From: an uncultured Cellvibrionales bacterium
GTDB lineage: Bacteria > Pseudomonadota > Gammaproteobacteria > Pseudomonadales > Dasaniaceae
Reading direction: 5' to 3'
Assembly (NCBI GenBank): GCA_913019905.1
Contig: CAJVZD010000012.1
Span: 1-64,000, forward strand
DNA length: 64,000 nt
In this document: positions 1-64,000 of the stretch, piece by piece
Position numbering within the stretch: position 1 is the first letter of the stretch
Layout: every line of letters starts with the position of its first letter
Notes under the pieces: model-generated
The model's database searches: none
What the model saw: only the letters and a program-made list of their open reading frames with translations
What the model was told of the DNA's origin: nothing
Position numbers and translations under genes: made by a program

Positions 1-470
1 CCTCATTGAGATTTTTGGGTGACTGGCTTCACGACCCCAATATTTGGCACTTAAATCGACAATCAGTAGCGGTCGCGACCTTTATCGGACTCTTTGTCGC
101 CTTTATTCCGCTACCGGGGCAAATGCTGATCGCCGCTTTTCTAGCGGTTTCCTTTAGTGCAAATCTGCCTATTTCCGTCTGTCTGGTTTGGGTCTCTAAT
201 CCGCTCACCATGCCGCCGATGTTCTATTTTTGTTATAAGGTAGGCGCCCTGTTGTTAGAGACTACCACCGGTCAGTTTGAATTTGCGCTATCTTGGGATT
301 GGATAAGCCATGAATTATTATCCATCTGGAAACCTTTGTTACTGGGATGTTTTGTCAACGGTATTTTTTTTGGGTTGCTAGGGTCGGCCGCCACACGCTG
401 GGCGTGGCGCAGACATACAATTCGTCGCTGGAATGATCGCAGAAAAAAACGTCTGGGCGAAAACGAATAG
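1..470 (+). CDS. DUF2062 membrane protein, 5' end outside the window
   Basis: The reading frame is open from the first bases of the window (codons begin at position 3) to a stop at 468-470, so the true start lies upstream. A TTG at 6 is in frame but is probably not the start, because the residues before it (Ser-Leu-Arg-Phe-Leu-Gly-Asp) already match the DUF2062 family. Family features seen are GDWLHDP, WHLNRQSVA and SNPLTMPPMFYF, plus two or three hydrophobic membrane segments and a basic C-terminal tail (RRWNDRRKKR). The function of DUF2062 proteins is not established. They are small inner-membrane proteins often found near competence- or lipoprotein-export genes. The following gene is convergent. 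Confidence 0.85.
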   Translation, partial: SLRFLGDWLHDPNIWHLNRQSVAVATFIGLFVAFIPLPGQMLIAAFLAVSFSANLPISVCLVWVSNPLTMPPMFYFCYKVGALLLETTTGQFEFALSWDWISHELLSIWKPLLLGCFVNGIFFGLLGSAATRWAWRRHTIRRWNDRRKKRLGENE

Positions 471-515
471 TTGTTAGAACAATAATCCTTTTAACTATTT
501 ACTACCGGCTATGCC

Positions 516-540
516 TATTGCTTATTGCTTATTGCTTATT
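516..540. repeat. Heptanucleotide tandem repeat (TATTGCT), 3.6 copies
   Basis: Three perfect head-to-tail copies of TATTGCT (516-536) followed by TATT. The repeat lies in the 107-base gap between the convergent DUF2062 and nnrS genes. A second heptamer repeat with a different unit is at 6685-6728. Confidence 0.9.
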
Positions 541-577
541 AACGTCAGCTACCACAAGCAGATGCGGATCTTTAAGC

Positions 578-1798
578 TTATCCTGGCCTTCCGTCGACAC
601 GCGTAGACCATAACATGGGCCCATAACACAGGCAAAAAAGTCCATAGGCAATCATCCACAATACCCCAGCAGAAACAATGCTCCACTGAATTAGGGAAGG
701 TGCTAGGATTGGTATTATTGTTCGAAAGATGGCAGCCAAAAGAACCAAGATAAAAGCAACCGACATAGTTTTTGGTGGAGTCAGTGGCAGGCCGACATGC
801 CCCAAACTTACTCTTGAAATCATGGCTAGGATCATGCCACCAATAGCGCCGACCGAAAAGAAATGAATGGCAGTACTGTAGCTAATCACAGCGATGTCAT
901 TGAAATGTAATAGAGTCACAATGAGCCCTATCGGTAGAAAAGCATAACCAATATGCAAGGACCACAAGAGCGGAACCTTTCCACATTTCCAGAAACCCCA
1001 GCGAATAAATCGATACGCATTGGCAGCAGCTGCAATTGCAAATAAAGAGCTAATCCAACTATTTGGCAAGTTTTCGAAGCCTGCAATACTACTCGCCACA
1101 ATCAAATTAAGACTCAGTAGACTTAACTGGTCCAGCCACTTTATCGGCATGACCTTTTTTGTGCCGGTACCATTGGCGGTAAACATAGGAATGACCCTTC
1201 CACCCATAATAGCGATAACTAAACAGACAAGAAAAATGGCACTGTGTAAGGCCCGAACCGCAAGATCGGGACGGTCATTTAACACTGCCCAGTGACTGGC
1301 TCCATTCAGCAGAGTGAATAATAGTAGTAGAGGCACAAAAAACATATTTCGCCACTGGCGGACCATATAAACCGGATAGAACATCGCCGCGGCTGCCGCC
1401 GGTAAAAATAACACATCGACAAAGGCGATCCAATACGGTGAAAGACTATCGCCAAGCAAAAAGCTTAAGGCTAGCGCGCAACGTCCCAAAACCCAAAGCG
1501 CAAAGAGCATGAAAAGAGGGGCGCCTCGGAGGCCCGTTGTTCCGGTCCAGTTTTTTACTGCGGTTAAAAGAAAGCCGACAACAATCAAACAAGAAAAGCC
1601 GAATACCATTTCGTGCGCATGCCACCAGACCGGGCCTCCATAAGGTAACCAGCTGCCAGGGAATGTCCAATACCATACCCACCAGCCAATGGCCACCATG
1701 GAGAATACCGCACCTCCAAGAAAAAACGGACGAAAGGCCAGTCTGAGAAACGGCGGTATCGCAAGCGCTATACGATTATCATCAATGTTGACGGACAT
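578..1798 (-). CDS. nnrS: NnrS family haem/copper membrane protein
   Basis: A 406-residue integral membrane protein with about twelve hydrophobic segments. Family features are the N-terminal FRPFFLGGAVFS stretch, WHAHEMVFGF near residue 60, and a later GRVIPMFTANG motif with an AIHFFSVGAIGGMILAMISR segment; conserved histidines in these stretches are proposed metal ligands. NnrS proteins are linked to tolerance of nitric oxide and nitrosative stress, and in denitrifiers to nitrite/NO metabolism. No denitrification genes are visible here, so a protective role is the more likely reading (inference). It is transcribed in the same direction as lolE, which ends 103 bases upstream, and may be a separate unit. 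Confidence 0.88.
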   Translation of the reverse strand: MSVNIDDNRIALAIPPFLRLAFRPFFLGGAVFSMVAIGWWVWYWTFPGSWLPYGGPVWWHAHEMVFGFSCLIVVGFLLTAVKNWTGTTGLRGAPLFMLFALWVLGRCALALSFLLGDSLSPYWIAFVDVLFLPAAAAAMFYPVYMVRQWRNMFFVPLLLLFTLLNGASHWAVLNDRPDLAVRALHSAIFLVCLVIAIMGGRVIPMFTANGTGTKKVMPIKWLDQLSLLSLNLIVASSIAGFENLPNSWISSLFAIAAAANAYRFIRWGFWKCGKVPLLWSLHIGYAFLPIGLIVTLLHFNDIAVISYSTAIHFFSVGAIGGMILAMISRVSLGHVGLPLTPPKTMSVAFILVLLAAIFRTIIPILAPSLIQWSIVSAGVLWMIAYGLFCLCYGPMLWSTRVDGRPG

Positions 1799-1900
1799 TT
1801 AATTAACTCAGAAAATTAGGAACAAAAGCGTGTCGCTCACTATACTCCACTGAACTCCAGATAAGGGTCGACTACATCAACAGTATCTGAAATGAGTGTA

Positions 1901-3166
1901 TCATTCGTCCCGAAGAGCGGCTGCAGGTTGCACTCTTGAGGCGCGCCAAGCGGGATATAAAGTCGCCAGAATGCTCATAAAAAACGCCACCGAACAGACT
2001 AGAATGAGATCCATCGCGCGTAGATCTGAGGGTAAATAGTCTACCGGGTAGACATCAGAGTTGAGAAAACTGAAATTGAACAGCTCTTCTATGAACGCAA
2101 CAATATCGGTAATACCCAGAGATAAGCCAGCGCCTATAAGTGCTCCGGAAAAGGTACCCACCAACGCTATCAACGTTCCCTGTACGATAAAGATACCCAT
2201 AATGTCGCCGGCACTAGCGCCCGCTGTCCGCAAGATCGCGATGTCGCCACGTTTGTCATTAACAACCATGACTAAGGCAGAGACAACATTAAATGCAGCC
2301 ACCGCAATAATGGTTAATAGCATTAAACCGACCAGCTGTTTTGACAATTGAATCGCTGCATAGATATTTCCATAGCTTCGCGTCCAGTCGCTACTTCTAA
2401 ACCCGTAAGGCGTACTTTGATTGAGATCCCAGCTTATCTGTGGCGCTTGAAAGGTATCGTCAACAGTCACACGGAGACTCTCGATTTGTTTATCGACAGG
2501 CATTAAATTTAATGACGTTTTAATCGCAATTAGAGCCGTATTGTGATCAATCTTAGTGCCGGTCGTGAATATTGCGCTGAGCGTGAATCGCGCAAAAACA
2601 GGCTTTACCCCTCCTCGTGGAACTTCATTCGTGACCATTAAGTTCACACTGTCTGATACCTCAATACCTAAGCGTGCCGCAAGCGCACTTCCCATAATAA
2701 TTGCTCGGCTATCATCCGTTAAATCATCGAGAGCCTTTGTATCAATATATTCACCAATAATAGAAACCTTATTTTCCTGAATCGGGTCGATACCGTAAAC
2801 GGTGACACCCTCAACATCTGTGCCATGCAACAACATGGCATTTAGTTGTGTAAAAGGTGCCACCGCCTGCACACCGGGATGCTGCAGCACGAATTCTCGA
2901 ATGTTTGTATTTGACTGTTGCAGATCGTCAACAGCGCGCCCATCCTGATATTGATAAGGAGTGATCGTAATATGAGGGACCAGGCCCAAAATACGATTGC
3001 GCATTTCTCGATCAAAGCCGTTCATTACCGACAGCACGAGAATGAGCAATGCGACTCCAAGAGTCATACCCAGTACAGACATAAGTGAGATAAAAGACAC
3101 TAACTGGCTTTGGCGTTTTGCTCCGGCATAGCGTATACCGATAAATAGCGGCAGGGGTTTAAACAT
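1901..3166 (-). CDS. lolE: Lipoprotein-releasing ABC transporter permease, LolC/E family (second permease)
   Basis: Inner-membrane permease of the LolCDE complex, which releases mature lipoproteins from the inner membrane to LolA for delivery to the outer membrane. The 421-residue protein has the family layout: one N-terminal membrane helix in the signature stretch PLFIGIRYAGAKRQSQLVSFISL, a large periplasmic MacB-like domain (about residues 50-260), and three C-terminal helices ending in LATLYPAWRASRVQPAAALR. It is last in the order lolC-lolD-lolE, 55 bases after lolD. The two permeases are similar; I call this one LolE by position, as in E. coli. The assignment of C versus E is less certain than the family. 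Confidence 0.9.
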   Translation of the reverse strand: MFKPLPLFIGIRYAGAKRQSQLVSFISLMSVLGMTLGVALLILVLSVMNGFDREMRNRILGLVPHITITPYQYQDGRAVDDLQQSNTNIREFVLQHPGVQAVAPFTQLNAMLLHGTDVEGVTVYGIDPIQENKVSIIGEYIDTKALDDLTDDSRAIIMGSALAARLGIEVSDSVNLMVTNEVPRGGVKPVFARFTLSAIFTTGTKIDHNTALIAIKTSLNLMPVDKQIESLRVTVDDTFQAPQISWDLNQSTPYGFRSSDWTRSYGNIYAAIQLSKQLVGLMLLTIIAVAAFNVVSALVMVVNDKRGDIAILRTAGASAGDIMGIFIVQGTLIALVGTFSGALIGAGLSLGITDIVAFIEELFNFSFLNSDVYPVDYLPSDLRAMDLILVCSVAFFMSILATLYPAWRASRVQPAAALRDE

Positions 3167-3221
3167 TAGAATCCATACCTATCATGAGCATTCATAATCA
3201 CTACAATCCCATGTTCTGACT

Positions 3222-3923
3222 TCACTCATTGATCAACTGCCCATCGATCAAACTAAGAATTCTATCCATACGGCCGGCCAGAGTTAAATCGTGAGTGACG
3301 ACAATGAAACTAGTATTTAACTCTTTGTTTAGATCAAGCATTAGCTGATGAATGGTTTCGGCCGTATGATGATCCAGATTACCTGTTGGTTCGTCGAGTA
3401 ATACACAGGCCGGACTCGTCACTAAAGCTCTCGCTATCGCCACACGTTGCCTCTCACCACCAGACAGCTCAGATGGCTTATGCTGGATTCTGTCTGCAAG
3501 GCCAACACGTGACAACATATCCGCCGCCAACTGTTGAATTTTTTGAATCTTTTCACCGCGAATGAGTAAGGGCATTCCGACATTTTCCAGCGCAGTAAAC
3601 TCGCCCAATAAGTGATGAAATTGATAGACAAACCCTAAATATCGATTGCGCAACTCCCCCCGTTGCTTTTCATTGAGAGTGCCGATATTTTCGCCCGCGA
3701 CAAATACGCTTCCCGAAGAGGGTAAATCCAAGCCTCCTAACATATTAAGTAACGTAGATTTTCCCGACCCTGAAGCGCCGACGATAGCGACCCGTTCCCC
3801 CGCTTGAATTTGCATATCGACACCGTTCAGAACGACTAGCTCTTGAGGCCCTTCACTGTAACTTTTACGCAAATCGCTACATTGCAAAACGGTGCCGTTA
3901 TTTGTAGTGTCGTTAGCTAGCAT
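3222..3923 (-). CDS. lolD: Lipoprotein-releasing ABC transporter ATPase LolD
   Basis: Cytoplasmic ATPase that powers LolCE. The 233-residue protein shows the whole ABC set in order: Walker [10 protein letters not shown] near residue 50, Q-loop [17 protein letters not shown], signature [15 protein letters not shown], Walker [13 protein letters not shown] and the switch histidine in [17 protein letters not shown] is typical of LolD rather than FtsE or MacB. It lies between the two permease genes. The 147-base gap from lolC is rather long for an operon, and I see no convincing terminator or promoter in it. Confidence 0.95.
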
Positions 3924-4070
3924 ATTTCCTGTTTACCGCAGATATTTATCAATTAAGTGTTTCAATTATTAAGAGATTTGACAATTGATGGAACTAATCA
4001 TTGAAGCGTTTGAATTTTGAGATTAAACGACCGACCGAACATTATCACAATATCTCTTTCTACTAACAGC

Positions 4071-5315
4071 CTACTCATAACGCAGTGCGTCGGCAGGTTG
4101 TACTTTTGCAGCACGTAGAGACGGGTAGATTGTCGCTAGTGCGCTTAGAAAAAACCCGCAGAAAGCAATGAGTATAATATCGCCCCATTCCAGCACAGAA
4201 GGTATCCTACTAATGAAATAGACATTGGGATTAAAAATATGGGCTCCCAGTTGATTTTCAATCCAGTGCACAATGTCCCCCACGTTCAGTGCAAGAGGAA
4301 TTCCGATCAGGATACCCAAAATAATACCCGCCGAACCGATACTGATACCCTGAATAATAAAAATAGACATGATTGATTTTGGCGATGCGCCCATTGTGCG
4401 AAGAACAGCAATATCGGACCGTTTATCAGCAACCATCATGGTCAAGATAGAAACAATATTAAACGCAGCAATGGCAACAATTACCAAAAGAAGTAAGGAG
4501 ATCATCGTTTTTTCCATTTTCACAGCTTGAAATAGAGTCCCTTGGGTCTGAGTCCAGTCTGTCGTGGAAGTACCCGGCGGAAAAGATGGAAGTAATTGTT
4601 GCAAATATTCCTGTGAAAAAAACAGGTCGTCAAACTGTACTCGCAGTCCCTTCACATCAGTACCCATCTGAAATAATTTCTGTCCATCGCTCAAATGTAT
4701 AAAAACCGTATTGCTATCGAGATCGGCGCCAACTTGAAAGATTCCACTCACCCGAAAGCGCTTTACCCGAGGCACAAGCCCAAACAAAGTAACAGTGACA
4801 CGAGGAAGTATCACGGTTATATGATCGCCTTTATAAACACCGAGAAAGCGCGATAGTATTTCCCCAATAACGATGTTATTTTGCCCCGGTTGCAAGTCGC
4901 TCAGATTGCCTGAAATCATTTTGTCTTCAATACTTGATACATTTACTTCGTATCTCGGGTCGATGGCATGCAATTGTGCCCCGCGCACTAAGCCGGGTCG
5001 ACTCAACATGATGTTACCATCGATATAAGGAGCCGCAGCCACGACATGATCGTTGTGTTCGGTTTGATCTATTAATGTCGACCAGGAAGATAGTTTTTTA
5101 TTGGGACCATCGATATATCCGTGGGGAACGACAGATAATATCCGATCGCGTAATTGTTCTTCGAATCCATTCATCACCGATAAAACAACGATTAAGGCAA
5201 CTACTCCCAATACCATACCCAGTAGTGAAATCATCGAGATAAATGAGATAAATTGATTTCGCCGCTTTACTCGGGTGTATCGTAATCCGATAAAGAGAGA
5301 CAGAGGTTTATACAT
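4071..5315 (-). CDS. lolC: Lipoprotein-releasing ABC transporter permease, LolC/E family (first permease)
   Basis: First gene of the lol operon and inner-membrane partner of LolD. The frame is open to a GTG at 5381, but the ATG at 5315 begins the family N terminus exactly (MYKPLSLFIGLRYTRVKRR), so I start there (414 residues). The extra 22 residues upstream (MNLYLIPPIPII...) do not look like family sequence. Layout is one N-terminal helix, a periplasmic MacB-like domain, then three C-terminal helices ending in LATIYPSLRAAKVQPADALRYE. It is divergent from the PilZ-domain gene at 5566, and the 250 bases between them must hold both promoters. Confidence 0.92.
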   Translation of the reverse strand: MYKPLSLFIGLRYTRVKRRNQFISFISMISLLGMVLGVVALIVVLSVMNGFEEQLRDRILSVVPHGYIDGPNKKLSSWSTLIDQTEHNDHVVAAAPYIDGNIMLSRPGLVRGAQLHAIDPRYEVNVSSIEDKMISGNLSDLQPGQNNIVIGEILSRFLGVYKGDHITVILPRVTVTLFGLVPRVKRFRVSGIFQVGADLDSNTVFIHLSDGQKLFQMGTDVKGLRVQFDDLFFSQEYLQQLLPSFPPGTSTTDWTQTQGTLFQAVKMEKTMISLLLLVIVAIAAFNIVSILTMMVADKRSDIAVLRTMGASPKSIMSIFIIQGISIGSAGIILGILIGIPLALNVGDIVHWIENQLGAHIFNPNVYFISRIPSVLEWGDIILIAFCGFFLSALATIYPSLRAAKVQPADALRYE

Positions 5316-5565
5316 AACGTTGAAATCGTTCCCGAGACCTGCAGCTATAATCGGTATTGGTGGTATTAGATAAAGATTCACGAACTCTTACCGTAAGAGC
5401 GTCTATCAAAAGTCCCGAAATTGTACTAGTCTTACGATTACAAAAAAGACGTTACAAAGTTTACCCTATTGAACAATAATATGTACCCACAATTTCTGCC
5501 CGTTAAGGTTTTGGGGGAGTTTTTGTTACTTGAGTACCACTATAACCGAAGGTCCAGATTGAATA

Positions 5566-6132
5566 ATGATTAATGAACGTCGCAGTTTTTTCCGAATAGA
5601 AGATGACGTATTACTACGTTTTCAATCCATTGACAAATCGTCAGCACTCGCCAATAAAATACCCACTCAATTTAGCGATGATCCCAGCTATTCTCTAATG
5701 CACGAAATTCAATTGATTGATCAGGAAAATAGCCGCCACTTACACACCATTGCCGAGCATAACCGCGATCTCGAAATATACCTTAAGTCCATTAATAAAA
5801 AGATAGATGCAATCGCTGCCCATCTTGCAGAAACTATTGCACCTGTTACCGACCAGCTACCGAATACAATTACATTGAGTGAAGGTGGCATGTCTTTTCG
5901 TTCTGACATTGAGCTGCCGCACGATGAATTCCTAGCCATTCAGGTCAATTTTTTGCCACTACATCAAACTGTCGTTCTATTTGCTAAAATCATCAACTCC
6001 TCCTCAATTGAGGGTAAAGGCTATAACGTCGCCGTTAGTTTTGTCGAATTAAGCGACTACGACAGACAAATTATCGCCAAGCACATTATGCAGGTACAAC
6101 TGGCTAAAAAACGCGAAGAACTAAACCAATAG
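5566..6132 (+). CDS. PilZ-domain protein, putative cyclic-di-GMP receptor
   Basis: A 188-residue soluble protein. The N terminus carries the PilZ RxxxR motif (R6 to R10 in ERRSFFR), a middle stretch is helical and charged (about residues 45-90), and the second PilZ motif region reads LSEGGMSFRS (near residue 105), followed by beta-strand-rich sequence to about residue 175. The RxxxR and S-x-x-G elements are the ones that contact cyclic-di-GMP in this family. Output is unknown. A similar PilZ gene beside lolCDE is part of the gene order I recall in pseudomonads. Starting ATG is at 5566, with no strong Shine-Dalgarno. Confidence 0.85.
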   Translation: MINERRSFFRIEDDVLLRFQSIDKSSALANKIPTQFSDDPSYSLMHEIQLIDQENSRHLHTIAEHNRDLEIYLKSINKKIDAIAAHLAETIAPVTDQLPNTITLSEGGMSFRSDIELPHDEFLAIQVNFLPLHQTVVLFAKIINSSSIEGKGYNVAVSFVELSDYDRQIIAKHIMQVQLAKKREELNQ

Positions 6133-6203
6133 CTAAGCCAACAGCTAAGCCAATAACTACCCCAATAATTATGCACCGGACTTAGAGATATACCGTGTGA
6201 GTC
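6133..6203. other. Start of a gene-poor region with short imperfect repeats
   Basis: Directly after the PilZ stop codon, AATAGCTAAGCCAA, ACAGCTAAGCCAA and ATAACTACCCCAA follow one another as imperfect copies. The whole stretch 6133-6909 has no intact gene. It holds these repeats, a decayed frame (6204-6546), a REP-like 16-mer (6213-6228) and heptamer repeats (6685-6728). Confidence 0.6.
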
Positions 6204-6546
6204 ATTTTACATCCAAATATTGACCCTGGTTCTGACAGCTACAAAAAGACCTTGTGTAACCTCGAACTATTACCCACCATCAGCGTCCAGAGCCACATTA
6301 TGCAAGGACGAGAACAAGCGCGAACGAAAATTTATCTTGTTGGCGATACCCACACACTTTAAACACTGAATATTTGGAGTCCCTTGAGCCATTATTGCGG
6401 TGGCAAATATGATTCTAGTCGACTTTCATCCAAAACCCGAAGAAACACTCGAGGAAGGTCCGCAAGCCTCGCTGACGAGTGAACTAACACCGCTTCTCAA
6501 GGAGATCGAAATTGCCAGAAATAGCTTTTTGCAACGAAAAGAATGA
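6204..6546 (+). pseudogene. Decayed protein-coding remnant readable across three frames
   Basis: Protein-like sequence continues by switching frame. Frame A (codons from 6204) ends ...SHIMQGREQARTKIYLVGD-THTL and stops at 6360-6362. Frame B (from 6362) reads NTEYLESLEPLLRWQI and stops at 6413-6415. Frame C (from 6409) reads MILVDFHPKPEETLEEGPQ and ends ...LLKEIEIARNSFLQRKE, with a stop at 6544-6546. The joins are collinear, as expected for two single-base indels in a former gene. I do not recognise the family firmly. The HPxPE...GPQ pattern recalls the C-terminal part of some DAHP-synthase-like proteins, but this is weak. Frame C alone (45 residues, ATG at 6409) could be a small gene, though no good ribosome binding site precedes it. 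Confidence 0.5.
6213..6228. repeat. REP-like 16-mer, copy 1
   Basis: CCAAATATTGACCCTG here matches CCAGATACTGACCCTG at 14301-14316 in 14 of 16 positions. The reverse complement (CAGGGTCA-rich) resembles short palindromic/REP elements common in marine gammaproteobacteria. This copy overlaps the 5' part of the decayed frame. Confidence 0.4.
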
Positions 6547-6670
6547 TGGTGTGAGTTCTGCCTCACTGATTTAGACTGTTATGGTTTAACGACAAGGAAA
6601 TAACGTCTATGACTGTCGTATTTACGGCAGTTGATTTATTGCCATTGCTTTTACGGGGATAGTATTACGG

Positions 6671-6800
6671 ATTGATCGGATAGTATTGGTCATTGGTCAT
6701 TGGTCATTGGTCATTGGTCATTGGTCATATAGCATTATAGCTTGATCAGATAGTATTTGTGATTGATCAAATCGCAGTGCAGCTTAATCAGATAGCATTG
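6671..6800. repeat. Degenerate dispersed repeat, about 16 bp, three copies
   Basis: Three related strings lie within 130 bases: ATTGATCGGATAGTAT (from 6671), CTTGATCAGATAGTAT (from about 6742) and CTTAATCAGATAGCAT (from about 6783). Further partial copies such as GTGATTGATCAAATCG lie between them. The heptamer array sits between copies one and two. No coding function is apparent. Confidence 0.6.
6685..6728. repeat. Heptanucleotide tandem repeat (ATTGGTC), 6 copies
   Basis: Six perfect copies of ATTGGTC (6685-6726) followed by AT. The array is non-coding, between the decayed frame and the 3' end of nqrM. Perfect identity between copies suggests recent expansion by slippage, so copy number may vary between strains. 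Confidence 0.95.
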
Positions 6801-6909
6801 AGGATTAACCAGAGAGCAAAAACTTTACCAACACCTGAATAGCATATGATTTGCTATCGGTAACCAAGCCTGCACTGGAAAGAGGCTCTAAATATTGATC
6901 GCCTCGTCG

Positions 6910-7140
6910 CTAGGACCTTTCACTCATAACATCATAAGCCAAATCAGCTTTGCCAATAATTTCGGTTTCACGTCTCCACTGAGTTTCATCGCCACCGCAA
7001 ATCATACAATCTGTCTTCAGACCCAAGGCGCTCAGACCGCCGCAGGATCCCTTGATCGGTTTATTTGCGAGAATCGAACCAAGCGCCATTCCAAAAACGA
7101 TTAGCAACATAACAAAAAAGGTGATTATAAAAAGACTCAT
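6910..7140 (-). CDS. nqrM: NqrM, Na+-NQR maturation protein (DUF539)
   Basis: A 76-residue protein with one N-terminal membrane helix (residues 2-24) followed by the family motif KPIKGSCGGLSALGLK and CMICGGD. In Vibrio NqrM is needed to assemble Na+-NQR, probably by delivering iron to the Cys4[Fe] or [2Fe-2S] site between NqrD and NqrE; C33 here corresponds to the critical cysteine, with C45 and C48 as further candidates. It is the last gene of the nqr-apbE cluster, 99 bases after apbE, with a good ribosome binding site (AGAGGT, 4 bases before ATG). The last 25 residues lack the extra cysteine that I recall in some homologues. Confidence 0.9.
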   Translation of the reverse strand: MSLFIITFFVMLLIVFGMALGSILANKPIKGSCGGLSALGLKTDCMICGGDETQWRRETEIIGKADLAYDVMSERS

Positions 7141-7239
7141 TTTTACCTCTAGGGTTTCAATCTACGCCAAACTTCCGGTAAACCGCCGCCAGCGCAGCGA
7201 CAAGGAACCACAAAAACTTTCCGGCTGATACGGCCTATA

Positions 7240-8313
7240 TTAGTTGAGAAATGGCTTAAAAGCATCAGAATATTTGGCTTCGAAACCGTCCGCGGTCTTA
7301 ACAATTAGATATATTGCCAAATTATGTTGCTGTGCTAATTGCAGCCCCTTATCGGCGCCCATGACGTTTATCGCTGTCGCTACTGCATCTGCATAGGCCG
7401 TCGATTCCGCAATTACAGTGACCGACGCCGTATTATGTTCTATCGGACGACCGGTCAGCGGGTTGATCGTGTGCGAATATCTCACACCGTCTTTTTCGAA
7501 ATAATTACGATAATCGCCAGAAGTCGCCATCGCCGCATTGGTGATGCTCACCGCGCGATGAACTTGACCAAATGTCCCATCCGGTTGTTCGATGGCAATT
7601 CGCCACGGCGACCCGCGGTTACTATTTCCTTCCATATAGAGCTCTCCACCGATCTCAACCATAAAATGGGTGAAACCCGCCGATATCAAGATGTCACGAA
7701 TCTTGTCAACGCCATACCCCTTAGCGATCCCTGAAAGATCGATATTAACTGCCCGGGTTTTGGTAACACTGTTCGAGCCAATATTTAACTCGATATGTTG
7801 AAATCCTACCTGTGATAGCCCTGCACCAATAGCTGTATCGGACGGTATTTTTTCCATGTCATCTTCGGCACTACCCGCACCGAAACCCCAAAGATCTACC
7901 AATGGACCGACCGTTACATCAAATGCGCCGTTACTTAACCAACTCAACTCCAGACTCATCATCAATACGTCAAACAATTCCTCGCTAACGGAAACTGGCT
8001 CGCCAACTAAGGAACGATTAAACTGAGACAATTCAGAGTTCTCTATATACGTCGACATTTGCTGATTAATCGTTTCTAAGCGGGTATCGACAATCATTTG
8101 CAACTTTTTTTGATCGGTGCGGATGCCTTCTGGCTCGACAATAGTGATATTGTAATGGGTACCCATCGTAAACCCACTCAGTGTAAAAGTATTGGGCGTA
8201 GAATCAGAGCAGGCAGCGCCTAGAAATAGAAATGCTGGCAGCGTTACAAACAAAAAGAGCAGCCGAGCTGCTCTTTGAAAATAGCGTGTATTATTCACAA
8301 TACTAGAACTCAT
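7240..8313 (-). CDS. apbE: FAD:protein FMN transferase ApbE, lipoprotein
   Basis: Transfers FMN from FAD to a threonine of target proteins; here the obvious targets are NqrB and NqrC. The 357-residue protein has an export signal (hydrophobic residues 17-34) ending in a lipobox-like LGAAC, so C35 would be acylated. Family motifs are [23 protein letters not shown], the SGDYRNYF stretch, [12 protein letters not shown] and the metal-site region [11 protein letters not shown]. Its start overlaps the end of nqrF by 11 bases, so the two are translationally linked. A periplasm-facing anchored flavinyl transferase beside its substrates fits Na+-NQR maturation. Confidence 0.95.
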
Positions 8314-9520
8314 CTAGCATAATATTTTCATCCTCCACACCCAGCGTGTGAAGCATGTTGATTACGGCAGCGTTCATCATCGGCGGCCCACACATATAGT
8401 ATTCACAATCTTCCGGAGCTACGTGCTCACCTAGATAGTTATCATGGACCACATTGTGAATAAAGCCTGTTAGTCCGGTCCAATTGTCTTCTGGTTGGGC
8501 GTCACTGAGCGCTAAATGCCATTTGAAATTCGGGAATTCCGCGGCGAGTGCATCGTATTCTTCGGCATAAAAAACTTCGCGCATGGAACGTGCACCATAC
8601 CAAAAAGACACTTTCCGATCGGTTTTTAAACGTTTCAACTGATCAAAAATATGTGAACGCATTGGGGCCATACCGGCGCCTCCGCCAATAAACACCATCT
8701 CTGCGTCCGTTTCTTTTGCGAAGAACTCGCCAAAAGGTCCGAAGACGGTAACTTTATCTCCAGGCTTTAAGCTAAAGACCCAGGACGACATCTGTCCAGC
8801 GGGCAGGCTGAGATTATTTGGCGGCGGGGTTGCACAGCGGATATTGAATTTTACAATACCTTTTTCATCCGGATAGTTAGCCATTGAGTAAGCGCGGATT
8901 ATGGGTTCATCCACCTTAGATTCAACATCAAAAAAGCCAAACCTTTCCCAATCGCCTTTGTAATCTTCGCCGACATCAAAATCACTGTATTTTATATGAT
9001 GCGCTGGTGCTTCGAGTTGCACATAACCACCCGCTCGAAAGTCGACACTCTCGCCTTCTGGCAACTTTAAGGTCAACTCTTTAATAAACGTCGCGACATT
9101 GGGATTACTTTCTACTGTACATTCCCATTGCTTTATACCAAATACTTCTTCGGGGACAGTAATTTTCATGTCCTGCTTTACGGGAGCCTGACAAGACAAA
9201 CGCCAGCCTTCGCGCTCTTCTCGCGGCGTAAAATGCGGTTCTTCAGTCGGCAACATTGAACCACCGCCGTCGGTAACGATACATTTGCACTGGGCACAAC
9301 TACCGCCACCACCACAGGCTGAGGCGAGAAAAACGTTATTAGCTGCCAACGTCTGCAGCAGCTTATCTCCCGCTGGCACAGACAGCGTTTTTTTGCCGTT
9401 TATTTCAATATTAACGTTTCCAGAGCTGACCATTTTCGCCCTGGCAGACAAAATCACCACCACCAACGACAGTACAATCGCTGTAAACATCCCAACACCG
9501 AGGACAATTACCAAATTCAT
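8303..9520 (-). CDS. nqrF: Na+-NQR subunit F, NADH-oxidising
   Basis: Entry point for electrons: oxidises NADH with FAD and passes electrons to a [2Fe-2S] centre. The 405-residue protein has one N-terminal membrane helix (residues 3-25). A plant-type ferredoxin domain follows, with cluster ligands C69, C75, C78 and C110. The ferredoxin-reductase part has the FAD motif RAYSMANYP and the NADH-binding [12 protein letters not shown], and the C terminus is the usual NIMLDEF. It lies 13 bases after nqrE. Confidence 0.97.
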
Positions 9521-9533
9521 TCAATTAAGCCTC

Positions 9534-10148
9534 TTACAGTTCAATGCCGCCGAAGGACAAAAAGCCCAACGACATCAATCCAACAGTGATAAAAGTAATC
9601 CCTAAGCCTTGCAAACCGTCAGGAACGTCGCTGTACTTCATTTTTTCGCGTATACCTGCCAATAGGACGATCGCGAGAGCCCAGCCAAAACCTGAGCCGA
9701 TACCAAAAACGACTGATTCGCCTAAATCGTAATCCCGCTCGACCATAAGAAGCGAACCGCCCATGATCGCACAGTTGACTGTGATTAGCGGCAAGAACAC
9801 ACCGAGCGCGTTGTACAGAGCCGGTACAAATTTATCGAGAAACATCTCCATAATTTGAACGAGGGCGGCAATAACACCAATGTAACTGAGCAGACCTAAA
9901 AAGCTTAAATCAACAGAGGCGAGGTCTGGGCTGATCCATACCAATGCACCCTCGCGAAGTAAATGGGTATAAATTAGGTAGTTAACCGGTACAGTCACCG
10001 ACTGCACGACAATGACGGCTATACCGAGGCCAATAGCGGCGTTCATTTTCTTGGACAGTGCCAGCAAAGTACACATACCCAGGAACAAACTTAGGGCCAT
10101 ATTATTAATAAATACGGAACTGACAAATAGACTCACGTAATGTTCCAT
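9534..10148 (-). CDS. nqrE: Na+-NQR subunit E, membrane
   Basis: A 204-residue six-helix membrane subunit. With NqrD it forms a pseudo-symmetric pair that holds an iron centre in the membrane, via cysteines such as that in [20 protein letters not shown] (C26) and the later [12 protein letters not shown]. The NqrE signature [18 protein letters not shown] is present at the N terminus. Its start codon abuts the nqrD stop (sharing position 10148). Confidence 0.97.
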
Positions 10149-10810
10149 TAATGAGACTCCTGCGCGCTGGTATTCGGCGTGATCGTTAACTCTGGTACTT
10201 CAACTTGCTCGACTTTCCATGCCCGCAAAGCCCATATAAATAACCCGATCAAGAAAAACGCGCTAGGTGGAGCCAGTAACAAACCATTGGGTTGATACCA
10301 ACCTCCGTCGTTGACCAAGGGTAGAATTTCTATTCCAAACAGTTTTCCCGAACCAAACAATTCACGAACAATAGCGATCGCGATTAAAATAACGCTGTAG
10401 CCTAAGCCGTTACCGACTCCATCAAAAAAACTGGGGATCGGTGGGTTTTTCATCGCAAAAGCTTCCGCGCGCCCCATGACAATACAATTGGTAATTATCA
10501 GTCCAACGAATACCGACAACTGCTTACTAATCTCGTAAAAATAGGCTTTTAAAACTTGATCAACAACAATAACAAGTGACGCGATTATCACCATTTGTAC
10601 GATGATACGAATACTTCCAGGAATCTGATTGCGTATCAAAGAAATACAAAAGTTGGAACAGGCGCAAACAACTGTCACCGAAAGCGCCATGACCAAGGTG
10701 ACTTTAAGGCTAGAGGTAACGGCAAGCGCGCTACAGATACCCAGTACTTGAAGGGCAATGGGATTATTTTTAAAAATAGGATCGATTAATGAGTCTTTAA
10801 CTGCCGACAT
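10148..10810 (-). CDS. nqrD: Na+-NQR subunit D, membrane
   Basis: A 220-residue six-helix membrane subunit paired with NqrE. Family features are the N-terminal [23 protein letters not shown] and the [20 protein letters not shown] segment, whose cysteines are candidates for the shared intramembrane iron site. The cytoplasmic C-terminal tail is slightly longer than usual ([21 protein letters not shown]). It shares single-base stop/start junctions with both neighbours, a sign of tight translational coupling. Confidence 0.97.
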
Positions 10811-11586
10811 TAGCCTGCCTCCCCTGAACGCAATTTAGTGAGATATTTTTGAAAGCCCTGCTCTCCCAACCAAAAATGCACTAGGTTGGTCACTCCTCGG
10901 CTAGTCAATGTAGCCCCAGCGAGCCCATCAATTTGGTAAGCAGCGCCTGCTGAGCCAGGGTTTACTGTGCCTTTAATCACGGTCAACTCTACTTTATTAT
11001 CCTGAAAAATCTTTTTACCAGGCCACAGTCCCTTCCACTTCGGATTATCGACTTCGCCACCCAAACCTGGAGTTTCTTTATGGTCAAAAAAACCCAAGCC
11101 CGCCACCGTATTGGTATCGCTTTCCAACGCCAAAAATCCATGCAAGGTCGACCATAAGCCGTAACCTCGGACCGGTAAAATGATCTTTTGTAAACCACTA
11201 TCACCCTCAATCAAATAGACTGTCGCATAATTTTCGCGACGGGATATTTTCGCTGGATCTTCGTCACTATCCAAAGCGATTGACATTGACGTGTCCTTAG
11301 AAGATCGTAATTGATCAAAAGTATTTGCATCGACGACATCAGTGTAGTCGCCCGAAGATAAATCGACTACGCGGGAAGTCACCAGCTTGTTAAATTGTTC
11401 TTCAACACTCTGAGTTTCGTCAAGAAGCCCGGCGGCGGCTAAAATATTGCTATAGCGGTCAAGTCTTTTATTGACGTTCTGCTTGTCTTTTAACAGAACG
11501 GCCGCACTGGAAACGACAAGTGAACAGACGATGCATAACACCAAAGCAACCGTAATTGTTTTTGAAGTGGTTTCTTTATTAGCCAC
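10810..11586 (-). CDS. nqrC: Na+-NQR subunit C, FMN-bearing
   Basis: Periplasm-facing subunit carrying covalent FMN. The 258-residue protein has one membrane helix (about residues 10-32) and a flavin-binding domain. The attachment motif reads [10 protein letters not shown], with the modified threonine at T226. Where Vibrio reads SGAT this copy has AGAT, which still fits the ApbE target pattern D-x2-[SAG]-x-[12 protein letters not shown] and [12 protein letters not shown] are further family motifs. Overlaps the end of nqrB by 8 bases. Confidence 0.96.
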
Positions 11587-12793
11587 GGGTGAGCCTCCGT
11601 TTTATGTTCGCCTGCACCACAAAGTGGTCGATTAGCGGCGCAAATAGATTAGCGAACAATATTGCCAACATCATACCCTCGGGAAACGCCGGGTTAACCA
11701 CTCGTATCAGTACAACCATGACGCCAATCAAAGCCCCAAACCACCATTTTCCGGTATTAGTCATCGATGCCGAAACGGGATCCGTTGCCATGAAAAACAT
11801 ACCAAATGCGAAACCACCCAAGGTTAGATGCCAATACCAAGGCATACTAAACATCGGATTGCTTGCATCGGTCGCAACGCCATTAAGCAGTAGCGACAAA
11901 CCAATCATGCCCAGCATAACTCCGCCCACAATGCGCCAGGAAGCAATCCGCGTCCAAAGCAATACTATACCTCCAAGCATTACCGCAATTGTTGACGTTT
12001 CACCAAACGAGCCCTGAATATTACCTGCAAAAGAATCCCACCAAGTCATTGATGTTTGCAAGGCTCCCATACCGTCGCTGGCTGCGATCGACAGAGCCGT
12101 AGCGCCGGAAAAGCCATCAACCGCCGTCCATACTTCATCACCGGACATATCTCCCGGATAGGCAAAGAATAAAAATGCTCGACCAACAAGGGCCGGATTA
12201 AGGAAATTTTTACCTGTGCCGCCGAACACCTCTTTGCCGATCACGATACCAAAGGTGATACCGAGTGCAACCTGCCACAATGGTATGGAAGGAGGACATA
12301 CGAGGGCAAATAGGATAGAAGTAACAAAGAAACCCTCGTTCACCTCGTGGCCACGCTTCATGGCAAACAAGACTTCCCAGAATCCCCCGACCACAAAGGT
12401 CACGGCGTAAACGGGAACAAAATACCAGAGCCCATACCAAAAATTGTCCCATAAACTGGTGGGGTCATGCCCAGCGAACATATCGATAAACGGTGTGCGC
12501 CAATCTGGAACGGCAATTAAGCCCTCCGCAAGAATAGTGTTAGCCTGAAAACCAACATTCCACATACCGAAAAACATGGCGGGAAATGCACACAACCACA
12601 CGGTAATCATCATTCGCTTCAGGTCGATGCCATCGCGAACATGCGCGGTCGTTTTAGTAACACTGCTAGGTGAGTAAAAAATTGTGTCGGCCGCTTCATA
12701 GAGAGCAAACCATTTTTCCCATTTTCCGTCTTTATGGAAATGGGGTTCCATATCGTCAAGTATTTTACGAAATGCGGGAAACTTTACGGCCAT
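11579..12793 (-). CDS. nqrB: Na+-NQR subunit B, FMN- and riboflavin-bearing
   Basis: Main membrane subunit, with about ten helices, thought to carry the sodium channel and the quinone site. The 404-residue protein begins with a cytoplasmic arm (residues 1-55). The covalent FMN motif [10 protein letters not shown] places the modified threonine at T232. The following [14 protein letters not shown] and [23 protein letters not shown] blocks are highly conserved in NqrB. Two bases separate it from nqrA. Confidence 0.97.
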
Positions 12794-12795
12794 GA

Positions 12796-14127
12796 TTAAC
12801 CCTCCTTCTCAATACGAGTCAGGTTATCGCGGAGTATGGGGCCATACTCATACTTTCCTGGACAGACATAAGTACATAAGGCTAGGTCCTCTTCATCGAG
12901 TTCCAAACAACCCAGTTGCTGAGCCACCTGCGTATCACCGACAATTAAAGACCGCAGCAATTGGGTCGGTAAGATATCCAAAGGCATAATTTTCTCGTAG
13001 GTGCCAACCGGAACCATCGCACGCTCACTTCCGTTAGTTGTCGTATTAAAATTAAATAACTTACCTTTCATAAATTGCGAAAGATAAATACCCAGCGTCG
13101 AAAATTTATTCGCGCCGGGAGAAAGCCAGCCCATAAATTCACGCTCGTCGCCCTCGAGCAATACACTGACCTGATTATGATAACGACCCAGGTAAGCCAC
13201 TGAGCCGTTCGCTGTGCGCCCACCCAATACAGAACCGGATATCAAACGATTTTTTCCGGAGTGCATTTTACCGGCCGTCAACTCGTCGAGGTTTGCTCCC
13301 AATCTTGTTCTCAACAAACCGGGAGCTTCGACTTGAGGCCCCGCTAGCGAAATGACTCGATCGACATAAAGTCTACCTTCCGAAAAAAGTTTGCCGATAG
13401 CAATGACATCCTGATAACCAATATTCCATACGGTTTTCTTGCCACTTGCAGGGCTAAGGAAATGAATATGCGTTCCGACTAGACCGGCGGGATGAGGACC
13501 TGCGAACTCCTCGGCGTGAACATTGGCCGCTACAGGGATATCGGCGCTGGGTGCCGTCGCCACATAAACAGCGCCCTGCGTTAGCTTAGTTAAAATGCGC
13601 AACCCATCGACAAAGGATTCTTTTTGCTCGGCAATAACGATGCTGGGATCGGCCGCTAGAGGGTGTGTATCAATGGCTGTAACAAATATTGCCGCGGGCT
13701 CCGAATCCGGTGCCGGAATTCGGCTGTAAGGCCTCGTCCTGAGGGCCGTCCACATTCCCGAGTTAACCAGATTGTCGACAGCTTGAGTACGGGTGATTGC
13801 ATCAATGTCGTCATACTGAGCAAAAGACTCGAATTCATCGTCCTCGACATCGATCACTATCGATTGAAAAACACGTTTATTACCGCGATTGATGGACGAG
13901 ACTATCCCGGTTGCTGGAGAGGTGAATTTCACACCTTCCGTTTTTTTATCGGAAAAAATTACTTGACCGGTTTTTACACGATCACCTTCTTGCACTTCCA
14001 TAGTCGGTTTCATACCGACATAATCAAAGCCTATTAGAGCAACCGTTCGGGCTTTTGAACCATCTCTGATGACCTGTTCTGGCACACCGGAAATGGGCAA
14101 ATCCAAACCACGATTTATCTTAATCAT
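12796..14127 (-). CDS. nqrA: Na+-NQR subunit A
   Basis: First gene of the operon. NqrA is a cytoplasmic subunit resting on NqrB and implicated in quinone binding; it has no cofactor of its own in the known structures. The 443-residue protein starts [18 protein letters not shown], the standard NqrA N terminus, and includes [18 protein letters not shown] and the C-terminal [25 protein letters not shown]. The start is supported by AGGT 7 bases before the ATG. The operon promoter should lie in 14128-14524. Confidence 0.97.
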
Positions 14128-14524
14128 AGATATACCTGATTCTCGCTTATAATGTTAGCTAATGGATAACGTACCGGTTTCAATCGCATTTGTTACAAGA
14201 ATAGTGGCCAGACTAATATCGATTGACTGATTTTTAGTATTTTTGAAATTTACTGCGCGTAAACTTTGTATAAGATCTTAGCAAACAGATGGCTATATGA
14301 CCAGATACTGACCCTGCTACTCTTCCAATCGCGCGATGCCAGGAGCGACCCTAAAAATCACGGCATTATAAATGCCTAATGCACCAAATACCATAGGTAG
14401 TTGATGCATTTATTTGATTTACAAGAGAATTTGCGCTGAATCAAGGAAGCCGGTAACAGTGGCGACCCAACATATTCCTCAGGTCACTTAAATGCCTATT
14501 ACTGACTTGCGGAGTAATGAGCGA
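14128..14524. other. Intergenic region upstream of nqrA
   Basis: About 400 bases between the nqrA start and the gap stop, both on the minus strand. It must contain the nqr promoter, but I cannot place a convincing one. It holds the REP-like 16-mer at 14301 and an AATGCCTAATGCACC / GATGCATT stretch. No coding sequence is seen. Confidence 0.6.
14301..14316. repeat. REP-like 16-mer, copy 2
   Basis: CCAGATACTGACCCTG, 14 of 16 identical to the sequence at 6213-6228. Both copies are non-coding and flank the nqr operon on its two sides. Confidence 0.4.
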
Positions 14525-16006
14525 CTAGCTTTCCTTTGGATATACCCGGTAGTCAACCCCGGCCATCTGTTCCAAAACTCGGTGGACCTGACAACTATAA
14601 CCAAATTCGTTGTCGTACCAACAATACATAATCACCTGATTACCATTAACTATGGTGGCAACAGAGTCAAAAATGCAGGCGTGCCGAGAACCAACGAAAT
14701 CACTCGAAACCACTTCTGGCGAATTCGAAAAATCGATCTGTTTGCGCAATGGCGAGTGTAATGCCACATGGCGCATGTAATCATTAACCTCGTCAACGGT
14801 CGTGTCCTTGTCCAGCGTCAATTTCAAAATCGCCATCGATACGTTGGGCGTCGGTACTCGAATTGCGTTACCGGTCAGGCGGCCTTTCATCACAGGCAGA
14901 ACTTTAGCCACCGCTTTTGCCGCACCCGTTGACGTCAACACCATATTCAGAGGGGCGCTGCGTCCACGTCGATCAGCCTTGTGGTAGTTATCGATCAGGT
15001 TCTGGTCATTGGTATAGGCGTGCACCGTTTCAATATGCCCCGAAGAAATCCCGAACTTGTCATGTATGGCCTTCAAAGGAGGGGCGATCGCATTAGTGGT
15101 ACAGCTCGCTGCGGAGATGATCTTGTCAGAAAGCTTTATCGTGTCGTTATTAATACCGTAAACGATATTGGGAACATCCGAACCTGGCGCTGTCAATAAG
15201 ACCTTACTGGCACCGGGGCGCAAGTGACGAACCAAACCTTCTTCACCTTTGAAAATGCCCGTATTATCGATAATGATCGCATCGTTAATTCCATATTCGG
15301 TGTAGTCGATATCTTCAGGTTGGCCGGCGTAAATAACTTTAATCTCGTTGCCGTTCGCAACAAAGGAGTTATGCTCTTCATCAACTCGAATCGTTCCCTT
15401 AAAAGGCCCGTGTACCGAGTCGCGCCGAAAAAGACTCGCTCGCTTTACCAGATCATTGTCAGCGCCGCCTTTGCGAACAACAATTGCGCGTAAACGCATA
15501 TTGTCTCCACCACCGGTCTTCTCAATAAGCAGGCGGGCCATTAGACGACCAATACGACCGAACCCATAAAGAACAACGTCGCGCGGCTCTGGAGGCGGTG
15601 TCGTATCGTCAATGAGGTCCGCTACTTGATCGCGAACAAAATCGGGGACCGATATACCCTGATGCCGGGGACCTTCTTCGTATAACGCCGCAATTCGTCC
15701 GGCGTCAACATGGGCAATCCCTAAATTAAGACTCGACAACGCCTCAATCACCGGGAATATTTCAAATTCTGACAGTTCGTTTTCCTGTACCTCACGCACG
15801 ACTCGATGAGCCTGCATGATTTCCAATACAGAGAGATTCACCAAATTTTGACCAAAAATATAGGTTTTAACACTATTTCGGTAAAGATTTCCAACCAAGG
15901 GAATCATTGCTTCGGCTAGAGCTTCTCGCTCTTTCCAATCACCAAAATAGTCGTCCGGGCGTTGACGCGTTCTATTGTCAGCATTCACTGTAATATACCT
16001 GTCCAT
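14525..16006 (-). CDS. gap: Glyceraldehyde-3-phosphate dehydrogenase, long form
   Basis: Oxidises and phosphorylates glyceraldehyde-3-phosphate with NAD(P). At 493 residues it is about 150 longer than common GAPDH. The N-terminal extension (EREALAEAMIPLVGNLYRNS onward, about residues 25-140) is typical of a form found in Pseudomonas and marine gammaproteobacteria. The Rossmann motif GFGRIGRLMARLLIE begins near residue 148, the catalytic cysteine sits in SAASCTTNAIAPP, and the catalytic histidine in HIETVHAYTNDQNLID. The ATG at 16006 lacks a clear ribosome binding site; a GTG at 15988 preceded by ACAGG is an alternative. Divergent from mfd, as I recall for Pseudomonas. Which direction (glycolysis or gluconeogenesis) it serves is not visible. 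Confidence 0.93.
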   Translation of the reverse strand: MDRYITVNADNRTRQRPDDYFGDWKEREALAEAMIPLVGNLYRNSVKTYIFGQNLVNLSVLEIMQAHRVVREVQENELSEFEIFPVIEALSSLNLGIAHVDAGRIAALYEEGPRHQGISVPDFVRDQVADLIDDTTPPPEPRDVVLYGFGRIGRLMARLLIEKTGGGDNMRLRAIVVRKGGADNDLVKRASLFRRDSVHGPFKGTIRVDEEHNSFVANGNEIKVIYAGQPEDIDYTEYGINDAIIIDNTGIFKGEEGLVRHLRPGASKVLLTAPGSDVPNIVYGINNDTIKLSDKIISAASCTTNAIAPPLKAIHDKFGISSGHIETVHAYTNDQNLIDNYHKADRRGRSAPLNMVLTSTGAAKAVAKVLPVMKGRLTGNAIRVPTPNVSMAILKLTLDKDTTVDEVNDYMRHVALHSPLRKQIDFSNSPEVVSSDFVGSRHACIFDSVATIVNGNQVIMYCWYDNEFGYSCQVHRVLEQMAGVDYRVYPKES

Positions 16007-16216
16007 TGTCGCAAATTTAAGGAGCGCGTATTATGTTCATTCAGCTCGACAAGTTCAACAACAGAGCGCTCTTTTCGCCCATATTTTTCCCAAAATGTAA
16101 ACACGGGGATTAAACATCGATACCGGGCAGACAAAAGCCGGTGTAAAACAAACTCGCTCACGCTACAATGCTATTCTTTTTGCCCAGACTAATTGCCGAA
16201 AAAATACAAACACGCC

Positions 16217-19200
16217 ATGAATCAGACTTCTTTACTCTGCTCTACACTTAACCCACCTGAATTTGACAAGCCCGGTAATCGGCAGCGATGGGGCGCGCTT
16301 TTCGGCAGTTCACAAAGCTTGGCAATTGCGAGCGCAGCAGAAAAGTCAAATAAACTAACGGTTGTCATCGCCAATGACACGGCGAGCGCTCTGCGACTTG
16401 AGCAGGAATTGAAATTCTACGGACAAGGACTCGAGGTCCTTCACTTTCCCGACTGGGAAACGTTGCCCTACGATAATTTTTCCCCGCATCAAGACATCAT
16501 ATCGGAAAGACTTTCGACACTGCATCACCTGTCTCAACACCGTGCCGGCATATTAGTTGTGCCGATCTCGACCCTAATGCACAGACTCCTTCCTAACAGT
16601 TATTTGCAGGCACATAGTTTGGTCATTAAGATCGGCCAGCTATTTGATATCAACACGATGCGTAGACAATTGGAATCAAATGGCTACCGATGCGTTACCA
16701 CGGTCTATGAACACGGAGAATTTGCCCTGCGTGGCTCCATTATGGATATTTTCCCAATGGGCAGCAATCTGCCCTTTCGGATAGACCTTCTCGATGATGA
16801 AGTAGACACGCTTCGTACATTTGACCCGGAATCACAACGAACGGTTAGCCAGGTTAAGGAAATAAGCCTGTTGCCAGGCAAGGAATTTCCACTGGACGAA
16901 AAAGGTATCGCTAACTTTCGCAACCACTGGCACGGACATTTTGATGTCGACCACCGCCAGTGCACTATCTATCAAGATGTCAGCCAGGGCATTGCGCCGG
17001 CGGGGATAGAATATTACCTTCCGCTTTTTTTTGATCATACCAGTACATTATTCGACTACCTTCCAGAGCACTGCCAAATTGTGTCGGGGGACGGTCTAGA
17101 AGCCGCCGCTGCGCAGTTTTGGCGAGAACTTCACGATCGGTACGAAGACCGCAATATAGATGTCCAAAGACCACTGCTAAGCCCTAAGGAATTATTCGTA
17201 CCCGCCGAACAAATATTTTCAGAAATCAAACAATATCCACGCGTTATTTTACACAGAGAAAATCTTGAAGAAAAACCAGGAAACAATAATTTTGATTCGA
17301 CGGCACCGCCCTTTCTAACGATTGACAGTAAATCAGATAACCCGCTGTCAGAAATTGATGCCCTGCTAACAAAACCCGGAGTGCGAATTTTATTTTGTGC
17401 CGAATCAGCGGGTCGTCGGGAAAGCCTCCTGGAATTATTGAGCCGTCACGGCATTAAGCCCAAGGTACTTGAAGGCTGGACGTCCTTTGTAGAAAGCCTT
17501 GACAGAATTGCCATTACGATAGCTCCCATCGAAACAGGATTGAGCCTTAACGCCAATCTACATGTTATCGCAGAGCCGCAACTGTTCGGCCAACGAGTTA
17601 TGCAAAGCCGGCGTCGTCGCAAACTGAAAGACAATAGCGATGCCGTCATTAAAAACCTCACAGAATTACGTATCGGGTCGCCGGTTGTTCATCTGGATCA
17701 CGGGGTGGGTCGCTATCGGGGACTGCAGGACATTTCGACCGATGGCCAGGAAGCGGAATTCCTCAGCTTGGAATATGCAGATGGTGCGAAACTCTATGTC
17801 CCGGTTTCTTCGCTGCACTTAATTAGCCGATACAGTGGCGCCAATGAAGATACCGCGCCACTGCACCGGCTCGGTACCGAGCAATGGACAAAAGCAAAAC
17901 GCAAAGCATTAGAAAAAATTCGCGACGTAGCCGCTGAATTACTCGACATTTACGCCCGTCGAGCCGCCAGACCTGGGAAGAAATTTGAGCACCCAGAAAA
18001 AGCTTATGAGTCGTTCGCCGCAGATTTCCCGTTTGAAGAAACCCCCGATCAGGAAACAGCCATTCGCGCTGTCATTGAAGATATGCAGGCGGATACCGCC
18101 ACGGACCGCTTAGTGTGCGGCGACGTCGGTTTTGGTAAGACGGAAGTTGCTATGCGAGCTGCATTCGTCGCAGTACATAACGGAAAACAAGTCGCTATAT
18201 TGGTTCCGACCACTCTCCTCGCCCAACAACACTACGAATCATTCAAAGATCGCTTCGCAGACTGGCCGGTCAGCATTGATGTATTGTCACGTTTTCGTAG
18301 TGCAAAAGAACAGCAGAAGATTCTGCAGAGATCCGCTGACGGAAAAGTTGATATTCTAATAGGCACACACAAATTATTGCAGAAAGACGTCAAATACAAA
18401 GATTTGGGACTGGTGATTATCGACGAGGAGCATCGCTTCGGAGTGCGCCAAAAAGAAATGCTAAAATCGCTGCGCTCTGAAGTCGACATATTGACCCTGA
18501 CTGCAACCCCTATTCCACGAACACTCAATATGGCTATGTCGGGCATGCGCGATCTGTCAATTATTGCAACGCCTCCAGCACGCAGGTTATCGGTCAAGAC
18601 GTTTGTGCGTCAATGGGAAAAAGGCATCATAAAAGAAGCAATAATGCGGGAAATTTTGCGCGGAGGCCAAATTTACTATCTACACAATGAAGTTAAAACA
18701 ATAGAACAAACCTGTAGAGAACTGGAGGAACTTATTCCCGAAGCTAGGATAGGGATTGGCCACGGACAGCTACGCGAAAGTGAACTTGAACAAGTGATGT
18801 CGGATTTTTACCACAAACGGTTCAACGTATTATTGTGTACAACTATTATCGAAACTGGCATAGATATTCCGAATGCCAATACAATCATCATCAATCGAGC
18901 AGATAAATTCGGATTAGCACAACTACATCAGCTACGTGGACGGGTGGGTCGGTCTCACCATCAAGCTTACGCCTATCTGCTAACTCCGGGCGCCAAGAAC
19001 ATGACCTCAGATGCGGGTAAACGTCTCGAGGCTATTTCACAGGCTGAAGATTTAGGTTCTGGCTTCACCCTCGCGACCCACGACATGGAAATTCGTGGTG
19101 CCGGTGAATTATTGGGCGATGACCAGAGTGGTCAAATCCATAATATTGGCTTTACGTTATACATGGAAATGTTAGAACGTGCAGTAAAAGCAATACAGAA

Positions 19201-19696
19201 CGGCAAGGAAACCAGCTTTGAAGACGCCTTTAATCCCGGCAGCGAAGTCAACCTACGATTACCCGCTCTAATTCCTGATGACTACCTACCCGATGTACAT
19301 TCCCGACTAATACTATATAAGCGAATCGCGAATGCCGAAAGTGATCTTGATTTGCGCGAACTACAGGTAGAAATGATCGACCGCTTTGGCCTGTTACCAA
19401 ATCCTGTCAAAAACCTTTTCAGGACTACCGCCTTCAAATTGCGCGCGCAGTCAATCGGCATCACCAAAGTGGAAGCATCGCCAACCGGCGGTAAACTCGA
19501 GTTTGCTAAGGATACGCAAGTAGAGCCGATTGCCTTGGTAAAACTCGTGCAATTCAAATCAGCTACCTATCAACTGGCCGGCGCCACGACGCTACGATTT
19601 ACCGAAGACCTCGAAGATTCAGAACAGCGAATGGATTTTGTAGAAGAACTGATTGAGAATTTGGCGCCCGAAAAACCACAAAGAAAAACAGCTTAG
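16217..19696 (+). CDS. mfd: Transcription-repair coupling factor Mfd
   Basis: DNA translocase that pushes stalled RNA polymerase off damaged DNA and recruits UvrA. The frame opens at a TTG (16193), but the ATG at 16217 is better (1159 residues). Neither has a strong ribosome binding site. The order is: UvrB-like domain with DFPDWETLPYDNFSPHQDIISERL; the VYEHGEFALRGSIMDIFP block; the RNA-polymerase interaction domain around GSPVVHLDHGVGRYRGL; helicase motifs Walker A GDVGFGKTE (near residue 634), DEEHRFG (near 735), TATPIPRTL and GRVGRSHHQAYAYLL; and a C-terminal TRCF domain. Length and motifs are normal for the family. Confidence 0.97.
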   Translation: MNQTSLLCSTLNPPEFDKPGNRQRWGALFGSSQSLAIASAAEKSNKLTVVIANDTASALRLEQELKFYGQGLEVLHFPDWETLPYDNFSPHQDIISERLSTLHHLSQHRAGILVVPISTLMHRLLPNSYLQAHSLVIKIGQLFDINTMRRQLESNGYRCVTTVYEHGEFALRGSIMDIFPMGSNLPFRIDLLDDEVDTLRTFDPESQRTVSQVKEISLLPGKEFPLDEKGIANFRNHWHGHFDVDHRQCTIYQDVSQGIAPAGIEYYLPLFFDHTSTLFDYLPEHCQIVSGDGLEAAAAQFWRELHDRYEDRNIDVQRPLLSPKELFVPAEQIFSEIKQYPRVILHRENLEEKPGNNNFDSTAPPFLTIDSKSDNPLSEIDALLTKPGVRILFCAESAGRRESLLELLSRHGIKPKVLEGWTSFVESLDRIAITIAPIETGLSLNANLHVIAEPQLFGQRVMQSRRRRKLKDNSDAVIKNLTELRIGSPVVHLDHGVGRYRGLQDISTDGQEAEFLSLEYADGAKLYVPVSSLHLISRYSGANEDTAPLHRLGTEQWTKAKRKALEKIRDVAAELLDIYARRAARPGKKFEHPEKAYESFAADFPFEETPDQETAIRAVIEDMQADTATDRLVCGDVGFGKTEVAMRAAFVAVHNGKQVAILVPTTLLAQQHYESFKDRFADWPVSIDVLSRFRSAKEQQKILQRSADGKVDILIGTHKLLQKDVKYKDLGLVIIDEEHRFGVRQKEMLKSLRSEVDILTLTATPIPRTLNMAMSGMRDLSIIATPPARRLSVKTFVRQWEKGIIKEAIMREILRGGQIYYLHNEVKTIEQTCRELEELIPEARIGIGHGQLRESELEQVMSDFYHKRFNVLLCTTIIETGIDIPNANTIIINRADKFGLAQLHQLRGRVGRSHHQAYAYLLTPGAKNMTSDAGKRLEAISQAEDLGSGFTLATHDMEIRGAGELLGDDQSGQIHNIGFTLYMEMLERAVKAIQNGKETSFEDAFNPGSEVNLRLPALIPDDYLPDVHSRLILYKRIANAESDLDLRELQVEMIDRFGLLPNPVKNLFRTTAFKLRAQSIGITKVEASPTGGKLEFAKDTQVEPIALVKLVQFKSATYQLAGATTLRFTEDLEDSEQRMDFVEELIENLAPEKPQRKTA

Positions 19697-19910
19697 AAAG
19701 TAGCCAAGGGAGAAAACTACGAAGATGCAATCACTAAATAGGCGAAGCTTTTTCCAAAAGATAAACACAGAAAAGTTGCGAAAAGATTCTCGATCGAACT
19801 GCCAGGCAAATTAATGACGAAGGCCTTTCGATTTTGTCGCACTTGATGCTAGAAAAAAACTCGAAAAATAATCCATTGGTGAAACGCCAGCACTCTATTA
19901 AGATAATACT

Positions 19911-20972
19911 ATGCTAAATATTTTTTCTTTTCTTATTCTCATCATTTTTTCACAAATCACCATCGCCCAAAATTCTGAGCCAGTTACTGATGGTAAGTTA
20001 GACGATGAAAAATGGTATCAGATTGAGTTAGTGGTTTACGCCAATATGAATGAATCCTCAGCGGGCAATGAGCTATGGGACCAAGAGTTAAGTCTAAACT
20101 ATCCAGATAATAGCGTCTTACTGATTAACCCGTTTAAAGAAAACGACTCCGAATACTTACCATCGTCGTTAGAGGAGGTCATTTTTCAAACCCCAAACAT
20201 TCCCCACGACCTCCCCGAACGACCATTCACCTTGCTTCAACCAGAAGACATGCAACTGTTAAACGCGGTCAAAAAAATTGCATCACAAAAAGATTTTCGA
20301 CTACTCTTTCACGGCGCCTGGCGTCAATTTATCTCACCTAGAGATAAATCAGAGAACATTGTAATCACTGGCGGCGATCAATTCGATAACCACTTTGAAC
20401 TCGAGGGAACCATAAAACTAGGTGTCGAACGATATTTGCATATCGAAACCGACCTGTGGCTAAACACCTTTACCAGTAATATTGGTTTGCTCGAAACCCC
20501 CTGGCAGTTATTACCCCGACGACCATCAGCCCAAAAACACCCAACAGATTGGCAGGAAAAGAACACCGAACCGGGCTTCGATCCGCTCTCAGAAAGTCAA
20601 GCACAGTCGTTGAAATCGAATCGGTTGACGGACAGCGCTCAAATATCGGAAGACGCACTTGTCGAGCTATTTGGGAATCAGTTTTCAGTGGAACGAACCG
20701 TCGCGCTACGTCAAAAACGCCGTATGCGCAGTAACGAATTGCATTACCTTGACCACCCGCTAATGGGGCTTCTGGTTAAAGTTACGCCGTATGAAAGACC
20801 CTTGCCGCCTATTGAAGATTCTCCAGAAGAGGAAGAACGGAATTATGGCGAGTATAACAAAAATTATAAGGTAATTAAGAACAACAATGCCGATTCGTCT
20901 TCAGCTGACTCAACAGTTCTTACGCCACCTAAACCAGCTTCACAACTTCTTCAAGAAGCTGACGAACCTTGA
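19911..20972 (+). CDS. CsiV-like periplasmic protein
   Basis: A 353-residue exported protein: hydrophobic signal at residues 1-19, cleavable before Gln20. The mature N terminus has WYQIELVVYANMNES and the C-terminal half has LGVERYLHIETDLWL and HYLDHPLMGLLVKVTPYE, both typical of the CsiV family (PF10972). In Vibrio cholerae CsiV binds peptidoglycan and activates LpoA for wall synthesis; transfer of that role here is inference. The last 40 residues are acidic and Ser/Pro-rich. It lies 214 bases after mfd, with only a short unconvincing frame between. Its 3' end overlaps the convergent mtnP by 44 bases. Confidence 0.75.
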   Translation: MLNIFSFLILIIFSQITIAQNSEPVTDGKLDDEKWYQIELVVYANMNESSAGNELWDQELSLNYPDNSVLLINPFKENDSEYLPSSLEEVIFQTPNIPHDLPERPFTLLQPEDMQLLNAVKKIASQKDFRLLFHGAWRQFISPRDKSENIVITGGDQFDNHFELEGTIKLGVERYLHIETDLWLNTFTSNIGLLETPWQLLPRRPSAQKHPTDWQEKNTEPGFDPLSESQAQSLKSNRLTDSAQISEDALVELFGNQFSVERTVALRQKRRMRSNELHYLDHPLMGLLVKVTPYERPLPPIEDSPEEEERNYGEYNKNYKVIKNNNADSSSADSTVLTPPKPASQLLQEADEP

Positions 20973-21690
20973 TCATACCGGTATCAATAACCTGATGTAT
21001 TTCCTGCATGGTAATTAGTGAGTTACTTCTACCGGCGGCAGGATTGACTACCAAACATATGCTCGCGTAATCTATAGCTAACTCCCTCGCCAATGCCGCC
21101 TCAGGCATCATCGTCATGCCGACGATGTCACTGCCGTCTTTCTCTAAGCGGTTAATTTCAGCAGCTGTTTCCAAACGAGGTCCTTGCGTCACCGCATAAA
21201 CCGCTTTATCAACAATACTTAAGTGGATATTTTCAGAGGCTTTAATCAAAGAAGACCTTAATGATTCGCTAAAAGGAAACGTGAAATCAATGTGTGAAAG
21301 CTCGTTGTCGACTCCTGGATATGAATTGCCGTCAAAAAAGGTATGTTCTCGACCGTAGCTATAATCCACCAGTTGATCGGGAACGACAATGGTGCCTGCG
21401 GGCATATCCCGGTGAATACCACCCACAGCATTAACGCCAATAACCCGGGTGACGCCTTTGTTTTTTAGAGCCCACATGTTCGCGCGGTAATTGATTTTGT
21501 CGGGCGGTATGGTATGTGGGCTGCCATGACGCGCAAGAAAAACTAAAGCAGTTCCCTCTCGTTCGCTACAAATCATCGGCGCTGAAATGGAACCAAAAGG
21601 TGTTTGCGTTTCTTGTTCGACACTGCCCTCTTGAAACTCATTGAGACCCGTGCCACCTATTATGGCCAGTGATGTCTTTCTTGCTCTCAT
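20929..21690 (-). CDS. mtnP: S-methyl-5'-thioinosine / methylthioadenosine phosphorylase family protein
   Basis: Phosphorolytic cleavage of the 5'-methylthio-nucleoside made during polyamine synthesis, for methionine and purine salvage. The 253-residue protein has the purine-nucleoside phosphorylase family-2 motifs: GGTGLNEF, the phosphate-site FLARHGSPHTIPPDKINYRAN, VTQGPRLETAAEI and GMTMMPEAALARELAIDYA. The P. aeruginosa homologue, in what I recall as the same neighbourhood, prefers methylthioinosine. The VNPAAGRSN segment here fits that branch, but substrate preference is inference. It is 9 bases after the MscS gene, so the two are probably cotranscribed. Confidence 0.88.
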   Translation of the reverse strand: MRARKTSLAIIGGTGLNEFQEGSVEQETQTPFGSISAPMICSEREGTALVFLARHGSPHTIPPDKINYRANMWALKNKGVTRVIGVNAVGGIHRDMPAGTIVVPDQLVDYSYGREHTFFDGNSYPGVDNELSHIDFTFPFSESLRSSLIKASENIHLSIVDKAVYAVTQGPRLETAAEINRLEKDGSDIVGMTMMPEAALARELAIDYASICLVVNPAAGRSNSLITMQEIHQVIDTGMIKVRQLLEEVVKLV

Positions 21691-21699
21691 GGTAAATCC

Positions 21700-22803
21700 T
21701 TATTCGCTACGCTGACCAAGCAAAATTTCGTTGGGGATATTCAATGTTGAAGTCGGGTAGGCGATGTCTGCACCGTGCTCCTTAATAATATCCAACACAC
21801 TTAATAAGATTCTTTGTTTAACCTCGTGAAATTCAATCCAGTCGGTCGTTCGCGTAAACGTGTAAATAAAGAAATCCAATGAGGACGCACTAAATGCGTT
21901 GAAGTTAACTATTAGCGTTTGGGTATTATCAATATCGGGGTGCTCTTGCAACATGTCTTTAACCTGCTGAATGATCGACTCAACAGAACTAGCGTCGTCA
22001 TATCGCACACCGATGGTTTCGTAGATGCGACGATTCTTCATTCTCGAAGGGTTTTCTACAGAAATATGGGCAAAGGTAGAATTCGGCACATAGAGTGGTC
22101 GCTTGTTAAAGGTTCTGATGCGCGTTTGACGCCAGCCAATATGTTCAACGGTCCCCTCAATTTCCTGATCCGGAGACCTAATCCAATCACCGACTGCAAA
22201 CGGCCGATCCAAATAAATCATTAAGCCCCCAAAAAAATTGGACAGGAGGTCTTTTGCTGCGAAACCAACCGCAATTCCGCCCACCCCACCAAACGCCAAC
22301 ACACCGGAAATACTGTAACCCAGTGTTTGCATCGCTACCAAAGAGGCAGTAAGAAGAACCGTTATTCGAACCAGCTTGCCTAGCGCTAAAACTGTGGTCG
22401 CATCTACCGGCTCGGACGTATATTCCGCCGACACCAGACGCTGTTCGACCTGTTTAATCAACCTGATAAGAAACCAACTGAGTAAGCCCCACACCAACAA
22501 TTGCCTCGCAGGAGAAATACTCGAAAAAATAGCGGCATTCGATTGGACGATTAGAATTTCAATTACCAAACTAAATCCCGATAACCAAATAAGGAAGAAC
22601 GCCGGCCTTCGCGCAGATTCTAGTAGCGCGTCATCCCACAAATTAACCGTTTTCTTCAACTGACGTTCTAGCTTGGAAAACAAAAAACGCGCAAAATAAC
22701 TGACGAATAGTGTGACTAGAATTACAAGGAATACTTTCCATAACCAAGGATATGAGTCTAATTTCAAACCCAGTAGATGAGTTTCAACTTGTGACGAGTT
22801 CAT
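21700..22803 (-). CDS. MscS-family mechanosensitive channel
   Basis: A 367-residue inner-membrane protein with four to five hydrophobic helices in the first 190 residues, then the MscS pore-lining and beta-domain signature GVGGIAVGFAAKDLLSNFFGG and MIYLDRPFAVGDWIRS, followed by the cytoplasmic domain. Channels of this family open under membrane tension and release solutes on osmotic downshift. It is longer than E. coli MscS (286 residues) because of extra N-terminal helices, and closer to YnaI/YbdG-like members. Whether it gates on tension cannot be told from sequence. Confidence 0.9.
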   Translation of the reverse strand: MNSSQVETHLLGLKLDSYPWLWKVFLVILVTLFVSYFARFLFSKLERQLKKTVNLWDDALLESARRPAFFLIWLSGFSLVIEILIVQSNAAIFSSISPARQLLVWGLLSWFLIRLIKQVEQRLVSAEYTSEPVDATTVLALGKLVRITVLLTASLVAMQTLGYSISGVLAFGGVGGIAVGFAAKDLLSNFFGGLMIYLDRPFAVGDWIRSPDQEIEGTVEHIGWRQTRIRTFNKRPLYVPNSTFAHISVENPSRMKNRRIYETIGVRYDDASSVESIIQQVKDMLQEHPDIDNTQTLIVNFNAFSASSLDFFIYTFTRTTDWIEFHEVKQRILLSVLDIIKEHGADIAYPTSTLNIPNEILLGQRSE

Positions 22804-23110
22804 TCGGTATACTCAGATTAATTTAATTGTCTGCGATCAATGTTAGCTGTTTTTAAAGAAATATCATCGCGAAGTTTTTATACAAATTTATATCGATACC
22901 AAGCAATAATATACCTAAAACATATAAAAAACCCGGCAGAAAAACAGTTTTTTTGAAGCCTTCAAGATAAGCCCTTGAATAACTGATGGTTTTTTAATTT
23001 GATCAAATAACATCCAACCCAACAAAAAAAGATGCCTTTCAATTTGGCACTGGACAGTCATAAGGAACATGTTATTTTGAATTCTAGAAATTGCATAAAG
23101 GGGTGTAGCG
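22804..23110. other. Intergenic region between divergent mscS and DUF6763 genes
   Basis: AT-rich, 307 bases, should hold both promoters. I see no clear operator or hairpin. The DUF6763 ribosome binding site (AAGGGGTG) is at its right end. Confidence 0.5.
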
Positions 23111-23431
23111 ATGAATCTTTCTATTCCGAGTGTCGGGAAATGGTATAAAGAATTACAGCAGGGGACTATTTTTGAAGTTGTTTCGGTTGACGAATCAGAA
23201 CAAACCATTGAGACACAACTCATCGATGGTGAGGTCAGCGACTATGATTTTGACAGCTGGAAACAACTTCTCTTCGAAGAGGTAGAAGAACCCGAAAATT
23301 GGAGTAATGCCTATGAAATGAACACGGAGGATTTTCTTGATTCTGACGCAGCAATACACCCCGACGAATGGAACAACCCGATAAACTTAATTGAAACCGA
23401 TATTGTCAATGGAATTTTTGACGACGTATAA
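23111..23431 (+). CDS. DUF6763 family protein
   Basis: A 106-residue very acidic soluble protein. It opens with SVGKWYKELQQGTIFEVVSVDESEQTIETQ, where a short beta-barrel-like segment is followed by DYDFDSWKQL, and ends in an acidic tail (NPINLIETDIVNGIFDDV). Conserved in gammaproteobacteria without assigned function. The start is supported by AAGGGGTG 7 bases before the ATG. It stands alone between the mscS promoter region and the lexA leader. Confidence 0.8.
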   Translation: MNLSIPSVGKWYKELQQGTIFEVVSVDESEQTIETQLIDGEVSDYDFDSWKQLLFEEVEEPENWSNAYEMNTEDFLDSDAAIHPDEWNNPINLIETDIVNGIFDDV

Positions 23432-23593
23432 ATTGCAAAAAATTTCACAGGAAGTACCGAGTAGCAATTCGAACTCGACACAAGCAGGGAAGATATCTCC
23501 TCTATTGTCATGCACTGGCTTTTAATCTTCGACTTATCGATATCAGATTTCGACGTCCGAAAAAAACTGATTAATTTCTTGCAGACCCCGAAA

Positions 23594-23613
23594 TACTGTA
23601 TATAATCACAGAT
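23594..23613 (+). promoter_or_regulatory. LexA-binding SOS box
   Basis: Contains a perfect CTGT-N8-ACAG core (23596-23611) inside TACTGTATATAATCACAGAT, matching the gammaproteobacterial LexA consensus. It lies 248 bases before the lexA start, further than usual. Confidence 0.85.
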
Positions 23614-23632
23614 ACTGTATATAAAACCATAG
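23613..23632 (+). promoter_or_regulatory. Second, weaker SOS-box-like site
   Basis: TACTGTATATAAAACCATAG immediately follows the first box. The left half (TACTGTATATA) is perfect and the right half-site (CCAT instead of ACAG) is degenerate. Two adjacent boxes also precede lexA in E. coli. The TATATAAAA run could overlap a -10 element. Confidence 0.5.
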
Positions 23633-23746
23633 GCGAACTTTCCGTTTGCCGAAAGTGTTAACTAGTTCGGATATTGTATGTCAATACGATCTTCCTCACG
23701 GATAGCAGTACCGCTATCATTGCAGGCAGTACCTCAATGCCATAGC

Positions 23747-23820
23747 AGTTGATCAAGATCATAGTAGATTCTCAGTTGGTCAATGCCGGATAGATGCTCA
23801 ATAACATAATAGTTGCTCAA
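23747..23820. repeat. Three AGTTGNTCAA decamers in the lexA leader
   Basis: AGTTGATCAA (23747-23756), AGTTGGTCAA (23774-23783) and AGTTGCTCAA (23811-23820) differ only at the sixth base. GATGCTCAAT near 23795 is a partial fourth copy. A GATAGC/GCTATC inverted repeat (23701-23718) lies just before them. They fall between the SOS boxes and the lexA start and are not coding. Regulatory or slippage-derived origin is undecided. Confidence 0.6.
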
Positions 23821-23860
23821 TATCGTATATTAAGTCCTCACCGCGCAAGGAAAATAAGAA

Positions 23861-24463
23861 ATGACAAAACTCACGCAACGACAGGCTGAAGTTCTGGAGC
23901 TGATCAAAAATCACATTGACGAAACAGGCTTCCCCCCAACTCGCGCCGACATTGCCCGAAAACTGGGATTCAAATCAGCAAACGCTGCGGAAGAACATCT
24001 GAAAGCTTTATCTCGCAAGGGTGCTATCGAAATGATAGCAGGAGCATCGAGGGGCATTCGAATCGCTGATACTGGCCCCAAGGGAATACCGATTGTTGGT
24101 CAAGTTGCCGCAGGTAGTCCAATTCTTGCGCAAGAACATATAGAAGATTATTGTGAGATGCCCTCTTCTTTCTTTCACCCTTCTGCGGATTACTTCTTAC
24201 GTGTTCGAGGGGATAGCATGATTGATATTGGGATTTTTGAAAATGACTTGCTAGCAGTACACAAGACAACAGAAGCGGAAAATGGTGATATAGTTATTGC
24301 CAGAATTGATGACGAAGTAACAGTAAAAAGACTTCGAAAAACCCGTAGCAAATTTCAGGTTTTGCTACTACCCGAAAATAAGGACTACTCGCCGATTGAA
24401 GTCGATCTACGGCACCAGGATTTTGCAATAGAAGGGCTTAGTGTTGGTATTGTCAGGCGCTAA
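23861..24463 (+). CDS. lexA: SOS repressor LexA
   Basis: Represses DNA-damage genes and cleaves itself when RecA filaments form. The 200-residue protein has a winged helix in residues 1-70 ([14 protein letters not shown] recognition region), the scissile Ala84-Gly85 in QVAAGSP, the catalytic serine S119 in RGDSM and the catalytic lysine K156 in VTVKRL, at the same numbering as E. coli. The start ATG follows AAGGAAAATAAGAA. Autoregulation is expected from the upstream SOS box. No sulA-like gene follows, unlike in pseudomonads as I recall. Confidence 0.98.
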
Positions 24464-24466
24464 GAT

Positions 24467-24590
24467 AGCTACGAATAGCTCGCTAGAGCTCATCAATGAC
24501 CCAGATCAATCGACCCAGACGGATTGTTCGGATTAATAGCTCAGACAGCTCGTAAATAGCCCACTTAGCTAGCTGCGAGCGAGCTAAGCT
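24467..24590. repeat. Cluster of AGCT motifs after lexA
   Basis: Nine AGCT tetramers occur in about 125 bases, several within ATAGCTC or ACAGCTC, including the tandem TTAGCTAGCT. The stretch is non-coding, between lexA and the next gene. It looks like a product of local duplication, not a single hairpin. Confidence 0.6.
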
Positions 24591-24652
24591 TGCATATCGG
24601 ATGGAGCGGATCAGACTGTCAGTCCGCTATTCGGCATAGGTTGATGCAGGGC

Positions 24653-24922
24653 TTAATGAATCACTCTGTCGTTATCAGCTTCAGAATCGTCGCTGAGTAA
24701 TTTTTCTTCCTGTGACTCCATACCCTCTCGGCTAATATGTGCCACTACCTGCAGGCCCGCGTGAATCATTGCTTTAGCAACATCTAATTTGGCCTCATCG
24801 ATAAACGCTTCGGACTCGTCTGAAAAACGTATACTGACCAGCGGCTCGCCGTCGTCGTCTGCCCGCTGTAAAACTATTTCCCCATCTGCCAATTGTACGA
24901 TTTCCAAAAATGATGATGCCAC
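24653..24922 (-). CDS. Small conserved hypothetical protein
   Basis: An 89-residue acidic protein with a GTG start (24922) behind GGGA. It begins MASSFLEIVQLADGEIVLQR, has a short beta-rich N-terminal half (EPLVSIRFSDESEAFI) and a helical middle (AKLDVAKAMIHAGLQVVAHI), and ends in an acidic tail. From memory, a similar small gene sits between lexA/sulA and topA in pseudomonads. No function is known to me and no catalytic residues are evident. Confidence 0.75.
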   Translation of the reverse strand: MASSFLEIVQLADGEIVLQRADDDGEPLVSIRFSDESEAFIDEAKLDVAKAMIHAGLQVVAHISREGMESQEEKLLSDDSEADNDRVIH

Positions 24923-25096
24923 TTTAATTCCCGTAATAAGTTATATAACTGCCAAACACTGGCTAAATTTGCACTTTGTCGATTAACCGCCAATAATCAT
25001 ATCATACGCCCATACGACGTTATCCACATATTTGCGGTGAACAGTGTCATTACGTTCAAATCTGATGCTCGCAGAAAATGAGATTTTATGCTTTTG

Positions 25097-27742
25097 TTAA
25101 GCCTTCTTTTTTGGCTTTTTTGCTGGTGCCTCCTGAACCTGCCACTTTCCATCACTATAAAATGCTTTCCATCCCGACGGCTTACCGTCTATCTCGGATT
25201 GAACATATTGTTCTTTCGTTTTACGGCTATAACGAATAATCGTTTTATTTCCGTCAGAGTCTTCTGTTGGCGCTTTAAACAGATGTGCATATTTAATATC
25301 TATGGCATCTTTATAAGGCATTATCTCATCAACTAATGGGGCTCGGGTTTCACGGTTCTTAGGAAAATTACTTGCTGCTAGGAACATACCCGCGGCACCG
25401 TCACGTAACACATAGTGATCATCGACTTTCAAACATGCCAGCTCTGGCATTGGAACTGGGTCCATTTTTGGCGGTGCAGCTTCTCCGTTTCGCAACAACT
25501 TGCGTGTATTTTTACACTCTTCGGCTGTGCAACCAAAATACTTTCCGAACCTCCCGGATTTTAGCTGCATTTCAGCACCACACTTATCACAGTCTAGGAC
25601 TGGGCCTTCGTACCCTTTTATTTTATAAGCTCCGTGCTCAATCTCGAAACCAGCGCAATCGGGATTATTCCCGCAAACATGCAGCTTTCTGCTTTCATCG
25701 ATCAAATAACTGTCCATTGCCGTATTGCAAATCGCGCAACGATGTTTGGATATCAATAATCGTGACTCTCCTTCATCGTCATCGTCAGCGCTGACTGCCT
25801 CATCACCTCTGACAAGGTTGATCGTACTTTTACAACGTTCCTTCGGCGGCAGGGCGTAGCCTGAACAACCTAGGAAGACACCCGTCGTCGCAGTGCGAAT
25901 CTGCATGTTTCTACTACATTGTGGACATTCAATATCAACCTCTGTCGGTTGATTTTCCCGCATACCGCCCTCATCGGCACTCGCTTCACTGACCTGCTTT
26001 TTAAAATTTTCATAGAAGTTATTTAGCAAATTTTTCCACGGTAACCTAGCTTCCGCCACATCATCAAGGGATTCTTCCATTTTTGCTGTGAAGCTGTAAT
26101 CAAGTAGATCAGTGAAACTTTCGACTAATCGCTCAGTTACCACGTCCCCCATTTTTTCAGCATAAAACCGTCTGTTCTCAACGCGCACATAACCTCGATC
26201 CTGAATCGTCGAGATAATTGCGGCATAGGTTGAAGGCCGACCTATACCCTGCTTTTCGAGCTCTTTAACTAAACTTGCTTCACTATACCGTGGGGACGGC
26301 TTGGTAAAATGCTGACTCGGATCCAATTTATCGAGCGTCAATATGTCATCAACTTTAACATCGGGTAAAATAACATCTTCATCTTTCTTTGCGACGGGCG
26401 GTACGACCTTCATGAACCCGTCAAAACGCATTACCCGACCACGGGTTCGCAACTCAAAGGGACCTGCACTAACCACAATACTGCTACTGGTGAACTGCGC
26501 CGGGACCATCTGACAAGCAATGAATTGACGCCATATTAATTCATACAGCCGTTCCGCATCACGCTCCATCTTTTGAAGCTGGGTCGGTTCCATTGTTACT
26601 TCAGAAGGCCGAATTGCTTCGTGAGCTTCCTGTGCACCTTTTTTACTGGAATAGTTAATCGCTTCTTTCGGTAGATATTTATCCCCATATTTACTATCAA
26701 TGAAGTCGCGACAGGATGCCACCGCATCGGCACTCAAGTTGGTCGAATCCGTCCTCATATAAGTGATGTAACCCGCCTCGTACAAGCGCTGCGCCATCAT
26801 CATGGTCTTCTTCACACCGAAGCTTAGACGCGTACTCGCAGCTTGCTGAAGCGTCGATGTAATAAAGGGCGCCGAAGGTTTGGATTGAGTAGGCTTGTCA
26901 TCACGTTTGCTGACAACAAAAGGCTGTAACTTTAATGCCTCAAGGGCAGCAGTAGTTTGTTCTTCGGTATTGGGACGAAAGTTATTTCCATCCTGCCTCT
27001 TTACTTCAAGCCGTAGCTTCCCGGCGGGAGCGTTGGCGTCGGCAAAAACTTGCCAAAATTCCTCTGGCACAAAAGCGCGTATCTCTCGTTCACGCTCCAC
27101 AACGATTCGAGTGGCAACCGACTGAACGCGACCTGCCGACAGGCCACGAGCGACTTTTGCCCATAACAATGGAGACACCATATACCCGACTACCCGGTCG
27201 AGAAACCGTCGAGCTTGCTGGGCATTAACACGGTGAATATCTAGCTGTCCCGGTGCTTCGAAAGCCTCTGTGATCGCTTTCTTGGTGATTTCATTAAATA
27301 CTACCCGCCGATAGCGACTGTCATCACCCCCTATTGCCTCTTTTAAATGCCAAGCGATAGCCTCTCCCTCTCTATCCAAATCCGTCGCGAGATAGATAAA
27401 TTCAGCGTCTTCGGCTAAAGCTCTCAGTTCGTTAACAACTTTTTCTTTACCGGGAAGTATTTGGTATTGAGCATCCCAGTCATTTTCCGGATCAATACCC
27501 ATACGCTTTATCAATTGAGACTGGCTTTTTGTCTTTCTATATTCAGCCTTTTTTTCAGGTGACATTTTCCTGGTAGCAGCGGCGGCTTTCGCTCGTTCTT
27601 TAGGGTCAACTTTGGAGGCTCCAGCAGTGGGTAAATCTCGAATGTGCCCAACACTCGATTTCACGACAAAATCCTTTCCAAGATATTTATTGATAGTCTT
27701 TGCTTTGGCTGGAGACTCTACGATGACAAGTGATTTTCCCAT
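25097..27742 (-). CDS. topA: DNA topoisomerase I
   Basis: Type IA enzyme that relaxes negative supercoils. The 881-residue protein has an N-terminal Toprim domain ([14 protein letters not shown] and [12 protein letters not shown] near residue 121). The active-site tyrosine Y328 is in [25 protein letters not shown] follows, then three C-terminal zinc ribbons with CPQC, CAIC and CDKC cysteine pairs. The extreme C terminus is lysine-rich ([10 protein letters not shown]). Length and arrangement match the Pseudomonas-type enzyme. Confidence 0.98.
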
Positions 27743-28066
27743 TTTATCCTTCTAAGTTCTGTTTACGACATTCCGACGGCGGAATAATCCGACATATATA
27801 AGACCTGTTGAACCGGTGGTCAAGTCGCCTTTGATTTTTTTTATTTGAAGACATTCCTTAATAACCCCACAAATTGTAAAGTTAAGCATAGGAGCCAAAG
27901 TCGCTAAGTCGAGGATATAACAATAGTTTTTACTCAACTGGTGAAACCAAACACAGAGAAAAACAGATTATTTAATAACCAAAAACTGTCAAAAAATATT
28001 TTTCTCTCCAGCGGAAATAAAAGCCTATATCAATAGAAAGACGAATCTAACTCAATTTCCCCCAAG
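27743..28066. other. Intergenic region upstream of topA
   Basis: 324 bases with no credible gene. AT-rich; it should carry the topA promoter, which I cannot place with confidence. Confidence 0.5.
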
Positions 28067-28282
28067 TCATTCACCGACATAGGAAAATCGAGACTGCTCT
28101 AAGCCTTCAATCACCACCGTTTCCAAAAACATGCTTAACGGCCGCACCCACAATCCCCTCTCACCATATAACGCCCTATATACGACCAAACTTTCCTCTG
28201 TTTCCGTATGTTTTGCGATACCGACTACGTCATACTCTTGCCCTTTATAATGACGGTATTTTCCTAATTTGACTAAACTCAT
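28067..28282 (-). CDS. DUF1653 domain protein
   Basis: A 71-residue protein matching DUF1653: GKYRHYKGQEYDVVGIAKHTETEESLVVYRALYGERGLWVRPLSMFLE, which covers almost the whole protein. The compact beta-rich fold is found widely as a single domain of unknown role. The start is well supported by AGGTGA four bases before the ATG. It shares orientation with the gene at 28405 upstream and topA downstream. Confidence 0.88.
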   Translation of the reverse strand: MSLVKLGKYRHYKGQEYDVVGIAKHTETEESLVVYRALYGERGLWVRPLSMFLETVVIEGLEQSRFSYVGE

Positions 28283-28404
28283 TAAATCACCTGATGGCTA
28301 TGTACTGTGTATCGAAAAACACTGGTTAGGCAAACATTGTGTAGACGAACATTGTGTCGGAATTATGTATTGCGATAAACCGTATCGCGTTCTTCTGAAT
28401 AGAG
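28283..28404. other. Short intergenic stretch with a 15-bp-spaced repeat
   Basis: AACATTGTGT occurs at 28333-28342 and again at 28348-28357, within a longer similarity (GCAAACATTGTGTAGAC / CGAACATTGTGTCGG). No gene seen. Confidence 0.5.
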
Positions 28405-28896
28405 CTAAGCACTTTCCAACATTGCGATTTTTTTATCCATTAGATCCAGTTGGTTTTTGAAGATCAGAACGTCTTCGACGGAGCCGTGCTCGGACCAGTA
28501 AATACCGTACCACAACGCCGTCATCTCCAACGCAACAACATCGCTAGGTAGCGCCGCTAATGCTTCTTGCAAACACAAAAAATAGGCATTGTGGCTTTTA
28601 GGGATATCTTGCTCCGCCCCGTCCCTCAGACAAAGAACTTGAAGACCGCTATCCTCAGACACGCCCTTACGATTAGGTTTATTTCTTGGCAGTCGATAGG
28701 CAACACCTTCAACAGAGTCTTCTTTTCTGACTTTGGCGCGGTGTACTTGCGGAAGATGACAGATTTTCACATGAAAACCTAACTCCAAAGCCTTATCACG
28801 CAGTTTCATCTGACGTTTTTGCTTTGAACTTGGCATAAGTCCGAAGATTGGTCCAACTACAACAGCGATCAAAATCAATATAATCAGATAATTCAA
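28405..28896 (-). CDS. Membrane-anchored protein of unknown function
   Basis: About 163 residues. The frame opens at a TTG (28911), but an AAGGGGG run precedes the TTG at 28896 by five bases, so I start there. One N-terminal membrane helix (NYLIILILIAVVVGPIFGL) is followed by a basic linker (SSKQKRQMKLRDKALELGF) and a soluble domain with WYGIYWSEHG near the C terminus, ending in a helix. By position it corresponds to a conserved unknown between topA and a universal stress protein gene in pseudomonads. I know no function. Topology suggests a cytoplasmic domain tethered to the inner membrane. Confidence 0.75.
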   Translation of the reverse strand: MNYLIILILIAVVVGPIFGLMPSSKQKRQMKLRDKALELGFHVKICHLPQVHRAKVRKEDSVEGVAYRLPRNKPNRKGVSEDSGLQVLCLRDGAEQDIPKSHNAYFLCLQEALAALPSDVVALEMTALWYGIYWSEHGSVEDVLIFKNQLDLMDKKIAMLESA

Positions 28897-29019
28897 CAAC
28901 ACCCCCTTCAAATAGTGGACAAACTCTAGGTTTATATTTTATATTTTGTATAACTAGACATTGCGGCAAATCTATACCTTAATTAACCCTAAAGATAGCT
29001 ATTCTATGAGGAATTCCCT

Positions 29020-29457
29020 ATGAGCGACTTTAAAACCGTACTGTTAGCAATAGATCTTTCGGAGGAAGCTGTTCAAGTTGCTAACAAGGCGCATTCGTTA
29101 GCAAAAAATAGTGGTGCCAGCTTGCATGTTATCCACGTTATTGAACCGCTTAGTTTTGCCTATGGTGGTGATATTCCCATGGATTTTTCCGGCATTCAAG
29201 ACGAAATTCAAAAGCAGGCAAAATCACAGCTGTCGACTTTCTCTGCAAAATATGACATTTCGGCTGACTGCCAACATATTGTTATCGGCCGTCCCGAAAC
29301 TGAAATCCACGCCGTAGCTGAAGAGCTAAATGCGGATTTAGTCGTTGTCGGCAGCCACGGTCGTCACGGTCTGGCTCTATTGCTCGGTTCAACAGCTAAC
29401 GGTGTTTTACATGGCGCTGGGTGTGATGTACTCGCAGTGCGGGTAGAAGATAATTAA
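29020..29457 (+). CDS. Universal stress protein, UspA family
   Basis: A 145-residue single-domain Usp protein: KTVLLAIDLSEEAVQVANKA at the start, VIHVIEPL after the first helix, and the ATP-binding loop VGSHGRHGLALLLGSTANGV near residue 110. The G-x2-G and GST spacing indicates an ATP-binding type. Family members help survival under starvation, oxygen limitation or membrane stress; the trigger here is not visible. Ribosome binding site is GAGGAA, 7 bases upstream. A GC-rich hairpin follows the gene. Confidence 0.93.
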   Translation: MSDFKTVLLAIDLSEEAVQVANKAHSLAKNSGASLHVIHVIEPLSFAYGGDIPMDFSGIQDEIQKQAKSQLSTFSAKYDISADCQHIVIGRPETEIHAVAEELNADLVVVGSHGRHGLALLLGSTANGVLHGAGCDVLAVRVEDN

Positions 29458-29462
29458 TCAAC

Positions 29463-29498
29463 GCCCTACCGGTGTATCGAGTGATATCCCGGTAGGGC
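29463..29498 (+). terminator. Hairpin after the universal stress gene
   Basis: Perfect 10-bp stem GCCCTACCGG (29463-29472) with CCGGTAGGGC (29489-29498) and a 16-base loop, just after the Usp stop. There is no U-tract, so it may be an mRNA-stabilising end or a weak terminator. Confidence 0.6.
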
Positions 29499-29820
29499 AC
29501 AAATTCGAATAGGCTCTCAGGATCTATTTGTAGAAGTAAACTATATAGAGCACCCCTCAGGTTTCAATAGATATAGCTCATCACCTTAATCCCAAAACCC
29601 TTCCCTTAGAAAGAAACTAATCGACACAAAAAATGATCTGCGACATATCAATCATTTTTTTGATCTACATTAAGGTCCCTCACCCAAGCACCGTCCTAAA
29701 ATCTATGCAGCGAGATCGAGTATGACTGTTGCGGGTAATCAACAACTGTGACGACGACCTGAATTTAATGACGATGGTTTTTTTGCCAAAATAAGTCGCG
29801 AGTAGAAAGGATGACGCCTG
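29499..29820. other. Intergenic region before the hemerythrin gene
   Basis: 322 bases, AT-rich, no gene or clear repeat. It ends in AAAGGATGACGCCTG, a usable ribosome binding site for the hemerythrin gene. Confidence 0.5.
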
Positions 29821-30240
29821 ATGACCACATACTCTGAACTGACTAAGAAAATAGAATATCAACACAATCATTTAGCGAAAAAGTTAGACCAATTGGAAGC
29901 CGCAATCGATAAAAGATCAAACGGAGAGGCGATATCGGAAGTACTCAACGCCATGACTCAATACATCACCGAGCACTTTGAACTCGAAGAAAACGCCATG
30001 AAAATGGCTAACTATAAACATTATGAAAGGCATCGAGAGGCTCACCTGGATTTCCTAAGAAAAACGGCCGAATTTTGTACTCACTCATCTCCCAACTGGG
30101 AAAAGCCATCCTCAGAAATCACCCAATTTCTTCGGAACTGGCTGACCGATCATGTCGCCGTCGAAGACCGCGAGATGATTCAATGCTTAGAGAAATTCTC
30201 AGAACAGCCAAAAAAATGGGGGAAACCCGGAAAGCCATAA
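29821..30240 (+). CDS. Bacteriohemerythrin
   Basis: A 139-residue single-domain hemerythrin, a four-helix bundle that binds O2 with two iron atoms. The metal ligands are all present: H15 (YQHNHL), H52 and E56 (EHFELEE), H71 and H75 (HREAH), and H111 with D116 (DHVAVED). It could carry or sense oxygen, or supply it to a respiratory or oxygenase system; the neighbours (universal stress protein and uup) do not decide. The C-terminal tail KKWGKPGKP is basic and probably disordered. Confidence 0.9.
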   Translation: MTTYSELTKKIEYQHNHLAKKLDQLEAAIDKRSNGEAISEVLNAMTQYITEHFELEENAMKMANYKHYERHREAHLDFLRKTAEFCTHSSPNWEKPSSEITQFLRNWLTDHVAVEDREMIQCLEKFSEQPKKWGKPGKP

Positions 30241-30456
30241 CGGCAGTTCTAACTATTTCACTGATCGCGACGGAGCCGAAACGAATACGACAGCCCCCAA
30301 GTCGATGCTCCAAATCGCCATCAGCAACAGCTAGGTACGGTCATTTTGTGTAGCTAGGCTTTTCTGACGCCTTGCAAAAAGAAGCTTTTCTGACGCCAAC
30401 AATCGTATCAGAACCAAGAAAATGCCCACGATTACAAAAACTCTCAGTCAAACAGG
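30241..30456. other. Intergenic stretch with a duplicated 14-mer
   Basis: GCTTTTCTGACGCC occurs twice around 30358-30400, separated by about 15 bases. It lies between the convergent hemerythrin and uup genes. No coding function seen. Confidence 0.5.
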
Positions 30457-32364
30457 CTACTCGTCTGACAATTCTACCCAACGCTCATAACATTCTTCCA
30501 GCTTGGTATTCACTTCTGCCATTTTTTCCGTATGGACACTGGTTACTTGGTGCGGCTGCTGATAAAAATCAGCTGATGAGGCGATTTTTTGTAACTTCTC
30601 TTGCTCGATTTCTAGCGTTTCTATCAGTTTGGGTAAATCTTCAAGTTCGCGTTTTTCTTTGTAACTCAATTTTTTGAGGGGTTTTACTTTTTGCTCTGGT
30701 GATTCCGATGGCTCTTTTTCTTTTACCTCAGAATCCGCAACAATGACGTCTTCCACCAATTTATCTGAGAAATCAAATTGTCCCCCTTGACGAAGCCAGT
30801 CTTTATAGCCTCCGACATATTCGAGTACCTTTCCGTGGCCCTCAAAAGCCAACGTTCCAGTGACAACATTGTCCATAAAATCGCGGTCGTGGCTCACCAA
30901 CAAAACAGTTCCTTTAAACTCGACCAATACCGACTCAAGTAACTCTAAAGTTTCGACGTCCAGATCATTGGTAGGTTCGTCTAAAACTAAAATGTTTGCC
31001 GGTAAACTAAACAAACAGGCTAATTGAACGCGGTTTCGTTCACCTCCGGAAAGGGCTTTTAGAGGTGTTCTTGCGCGTTCAGGTGAGAACAGAAAATCAC
31101 CCAGGTAACTCAAAATATGACGAGTATTGCCATTAATGGTAATGCTCTCACGTCCCTGACCGACAGTATCGACAATGGTTTTTTCGTCATCTAACTGATC
31201 ACGCATTTGGTCATAATAGGCAACGTCCAGTTTTGTTCCTAATTTAATAGCACCGCCCGTCGGTTGCAGTTCGCCAAGCAACACCTTTATCAGCGTCGTC
31301 TTACCCACACCGTTAGGACCTAACAAACCAATTTTGTCGCCGCGCAACAGATTGAAATTTAGACCGCTAAATAACAATTGATTATCAAAGGAAAAACTAA
31401 CATCTTCTAGTTCGGCAACAAGCTTACCGGAGGTCCGGCCAGATTCAACGAGGATTTTAGCGGTTCCTTGTACATTTCGTCTTTGCGACCGCTCCTCTCT
31501 CAATTTTTTCAGAGCCCTAACACGACCTTCATTACGGGTTCTGCGAGCTTTAATACCTTGCCTTATCCAAACTTCTTCTTGAGCCAAACGCTTATCAAAA
31601 AGAGCATTTTGCTGTTGTTCGACCTCAAGCATATGCTCTCGTTCGGTCAAAAAACTATCGTAACCGCACTGAAACATCGTTATGCGGCCTCTATCCAACT
31701 GAATTATTTTTGTAGATAAACGTCGAGTCAGTGCGCGATCGTGCGTTATAAATAAAACAGCGCCAGGGAAATCCAACAACTGTTTTTCAAGCCACTCTAT
31801 CGTCTCGATATCAAGATGGTTGGTAGGCTCATCGAGCAGAAGTACGTCGGGAGCGGTCACTAGAGCTTTGCCGAGCGCTACACGTCGCCGCCAACCGCCT
31901 GACAGTGACGACATTTTCTTCTCTCCCGGGAGACCCAGTCGACTTAATACTTCATCTATTTTCTGCTGATAACTCCACCCATCTTTCGCTTCTATTTCAT
32001 GCTGAAGTCGTTCCAACTTCAGCAAGTCTCCATCATCCATTGCGCCGGATGCTAGCAAGTCGTAATCGCGAAGCAAGGCACCCACGTCAGCTAAGCCATC
32101 CGCTACAACCTCTAGAACTGTTTCCTCGCTAGCTTTCGGTAACTCTTGTTCCAGCCTAGAAATACGGAGGGTAGGTTTTTTCCAAATATTACCGCCATCT
32201 GGCAGGATTACGCCTTCCATCAACTTCATTAAAGTCGATTTTCCAGCGCCATTTCGCCCCACCAGACAAATTCGGTCGCTCTTATAAAGCTGGAAATTTG
32301 CTTCTTCAAGAATAACATGTGGGCCAAAACTCAAAGCCAAATCATTAACGCGCATAAGCGGCAT
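30457..32364 (-). CDS. uup: ABC-F ATPase Uup
   Basis: A soluble protein with two ABC ATPase domains and no membrane part. ABC-F proteins act on ribosomes; Uup is also linked to transposon-excision frequency and ribosome rescue. The frame runs to 32415, but the ATG at 32364 has AAGGA upstream and begins the family sequence MPLMRVNDLALSFGP, so I start there (635 residues). Seen in order: Walker A GRNGAGKST, LSGGWRRRVALGKAL, LLDEPTNHLD, a charged linker, the second Walker A GPNGVGKTT, LSGGERNRVQLACLF, VLDEPTNDLD. The C-terminal coiled-coil (about residues 540-635) is the DNA-binding arm typical of Uup, ahead of other ABC-F proteins. Confidence 0.95.
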   Translation of the reverse strand: MPLMRVNDLALSFGPHVILEEANFQLYKSDRICLVGRNGAGKSTLMKLMEGVILPDGGNIWKKPTLRISRLEQELPKASEETVLEVVADGLADVGALLRDYDLLASGAMDDGDLLKLERLQHEIEAKDGWSYQQKIDEVLSRLGLPGEKKMSSLSGGWRRRVALGKALVTAPDVLLLDEPTNHLDIETIEWLEKQLLDFPGAVLFITHDRALTRRLSTKIIQLDRGRITMFQCGYDSFLTEREHMLEVEQQQNALFDKRLAQEEVWIRQGIKARRTRNEGRVRALKKLREERSQRRNVQGTAKILVESGRTSGKLVAELEDVSFSFDNQLLFSGLNFNLLRGDKIGLLGPNGVGKTTLIKVLLGELQPTGGAIKLGTKLDVAYYDQMRDQLDDEKTIVDTVGQGRESITINGNTRHILSYLGDFLFSPERARTPLKALSGGERNRVQLACLFSLPANILVLDEPTNDLDVETLELLESVLVEFKGTVLLVSHDRDFMDNVVTGTLAFEGHGKVLEYVGGYKDWLRQGGQFDFSDKLVEDVIVADSEVKEKEPSESPEQKVKPLKKLSYKEKRELEDLPKLIETLEIEQEKLQKIASSADFYQQPHQVTSVHTEKMAEVNTKLEECYERWVELSDE

Positions 32365-32582
32365 GGAAAAATCCTTAAACAGAATAAACAGCAATTGTAA
32401 AAAGCTTATGTACATGGCAACATTCAGTACATATTAGGAGCAGCCCTACATACTATTTTATAGGTAGTTAAAAGCGTAAAAGACCGCTGAATGACTAGCT
32501 CATTCGCGGAGGTTGGGCATTCTATCATTGCTGAACGATAAAGCAGAGTCCGATATACAGTAAAATCATCTGGAACAGTATT

Positions 32583-34664
32583 TTGTATATACGCCCACAA
32601 ATTACACAAGGCTTGTTAAATAGGACTCCACACTACTTAAGGAGTTTTTCTCTGCACAGCTTTGCGCTGGCTACGCTGTTAATGGGATATCACGCGACTG
32701 CTGCTTCCCCGGAAAAGCTCCAGATGCCCGTCGTGCCTTCCATCTCGGCTGGCAGTTCCGATCTAAACCCCTCCGTTGCTGAGCAAGGCCTGTTGTACCG
32801 ACAAACACTTATCGCGATTAATAAGGGGCATAAGACCAATACCCGAAGGGGCTTAGAGCAACTCAAAGGCTATCCGCTTTATCCCTATCTATTAAAGAGC
32901 GAGTTAGTCAAACGCTTGAAGACCTTACCTTACAGGGATGTCGATCAGTTTTTGCTCGAAAACAACAATACAGTTGCCAGCAAACAGCTACATCAGAAGT
33001 GGCTCTTGATGCTCGCAAGAAAAAAGAAATGGCAGGATTTCAATCGCTATTATGACGTCAGCATAGCGGGCGATAAACTCAAATGCCTGCACTTAGAAGC
33101 ACTGTACGCTACCGGCTACCATCAAATCGCACTGGAACAAACCAGTACTCACTGGCTCAACAAACAATCGATGCCCGATGTCTGCGACCCCGTATTTAAA
33201 CGCTGGGAAAGTGCAGGTATGAAAACTGACGAACTCGTCTGGAGTCGTATTCAGCTTGCACTAAATGCAAAAAATCGTCTGCTTGCCAGATACCTGACAA
33301 AAAGATCTTCAGCGCGACTAAAACCTTATGCGAGACGTCTCATGGACGTCCACAACAACCCCCGCCGACTGACAAACGTTCACGAGTTTTCTGACGGGGT
33401 TCCCTACACGATCGATATCGTCTCCCACGGTTTAAAACGTCTGGCGGCCCGGGATGGCCTATTAGCCAGTAATTTGTGGGTAAAATATCGAGGCGTTTAC
33501 CAGTTTTCAGATCGACAGTTTAGTGAAGTAAGAAACAAAATCGCCCGGCAAATTATTGCGTCAGATCACGAAAATGCGCTTGATTGGTTAATTGTTAACG
33601 ATCCTAATGCCGACGACGATTATTTAATGGAATGGCGTATTCGCCTCGCTTTAAAGAAACAAAAGTGGTCTCAAGCCAGACTTTGGATTTCGATGTTACC
33701 ACCGGAATTAAGCGAACTACCACGCTGGCGTTACTGGTTAGCGCGAAGTTACCAACACCAAAATAGCCATTCGTCACCCGCGAAAAAATTATTGCGACAA
33801 TTAGCGAGCGAAAGAAATTACTACGGTTTCTTGGCGGCAGATCTTGTCGAACACAATTACGATTTTAATCACGTCAGCGCAGCGGCGTCCATCGACAAAG
33901 ATCAGGTCGTTCGTAACAAAGCGATTCAAAGAGCCCATGCGTTCTATCGACAAGATAATCTGGTGTCAGCGAGAAGGGAGTGGTTTTCAGCGATCGAACA
34001 TTTTGACCGATCACAATTGATCACGGCCACTGAAATAGTACACAACTGGGGATGGCACCAACAAGCCATTATGACGACGATTAAAGCAGACTCGTGGAAC
34101 GACCTGGATGTTCGATTTCCCCTCGCGTTCGAAGCACCAATGATCCAGTCGGCGAGCTCTGCGACCATCAAACCCGAATGGCTTTATGCGATCGCCAGAC
34201 AAGAAAGTGCCTTTGCTATCGACGCCTATTCGTCGGCCGGTGCTCGCGGTTTATTACAATTAACTCCGCGAACTGCTCGGCAGGTAGCGCAAAAAATGGG
34301 AGTAAAATTCAGAGTCAGTGATCTCTATCGGGCTGAAACGAACATCACGCTGGGCAGTTCCTATCTGAAACAGCTATTAGCCGATTTCCAAGGCAATCAT
34401 ATTCTAGCAACGGCCGCCTATAACGCCGGGCCTCATCGCGTAAAAAGGTGGTTAAACCGACAAAACTCAGCTTTGCCTTACGACCTATGGATTGAGACGT
34501 TGCCGTACCATGAAACACGTGACTACGTTCAAAACGTCTTAGCGTTCGCCGTTATTTACGGCTATCGCATGGGGTTTGATTCATCAATAATAAATAACGC
34601 TGGGTTGACGATTGGCAATATAAGCAAAAGTGATCACGCCAGCGAAATTCAAAAGACAAGATAA
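32583..34664 (+). CDS. slt: Soluble lytic murein transglycosylase Slt
   Basis: Periplasmic enzyme that cuts peptidoglycan between MurNAc and GlcNAc with anhydro-ring formation. Up to 693 residues; the frame opens at TTG 32583 with no good ribosome binding site. AAGGAG at 32639-32644 is ideally placed for an in-frame CTG at 32652, which would give a compact signal peptide (HSFALATLLMGYHATAA). I give the longest frame but think translation starts at 32652. A helical superhelix (U and L domains) fills the N-terminal two thirds. The C-terminal catalytic SLT domain has the glutamate in ARQESAFAIDAYSSAGARG and AAYNAGPHRVKRWL. Divergent from uup, in an order I recall from Pseudomonas. Confidence 0.9.
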   Translation: MYIRPQITQGLLNRTPHYLRSFSLHSFALATLLMGYHATAASPEKLQMPVVPSISAGSSDLNPSVAEQGLLYRQTLIAINKGHKTNTRRGLEQLKGYPLYPYLLKSELVKRLKTLPYRDVDQFLLENNNTVASKQLHQKWLLMLARKKKWQDFNRYYDVSIAGDKLKCLHLEALYATGYHQIALEQTSTHWLNKQSMPDVCDPVFKRWESAGMKTDELVWSRIQLALNAKNRLLARYLTKRSSARLKPYARRLMDVHNNPRRLTNVHEFSDGVPYTIDIVSHGLKRLAARDGLLASNLWVKYRGVYQFSDRQFSEVRNKIARQIIASDHENALDWLIVNDPNADDDYLMEWRIRLALKKQKWSQARLWISMLPPELSELPRWRYWLARSYQHQNSHSSPAKKLLRQLASERNYYGFLAADLVEHNYDFNHVSAAASIDKDQVVRNKAIQRAHAFYRQDNLVSARREWFSAIEHFDRSQLITATEIVHNWGWHQQAIMTTIKADSWNDLDVRFPLAFEAPMIQSASSATIKPEWLYAIARQESAFAIDAYSSAGARGLLQLTPRTARQVAQKMGVKFRVSDLYRAETNITLGSSYLKQLLADFQGNHILATAAYNAGPHRVKRWLNRQNSALPYDLWIETLPYHETRDYVQNVLAFAVIYGYRMGFDSSIINNAGLTIGNISKSDHASEIQKTR
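32639..32644 (+). promoter_or_regulatory. Ribosome binding site that favours a CTG start for slt
   Basis: AAGGAG followed after seven bases by CTG (32652-32654), in frame with slt. No ATG or GTG is near. The first ATG (about 32682) would remove most of the signal peptide. Confidence 0.55.
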
Positions 34665-34804
34665 GGCCGCCGATGGAAATTTAAAGACGTGCTGCTGCCT
34701 CAAATGCTGTCGCTTGCCAGGTAGGTAGTACAGTAAGTGCCGAAATTTCTAAGCCGCTCTTATTCCAATCTTTCATCTACTTGCCGATGTCTAAATGCTT
34801 CCTC

Positions 34805-35737
34805 TCAGTCCGGCTTAACATCCCGAAGTCTGTCCTGCACAGTTTTAGCTAGAACATCCGGTTGAAATTTGGAAAGAAAGCCATCACATCCCACTTTTTT
34901 CACCATCGCCTCATTAAAACTACCGCTTAAAGATGTGTGTAAAACAATGTGCAAATCTTTCAACAACGCGTCATTTCTAATTTCAGTCGTCATACGGTAG
35001 CCATCCATTTCTGGCATTTCCGCATCGGTAATAACCATCAGCAAATTTTTCTCAAAATCGTACCCGGCATCTCTCCATGCCTGCAACCGCCGTAGGCCTT
35101 TTAGTCCGTCTGTCTCTACAACAACATTGAGCCCCAACTGTTCAAGGGTTGTCTTAGCCTGGCCGATTGCCACTGGCGAATCATCGACGAGTAATACTGT
35201 TTTCTCTCGCGCAAAGGAAATTAGCTCATCGTCGAGAATATCGTCAGAAATATTGGTATCAAAACTGATGACCTGTGCTAAAACTCGCTCCACATCAATA
35301 ATTTCAACGATTTTTTCTTCAATTCGCGTGATCGCCGTAAGGAAATGACTACGACCAGTTGCCGCCGGGGGCGGCATTACTTCCTCCCAATTCAAATTGA
35401 CAATACCGTCCACACTCCCAATCAAAAAAGCTTGAACGGACCGATTGTATTCAGTGACGATGATATTAGCGTGCTCATCTTGTACGATCGGGCTGCGACC
35501 GATAGCCAAACTCAAATCAATGACCGGGATGGTTTGGCCTCGTACCGTCGTTACGCCCACAATAACCGGGTCGCTTTTCGGCATGATATTCAACCGGGGA
35601 AGTTGTTGAACTTCTTGAACCTTAAATACATTAATGGCAAATAACTGCGACCCCTTCAATCGAAAAGTGAGTAACTCCAATCGATTTTGCCCTACCAATT
35701 TAGTTCTTTGGTCTACGCTATCAAGTATATTCGCCAT
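34805..35737 (-). CDS. cheV: CheV chemotaxis coupling protein
   Basis: A CheW-receiver fusion that links chemoreceptors to CheA and adapts the signal through phosphorylation. The 310-residue protein has a CheW domain in residues about 15-165 (LLTFRLKGSQLFAINVFKVQEV, VRGQTIPVIDLSLAIG) and a receiver domain from about 180 (KTVLLVDDSPVAIGQAK with the acidic pair, and the phosphorylated aspartate in VITDAEMPEMDGYR, followed by VLHTSLSG). No cheA or receptor gene is nearby, so it works with components elsewhere. Confidence 0.95.
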   Translation of the reverse strand: MANILDSVDQRTKLVGQNRLELLTFRLKGSQLFAINVFKVQEVQQLPRLNIMPKSDPVIVGVTTVRGQTIPVIDLSLAIGRSPIVQDEHANIIVTEYNRSVQAFLIGSVDGIVNLNWEEVMPPPAATGRSHFLTAITRIEEKIVEIIDVERVLAQVISFDTNISDDILDDELISFAREKTVLLVDDSPVAIGQAKTTLEQLGLNVVVETDGLKGLRRLQAWRDAGYDFEKNLLMVITDAEMPEMDGYRMTTEIRNDALLKDLHIVLHTSLSGSFNEAMVKKVGCDGFLSKFQPDVLAKTVQDRLRDVKPD

Positions 35738-36004
35738 AGTTTTCCCGACTTCCTTACTAGTCTGGTTGCGCCTTCAGTTCAACGAATTAAAAATCAATTC
35801 CCATTCACCAGCCGTAAAACTATAGCGGCATATTAGAAGAATTTTAAAACTGTTCGAAAATTGAAGATTACCGATAGATTATATATCAATACCCCTCAAG
35901 TTTCAGGTAAAGTACAAAACCGGCAGAAACCCGTAACGCGTCGGCGAACACACAGAACACCCTCATACTCGTAACTATTCATCGCTGCTGTACCCAATGA
36001 CAAA
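35738..36004. other. Divergent intergenic region cheV / tatD
   Basis: 267 bases. ATG trinucleotides at 35997 and 36005 are eight bases apart; the second matches the TatD family. No structure stands out. Confidence 0.4.
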
Positions 36005-36871
36005 ATGACAAAATTACAATCGAAAACTACTCTTCCTGTCAATTGTCCCCTGGTGGATATTGGGGCCAATTTAACGAACAAGCGGTTCGATTCCGATTTT
36101 GAAGAGGTATTGCATCGAGCAATAGGTGCAGGGGTCCAGCACATCATCATTACCGGCACCAACATTGAGGAAAGCCAGAAAGCAGCTCTAATTGCGTCAA
36201 ACAATCCTTTACAGTTGTCGAGCACGGCCGGCGTCCACCCACATGATGCAAAACTAATGACCAAAGAGACTTTGGAGTGTATGAAAAGCCTTGCCAAAGT
36301 CAGCTCAGTTCGAGCGATTGGCGAATGCGGACTGGATTTTAACCGTAATTTTTCTACAAAAGAGCAACAGATTAAGGCCTTTGAACAACAAATTGAACTC
36401 GCCATCGAATTGCGATTACCATTATTTTTACACGAACGGGATGCGTTCGAAGAACAGTGGCAATTGTTGTCATCATATAAAAACCAGCTACCCAATGTTG
36501 TCATTCACTGCTTTACAGGAAATAAACAGCAAGCTTTTAAATATTTGGACTTAGGTTTCTATTTGGGTATAACTGCCTGGATATGCGACGAACGCAGAGG
36601 TTTGCACTTGCAAGAATTTGTAGGAGATATCCCTCTTGAGCGCCTAATGATTGAGTCAGACTCACCGTATTTGACTCCGCGTGTTAAACCTAAACCAACA
36701 CTCACAGTAAAAGGGCGAAACGAACCCCACACCCTACCCTATATTCTGGAAGTCATAGCGAATAGCAGCTCCAAATCCACGGACACAATAGCTGCACAAA
36801 CGACAAGAAACGCGATTGATTTTTTTAAGCTACCCCAAAACATCAGCGAGCCTTTACTGCAAAAATGCTAG
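36005..36871 (+). CDS. tatD: TatD metal-dependent DNase
   Basis: A 288-residue TIM-barrel metallohydrolase. The N-terminal DIGANLTNKRFDSDF, STAGVHPHDAK, AIGECGLDFNRNFST, VIHCFTGN and GITAWICDERRG blocks match E. coli TatD itself, ahead of its paralogues. Metal and catalytic residues are carried by HPHD, GECGLDF, the HERD histidine and ESDSPYL. E. coli TatD is a 3'-5' exonuclease implicated in DNA repair under oxidative stress. A second TatD-family gene (YcfH type) is at 43389. Overlaps the convergent glutaredoxin-like gene by 18 bases. Confidence 0.92.
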   Translation: MTKLQSKTTLPVNCPLVDIGANLTNKRFDSDFEEVLHRAIGAGVQHIIITGTNIEESQKAALIASNNPLQLSSTAGVHPHDAKLMTKETLECMKSLAKVSSVRAIGECGLDFNRNFSTKEQQIKAFEQQIELAIELRLPLFLHERDAFEEQWQLLSSYKNQLPNVVIHCFTGNKQQAFKYLDLGFYLGITAWICDERRGLHLQEFVGDIPLERLMIESDSPYLTPRVKPKPTLTVKGRNEPHTLPYILEVIANSSSKSTDTIAAQTTRNAIDFFKLPQNISEPLLQKC

Positions 36872-37087
36872 AAACTCATTTCCATCAAAGGGCCAAGCTA
36901 TCTCCTGACCGGTATCATCGCGGGCGATCACAGGGATACGAATTCCATAAAGCTCTACTAGTGTATCGGACTCACTAATATCAACAGATTCAATTTGGTA
37001 ACCGTTTGTTATTAAAGGCGTTATCAAATCGACAGCTTGCTCGCACAGGTGACAACCCAATGTATTATAGATAATTAATTTCTTCAT
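36854..37087 (-). CDS. Glutaredoxin-like thiol protein (DUF836)
   Basis: A 77-residue thioredoxin-fold protein with the redox motif C12-H-L-C15 (TLGCHLCEQA) and the conserved cis-proline region GIRIPVIARD. Family members are short glutaredoxin-like proteins; the partner is unknown. Its last codons overlap the end of tatD on the other strand. Confidence 0.85.
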   Translation of the reverse strand: MKKLIIYNTLGCHLCEQAVDLITPLITNGYQIESVDISESDTLVELYGIRIPVIARDDTGQEIAWPFDGNEFLAFLQ

Positions 37088-37159
37088 AAGACTCTAATCA
37101 ACCGATGACTTGAGCCTCTCATTTTAACTCACAGCGTTCGACTAAAAAAGCTTGTCAAC

Positions 37160-38467
37160 TCAGTCCGCTGCTACCAATGGCGTCAATGCAGACAAGGATT
37201 GTTGATCAGTCAGGTTTGTCTGTGCTAAATGATTTGCCAGCAATTCCGTTAGTAGCTGATTCGGCTGGTCAAATTTTTCAGCTTTTTCAAATAATCTATT
37301 CAACTGCTCGATGATTTTCACAACATGATCAAAACGACCGCTGTGTGTATCGAACAAGTCGCCATTCCCCGGGGACGCATTGCCGACGAGGCCCTCGGTA
37401 TAACCGCCAGCATAAGTTTCTACGATTTGGGCTTTTGTCGTTAAGGCCAGATCCAGTGAAAATTGTGAGAATTCAGAAAAGTCTAATTCGAAATCTAAGG
37501 CCATGGCATAGGCCGTTTGAAAATCTCCCTCGAAAAATTCATTGGACAATTCTGTTACTTCCGAGAGCAAATCATTTAAGGCATTTAACTCGCCTTCATC
37601 TAACTCGCCTTGTATCGTTAAGCCAAAATTAGAAGACGCAGAATAACGTTGTTGAATAGCATACACTGATGACTGTTGATCTGAGTAGAAACCTTCCTGT
37701 AAGTCGCGTGAGTGACTCGCACTAAAACTAAGAGTAATAATATCGCCATCATTCGTCTTTACTTGTAAATCGACGCTTTCGTTTCGACGGTAACTCTCAG
37801 CATATCCCGCGGCCACCGCCTGTAAGTCACTAAACCCCGTCGTTCTGTGTTCCGAGAGAGGCTTAGCGGATGGCGCTGTTGTGGTATCGCGCTTATCGGA
37901 ATGTATCCCTTCATGATCATCGTTTTCACTTGAGGCGACGTTTCCCTGCAGCTCGTTTTGGAGTGCGGCAATACCTTCTCGAACCAAACGCCCAGTCTCG
38001 ACAATTCCATCAGCTACGGTACCGGGTAAACTCTCTAATCCGCCCAAACTTTCGATTGCCTCAGAATAGCCCTGTTCAAAACCTTCCAGTGCCAATTCAA
38101 GCGATTTCGCTGAATCCTCCTCCGTCGCTCCGTCCTTAACCTTTCTTTCCAGATAATGTTCAATAAAGCCAAGAATAGTATCAGCACTTTTTTGTGACAG
38201 GCTATTGTCTGCTACGATTTCCTCGCTCTGTACAGGAGGGCTAACGAAAGGGGATTGTCCATAACTTTTCGAAAGATAGAGAGCCGTTTGTGAAAAACTA
38301 ATTGATACTGAGGTCTGTGATCCCGATAGGGTAGAAACGGATATTCCCGACACTGACTTTTCACTTTGCAGCAACGAGTCGACTGGCGTGTGTCCGCCCT
38401 CATGATGCCTGTGTGCTGCAGAACGCTGCTCCGACACAGGAAAATTGAACAGATTGGATAAGTTCAT
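37160..38467 (-). CDS. DUF5610 domain protein
   Basis: About 435 residues, soluble. The frame opens at a GTG (38476), but ATG 38467 has AGGTGG five bases upstream and is preferred (MNLSNLFNFPVSEQRS). The N-terminal 90 residues are low in complexity and rich in Ser/Gln/His. Residues about 95-170 carry the DUF5610 motif (DTILGFIEHYLERKVKDG, LEGFEQGYSEAIESLGGL, VADGIVETGRLVREGI). The remainder is acidic, with a beta-rich middle (LQVKTNDGDIITLSFSASHS). No signal peptide or membrane helix. The role of this family is unknown; homologues occur in marine gammaproteobacteria. It lies between amt upstream and the glutaredoxin-like gene downstream, all on one strand. Confidence 0.75.
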   Translation of the reverse strand: MNLSNLFNFPVSEQRSAAHRHHEGGHTPVDSLLQSEKSVSGISVSTLSGSQTSVSISFSQTALYLSKSYGQSPFVSPPVQSEEIVADNSLSQKSADTILGFIEHYLERKVKDGATEEDSAKSLELALEGFEQGYSEAIESLGGLESLPGTVADGIVETGRLVREGIAALQNELQGNVASSENDDHEGIHSDKRDTTTAPSAKPLSEHRTTGFSDLQAVAAGYAESYRRNESVDLQVKTNDGDIITLSFSASHSRDLQEGFYSDQQSSVYAIQQRYSASSNFGLTIQGELDEGELNALNDLLSEVTELSNEFFEGDFQTAYAMALDFELDFSEFSQFSLDLALTTKAQIVETYAGGYTEGLVGNASPGNGDLFDTHSGRFDHVVKIIEQLNRLFEKAEKFDQPNQLLTELLANHLAQTNLTDQQSLSALTPLVAAD

Positions 38468-38662
38468 ATAAACCACCTAGAATAACGAAAACTTCAATAG
38501 GTAACTTATCGGCCAAACTTGAATTTACTTGCCTGTTTTTATAGTTTATTTATGACTTACGGGAACGCGTATTATTCATATATTATATTGGTTAACTTAG
38601 CCCTCTTTCTTTCCAGAAACTGACGACCCGAAAACCGACAATCTTAACGCCAACTGCCCAGA

Positions 38663-38682
38663 AACCGGCCCTCTCGCCGGCT
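38663..38682 (-). terminator. GC-rich hairpin after amt
   Basis: Just downstream of the amt stop on the minus strand: a CCGGC/GCCGG stem (38665-38669 with 38676-38680), six-base loop, then TTTC. It is a short, weak rho-independent terminator candidate. Confidence 0.4.
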
Positions 38683-38702
38683 GCTGGACACGCTTGATAC
38701 TA

Positions 38703-39998
38703 CTATAAATCGTAGCCGCGCTCGTTGTGCGCAATGACATCTAATCCTTCAGTCTCCTCCTCGTCAGACACGCGCAAGGTCACCAGCAACCCGACGACTT
38801 TAAGAATAATAAACGTTACGATGGCAGTGTAAACGAGAACCGCGATAATTCCGGTAAGCTGCACACCGACCTGCCCCGCTATTGTCATGCCATCGGCTAG
38901 ACCATTTCCGCTAAATACACCCAGCTCCGAACTGACAAATATACCCGCCATAAATGTCCCCAATATACCGCCGACACCGTGCACTGGAAACACGTCCAAT
39001 GAATCATCAATCTTAAGGACTTGCTTCATCGTCATTGTCGCGTAGAAACATATAATGCCGGCGCTAACACCGATCACAAGTGCGCCACCGGGGCCAACAA
39101 ATCCTGAAGCGGGAGTAATCGTACCTAAACCGGCAACCATCCCGGTAACAGCTCCCAAAGCACTGGGCTTCCCGTATCTTATCCATTCGATAACCAGCCA
39201 GGTAAAGGCGCCTGCGGACGCTGACAAATGCGTAACTAACATTGCCATACCCGCGTCACCGTTTGCCGCCAAGGCACTCCCTGCATTGAATCCAAACCAC
39301 CCAACCCACAGCATTCCAGCTCCGGTAATCGTCATAGTCATATTGTGCGGAGGCATAGCGGTCTCGCCAAACCCTTTTCGCGGACCTAGTACCAATGCCG
39401 CGACCAAAGCGCCGACACCTGCAGTGATATGAACAACCGTTCCCCCTGCATAGTCAAGTAAGCCCATCTCACCCAGCCAGCCGCCACCCCAAACCCAATG
39501 AGTAACGGGTACATACACTGCCAGTAACCAAATCGCTGAAAACAATAAAACAGCCGAAAATCTCATTCGCTCGGCAAAACCGCCAATAATCAACGCAGGA
39601 GTAATAATAGCGAACGTCATTTGGAACATAATGAAAACGCTTTCGGGAATGTCCCCGGAAACGGAGTTTACGTCGACACCTACTAACAATACTTTGCTGA
39701 GCCCGCCAATTAATGATGACCCTTCAGTAAACGCAAGACTATAACCTAATACAAACCAAATAATTGAGGACATACAGGCAATAGCAAAACATTGCATAAG
39801 TATGCTTAATACATTTTTTGACCGAACCAAGCCACCGTAAAATAGCGCCAATCCCGGCAAGGTCATAAATAAAACCAGTGCTGTCGAGGTCAATATCCAG
39901 GCCGTGTTTGCGGAATCGATCTCTCCGTCCGCCATGGCTAATGCGGGCATAGCTAACGCAACCGTGAATACCAAAAAACGTCGAATTATTTGTTGCAT
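38703..39998 (-). CDS. amt: Ammonium transporter Amt
   Basis: Inner-membrane channel for ammonium uptake. The frame opens earlier (40025), but ATG 39998 has GGAG seven bases upstream and starts a normal signal peptide (MQQIIRRFLVFTVALAMPALAMA). The 431-residue protein has about eleven helices, with the family blocks DTGFMI-like region replaced by NTAWILTSTALVLFMTLPGLALFYGG, LDYAGGTVVHITAGVGALVAALVLGPRKGF, and AVTGMVAGLGTITPASGFVG. The C-terminal tail ends EEETEGLDVIAHNERGYDL. No glnK gene adjoins it, so regulation by a PII protein would have to act from elsewhere. Confidence 0.95.
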   Translation of the reverse strand: MQQIIRRFLVFTVALAMPALAMADGEIDSANTAWILTSTALVLFMTLPGLALFYGGLVRSKNVLSILMQCFAIACMSSIIWFVLGYSLAFTEGSSLIGGLSKVLLVGVDVNSVSGDIPESVFIMFQMTFAIITPALIIGGFAERMRFSAVLLFSAIWLLAVYVPVTHWVWGGGWLGEMGLLDYAGGTVVHITAGVGALVAALVLGPRKGFGETAMPPHNMTMTITGAGMLWVGWFGFNAGSALAANGDAGMAMLVTHLSASAGAFTWLVIEWIRYGKPSALGAVTGMVAGLGTITPASGFVGPGGALVIGVSAGIICFYATMTMKQVLKIDDSLDVFPVHGVGGILGTFMAGIFVSSELGVFSGNGLADGMTIAGQVGVQLTGIIAVLVYTAIVTFIILKVVGLLVTLRVSDEEETEGLDVIAHNERGYDL

Positions 39999-40150
39999 GT
40001 TGTTACTCCGAAGTAAAAATTTCATTTATTCTTATTAAATCAATAGATTAAAGCCAAACTATAAAGTAATTTATAAAGAAATATGAAGTTAATTATAATG
40101 ATTATAAGTAAGGGATCAATGTAATTTTTTGTTTGTACGTTATCCAACGA

Positions 40151-40179
40151 TCTCTGTTCATGTGATCGTGTAACAGAGA
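40151..40179. other. Inverted repeat between yjaG and amt
   Basis: TCTCTGTT (40151-40158) pairs with AACAGAGA (40172-40179), an 8-bp perfect stem. It is 31 bases after the yjaG stop (minus strand), so it may end that transcript, although no U-run follows. Confidence 0.4.
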
Positions 40180-40209
40180 CTTTGTACAGTGATCCTGTGA
40201 AAAGACAAT

Positions 40210-40857
40210 TTATAGACTCAAGCCAATATTACTGAGACCAATATGTCGAGAAAATTGGCGCAACGCATTTACGGCGGCTCTTCGCCCCAATGATTCACTA
40301 TCCTTTAGCAATTTATCCGAAACGAGCTCTAGGTACCGATCCTGCTCTTCAAACAGCTCGTGGATAGGAGTATCATCAAAATCAACCTCATCGCCGGTAC
40401 CCTCCGCAGGGTCACTTTTATCAACTGCCTGCAGACGACTATCAGTGTCTTTTTCCTGCTCCGCGATGAATTCCAAATAAGAGGAAATAGTAGAATTCGA
40501 AAGAATAATCACTGAGCTGATCTCGTCTGGATCCCACTTGTCGCAAGCACTCAGCAGGGAATTCATTGCCGTTGCCGCGTCCAAAGCCGGCCACACACCA
40601 TACATGTCGTATGAATCTGAATCTGGTGTCAGCTGCTCCAATTTGGTCAACTGCTTACTGAAGTCTATCTTATGGTTGACTCCGCCTGCACACTCCCAAA
40701 CCAAATCCAATATGGCCGAGAACTTAGCCGCGCTGGCAAATCCACTCAACTCGCAAAACAGGGCGTAATTCGGGTACATTTTAGCGACTACCGCCGCGCC
40801 TACTGCGATTTGTTGCCACTCCAACATAACTCCGACTGTATTTGTTTGATCTTTCAC
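40210..40857 (-). CDS. YjaG family protein (DUF416)
   Basis: A 215-residue soluble protein matching DUF416: LEWQQIAVGAAVVAKMYPNYALFCELSGFA, LDLVWECAGG, KIDFSKQLTKLEQLTPD and GVWPALDAATAMNSLLSACD. An acidic insertion follows (about residues 140-165), and the C terminus RRAAVNALRQFSRHIGLSNIG is helical. E. coli YjaG belongs here; the function is unknown. Divergent from the receiver-TPR gene at 40967; a TTACTT-A-AAGTAA inverted repeat (40885-40897) lies between the two. Confidence 0.85.
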   Translation of the reverse strand: MKDQTNTVGVMLEWQQIAVGAAVVAKMYPNYALFCELSGFASAAKFSAILDLVWECAGGVNHKIDFSKQLTKLEQLTPDSDSYDMYGVWPALDAATAMNSLLSACDKWDPDEISSVIILSNSTISSYLEFIAEQEKDTDSRLQAVDKSDPAEGTGDEVDFDDTPIHELFEEQDRYLELVSDKLLKDSESLGRRAAVNALRQFSRHIGLSNIGLSL

Positions 40858-40884
40858 TATTTTTCCTTTTCAAATTCCTGCAAA

Positions 40885-40897
40885 TTACTTAAAGTAA
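40885..40897. promoter_or_regulatory. Short inverted repeat between divergent yjaG and receiver-TPR genes
   Basis: TTACTT-A-AAGTAA, a perfect 6-bp dyad with a single centre base, next to CTATACTATATGCC. It may be an operator or -10 region. Support is limited to symmetry and position. Confidence 0.3.
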
Positions 40898-40966
40898 CCT
40901 ATACTATATGCCTGATAATTAAACATTTTTTTATACATTCAAGTCAAAAGATATTAAGAATTTTAT

Positions 40967-42607
40967 ATGGCCTTATCAAAATTGGATCTGCTTAAAATTT
41001 ACAAACATAAATCGGTATTAATCATAGATGACTATCCGGATATGCGTGGGTCAATACGTCGCATGGTTGAAAACTTCGGGGTCAAAAATGTAGAAACCGT
41101 ATCCAATGGCGAGCATGCCATCGCAAAATGCGAAGAAAACTCCTATGACATTATTCTCGCAGATTACAACCTCGGCGACGGTAAAAACGGTCAGCAAATC
41201 TTAGAAGAGCTTCGCTACAAAAAACTTTTAGAACAAAAATGTATTTATATGATGATTACGGCGGAAACCACGAAAGACATGGTTTTCGGAGCACTCGAAT
41301 ACCAACCCGACGATTATCTCACGAAACCCTTCACACTTTCAGTACTGGAAAAACGCCTCGATCGATTGACTATTGAAAAAGAAGCACTTTATGAAATAAA
41401 CGATGCCATTGATAAAGACAGCTTGGATAGAGCCATTGCCCTGTGCCAACAACGCATCAACATGCATGACAAATACGAATTTCGCTGCTTTCGGATCATG
41501 GGCGGCTGTTTATACAAGAGACGTAAATTCGACAAAGCCAAACAAGTTTACGAAGGCATAGTCCGCGATAGAGACTTAGAGTGGGCTAACATAGGCTTGG
41601 GTAAATCACTTATTGCACTCGGCGACCTTGATGGCGCAGAAAAAGTTTTTGGTAATTTAATCGATAATGGCTGTCTCTGTCTGGAAATTTACGACTGCAT
41701 GGCTGAGATTCATAATCAAAGAGGACAATCAGAATCAGCCCAAAAGATTCTGGAGCAAGCAATAGAACTTTCTCCCAATGCTATATTACGACAGGAAAAA
41801 CTCGCCGACCTGAGTGAAGACAACCACAACTGGTCACAGGCAGAGTTAGCGCGTAAAAAAGTGATTCGATTAGGAAATAACTCTGTCTACGAATCTCCAG
41901 AGCACCATTTTAAATTAGCCAGAACGATAACATCGGAAATGGAATACAATGAAAACCCGAAGAAACGGCTTAAAGATGTCGATGAAGTTCTGCGAAAAGT
42001 AAAACGAAAATTCAATGATGATACAGTGAATCTACAATCGGACATACTCGAAGCGAACGTATGCGCGAAAGCAGGAAACCTGGAAAAATCTCAAAGTATT
42101 ATTGCAAACGTTGAATCAAGGCTTGATACTGCAATCAGCAAACCCGCGCAGTTAATGCTCGACATGGCCCAGACATACAGTGCTGCTGGAGACCGTGACA
42201 AGGCAAAAAAATTGTTGAAAGATCTCTCTGAGATTCATGCAGATAACGATGAATTATCCGATGCGATCGACCGAATTTCCGACGAACCGTTGAGTAAAAA
42301 AGGCAAACAGCAAGCCGTCGAATTAAATACTGCCGGGAAAAAGCTGTTCACCGGCAAGGAATACGATAAAGCGGTTGAGCTTTTTAGCCAGGGATTAAAA
42401 CACTATCCGAATAACATGGGCTTGAATCTAAACTTAATGTTGGCCCTCGTCAGGGAAATGACAGCCAACGGGACTACGCCAAGCCAGTTAGATCGCTGCG
42501 GTATAGCCAAGGAAAAACTACAGCATTTAAGTAGTGACAACCCTCTTTATGATCGATACAAAGTTCTTTGCGATCATTATGAAAAACTCCAAAAATCGGC
42601 GAAGTAA
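40967..42607 (+). CDS. Response regulator: receiver domain fused to TPR repeats
   Basis: A 546-residue soluble protein. Residues 14-130 are a CheY-like receiver: acidic pair D21-D22 in VLIIDDYPDMRG, phospho-acceptor D66 in IILADYNLGDG, MMITAET and the lysine in YLTKPFT. The rest is helical with tetratricopeptide-like repeats (e.g. RAIALCQQRINMHDKYEFRC, GGCLYKRRKFDKAKQVYEGI, GLGKSLIALGDLDGAEKVF, KEYDKAVELFSQGLKHYPNN). There is no DNA-binding, cyclase or other catalytic output domain, so the output is presumably protein binding. The following gene, 12 bases on, is a histidine kinase that may phosphorylate it. Confidence 0.88.
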   Translation: MALSKLDLLKIYKHKSVLIIDDYPDMRGSIRRMVENFGVKNVETVSNGEHAIAKCEENSYDIILADYNLGDGKNGQQILEELRYKKLLEQKCIYMMITAETTKDMVFGALEYQPDDYLTKPFTLSVLEKRLDRLTIEKEALYEINDAIDKDSLDRAIALCQQRINMHDKYEFRCFRIMGGCLYKRRKFDKAKQVYEGIVRDRDLEWANIGLGKSLIALGDLDGAEKVFGNLIDNGCLCLEIYDCMAEIHNQRGQSESAQKILEQAIELSPNAILRQEKLADLSEDNHNWSQAELARKKVIRLGNNSVYESPEHHFKLARTITSEMEYNENPKKRLKDVDEVLRKVKRKFNDDTVNLQSDILEANVCAKAGNLEKSQSIIANVESRLDTAISKPAQLMLDMAQTYSAAGDRDKAKKLLKDLSEIHADNDELSDAIDRISDEPLSKKGKQQAVELNTAGKKLFTGKEYDKAVELFSQGLKHYPNNMGLNLNLMLALVREMTANGTTPSQLDRCGIAKEKLQHLSSDNPLYDRYKVLCDHYEKLQKSAK

Positions 42608-42619
42608 ACGGAGGGAACC

Positions 42620-43321
42620 ATGTCAAAACCAGACTCCAGGGATCCCGTTGATATCGATTTTCCGATGCTGCTAGCATCGTCTGTTCACGATATAAAAAAC
42701 TCTCTTAGTATGCTCCTTGCCTCCTTGGATGAGGTAATAGACATCAGCACAGAAGATCGCCCTGAACATAGAAAGAGCTATAGTATTTTACGCGGTGAAG
42801 CATCACGGATAAATAACTCGTTAATTTATCTATTGGGTTTGTACCGATTACAAAACGATCAACTCACTCTAAATTTGACAGAAATTTTTGTCGCCGACTT
42901 TTTAGAGGAGCAAATTGCGAGTCAAAAGTTACTGTTTGACGTCAATCAAATACACATAGAAATCATTTGCGATGAAGATCTCACCGGTTTTTTTGACGAA
43001 AACCTGATCGCTGGTGTTATCAACAATATTTTGGTCAATTGTGCCAAATATACGAAAGACTCGATAATCGTTAAGGCCGAGCAAAGAGACGAATATTTGC
43101 AAATTTCCATTTTAGACAATGGAAATGGGTATCCTGCACAGATCATAGAAAAATTAAGCAATACCAGCCGCAGTATTGATTTTCATAGCGGCAGCACTAA
43201 TCTCGGTTTGTTTTTTTCTCAAGAAATAGCTGCATTACACCGATGCAAGGACCGGCAAGGTTCAATTGAGCTGTTAAATCGCAAAGAGGGCGGCGGCTCG
43301 TTTCTTATCAATATCCCCTAG
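42620..43321 (+). CDS. Soluble histidine kinase without a sensor domain
   Basis: A 233-residue protein made only of a dimerisation/phospho-acceptor region and an ATPase domain. H23 lies in SSVHDIKNSLSMLL (H-box). The N-box is in NNILVNCAKYT (about residues 135-145), the D-box is DNGNGYP (D166) and the second glycine box GSTNLGLFFSQEIA. No membrane helix, PAS or GAF domain precedes it, so the signal must come through a partner, plausibly the receiver-TPR protein encoded immediately upstream. A strong GGAGGG ribosome binding site precedes the ATG. Confidence 0.88.
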   Translation: MSKPDSRDPVDIDFPMLLASSVHDIKNSLSMLLASLDEVIDISTEDRPEHRKSYSILRGEASRINNSLIYLLGLYRLQNDQLTLNLTEIFVADFLEEQIASQKLLFDVNQIHIEIICDEDLTGFFDENLIAGVINNILVNCAKYTKDSIIVKAEQRDEYLQISILDNGNGYPAQIIEKLSNTSRSIDFHSGSTNLGLFFSQEIAALHRCKDRQGSIELLNRKEGGGSFLINIP

Positions 43322-43324
43322 TAC

Positions 43325-43404
43325 GAATTTACAAAAACGAGTCTGAATTTATATAGACTGGCTTGAATTTACTAAAACAAGCGTGGACTCACAAAAATAA
43401 GCGC
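43325..43404. repeat. Degenerate 20-bp tandem repeat, four units
   Basis: Exact 20-base spacing: GAATTTACAAAAACGAGTCT (43325), GAATTTATATAGACTGGCTT (43345), GAATTTACTAAAACAAGCGT (43365), GGACTCACAAAAATAAGCGC (43385). It fills the gap between the kinase gene and the convergent ycfH gene, and the last unit runs into the 3' end of ycfH. Units 1, 3 and 4 are clearly alike; unit 2 is the most diverged. Confidence 0.75.
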
Positions 43405-44156
43405 TCAAAATTTTCAGACGTTATTTCCGCTAATCGTTCTACGGAAACGTTGTGTAGCCCGGCAAGACATTCGGCAACCTCAACAACGTACTGAGGTTCA
43501 TTTTTTTTCTTTCTGTGGGGTACAGGTGCTAAATAAGGCGAGTCAGTCTCTATTAGCAATCTATCTAGGGGGACTTTTTGTGCTACATCGCGCAGATCAG
43601 CCGCGTTATTGAACGTTACAATACCTGAGAATGAAATATAATAATTTAAATCCAGTGCCTGTTTCGCCATTGACCAACCTTCAGTAAAACAGTGTAAAAC
43701 ACCACCCTCGGAACGCTCCCCACACTCACTAATAATCTTTATAGTATCGGCCTGTGCGTTTCGCGTATGAACAATGGTGGGCTTTTTTACTTTTGCGGCA
43801 AGTTCCAAGTGGAGACGAAAACTCTCTTGTTGAAGATCGGCACTGTCTTCACTGTAAAAATAATCAAGCCCTGTCTCTCCTACCGCGACCACTTTTTCAG
43901 CATTAGCCAGGCTTTCAAGTTGACTCCACTCCACTTGCTGACGCTCTACATCCATCGGATGAATGCCTACCGACGCGTAGACACACTGATAAGCTTGCGC
44001 GATATCCACAACGATTTGCGCATTAGCCATGTCGATACCAACGCATAACATCCTGTCGACACCTCTTTCGTTAGCCGCCTTGATGGCAAGCCCGAGATCT
44101 CCTTGATAAGGTGTGAGATCTATCCGATCAAGGTGACAATGTGAATCAACAAACAT
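43389..44156 (-). CDS. ycfH: TatD-family metal-dependent hydrolase, YcfH type
   Basis: A 255-residue TIM-barrel hydrolase: MFVDSHCHLDRID with the H-x-H metal site, SVGIHPMDVE, AVGETGLDYFYSEDS, PTIVHTRNAQADT, VLHCFTEG and LIETDSPYLAPVPHRKKKNEPQYV. Physiological substrate is not established; homologues are putative DNases. It is the last gene of the holB/tmk cluster, 126 bases after pilZ, which is the usual place for ycfH. The last codons lie in a 20-bp tandem repeat. Confidence 0.92.
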   Translation of the reverse strand: MFVDSHCHLDRIDLTPYQGDLGLAIKAANERGVDRMLCVGIDMANAQIVVDIAQAYQCVYASVGIHPMDVERQQVEWSQLESLANAEKVVAVGETGLDYFYSEDSADLQQESFRLHLELAAKVKKPTIVHTRNAQADTIKIISECGERSEGGVLHCFTEGWSMAKQALDLNYYISFSGIVTFNNAADLRDVAQKVPLDRLLIETDSPYLAPVPHRKKKNEPQYVVEVAECLAGLHNVSVERLAEITSENFERLFL

Positions 44157-44282
44157 ATAAACGATCTCGGCTGATAGAGAAAGAAGAGATATAGAAGGGT
44201 TTAAAACTGAGATGGAGTGAAAACTAAAAAAAAGGAGAAGATATCAGCAAGAAGCCAACGCTTCCCACCACAATTCCAGTCA

Positions 44283-44642
44283 TTACATGGTATGAGTCGG
44301 TCGGTCGGAGTCTAATGAACCAGCTAAGTAGTTTTCAATCTTATTATTAGCCGTTTCATCCTGACCATTAAACTGTACACCAATCCCAGCGGCTCGATTT
44401 CCCTGTGCACCCTTAGGCGTGACCCAAACAACTTTTCCGGCCACGGGTATTTTCTCCGGCTCGTCCATTAAATTAAGAAGCATAAACACTTCGTCGTTTA
44501 TGTTGTAGGGTTTATTAGTGGGTATAAACAAGCCACCATTAATTAAATACGGCATATACGCGGCGTACAGAACAGCTTTATCTTTGATAGTCAGCGAAAG
44601 AATTCCATTTCGCGGACCTTGGGGGGCGGCGGCACTATTCAT
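44283..44642 (-). CDS. pilZ: PilZ, type IV pilus assembly protein
   Basis: A 119-residue PilZ-fold protein following holB. GILSLTIKDKAVLYAAYMPYLINGGLFIPT and the KVVWVTPKGAQGNRAAGIGVQF stretch match the founding PilZ, which sits at this position in Pseudomonas and is needed for type IV pili. It lacks the N-terminal RxxxR motif of cyclic-di-GMP-binding PilZ domains, as expected for this class. Contrast with the PilZ-domain gene at 5566, which has it. Confidence 0.92.
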   Translation of the reverse strand: MNSAAAPQGPRNGILSLTIKDKAVLYAAYMPYLINGGLFIPTNKPYNINDEVFMLLNLMDEPEKIPVAGKVVWVTPKGAQGNRAAGIGVQFNGQDETANNKIENYLAGSLDSDRPTHTM

Positions 44643-44741
44643 TACAGCGTCTTTCTCCTGAATTTCACAATAACTACATAAAACATGACGAACTGACTCC
44701 TGTTAGAATAGCGCCAGATTCCAATAATCTCCATCTTTAAT

Positions 44742-45743
44742 TCACTTTAAAGGAGAACTCTTTCGAAAAGAATCGTAAGCGTGGAGCATCAATTCTTCCA
44801 GGGCCAATTGCTTGTTCGGGTTGGCGCCTCTATTAAGTTGATCGAGTAATAATACCACCTGATCAAACAATCTGAACACTTCCTGAACATTGACCTTAAC
44901 ACCGACTTCATGCCAGTCGTCATCAACCGTTTTATTAGCCATCCGCAGCGAAATAATCGCTGCTAATTTTCTGCTAAGCCACTCAAGCGCGCTAACAAGA
45001 TCATATTGAAGCCATTTTCCTGCCACAGCAACCGGCGTTTCACGGCCCTTCAACATACCTATAAACTCGCTAGACATTTTCTGCCTGTGGCTAATTTCAT
45101 CCGTCTCTAGCATCGCTAATGCTGTTAATGGCTGACCGTAAGACTCCTGTAGTAATTGAACAGCGTCAGTTTGCGGCGGTATTAATTTTGTCAACCAACT
45201 GGTCGCCTCCTCGACGGCCGGAATATTAAATTTATAACTTTGACAGCGCGACCGAATCGTCGGCAATAAACGACTGGGAGAATCGGTAATTAACAACAAT
45301 AATGTGCTGGCAGAGGGTTCTTCTAAACTTTTAAGTAGCGCATTAGCGGCATTGAGGTTCATATTTTCCGCCGGTGAAATTAGAGCGATTTTGTAGCCGC
45401 CCTGCAGTGAAGTTTGATCTAGAAAATTAACGAGCCCGCGAATATGATCAACTTTTATCTGCTTGCCGCTCTCTTCCGGCTCCAATATTTTTAAATCCGG
45501 GTGGGTGCCCGCGAGATTAAACGTGCACTGCCGACAATGCCCGCACGCAACTTCACCCTGTGGCTCGCTACACATCAGATAATGCGCGAGGGCCAATGCG
45601 AAACGGCTCTTACCAATCCCCGACATGCCACTTAGCAATAAAGCGTGCGGAAGCCGAGCGTTAAGATGTAAGTCGATTACCCGCTGCCATTGAACGTGTT
45701 GCCAGGGCAAACAGACCTCGAGATTGCCTTCATTTTGAGTCAT
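44742..45743 (-). CDS. holB: DNA polymerase III subunit delta'
   Basis: Clamp-loader subunit. The frame opens at TTG 45761, but ATG 45743 with AGG upstream begins the protein better (MTQNEGNLEVCLPWQ), giving 333 residues. Features are ALLLSGMSGIGKSRFALALA (P-loop-like), a zinc module CSEP...CGHCRQC, NAANALLKSLEEP and SRLLPTIRSRCQ (SRC motif). The order tmk-holB-pilZ is widely conserved. Confidence 0.95.
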   Translation of the reverse strand: MTQNEGNLEVCLPWQHVQWQRVIDLHLNARLPHALLLSGMSGIGKSRFALALAHYLMCSEPQGEVACGHCRQCTFNLAGTHPDLKILEPEESGKQIKVDHIRGLVNFLDQTSLQGGYKIALISPAENMNLNAANALLKSLEEPSASTLLLLITDSPSRLLPTIRSRCQSYKFNIPAVEEATSWLTKLIPPQTDAVQLLQESYGQPLTALAMLETDEISHRQKMSSEFIGMLKGRETPVAVAGKWLQYDLVSALEWLSRKLAAIISLRMANKTVDDDWHEVGVKVNVQEVFRLFDQVVLLLDQLNRGANPNKQLALEELMLHAYDSFRKSSPLK

Positions 45744-45796
45744 ACGAGACCTATTCTGCAATGAGCTCTAACTGTTCATGAAAGTTCGTAGAAACC

Positions 45797-46441
45797 TTAT
45801 CTATTGGCATGAGAAAGCATCTCTGAAATAATCGCCGACAGCGCCTTTTGAACGTCGCATAAATTTTGTGAAGCGTCGATTACCCGGTAACGATCCCCGT
45901 GCTGTGCAGCCATTTCAAGATAACTGTTACGCACATTCTCAAAAAACTGTTGATGCTCCCGCTCCATACGATCAAGCTCCCCACGCTTACTGACTCTGTC
46001 CATCCCGATCGCGATTGGCGCGTCAAGCAATAAGGTGAAATCCGGCCTAAGATCATCTTGAACCCATTGCTCAAGACTAGCAATTTTCGCGGCACTAATA
46101 CCCCGCCCTCCCCCCTGATAGGCAAACGTGGCATCAGTAAATCGATCGCAAACAACCCAGGTCCCAGCCGCCAAAGCAGGCTCAATAACTTCTGCGATGT
46201 GCTGCGCGCGGGCAGCAAATACGAGTAGCAATTCAGTATTTTCGGCGACTCGTTCTGATCGGGGACTCAGGAACAAATTCCGAATATCCTCTGCCAACGG
46301 CGTTCCACCAGGCTCCCGCGTCAAAATGTAGGGAATGTCCGCTTTTTTCAAAGACTCGGCGATAAACGCAATATTGGTCGATTTTCCGACACCTTCGCAG
46401 CCCTCGATTGTAACAAATTGTCCTCGCGGATTTTCTACCAT
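45797..46441 (-). CDS. tmk: Thymidylate kinase
   Basis: Phosphorylates dTMP to dTDP. The 214-residue protein has the P-loop EGCEGVGKST, the DR motif in VVCDRFTDATFAYQGGGRGI, the LTREPGGTPLAEDIR block and DRYRVIDAS near the end. It is three bases after mltG and 53 before holB. Confidence 0.97.
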   Translation of the reverse strand: MVENPRGQFVTIEGCEGVGKSTNIAFIAESLKKADIPYILTREPGGTPLAEDIRNLFLSPRSERVAENTELLLVFAARAQHIAEVIEPALAAGTWVVCDRFTDATFAYQGGGRGISAAKIASLEQWVQDDLRPDFTLLLDAPIAIGMDRVSKRGELDRMEREHQQFFENVRNSYLEMAAQHGDRYRVIDASQNLCDVQKALSAIISEMLSHANR

Positions 46442-46444
46442 TAA

Positions 46445-47500
46445 TTATCCATTTTTATTTCTTATAGGAGCGGAAGAGTAGTTTTTACTACGTTGCAATA
46501 TCTGATATTTCCGTACTGCTTGCTGATGCTCTTTCAGATTGCTCGAAAAATAGTGGGTACCATCGCCCTTTGCAACAAAATATAGCGCACTGCCCTTAGC
46601 AGGGTGTAAAGCAGCATGAATGGCTTCTCGTCCCGCCAAAGCTATGGGTGTTGGGGGAAGTCCTTTGTGGCGGTAAGTATTATAGCGATTACTACTGTCT
46701 TTTAAATGCTGAGACTGCAAGTTTCCGGTATATTTTTTTCCCAGTCCATAGATTACCGTAGGATCAGTCTGCAAGCGCATTTTCATTTGTAAACGGCGCA
46801 CAAAAACACCGGATATAAGGGCGCGCTCATGAGCCGCCCCAGTTTCTTTTTCAATCAACGATGCCATAACGAGTGCTTCGTAAGGGCTTTCGTAGGGTAA
46901 ACCCTGCTCCCTCTGACTCCACTCCTCCGCCAGCACTTTCTGCATTTTCTGGTAAGCTTGCAGTAAAATATCTATATCACTGGTTGTACTATTGTAACGG
47001 TAGGTATCCGGGAAAAATAAACCTTCGAGAGAATCCTTTGGACTGTCCAAAAATGTCGAGAGTTGAGCACTGATATCTACGGTTACTTTTTTCTGCAACT
47101 TTTCCTGCAATTGTAGAGCGTTATGGACTTGCAGCAAGCTCCATCCTTCCACTAGGGTCAACTCATAATATTGCACATCGCCCTGTTCCAACTTCTGCAG
47201 GAACTGCCTCGGACTAATACCCGACGAAAGGAAGTATTCACCAGCTTTTACATTGAGACCATTACCGCTTAAGCGGCTATAGGCTAACAACCATTTAGGA
47301 TAATCAAGAACATTTCTTCTCTCTAAATCGAAGGCCACCTTGCTCAATGAATCGCCACGACTCAAGGTAATCGTTAAGCCTTTATCACCGATAGACATAG
47401 GCGTATCAAGGTATCGCAAGGTATAAATACCAATAAACGCTGCCAGCAGGACTACGAAACAAAAAAGCGCGATAACTGAATAAATCAATTTCCTACTCAT
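46445..47500 (-). CDS. mltG: Endolytic murein transglycosylase MltG
   Basis: Inner-membrane enzyme that cuts nascent glycan strands and so sets their length. The 351-residue protein has one N-terminal helix (residues 6-29), a LysM-like region (TLSRGDSLSKVAFDLERRNV) and the YceG catalytic domain with the glutamate in ALVMASLIEKETGAAHERALISGVF, followed by LQTDPTVIYGLG and YNTYRHKGLPPTPIALAG. Its start overlaps pabC by eight bases. Confidence 0.95.
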   Translation of the reverse strand: MSRKLIYSVIALFCFVVLLAAFIGIYTLRYLDTPMSIGDKGLTITLSRGDSLSKVAFDLERRNVLDYPKWLLAYSRLSGNGLNVKAGEYFLSSGISPRQFLQKLEQGDVQYYELTLVEGWSLLQVHNALQLQEKLQKKVTVDISAQLSTFLDSPKDSLEGLFFPDTYRYNSTTSDIDILLQAYQKMQKVLAEEWSQREQGLPYESPYEALVMASLIEKETGAAHERALISGVFVRRLQMKMRLQTDPTVIYGLGKKYTGNLQSQHLKDSSNRYNTYRHKGLPPTPIALAGREAIHAALHPAKGSALYFVAKGDGTHYFSSNLKEHQQAVRKYQILQRSKNYSSAPIRNKNG

Positions 47501-48329
47501 CTACTGCGCTCACATTCAAAAATGAATTTTGTACCTTTCGGGTGATCGAGCCAATCTCTCTAATTTCCTCATCGATGGCAATCACAGGCCAAATCCCGAT
47601 GAGGCTATTACAGAGAAATACTTCATCCGCACGCGTTAGCTGCTCACGAGAAACATCACCTACGTGGACAGATAAGTTTAGCGCACTGGCTACACTATAG
47701 AGGATCACATGCCGAATGATTCCTTCAACGCCACAACTCTTTAACGAGGGCGTATACAACACGCCATCGTCAACCAAAAACACGTTAGACATGACCCCTT
47801 CGACCAGATGATTTTCGGTATCGAAGAGTAAACCTTCCGCAATAGTCGAATCATGCCACTCGGCCCTCGCAATGACATTTTCAAGACGATTTAAATGCTT
47901 TATCCCCGCGACGGCAGAATTCGCAGCCAGACGAGTCTGACAAACAATCGTTTTTACGCCCGACCTTTGCTGCTCACCATAATCCTGTGTCAGTTCATCT
48001 AAACTAATAATTCGGTGGCCATCTAAATTGGCTTCATAACGATACCCGCGCGTCGTATCCCCGCGGGTAATAATGATTTTAAGAACCGATTGCTGAAAAA
48101 GGCTTTCTGAAAGGAGTTGAGTAATCTCTTTTCTTAGCGCGAGCTCATCAAATGTAATATTAAGTCTTTGGCACCCTGATATTAGCCGCTGAAGATGGAG
48201 CTCATAAAATTCAGGAACGGCCCTTTGCACCTTAATGGTTTCAAACAAACCGTCGCCATAAGACAAACCTCGATTATTTATCGAGATAGTAGAGCAGGAC
48301 ACACCATCTACCAGCGTTTTATTGGGCAT
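47493..48329 (-). CDS. pabC: Aminodeoxychorismate lyase
   Basis: Converts 4-amino-4-deoxychorismate to p-aminobenzoate and pyruvate for folate synthesis. The 278-residue fold-type IV PLP protein has RGLSYGDGLFETIKV, the PLP-lysine region GIKHLNRLENVIARAEW, EGVMSNVFLVDDG and RADEVFLCNSLIGIWPV. It lies five bases after fabF. Confidence 0.93.
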   Translation of the reverse strand: MPNKTLVDGVSCSTISINNRGLSYGDGLFETIKVQRAVPEFYELHLQRLISGCQRLNITFDELALRKEITQLLSESLFQQSVLKIIITRGDTTRGYRYEANLDGHRIISLDELTQDYGEQQRSGVKTIVCQTRLAANSAVAGIKHLNRLENVIARAEWHDSTIAEGLLFDTENHLVEGVMSNVFLVDDGVLYTPSLKSCGVEGIIRHVILYSVASALNLSVHVGDVSREQLTRADEVFLCNSLIGIWPVIAIDEEIREIGSITRKVQNSFLNVSAVDE

Positions 48330-48334
48330 AAATA

Positions 48335-49576
48335 CTACGTGATTTTCCCGAATACTAAACTACCGTTGGTACCGCCAAAGCCAAAAGAGTTTGATAATGC
48401 GAAATCGATCGGCATTTGTTGAGCAGTATGCGGAACATAATTTAGATGACAGTCGTCATCAGGGTCATCGAGATTGATTGTCGGCGGCGCAACTTGATCG
48501 CGAATGGCCAAAATTGAAAAGATGGCTTCAACGGAACCCGATGCTCCGAGTAAGTGACCAATCATTGATTTAGTCGAACTAACCGCTAAAGACTTAGCCG
48601 AATCACCAAACACCAACTCGACGGCCTTGCTTTCCGCAATATCACCTGCCGGAGTAGATGTACCGTGAGCATTAATATAGCTGATGTTGTCGGGATTTAA
48701 ACCTGCATCAGATATTGCCGCATGCATGGATGACGCGGCGCCACTGCCATCTTCCGGCGGTAACGTCATGTGATAAGCGTCACCGCTCATACCGAATCCG
48801 GCTAACTCCGCATAAATATTCGCACCGCGAGCTTTTGCGAACTCGTACTCTTCGAGCATCAGCATTCCAGCGCCCTCCGATAAGACAAAACCATCACGAT
48901 CTTTGTCCCATGGCCGGCTTGCCGCCTGCGGATTGTCGTTACGAGTGGATAGGGCTCTGGCAGCGGCAAATCCTCCTAGACCCAGGGGCGTAAAAGGCAT
49001 TTCTGCACCACCCGCAATCATCGCGTCCGCATCGCCATAAGCAATCATTCTTGCAGCCAAGCCAATGTTGTGAGTTCCGGTGGTACAGGCAGTTGCTACC
49101 GCTATATTGGGGCCTCGCATGCCATACTTTATCGATAGATTGCCGGCAATCATGTTGATAATGGAGCCGGGAACAAAAAAGGGTGATATTTTACGAGGGC
49201 CCCTAGCCTCTAATAAATTGCAATTGCGCTCTATAAACCCGAGGCCGCCAATGCCGGAACCGATTGCGGCACCAACCCTAGAACAATTCTGATCGCTAAT
49301 TTGGAGCCCGGAGTCTTCAAAGGCCTGGATGCCGGCCGCCATGCCGTATTGAATGAATAAATCCATCTTACGAGCATCTTTTGCCGATAGATAATGGCTG
49401 ATATCGAAGTTTTTGACTGAGCCGCCAAAACGCGTCGAGTATAAAGAAGCATCAAATAGCTCAGTCGCCGCGATACCGCTTTTCCCTTCCAGTATTGCAC
49501 CCCAGGTAGAATTAACATCATTCCCAAGTGGCGTAACCATTCCCATACCAGTTACAACTACTCTTCGTTTTGACAA
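48335..49576 (-). CDS. fabF: 3-oxoacyl-ACP synthase II
   Basis: Elongating condensing enzyme of fatty-acid synthesis. The frame is open to GTG 49615, but the TTG at 49576, preceded by AGAGGG, gives the family N terminus (M)[17 protein letters not shown], so I start there (413 residues). Cys-His-His active site: cysteine in [13 protein letters not shown], histidines in [12 protein letters not shown] and [11 protein letters not shown]. The C terminus has [12 protein letters not shown]. Between it and acpP lies a hairpin that may reduce read-through. Confidence 0.95.
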
Positions 49577-49647
49577 TGTCGGTGCCCTCTTCACTGATTC
49601 TTTTCGATAAAACACGTTGCATTTTTAATACAATCGCCAGAAACAAC

Positions 49648-49680
49648 AAAAGCCGTCCTACTCAAGGTAGAAACGACTTT
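49648..49680 (-). terminator. Hairpin between acpP and fabF (terminator or attenuator)
   Basis: On the minus strand, AAAGTCGTTTCTAC, a CTTGA loop, then GTAGGACGGCTTT form an imperfect stem with some G-U pairs, followed by a T-rich tail (TTTTGTTGTTT). It would let acpP be made in excess over fabF. Confidence 0.55.
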
Positions 49681-49707
49681 CAGAACGTTAACTCAAAAGA
49701 TTACGTT

Positions 49708-49944
49708 TTAGCCAAGATTTTTGTTTATGTAATCAATGGCTAATTGAACAGTGGTAATCAATTCGGCTTCTTCATCTGGAATTTCAGTTTCGAATTCTTC
49801 TTCTAGAGCCATTACCAGTTCAACGGTATCCAGAGAATCTGCGCCCAAGTCCTCAACAAACGAGGCTGATGTTTGCACTTCATCTTCTTTAACACCCAGT
49901 TGTTCAGCGACTATTTTTTTTACGCGATCTTCAATGCTGCTCAT
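49708..49944 (-). CDS. acpP: Acyl carrier protein
   Basis: A 78-residue carrier of growing acyl chains. The phosphopantetheine serine is S37 in [20 protein letters not shown]. Very acidic, with the standard length. A 219-base gap separates it from fabG, room for its own promoter, in line with the high ACP level cells need. Confidence 0.98.
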
Positions 49945-50163
49945 CGTCTTTTTCGACTCCTAAAATAAATTTAATAGTGTAAAGCATTATGCTTTATGTC
50001 TCTAATTAAAATATCACCATACAAACTAAGGGAATACGTTCCACAGAGATAGTTTCTACATGACCTTGATTACGGCGGGCATTTTACTCGATTTTATCAA
50101 GCTTGTAACAGCTTTTCTCATTTTAGCGTTTGAAATTTAAAAATAGTCATATTTATCAAAGCC

Positions 50164-50901
50164 TTATGACATATACATACCGCCGTTAACATGGACTGTT
50201 TCACCGGTAATATAGCCTCCAGTTTCCTCTACAAGGAATTTAACGACGGCCGCAACCTCATCGGGCTGGCCCAAACGAGTCAACGGTATTTTGGACAACA
50301 TCTCCTGTTTATTCTCATCGGACAGCTCTTTGGTCATATCCGTGTCGATAAACCCAGGAGCAACACAATTTACAGTGATGTTACGAGAACCTAACTCCCG
50401 CGCCAACGCGCGTGAAAAACCTTCCACACCGGCTTTGGTCGCCGCATAATTCGACTGTCCAGCATTTCCCATCGAACCAACGACAGAACTGATATTGACA
50501 ATCCGGCCCCATCGAGCCTTGGTCATACCCCGGGCACACGCCTTACAAAGGCGGTAAATCGAGTTCAAATTTGTTGCAATTACATCGTTCCACTCGTCTT
50601 CTTTCATGCGCATCAATAAATTGTCCTTTGTGATGCCTGCATTATTTACCAAAACTGTCGGTGCGCCATATTTTTCGGTAATTGACTTCATTACTACGGA
50701 GATAGATTCCGGGTCCGTGACGTCGAGCCTCAACCCTTCACCGTTTATTCCTGACTCCTCCATATATTGGCTGATGTTAGCGCCGCCGCTCTCCGTCGTG
50801 GCAGTACCAATGACTAGGAAGCCCGAAGCACCCAATTGTCTGGCAATAGCCTGACCAATTCCCCTACTCGCACCGGTAACCAATGCAACTTTAGCCGTCA
50901 T
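50164..50901 (-). CDS. fabG: 3-oxoacyl-ACP reductase
   Basis: NADPH-dependent reductase of the fatty-acid cycle. The 245-residue short-chain dehydrogenase has GASRGIGQAIA, NNAGITKDN, the catalytic serine in VNISSVVGSMGNAGQ and the Y-x3-K pair in NYAATKAGVEGFSR. 22 bases after fabD. Confidence 0.97.
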   Translation of the reverse strand: MTAKVALVTGASRGIGQAIARQLGASGFLVIGTATTESGGANISQYMEESGINGEGLRLDVTDPESISVVMKSITEKYGAPTVLVNNAGITKDNLLMRMKEDEWNDVIATNLNSIYRLCKACARGMTKARWGRIVNISSVVGSMGNAGQSNYAATKAGVEGFSRALARELGSRNITVNCVAPGFIDTDMTKELSDENKQEMLSKIPLTRLGQPDEVAAVVKFLVEETGGYITGETVHVNGGMYMS

Positions 50902-50923
50902 AATTATTCCTCTTCATTATTAT

Positions 50924-51862
50924 TTAAGAATCCGCTAATACTTCAGCCAACGCTTTTTCCAAACCATCGGGACTTTCTATATTACAAGTTTTAAGAGGTT
51001 TATGTATTCTCTTACCCAAGCCACTTAAAACCTTACCCGGACCGCATTCAACGATTGTACTGATGCCACCGTCTATCATCGCTTGAACGCATCCTCGCCA
51101 ATTCACAGGGCTCGATATCTGCCTAACCAGCAACGCCTTAATTTTTTCAGGATCATTTTCTTTTTGCGCATGAACATTATGAATCACCGGTATTGCTGGC
51201 GATGAAATTTTCAAGCCCGCTACCTTTTCGGCTAGCTTTTCACCAGCGGGTTTCATCAATGATGTATGGAATGGTGCACTAACGGGTAAAGCCATGGCTT
51301 TTTTTGCCCCCGCTTCCTTTAACTGCTCAATAGCTTGCTCGACCGCTGCCACTTTACCGGCTATAACTACTTGCCCCGGAGAATTGAAGTTCACAGCCTC
51401 GGCCCCTGTTTTTTTACATATATCGACAATGACATCGTCTTCCAATCCGAGAATAGCTGCCATTGCGCCAACACCCACGGGCACCGCTGTTTGCATAAAT
51501 TGGCCACGATCTCTTACCAAACTCACGGCATCGCTAAACGACAAACTCCCCGCGCAAACCAAGGCTGAAAACTCGCCTAAACTGTGCCCGGCCATCACTG
51601 ATGGCATGACGCCGTTTTTTTCCTGCCAAACCCTCCACAACGCCACACTTGACGTAAGCAATATCGGCTGCGTTCGTTCGGTTAGATTCAATTGATCCTG
51701 CTCACCATTTTGAATCATGTCCCACAAATCATACTCAAGTGCTTCCGACGCTTCTGCAAAACTATCCTTTACAACAGAAAATTGTTCGGCTATCTCTCGC
51801 AGCATGCCTATTTTTTGGGAGCCTTGACCTGGAAAAACGAAAGCAAGTGTTGAATCTGTCAT
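50924..51862 (-). CDS. fabD: Malonyl-CoA:ACP transacylase
   Basis: Loads malonate onto ACP. The 312-residue protein has FVFPGQGSQKIGML, the nucleophile serine in AGHSLGEFSAL, the RGQFMQ arginine region, and the catalytic histidine region VSAPFHTSLMKPA. 109 bases after plsX. Confidence 0.97.
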   Translation of the reverse strand: MTDSTLAFVFPGQGSQKIGMLREIAEQFSVVKDSFAEASEALEYDLWDMIQNGEQDQLNLTERTQPILLTSSVALWRVWQEKNGVMPSVMAGHSLGEFSALVCAGSLSFSDAVSLVRDRGQFMQTAVPVGVGAMAAILGLEDDVIVDICKKTGAEAVNFNSPGQVVIAGKVAAVEQAIEQLKEAGAKKAMALPVSAPFHTSLMKPAGEKLAEKVAGLKISSPAIPVIHNVHAQKENDPEKIKALLVRQISSPVNWRGCVQAMIDGGISTIVECGPGKVLSGLGKRIHKPLKTCNIESPDGLEKALAEVLADS

Positions 51863-51971
51863 AATAGTAGCTGTCCTTTATTATCCTAATTATTAGATCT
51901 AGATTTTCGTAAATGGCGAGCATTAGCACTCACATTATGTTTTGAAATACTTAAAACTTAGATGGAAACCA

Positions 51972-52991
51972 TTAAACTGCAGCACCAAGCTTTTTCCCAA
52001 TGTTTTCGACCAAATTGCTTTCGACTTCTTTTTTCGCCTGGCCTATTGCCTGACAAAAGCTCTCTACCGAGCTGTTTCCGTGGCTTTTAACCACCACTCC
52101 TGTCAGCCCCAAAAAACTTGCGCCATTGTATCTCTGAGGATCGAGTTTTTTATAAATTCTATTCAGACAATGCTTAACAAAAAAAACCGAACAGCGAGAC
52201 CACCAATTATCTTGAAATTCATTTTTCACTGTCGATAAAATATGGGACGCTGTTCCCTCGCATGCTTTTAATGCAACATTCCCGACAAAGCCATCGCATA
52301 CGACTACATCGGCAATACTAGAAAACAAATCACACCCTTCAATAGATCCGACAAAATCAATTTCCTTATCGGCAGCTATTAATTTATGGGCCTTTTTTAC
52401 TTGATCGTTACCTTTAATTTCTTCCTTGCCAATATTCAGTATCCCTACTCTGGGAGACTCAGTGCCATCAATGGCGCTCGATAAAGCCGCCCCTAATATC
52501 GCAAACTGATATAAATGCTCAGCGTCAGTATCAACATTAGCACCTAAATCCAAAAGATAAAGATGTTTGTCAATAGAGGGAATTAGAGAACACACAGCAG
52601 GTCGGCGAATACCGGGCAGTGTTTTTAATACATAACAACCAATAGCTACCAAAGCGCCTGTATTACCCGCACTGACGACCGCATCTGCATTATTTTCATG
52701 CAACAGATCAATTGCCATGCGCATCGAAGAGCGAGGTTTTTGCCGCAAGGCCACGGTAGGTTTATCTGACATGTCAACGACTTCAATAGCATGAACAATG
52801 CTAAAGCGTCGAGGGTCAGCTAAGGAAGACTTAAGCGCTGACATTTCGAGTTCGATGGCCTCTCGGTCACCTACGAGCGATATATCAACATCTGGAAAGC
52901 GGGAAACTGCTTGAACTGCAGCGGGAACTGTGACACGGGGACCGAAATCCCCGCCCATACAATCAATAGCTATGCGAACACGCGAAGCCAT
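51972..52991 (-). CDS. plsX: Phosphate acyltransferase PlsX
   Basis: Makes acyl-phosphate from acyl-ACP for phospholipid synthesis. The 339-residue protein has RIAIDCMGGDFGP, AVVSAGNTGALVA, LLDLGANVD, NIGKEEIKGND and VVCDGFVGNVALK. It follows rpmF by 55 bases in the normal yceD-rpmF-plsX-fab order. Confidence 0.97.
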   Translation of the reverse strand: MASRVRIAIDCMGGDFGPRVTVPAAVQAVSRFPDVDISLVGDREAIELEMSALKSSLADPRRFSIVHAIEVVDMSDKPTVALRQKPRSSMRMAIDLLHENNADAVVSAGNTGALVAIGCYVLKTLPGIRRPAVCSLIPSIDKHLYLLDLGANVDTDAEHLYQFAILGAALSSAIDGTESPRVGILNIGKEEIKGNDQVKKAHKLIAADKEIDFVGSIEGCDLFSSIADVVVCDGFVGNVALKACEGTASHILSTVKNEFQDNWWSRCSVFFVKHCLNRIYKKLDPQRYNGASFLGLTGVVVKSHGNSSVESFCQAIGQAKKEVESNLVENIGKKLGAAV

Positions 52992-53046
52992 CTCTCGGTT
53001 TTATATCCAAGCCTGATTAGCATCCGTTAAAGATACTAATCAAAAC

Positions 53047-53229
53047 TTATTCGTCGTCTTTAGTTTCGACAACTTTATTTCCGCGATAAAAACCGTCTGC
53101 TGATACGTGATGCCGACGATGCGTTTCACCACTGGTTGGATCAACTGCAAGAGTTGGCCCAGACAGAGAATCATGTGAACGACGTTGACCACGACGTGAA
53201 CGGGTTACTTTACTTTTTTGTACAGCCAT
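53047..53229 (-). CDS. rpmF: Ribosomal protein bL32
   Basis: A 60-residue basic ribosomal protein beginning [20 protein letters not shown]. It lacks the cysteine pair of zinc-bound forms, so it is the zinc-free type. Stop is followed by plsX; yceD lies 72 bases upstream. Confidence 0.97.
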
Positions 53230-53301
53230 GGCTGAAACTCCTCGCTTAACTTACGTATTACAATTAATTTTCACAAATATCATTTTGGCATTGACTCGAA
53301 G

Positions 53302-53844
53302 CTATTTCTCAAACTTCAGTTTCTCCAATGCTTTAAACGGATTTTCCCGCTGTTCTAATTCCCCGTCAGAAGTGTCTGTTAACTCGTCTGGCTCACCGAC
53401 TGAGTATCCAACTTCCTGACCGCAATCTTCCGCCGAGTGGTAATTTACATACGGCAAACTGAGAATCAACTCCTCTGACACAATATCATGCAGGTCAGTT
53501 AATTCTTCCCCAACAATCAGCGGTTCCACCGACTTTGGTAAACGTTCTGCGCCGTCTTCTGACCAGACAATACCCAACTCGAAATGGGTATCAATATTTA
53601 CCGGCATTGGCTCCAAACAACGTTGACAAAACATGTTAACCGTTGATTTCAATTCCCCGTCGATGCGCTTAAAGCGCTGCTCGTCGATGTAAAATCGCAA
53701 CTTAACTGCTATCGAACCTTCCTGATCGGCAAGCAAATCGACAACGCGCGGCAAGCTCGAAACCGCTGCATCCGCTACGATCTCGATACCTTTAACCGTC
53801 AGTTTTCGTATATCTAGCTGACTTGGTAGGGGGGGGTTCAACAT
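53302..53844 (-). CDS. yceD: YceD family protein (DUF177)
   Basis: A 180-residue protein with the DUF177 cysteine motif CQRCLEPMPV and a second cysteine region near AEDCGQEVGYS. It usually precedes rpmF and is linked to ribosome or 23S rRNA accumulation in plants and bacteria; the exact role is unsettled. Starts divergently from maf. Confidence 0.92.
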   Translation of the reverse strand: MLNPPLPSQLDIRKLTVKGIEIVADAAVSSLPRVVDLLADQEGSIAVKLRFYIDEQRFKRIDGELKSTVNMFCQRCLEPMPVNIDTHFELGIVWSEDGAERLPKSVEPLIVGEELTDLHDIVSEELILSLPYVNYHSAEDCGQEVGYSVGEPDELTDTSDGELEQRENPFKALEKLKFEK

Positions 53845-53967
53845 AAGCGCGCAATAATAGGGCCGAAGAGTAGACCTGTCAAAGAAAATTACAGCTATTT
53901 CCGACGATTATGTAGGAAAATCAGTAACTTCTTCCTATAATCGTTCTTTTTTGTCGATTATCGCGTA

Positions 53968-54564
53968 ATGCTTCCTATAATACTGGCTTCAAGCTCATCT
54001 TACCGCTCTCAATTGCTCGCAAAATTACACTTACCTTTTTCCTGTTGCAGCCCAAATATTAATGAATCGATACTTGAAGGAGAATCTCCTCTTAACCTGG
54101 TAAAAAGACTGTCGAAAGAGAAAGCCGAGGCTATTTCTTTCGACAACCGCAACCACCTAATCATTGCATCAGATCAAGTTGCCTGTCTTGAAGGTAAGAT
54201 TCTCAATAAACCGGGAAATCATAAGAATGCCGTAAAGCAACTCGCCGCCAGCAGCGGGAAAAAGGTCTCGTTTTTAACGGGCCTAGTTTTACTCAATACG
54301 AAAACAGGGTTCCTTCAACAATGGGTCGAGCCATTTTCGGTGAAATTTCGAACCCTAAGCGCTCAACAAATTGAACGCTACCTAGCACTAGAGCCGTCCT
54401 ACGATTGTGCCGGTAGCTTCAAAATGGAAGGATTGGGGATTGCGCTGTTTGAACACCTGCAAGGTGACGACCCTAATAGCCTGGTTGGTTTGCCCTTGAT
54501 AAAACTAATTGACCTATTAGCAAACGAAGGCATCGACGTACTAGGGCCCGGGCCGCCCCTCTAA
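53968..54564 (+). CDS. yceF: Maf-family nucleotide pyrophosphatase (YceF type)
   Basis: Hydrolyses non-canonical nucleoside triphosphates; the YceF branch prefers m7GTP. The 198-residue protein has ILASSSSYRSQLLAKL at the start, the catalytic aspartate in IIASDQVACLEGKILNKPG, and YDCAGSFKMEGLGIALFE. The yceD/maf divergent pair matches the branch beside rpmF in E. coli. Confidence 0.92.
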   Translation: MLPIILASSSSYRSQLLAKLHLPFSCCSPNINESILEGESPLNLVKRLSKEKAEAISFDNRNHLIIASDQVACLEGKILNKPGNHKNAVKQLAASSGKKVSFLTGLVLLNTKTGFLQQWVEPFSVKFRTLSAQQIERYLALEPSYDCAGSFKMEGLGIALFEHLQGDDPNSLVGLPLIKLIDLLANEGIDVLGPGPPL

Positions 54565-54689
54565 CTCACTCACTGACAGTTCAATTATAAACTCTCCAGC
54601 GAGAGTCAAAACAAGATCCCCTCTATTTTTAGCAGCTCATGAAATCATATGTATAATAAAGCCTCACAATACACAAAGCCTGAAACCTC

Positions 54690-55067
54690 ATGTACCTGTC
54701 GATAAAAATACTTCACATATGTTGTGCGTCGATTTCAATATGTGGCTTTATTTTCCGAAGTATTCTTATTTTGAACTCTTCGAACTATTCCCAACAACGC
54801 TGGCTTAAAGTCGTCCCACATATTATAGATACTGTCTTGCTGGGCAGTGCAGTCTACCTAGCAGTACAGTCTCAACAGTATCCTATTACCAATCATTGGC
54901 TATCAGCCAAAATCATTGGCCTATTGCTTTATATTGGTTTTGGCATGATCGTTATGCGCTTTGGCAAAACTTTCCGACAGCAGTTATTTGGCTTCTTTAT
55001 GGCTCTATTGAGCTTTACTTATATCGTCAGTGTCGCACTCACCCGTAACCCTTTACCCTGGAGCTAA
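54690..55067 (+). CDS. SirB2 family membrane protein
   Basis: A 125-residue protein with four hydrophobic helices: LSIKILHICCASISICGFIFR, then RWLKVVPHIIDTVLLGSAVYLA, SAKIIGLLLYIGFGMIVMR and the final FMALLSFTYIVSVALTRNP. It matches SirB2, once named as an invasion gene regulator, but its biochemical role is unknown. Confidence 0.88.
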   Translation: MYLSIKILHICCASISICGFIFRSILILNSSNYSQQRWLKVVPHIIDTVLLGSAVYLAVQSQQYPITNHWLSAKIIGLLLYIGFGMIVMRFGKTFRQQLFGFFMALLSFTYIVSVALTRNPLPWS

Positions 55068-55169
55068 TGGCCCCGAGAAATTCAACATTGTCAGTGTCAG
55101 GGGAGCCCAAAAAAAAGCTACCCTTTCCGCTTCATCTTGTTAATGCTTCTATTACCGATCGCACGAACC

Positions 55170-56531
55170 CTAGTATTCGGCCATAACCTGCCTTAGCGCT
55201 TCCGGGTCTCTCCATTTCTGTCCGGTCAGCCGCAATACATACACGGCTGCAATGCTAATAATCATACCCACAAAGATTATCCAGGAGGCTTTGGGGCCGT
55301 ATTCGAAAACCTTTATTACCGCATATTGAGCAATGAGCATAATCCAATGTAACGCCACCGAGGCAACCATCAACCACCGAGTATCTCCAGCCCCACGCAA
55401 TACACCTCCGGCAACGAGGATTACAGCATCCGCCATCACGTAACTACCCAAACCCACCATCATAAAACTGGATAACTCTCTTATTTCTTGATGGTCAACT
55501 GGACTAACGATAAAGATATCGACGAGTGATTCCCGGAACAGCACAAATACTATCGCCAAAATGGCGGAATAACCCAATCCCAGCATAAAACCGGAAGCAA
55601 TAACCTCATTGGCCTTGTCCATATTTCCGGAGCCCACATGCCGACCGATCAGGCTAATTATCGCAATATTAAGACCTATTAGTGGCACGAAAGACAATAT
55701 ATCCCAGTTAAAAACAATCGCAGCAGAAGCCCCCTCTGCAATGCCGTATGACTGAAACATCAATAAAAAGAGATTAAAGGCCGCCACGTTAAGAAACATT
55801 TCCAGACCGGAAGGAAAACCGAGCCTTAAAAAACGACTTAATATTCCTTTATCAAAAACTGCAGATCGCAGTACGTGATATCGATCCCGAATTGACCTAC
55901 CGAAATAGAAAAAGATAAAGATAACTAAGGTAAAAAGGGTACCTATTATTGTCCCGATACCTGCACCAACAATCCCCATCTCGGGAAAGCCAAATCCACC
56001 GAAAATTAATAGATAGGTCAAAGGTATATTCAGAGCCACACCTAATGTATCTGCGATCATGATTTTACGTGTTTGCCCGATTCCCGAGAAAAATGATGCG
56101 ATACAGGTTTTACTCAAGGAAAAAAAAGATCCCCACATCAATACTAGAAAATACTTCTTCTCTAAATCCGCCTGTAGAGGGTCGTGCCCCATACCTTCAA
56201 ATAAATCACTCACAAAGAAACTGATTAAAAATAGCAGTGGCAGACTCATGACACACAGAATCATCCCCTGGGTGACAACACGAGAACATTTTGCATATTG
56301 CTCAGAACCGTAATATTGCGCAACTAAAGCGTTTGCATAGGACAGTACGCCGATGAATAATGACAAACAAAAAAAGGAAGCCACTCCGCCGCCCAATGAT
56401 GCTGCCATGTGAGTTGGACTAATTTGAGACATGAAAAAACGGTCGGTGAAGATCATCACCGCGAAGGCGCCCTGCGACACCACCATCGGAATGGCAATCT
56501 CAATAAGTTCTTTTAGGGTTGTTTTTTTCAT
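55170..56531 (-). CDS. MATE family efflux transporter
   Basis: A 453-residue multidrug/toxin exporter with about twelve helices in two halves. IAIPMVVSQGAFAVMIFTDRFFMSQI in the first helix and GVLSYANALVAQYYGSEQYAKCSRVVTQG are typical. Coupling ion (Na+ or H+) and substrates cannot be told. A strong minus-strand terminator upstream (56569-56606) isolates it from rluC. Confidence 0.93.
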   Translation of the reverse strand: MKKTTLKELIEIAIPMVVSQGAFAVMIFTDRFFMSQISPTHMAASLGGGVASFFCLSLFIGVLSYANALVAQYYGSEQYAKCSRVVTQGMILCVMSLPLLFLISFFVSDLFEGMGHDPLQADLEKKYFLVLMWGSFFSLSKTCIASFFSGIGQTRKIMIADTLGVALNIPLTYLLIFGGFGFPEMGIVGAGIGTIIGTLFTLVIFIFFYFGRSIRDRYHVLRSAVFDKGILSRFLRLGFPSGLEMFLNVAAFNLFLLMFQSYGIAEGASAAIVFNWDILSFVPLIGLNIAIISLIGRHVGSGNMDKANEVIASGFMLGLGYSAILAIVFVLFRESLVDIFIVSPVDHQEIRELSSFMMVGLGSYVMADAVILVAGGVLRGAGDTRWLMVASVALHWIMLIAQYAVIKVFEYGPKASWIIFVGMIISIAAVYVLRLTGQKWRDPEALRQVMAEY

Positions 56532-56568
56532 TGTTTATTACCAAGAAAATAAGGATAAAATTCCGGGC

Positions 56569-56606
56569 AAAAAAAACCCGGATAGCTCATTAGCCCTCCG
56601 GGTTTT
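56569..56606 (-). terminator. Rho-independent terminator upstream of the MATE gene
   Basis: Perfect 10-bp stem AAAACCCGGA (56573-56582) with TCCGGGTTTT (56597-56606), a 14-base loop, and on the minus strand a run of eight T. It ends transcripts from the rluC side before the MATE start at 56531. Confidence 0.9.
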
Positions 56607-57033
56607 ATATACAAAAATGGAAGACTATGTGTCTTCCAAATAAGATGGAAGCACTAGGTGATCATTGGACGCAGCACAAGAGAGCCGTGGGCGGCGTTTC
56701 TTGGTTTATACTGACTAAATAAAATGCGCATCAAAATGATCCTAGGTCTTCTTTCAAAAATAGTTGGCAGAATGCTATACCCATTGGAGGAAAAGTCAAC
56801 ACTTGGCCCGTGAATTATTCGCTCCAATGATCGTTTATGCAGCCGGAAGCGAATCAAGCACGACCAAATACACTTTTCTTTTCTTTTCTTTCTTGGTCCC
56901 CGGCAATAATCGCCTCTAAACTTTTTATAGCAGCCGGCCAAAATGTCGAATGACGGCATAAAAACCTTCTGAGCCAGAACACGCCGTTGCGATCCATCGC
57001 ACACAGCCAATAACCCAGCGTTAGCCAAAAAAG
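56607..57033. other. Gene-free stretch downstream of rluC
   Basis: About 427 bases. It contains the perfect inverted repeat GGAAGAC-TATGT-GTCTTCC (56619-56637). A minus-strand frame of 124 codons (56654-57028) has Cys/Arg-rich content, no family I recognise and sits 5 bases after rluC; I do not think it is a gene. In pseudomonads a HAD phosphatase gene usually follows rluC, and I do not see one here. Confidence 0.55.
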
Positions 57034-57993
57034 TTAATCTGCCTGCAAAGCGTCGAGAACAGATTGCAATTCAGGACTGAGTTCAGCGCTCACAATGAGA
57101 TCATCCTCCTCTTCGGGCATTGGCACAGTGAGACTTGCGGCATGTAAAAACAGACGATTAAGCCCACGCGCTTTAAATAAACGACAGGCGTCCTGATCTC
57201 CATACTTGTCGTCACCGAGCAACGGGTGCCCAACATGCAATGCATGTACCCGAATTTGGTGAGTGCGACCGGTGATTGGCTTAACCTCGATCAATGTCGC
57301 AAGATCATATCGGGTAACAATGGCAAATTCAGTGACTGACTTCTTTCCATCCACGGAAACCCTTACCATTCTCTCCCCAGACTGAAGCGTATTCTTTTCC
57401 AACGGAGCGCTCACCAACTTTCGACGGTTCGGCCAACGACCTGTCGCCAGCGCTAAATATCGCTTATCAATCGTGCCATTACGTAACTGTTCGTGCAGGT
57501 ACCGAAGCATACTGCGCTTTTTCGCGACCATTACACAGCCCGACGTATCTCGATCCAGGCGGTGCACCAACTCGAGAAAACGGGCCTCCGGACGCATTAC
57601 TCGCAATGCTTCAATTAGCCCTTGACTAATACCACTTCCGCCATGGACAGCAAGACCAGACGGCTTATTAATTACCAGCAAACGATCATCCTCATAAAGA
57701 ATAGAATCACTAAGAATTTGGCTGAGTCGGTCCGAAACACCTGTTGGTGACTTATCCTCGGCGGTTCGTATTGGAGGAATACGCACGATATCGCCATCTC
57801 GTAATTTGTATTCAGGCTTTATGCGAGACTTATTAACCCTAACCTCACCCTTTCTCAATATTCGGTAAATCCGCGATTTCGGCACTCCTTTTAACTTTCT
57901 CAGCAAGAAATTGTCTATTCGCTGCCCAGCATGAGAATCAGTAACTTCAACATAGGTAACCTCATTTTTTATAAGGCCTTTATTGTCAATCAT
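57034..57993 (-). CDS. rluC: 23S rRNA pseudouridine synthase RluC
   Basis: Makes pseudouridines 955, 2504 and 2580 of 23S rRNA in E. coli. The 319-residue protein has an N-terminal S4 RNA-binding domain ([34 protein letters not shown]) and the catalytic aspartate in [18 protein letters not shown], followed by [29 protein letters not shown]. It is divergent from rne, as in enterobacteria and pseudomonads. Confidence 0.96.
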
Positions 57994-58760
57994 AATATTT
58001 CCAAGCTAAGTGTTTGATGTACATAGAAATTACTGTTATAGTCGGGCGGTATTTTGCTAGATCTGGTTTTCGTCTCTCTTCGCGCCTCTCAAGTTTATCC
58101 CTTTTTCCGGATAATGACTCATAAGAAAAGTTCTTTTGATGGCAAGGCCCAATATTAGAGAAAATTGAAAACGTACTCGAGATGACAGGAAAACCAAAAG
58201 AGAGTCTCGCAAAATTATGGTAGTACGACAGCGTATTGGCAAAACCTAACACTATATTTTTGCCACGCCGTACGATAAATATTTATCAAAGCACTGACTT
58301 AAAACTGAAATGAGTGTAGTGCTTTGTGAATTAACAATATTATTAACTATGCAGCCGAATTTGTCGCAAGCATCGTTGAAACAGTTTTTAAATTTGAGAC
58401 GCAGGTAAGGTGTTTCTGACCAAGCAAAGTGATGCGATGTTTAACCGCACCATGTTATGTCGATATTCTCTTTACCCGTGCAGTTGCTAATTTCTTACGC
58501 ATTTCCAGAGCTATAGTTAGCCTATTCGTGCGTAATCATAACAGTTTTTTAGAACTGTTAATTTATTTTCGTATTGAGTAAATTGACACTAAACTCTGTG
58601 AAAAAGCCTCGATATATACCGCTGATGATGCCATAGAAAGCTATTAGCGTTATTTATTTGCCAATGATGGCGCGGCTATTTCCAGCAAAGCACTACGTCC
58701 ATTTCTAAATTCCGTAATCACGGGACAGCGCAAATTCCTGCGACAGGATTTGTAACTAAC
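57994..58760 (+). promoter_or_regulatory. Divergent rluC/rne region with long rne leader
   Basis: 767 bases with no credible gene. Two strong stem-loops lie in the half nearer rne: CAAAGCACT (58287-58295) with AGTGCTTTG (58318-58326), and TAACAGTT (58539-58546) with AACTGTTA (58553-58560). E. coli rne has a long structured 5' UTR through which RNase E represses its own mRNA; these hairpins are candidates for the same role. I cannot place promoters firmly. Confidence 0.55.
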
Positions 58761-61616
58761 ATGAAAAGAATGCTTATTAATGCAACTCAACCAGAAGAGT
58801 TGCGTGTTGGCCTCGTTGACGGTCAACACTTATACGATCTGGACATTGAAAATCGCACTCGCACACAAAAGAAGTCGAATGTTTATAAAGGGATAATTAC
58901 CCGCGTTGAGCCAAGTCTCGAAGCAGCCTTTGTAGATTTTGGTGCGGAACGTCATGGTTTTCTTCCCCTTAAAGAAATTTCCCGCGACTATTTTTACCGG
59001 AAACCGTCGGAAGTAAATGGGCGGTTCAAGATTAAGGATGTGGTAAAGGAAGGCACGGAAGTCATCGTACAGGTCGACAAAGAAGAGCGGGGAAATAAAG
59101 GTGCCGCACTCACGACCTTTGTGAGTTTGGCGGGACGATACCTCGTTTTAATGCCAAACAATCCTCGCGCTGGAGGCATATCTCGTCGAATTGAAGGTGA
59201 CGAGAGAACGGAATTACGCGAAGCAATGAACTCAATCACAGTTCCTAATGGTATGGGAGCCATTGTTCGAACCGCTGGTGTTGGACGTAGCGGCGAAGAA
59301 TTGCAATGGGATCTGGACTATTTGATCCACATGTGGGATGCCATTAAACAAGCGACCGCAGAGCGTAAGGCTCCCCTTCTACTTCTTCAAGAAAGCAACG
59401 TCATAATTCGTGCCATACGTGACTATCTGCGAGAAGATATTGACCAGGTACTTATTGATAACAAAGAAGCGCATACCGAAGCCCTTAACTTTGTGACTCA
59501 AGTTATGCCTCATTACCAGAACCGTATTCGCTTATACGAAGACCCAGTTCCGCTTTTCAACCGTTATCAAATTGAAAGCCAAATAGAAACAGCGTTTGAA
59601 CGAGAAGTTCAGCTCCCGTCCGGAGGATCAATTGTCATCGATCCAACGGAAGCACTCATTTCCATCGACATCAACTCTGCGCGGGCAACCAAAGGCCGTG
59701 ATATCGAGGAGACAGCGACAAAAACTAACCTGGAAGCTGCCGATGAAATAGCTCGCCAGTTGCGACTCAGAGACATGGGCGGTTTGGTTGTCATTGATTT
59801 CATCGATATGAACCAATCAAAAAACCAACGATCCGTTGAAAATCGAGTCCGTGACGCTCTCGACATTGATCGCGCGCGTGTACAAGTGGGACGTATTTCT
59901 CGTTTTGGCCTGCTAGAGATGTCACGTCAACGCTTACGCCCGTCGCTCGGTGAAACCAGTGCTAAAGTCTGCCCGAGATGTACGGGACAGGGAATAATCC
60001 GCGATACAAAATCACTCTCTTTATCAATTTTGCGTTTAGTCGAAGAAGCAGCGAGTAAGGACCGAAGTGCCGAGATACGAGTACTGGTACCCGTAGACGT
60101 GGCCTCATACCTGCTCAACGAAAAACGAATCCCAATACATGATATCGAACAGCGAACCGAAGTTCGCGTCGTAATTATCCCTGTTCCGCAAATGGATACA
60201 CCGCATTTTGAAGTTCAACGTCTACGTGATGATGAAATTAGCGAGAAGATCGAAACAAGCTATAAAATGCAGACTGAGCAAGTTGTTGCTGAAGAAGTGA
60301 CCGCTGCGCCCGCACCAGTACAGGAAGCTGCAGTTAAGTCAGTAACACCACGAACCGCACCAGCGCCTAAGACCGAAACCAAATCAACCGACAGTGAAAC
60401 CACCTCGAAACCGGGCCTGTTCTCGCGCCTTGTTGGGCTGTTCTCAAGCACTGAGGAAGTAGTACCGGAACCGGAAAAGCCAAAGGAAAATAATCGTCAA
60501 AGTAACAGAAATCGTCGCCCCCAAGGACAAGGTCGAAATTCACAAGGACAAGGACGAAATTCACAAGGACAGGGTCGAAATCGTAATCGTACCAACGACA
60601 ACCGCAATGATCGCAATGATCGCAATGATCGCAATGATCGCAATGATCGCAATGATCGTAACAAGCAAAATGAACAAAGCAAAAATGCACCCCGTCCGCA
60701 AAAACAGGATATTGAAGCTGACAATAAAGACAACAAAATCGATGAAAATAAGCCTCAACAACGCCCGGAAAATCGGAAGCCGCGTTCGTCTTCAAGGCGC
60801 CGGAACAGGGGGCCAAGAAACGTAAACGCCAACCAAAATACTGAAAATGAAGAAACCGGACAACAGGTAAACAATCCCGTTAACAAGACTGAAAATGAAT
60901 CTCATAAAGAGACATCACCAAGCGAAGCTGTTGCACACAAATCTCCTGCTCAACCAGAAAAAGTACAGCCTAAAGCAGATAAGCCAGACCTTTCTTCACC
61001 AGAAATCGTGGAACCTGTCAGTAGCAAAGCTGATGACCAGGCACCAGCCGAGGAAACTTTAGCAACTAATATGGTCGCGACAAAGGGCAATGAAACTAAA
61101 AAATCTGAACCGGAGGCCAGTGCGGAAACGGCAGTTGACATCTCCAACGATGTTACTGTGGTCGTCGAAGCCATCAATAGGCCGGACACGGAAACTACTG
61201 ACGACCATAATATAATTGCTGACACTGTCGAAGAAGCAGATGATGGAAAAGTCGATTTTACCGATCAGCGTGAAACTGACGTAGAAGTTGCTGAAGTTGC
61301 TGCTGAAGTTGCTGAAGTTGCTGAAGTTGCTGAAGTTGCTGAAGTTGCTGAAGTTGCTGAAGTTGCTGAAGTTGCGAGCGTAACACCTAATACGGTAACT
61401 GACGATGTAAAGAATACGAAAATAGTCGTTATCCGTCCGGAAGGCAGAGCAGCGAATGACCCTCGCCTCTCACCGAAGGCTGTTGGCAATATAGAAATCA
61501 ACACCGTTGCATTGGATTCTGCCGCCAAGGAACCAGCAAGCCCTGCCCAACCTGACCAAACGAGAGAAAAAGCCGATCGCGCTATCAACGATCCTCGCTT
61601 AAAACGCATGGTTTAA
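58761..61616 (+). CDS. rne: Ribonuclease E
   Basis: Essential endoribonuclease and scaffold of the RNA degradosome. 951 residues. The catalytic half (about 1-510) has the S1 region ([22 protein letters not shown]), the DNase-I-like site [12 protein letters not shown] and [11 protein letters not shown], and the zinc-link CPRCTGQG. A short amphipathic helix near residue 549 ([12 protein letters not shown]) resembles the membrane-anchoring segment of E. coli RNase E. The tail is disordered: arginine-rich GQGRNS and RND repeats, an EVA repeat, and two NDPR motifs near the C terminus ([16 protein letters not shown]), a motif known in Pseudomonas RNase E tails. Tail length is set by two DNA minisatellites. 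Confidence 0.97.
60515..60582 (+). repeat. 18-bp coding repeat (GQGRNS) in rne
   Basis: The codons for G-Q-G-R-N-S recur about three times with minor third-base changes (AAGGACAAGG / GAAATTCA). It gives an arginine-rich, probably RNA-binding stretch. Confidence 0.7.
60603..60656 (+). repeat. 9-bp coding minisatellite (CGCAATGAT x6) in rne
   Basis: Six perfect copies of CGCAATGAT encode Arg-Asn-Asp repeated six times, directly followed by CGTAACAAG. The nine-base unit keeps the frame if copy number changes. Confidence 0.95.
61284..61376 (+). repeat. 9-bp coding minisatellite (GAAGTTGCT x10) in rne
   Basis: Two units (61284-61301), one extra GCT codon (61302-61304), then eight units to 61376, the last ending GCG. 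It encodes a Glu-Val-Ala repeat in the acidic part of the tail. Confidence 0.93.
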
Positions 61617-61645
61617 TTTTACGCGATTTTAGCGAAGGAAAACCC

Positions 61646-61676
61646 AAAGAGCCTGGTTTAATAGCCGGGCTCTTTT
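61646..61676 (+). terminator. Terminator of rne
   Basis: Stem AAAGAGCCTGG (61646-61656) with CCGGGCTCTTT (61665-61675), one G-U pair, followed by a T-rich TATTT. It lies 30 bases after the rne stop. Confidence 0.85.
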
Positions 61677-61972
61677 ATTTCCGATCAGCCTACGTGATAG
61701 TTTATGCACACAAAGTAAACACTATGAACGCATTTTGACCGATTCTGGTCGGGATTAACTTAACTCTTACAGAAGTCACAAAAACAAGAGCTTCGTGAGC
61801 TTTTTAGACCCGTAATAACACTTGTCTATCAATAAAACCTCTGTATAATCCCGTCCCTGTTATCTAGATGGTTGTCACGCAAAAAACTGCATAAATGCAG
61901 GTACAAGTGTCAGACGCGGTAGATAAGCATAAAAAATCAGTGCACCGTATCAACATGCGCTGGACAGTTTTG
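61677..61972. other. Spacer between rne terminator and tRNA-Ser
   Basis: About 300 bases with no gene. It holds the promoter candidate at 61822-61849 and an AAGAGCT/AGCTTTT hairpin near 61790. Confidence 0.5.
61822..61849 (+). promoter_or_regulatory. Sigma-70 promoter of the tRNA-Ser gene
   Basis: TTGTCT (61822-61827), 16-base spacer, TATAAT (61844-61849), then a GC-rich CCCGTCCC discriminator typical of stable-RNA promoters. It is about 120 bases before the tRNA. Confidence 0.65.
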
Positions 61973-62059
61973 GAGAGATGGCTGAGTGGTCGAAAGCACT
62001 GGTCTTGAAAACCAGCGAGGGTAATACCTCCTAGGGTTCAAATCCCTATCTCTCCGCCA
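61973..62059 (+). tRNA. tRNA-Ser (anticodon UGA)
   Basis: Acceptor stem GGAGAGA (61973-61979) pairs with TCTCTCC (62049-62055), followed by G and an encoded CCA (62057-62059). The anticodon stem CTGGT/ACCAG encloses the loop CTTGAAA, giving anticodon TGA (62006-62008). The long variable arm (GCGAGGGTAATACCTCCT region) is the serine type, and GGTTCAAATCC is the T-loop. It reads UCA-family codons. Confidence 0.98.
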
Positions 62060-62508
62060 TACAAGGCGAAAATAAAGGGCTGCAAGCAACGTCCTTGAAC
62101 TACCCGCCATTTACCCACCACCTAATTCTTTGGGTGGTGGGTGATAACTCCTCACTCCCTCTTTTTCTCAACTACGCCTGAGTCTATCCCCCTAAAAAAA
62201 GCTCCGTCACGAGCTATGCCAAGTCTTGAATAATCAATTATCCATAGACTGCCCGCAAGTAAAACTTAAATCGAAGTTAACAAGAAATGCCAACCTGGAA
62301 TGCCAAGACATATAATATGCCACAAGCGTCTCCGGAATGGTTCGTTAGACCACTACAGGGACCAATTATTTAAGGTAGATGGGAAAAAGTGCAGCTAATT
62401 CCGCCTATACACAAGAGTGTTGCCGTCTTCCGAACGTTTAGATTATAGTAGCCACAAAAAGGGCAGAAGGCCTATCTATACTCTGAATAAACAAAAAGGA
62501 AACGTGAC
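62060..62508. other. Gene-free stretch after tRNA-Ser
   Basis: 449 bases without a gene. Hairpins are ACCCACCACC/GGTGGTGGGT (62113-62142), a possible tRNA terminator without a U-run, and AGCTC-CGTCAC-GAGCT near 62200. No copy of the tRNA 3' end or an integrase is visible. Confidence 0.5.
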
Positions 62509-63423
62509 ATGAAAATCGGACTGATGCTCAACGACTCTGGTGACAAGAACAATTCACTCGACAATATGGTCGCCTTCGCCAAAGAGGCGGAAGCAAAAGG
62601 CTTTCCGTCTTTGTGGATGGCACATATCTTCGGTTATGACGCCCTGACGGCGCTCGCCATTGTTGGCCGCGAAACGAGTACGATTGAGCTAGGGACGGCT
62701 GTTATTTCGGTTTACCGACAACACCCTTTTGCCCTTGGCCAGCAGGCGCTTACGACACAGGCAGCGACTTCCGGCCGCCTCAATCTCGGCATTGGCCTTG
62801 CACATCAGCCAGTCGTTGAAGGCATGTTTGGCATGTCGTTCGACAAACCCGCCCGTTATATGCGCGAGTTCCTTGAAATCTTAAACCCGGTCCTGAAAGG
62901 TGAGGCCTCAAGTTTCTCTGGCGATTTGTTGACCGGACGCGGGTCAATGATTGTCGAAGAAGCAGCGAAACCAGTTAAGCTTTTTGTTGCGGCTCTTGGG
63001 CCTGTCATGCTCGATCTTTGCGGTAGGGAAGCCGATGGCACCGTGACATGGATGACCGGTAAGAAGACTATCGAGTCTCACATCCTGCCAAAGATGTCGA
63101 AAGCGGCCAGCGAAGCAGGCAAACCAGCGCCTCGCGTTATCGCCGGCTTTCCAATTTGTCTGACTAACGATGTCGATGGCACAAAAGACCTGATTTCCAA
63201 ATCCCTGACCGTGTACGGACAGCTGGCCAGCTACCGTGCCATGCTCGACCTTGAAGGCGCCGCTGGGCCGGCTGACATTGCCGTCGTCGGTGACGAAGCA
63301 GCTGTCGATGCGGAGCTTGAGCGTATTGCGGCCGCTGGTGTCACGGACTTTAATGCAGCCATCATTGCCAGTAATGATGAAGACCGTCAACGCACCATGG
63401 ACTATCTGGCCTCGAAGGTCTGA
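62509..63423 (+). CDS. Luciferase-like (LLM class) flavin oxidoreductase
   Basis: A 304-residue TIM-barrel oxidoreductase of the bacterial luciferase-like family: KIGLMLNDSGDKNNSLDNMVAFAKEAEAKG, LWMAHIFGYDALTALA, ELGTAVISVYRQHPFALGQQALT, GRLNLGIGLAHQPVVEG and FVAALGPVMLDLCGREADG. It is nearest to the actinobacterial-type group labelled F420-dependent, but the cofactor (F420 or FMN) is not decided by sequence, and gammaproteobacteria rarely have F420. Base use differs from the neighbours: the row 62761-62820 has 36 G/C of 60. Good candidate for acquisition by transfer. AAAGGAAAC precedes the ATG. Confidence 0.88.
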   Translation: MKIGLMLNDSGDKNNSLDNMVAFAKEAEAKGFPSLWMAHIFGYDALTALAIVGRETSTIELGTAVISVYRQHPFALGQQALTTQAATSGRLNLGIGLAHQPVVEGMFGMSFDKPARYMREFLEILNPVLKGEASSFSGDLLTGRGSMIVEEAAKPVKLFVAALGPVMLDLCGREADGTVTWMTGKKTIESHILPKMSKAASEAGKPAPRVIAGFPICLTNDVDGTKDLISKSLTVYGQLASYRAMLDLEGAAGPADIAVVGDEAAVDAELERIAAAGVTDFNAAIIASNDEDRQRTMDYLASKV

Positions 63424-63526
63424 CTTCACGTTGCATCCGCTTCCGGCATAGAAATCTCTTGTTGCTGCATCTCTTCGGGGCTCAGTTGCTTGCCTCTCTC
63501 GTGTCGCCTTCAAGCAACGTTTGCGA

Positions 63527-63562
63527 CGTGAACGTGAACGTGAACGTGAACGTGAATGTGAA
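63527..63562. repeat. Hexanucleotide tandem repeat (CGTGAA), 6 copies
   Basis: Five perfect CGTGAA units and a final TGTGAA. Reading frames through it (Val-Asn or Ser-Arg repeats) are by-products of the repeat. Confidence 0.93.
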
Positions 63563-63691
63563 CCGGCTAACAAGTTTTTCGAAGTCGGTCGTTACCGGCC
63601 CATTAATCATAGCCGGGCTCAATCGCGAAGCTATCACGGATAGTTTCATAAAAAGGAAAACGAACCCCTTGAGGAAACATTACTAAGGTTT

Positions 63692-63707
63692 ATCTCAATT
63701 TTGAGAT
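63692..63707. other. Perfect 16-bp palindrome with a distant inverted copy
   Basis: ATCTCAATTTTGAGAT is fully self-complementary. TTTATCTCAA (63689-63698) recurs inverted as TTGAGATAAA (63788-63797), bracketing the small frame at 63731. It could be an operator or the ends of a small decayed element. Confidence 0.5.
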
Positions 63708-63730
63708 TCCTAGGAAGGTGAGGAGCGCGC

Positions 63731-63781
63731 ATGAAACAAGCAGCTCCAAGTTTCTTCAATTGGGTTAGTGGGGTAACATAA
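63731..63781 (+). CDS. Possible 16-residue peptide, strong ribosome binding site
   Basis: ATG after GGTGAGGAGCGCGC, reading MKQAAPSFFNWVSGVT then TAA. The Shine-Dalgarno is better than for many genes here. It may be a leader peptide for the secreted-protein gene at 63889 or the stub of a lost gene. No homologue is known to me. Confidence 0.3.
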   Translation: MKQAAPSFFNWVSGVT

Positions 63782-63888
63782 GTAGATTGAGATAAATCGA
63801 AGCTATTAGCCCTTCCTTTCTACTCATTTGACGACTTATTGATGGCGAAAACTAGTTAGCGACATCGTTCCGGAGGCAGATAGTAAAT

Positions 63889-64000
63889 ATGCCAGATATC
63901 GACGTAGTGGGGAAACCCGTGTTCTCCAGTTTGATACTTTTAACACTTCTTTCAATGGCTTTGAACGTTTATGCCGTTGACCCAATAAAAATAATTACCT
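63889..64000 (+). CDS. Start of an exported protein, cut by the window end
   Basis: ATG at 63889 after GGAGG (12 bases upstream) opens a frame that stays open to the end of the window (37 codons). After a short polar start (MPDIDVVGKP) there is a hydrophobic stretch VFSSLILLTLLSMALNVYA and a likely signal-peptidase site after VYA, giving mature VDPIKIIT. The mature start is reminiscent of periplasmic solute-binding proteins, but too little is present to say. Confidence 0.6.
   Translation, partial: MPDIDVVGKPVFSSLILLTLLSMALNVYAVDPIKIIT

Follow-up and report, generated by a model that had tools for sequence, protein, structure and literature searches.

VieB of Vibrio cholerae is a receiver-TPR protein, a monomer of 64 kDa that binds the VieS dimer with a KD of 0.47 µM and blocks both autophosphorylation and phosphotransfer; with the D62E form, inhibition of VieS is weaker (PMC4352251). 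Its partners are the membrane hybrid kinase VieS and VieA (REC-EAL-HTH). In Pseudomonas syringae, the VieB-like PSPTO1911 was placed among the orphan regulators in a 2007 census, the main text of which does not name PSPTO1912 (PMC2222644). Both genes returned in a 2025 transposon screen with selection for swimming, in which PSPTO_1911, annotated as “Response regulator/TPR domain protein” (PC1 -0.56), and PSPTO_1912, annotated as “Sensor histidine kinase” (PC1 -0.54), were among 18 motility-contributing genes, alongside cheY, cheA and cheW (PMC11813219, Table 3); each occurs once in the main text, only in that table. As far as the parts of these papers drawn on here go, the two are known as entries of a screen table and, for PSPTO_1911, as an orphan of the census (PMC11813219, PMC2222644). 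Open-licence full text, a corpus that leaves most subscription papers uncovered, held no description of such a pair beyond these two papers.

The window analyzed here, a stretch of 64,000 nucleotides, carries on its forward strand a gene for a receiver-TPR response regulator of VieB-type architecture (T; 546 aa, 40967–42607) and, after a gap of 12 bases (42608–42619) that holds a GGAGGG ribosome binding site at 42610–42615, a gene for a soluble histidine kinase without a sensor (K; 233 aa, 42620–43321). Both genes start with ATG, and the stop codon of T occupies 42605–42607. The two-gene unit proposed by an earlier reading of the DNA (the sequence-only reading) was found at these positions. 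Scans for promoters and terminators gave no signal exceeding that of shuffled sequence. The neighbors of the pair, identified from the open reading frames and Pfam, are DUF416, ammonium transporter and TatD genes. Two TatD-type nuclease genes flank the region on either side (36005–36871 and 43389–44156), and 37160–38476 encodes a protein of 438 aa with DUF5610, a domain of unknown function.

T has the make-up of a complete receiver joined to a protein-binding superhelix. Pfam assigned Response_reg to residues 17–131 (2e-20) and found TPR models, and the AlphaFold model of T alone had a mean pLDDT of 96 and a pTM of 0.90. The receiver (approximately residues 14–135; 41006–41371, forward strand) has a CheY-like fold, with the best match at Z 20.2 and rmsd 1.6 over 129 residues, and the CheY-type matches of Z approximately 20 span residues 10–140. 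The remainder (approximately residues 142–545; 41390–42601, forward strand) is a superhelix of helix pairs, for which the TPR domain of O-GlcNAc transferase (OGT) was among the best fold matches; both Pfam and the model support the TPR-like part of about 400 residues read from the letters. Conservation was counted in 111 rows (110 loci and the window, some rows sharing a genome). Position 21 is Asp in 105 of them and position 22 in 106, the phospho-acceptor D66 is kept in 109, position 98 is Thr in 105 and Ser in 6, and K120 is present in all 111, so the receiver residues D21, D22, D66 and lysine are intact in T, as had been claimed, and conserved across the family. Behind the receiver, neither Pfam nor the model indicated an HTH or an enzymatic output, and Pfam found no membrane, DNA-binding or cyclase domain in T or K, in agreement with the sequence-only reading.

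Within the TPR region, W206, D243, R275, S306 and N489 are conserved in T encoded beside K (91 rows) and likewise in 25 rows of T without an adjacent K. This pattern fits a putative partner surface independent of K, which we treat as a lead only. In one member of the T family (L180:2226–4844), the receiver-TPR part is joined with a domain of the Ser/Thr protein kinases (Pkinase in Pfam, 4e-47).

T resembles VieB in its N-terminal receiver with the conserved phospho-accepting Asp, its TPR region, its lack of a DNA-binding domain and its size (546 aa against 64 kDa). The homology itself was traced to a VieB-like protein of Vibrio campbellii, and VieB of V. cholerae is likened to T by description. 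The V. campbellii locus (L241:6031–8634) is decayed; its pieces carry SBP_bac_3, EAL and receiver domains by Pfam, in an order that appears to be the one expected of VieS, VieA and VieB. Its first VieB-like piece, comprising the receiver and the first TPRs, scored 197 bits against a T profile of 68 rows (positions 4–211). The second piece scored 14.5 bits against a profile of 23 rows and gave no match with the 68-row profile; since this is barely a score or none, VieB-like homology of the C-terminal half of T is not established. Judged from sequence, T is VieB-like in its architecture and in the homology of approximately its first 210 residues. The partners differ: VieB acts with VieS and VieA, whereas the conserved partner of T is a separate soluble kinase of 233 aa, and neither a VieS-like hybrid kinase nor VieA was found beside the pair among the open reading frames and Pfam domains of the window. 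VieSAB, in the part of its description drawn on here, has no counterpart of K (PMC4352251). The suggestion that the locus is an undescribed system thus holds for the pair, which is conserved and under-described, but not for the response regulator, the type of which is already known. The new element is the fixed soluble kinase partner.

K retains the catalytic residues of a kinase. HATPase_c (1e-9, residues 126–232) was the sole Pfam model above the cut-off, and HisKA gave no match at E values up to 0.1, with one chance match below the cut-off. In a model of T and K read through as one chain (pTM 0.84), the two DHp helices occupy model residues 565–594 and 599–629. The K part matched DivL (Z 20.5, 219 residues, rmsd 5.8) and HK853 (Z 19.2, 212 residues, rmsd 6.7), which identifies K as a complete DHp and CA core, and model residues 635–784 matched the catalytic domain of ThkA (Z 19.8, 142 residues, rmsd 1.9). 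The DHp helix pair is assigned to approximately residues 14–78 (42659–42853, forward strand), with H23 inside an HDxKN box, and the catalytic ATPase domain to approximately residues 87–233 (42878–43318, forward strand). The earlier description of K as an H-box plus ATPase of 233 residues is accordingly completed to a full core without a sensor. K shares the DHp helix pair and ATPase domain with HK853, DivL and the cytosolic fragment of ZraS (Z 19–20); unlike these canonical kinases, it has no sensor, HAMP, PAS or Pfam HisKA match.

The phospho-acceptor His and the N, G1 and G2 boxes (H23, N140, D166xGxG and G196) are all present. Of 94 rows, 93 keep H23, 92 keep D24, and 93 each keep N27 and N140; D166, G168 and G170 are present in all 94, and G196 is conserved. 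The only row that has lost H23 (L098) carries Tyr at position 23. Three loci that share its flanking genes (L099, L100 and L126) retain T, and their genomes, the completeness of which is not established, gave no K match at 1e-25. To judge from these sequences, K seems to have decayed and been lost within one clade.

E/DxxT/N is the phosphatase motif of histidine kinases. Because the box of K reads D24-x-x-N27, K possibly also removes the phosphoryl group. It could even be chiefly a phosphatase for T, with other kinases charging T; H23-D24-x-x-N27 would suit this role, as would the missing sensor and the genomes in which T has no K or in which one K goes with two or more copies of T. We regard this as very improbable, as the ATP-binding and phospho-acceptor residues are almost always kept, and an enzyme acting purely as a phosphatase could do without them. 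In the reading that we prefer, K is a kinase that would autophosphorylate at H23 and pass the phosphoryl group to D66 of T, and may dephosphorylate T as well. Receiver–DHp pairs made up 3 of the top 10 and 6 of the top 100 pairs in a coevolution analysis of T and K, against a background of 4 percent, a mixed signal.

The linkage of the two genes is conserved. In a first search of 57 genomes, including that of the window, 29 matched, and a short K orthologue was present in 26, at 27 loci. T lies directly upstream of K at all 27 by reading of the frames, and 23 of these were also aligned; at one locus (L012), T is split over two frames. Another (L004) was omitted from the K alignment as apparently identical to L003. 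The other three matched genomes (L027–L029) were rejected as carriers of K, having matched through longer generic kinases only. In 274 genomes of the class, K was counted above 180 bits (the lowest counted match had 187 bits and the next 100) and was found in 31, and T was found in 37 at 1e-40. Generic kinases were not taken as K: matches to the K profile at 1e-20 came from 89 class genomes, and in 58 of these only other, longer kinase frames had matched. All 31 genomes with K also carry T, adjacent in 29; in the other two (G063 and G153), K stands at a contig end and T on a different contig. Six genomes have T and no K at 1e-25 (G158, G162, G171, G194, G274 and G286). T was present in 24 genomes of a phylum sample of 299, the share of which outside the class was not listed, and all 24 belong to the same class.

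Among named genomes, at least 586 T loci were found and the best 80 examined. K adjoins T in 70 of these; for the remaining 10, seven genomes pair their K with a further T copy, and in three no K match was obtained. At three loci (L113, L123 and L130), a T copy without adjacent K directly follows a gyrB gene, for which Pfam gave GyrB at L113. A large Pseudomonas-like genus of the same taxonomic order has T in 130 of 199 genomes, with K beside T at all 30 loci examined. The order is inverted, K then T, in two genomes (L196 in G602 and L210 in G528). Two kinds of apparent fusion were set aside: in G277, a shortened T is followed by K in another frame, and long T frames at L194, L195 and L197 were taken as long open frames in GC-rich DNA. 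The flanks of the pair vary, comprising ammonium transporter and DUF416 genes, hybrid kinase and symporter genes, flagellar genes and others. A further type consists, by Pfam, of methyltransferase and flavoprotein genes, which we take to be cmoA- and nadB-like. The pair moves between contexts yet stays linked, and since the two genes are neighbors in many genomes, whichever of them comes first, the pairing goes beyond chance. A kinase normally separate from the receiver-TPR gene, which would have spoken against the sequence-only reading, was thus not what the co-occurrence search returned; linkage was conserved across both the class and the named genomes.

In 46 of the best 80 named loci, mostly Marinobacter, the gene directly upstream of T encodes a large kinase. 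At one such locus (L111), Pfam found PAS_7, HisKA, HATPase and Response_reg in this kinase, with a NahK/ErcS-like C-terminal part and no symporter domain; a VC_2705-type symporter gene lies further upstream there, in an order shared by most such loci. We presume the kinase to be SLC5-type, resembling the symporter-linked hybrid kinases CrbS and MxtR. The Marinobacter order is symporter, a protein of 168 aa, hybrid kinase, T and K, often followed by a receiver/coiled-coil protein. This CrbS/MxtR-type look-alike adjoins T in Marinobacter, whereas it is unlinked in the window; the best match to the Marinobacter kinase in the window's own genome has 31 percent identity over residues 6–478 and lies on a different contig. 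One paper on CrbS/R contains no mention of TPR (PMC5436829).

These loci bear on two other explanations. T could be a VieB-like anti-kinase, the unphosphorylated form of which blocks a membrane hybrid kinase until K phosphorylates T and lifts the block, so that K would act as the release and would not itself originate a signal. The inhibition of VieS by VieB, weaker in the D62E form (PMC4352251), would be its precedent, and the 197-bit match of the V. campbellii receiver and first TPRs and the large kinase upstream of T in those 46 loci are consistent with it. We nevertheless consider it unlikely, as the window has no hybrid kinase beside the pair, the best match in its own genome is on another contig, and VieSAB as described lacks K. 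Alternatively, the pair could be mainly an accessory of nutrient sensing, with secondary effects on swimming, as the conserved symporter-to-K order might suggest. This seems to us quite unlikely, since among the loci viewed that arrangement occurs only in Marinobacter and near relatives, the pair adjoins other genes elsewhere, and FliM co-occurs with it. In the reading that we prefer, T and K are a module of their own, which in other lineages would be joined to other sensors, in Marinobacter to the large hybrid kinase.

Many Marinobacter-type loci carry, after K, a gene for a receiver protein with an extended C-terminal tail; in Hahella, Oleiphilaceae and others, this gene stands before T. At L111:8446–9183 and in L103, L105, L135, L153, L239 and L240, the tail is coiled-coil-like and has a hydrophobic stretch. 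Its presence beside the pair in several families makes it a possible third component; a search of the window's genome at 1e-20, run without a positive control, gave no match.

The suggested tie to motility draws on the P. syringae data and on gene neighborhoods. PSPTO_1911 and PSPTO_1912 of strain DC3000 resemble T and K in their consecutive numbering and in their make-up by annotation, and they are probably the orthologues, judged by annotation, adjacency and the flagellar-side synteny of other genomes. Their nearly equal PC1 values can reflect polar insertions within one operon. In five of the seven Pseudomonas-like genomes viewed, the pair lies within approximately 12 kb of YcgR/PilZ-, CheR-, FlgD- and FlgE-type genes, identified by Pfam in G678 and by tblastn in G773, G740, G628 and G763; G707 and G720 have no such gene within 20 kb. 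A CheW-receiver (CheV-like) gene lies at 34805–35737 of the window, 5.2 kb upstream of T, and its homologue lies approximately 2 kb upstream of T in a Dasania locus (L095) and in the same five Pseudomonas-like genomes. No CheV-like gene was found in the examined flanks of L091–L094, L096 and L097, and no flagellar structural genes were among the open reading frames of the window viewed at 25–49 kb. A Pseudomaricurvus locus (L102) has an extra T flanked by two FliS genes, with a FleQ gene nearby.

FliM accompanies T. It was present in 35 of 37 genomes with T and in 107 of 237 others (Fisher p 2e-9, kinship ignored), and the comparison with genomes holding generic kinases without T (38 of 56) gave p 0.002, again with kinship ignored. 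The genome of the window contains FliM. The transposon data, the flagellar neighbors, the CheV-like gene and the co-occurrence with FliM lend indirect support to the motility guess of the sequence-only reading; against it stand two genomes (G089 and G153) with both T and K and no FliM match. The PilZ gene at 44283–44642, considered as a link to c-di-GMP, was rejected as such. By Pfam it sits among fabF/pabC/mltG/tmk/holB/tatD-type genes, presumably a common gene order, and for this reason it gives no clue.

That T and K make up a dedicated two-component module in the cytosol, the output of which is phosphorylation-controlled protein binding and probably affects flagellar motility, we judge to be about as likely as not. 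The phosphorylation state of the receiver would alter what the TPR superhelix binds, such that the output would be a protein partner held or released and not transcription. Because K has no sensor, its activity must depend on protein contact, most likely with T itself or with a partner recruited by T; the signal may enter through T, through the dimer contacts of K or by way of a third protein. In Pseudomonas-type bacteria, the module would most likely promote flagellar swimming or chemotaxis. What the analysis establishes is the architecture, the intact catalytic residues, the modeled folds and the conserved linkage; phosphotransfer, the direction of control, the partner and, for the organism of the window, motility as the process are inferred. 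The proposal of a cytosolic, phosphorylation-controlled scaffold fares well as regards the conserved soluble two-gene unit and its protein-binding output domain, and less well as regards novelty, the receiver-TPR type not being new. A more specific version is tentative, its chances rather below even: the pair may be a widespread, uncatalogued cytosolic module of the Gammaproteobacteria, missed so far because its kinase escapes HisKA, in which the phosphorylation-switched TPR scaffold grips a motor, chemotaxis or kinase protein and thereby controls flagellar motility, without a sensor domain and without an output through DNA binding or a second messenger.

The two-gene module of T and K is real and conserved, and it is under-described. 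Next to a receiver-TPR regulator that had been classed as an orphan there appears to be a conserved kinase, which the standard domain model misses, and the lack of a sensor in this kinase raises the question of where the signal enters. If swimming is controlled by protein binding alone, the module would add to the inputs that govern the flagella of a large Pseudomonas-like genus, and the odd inhibitor role of VieB could be one outcome of a wider module.
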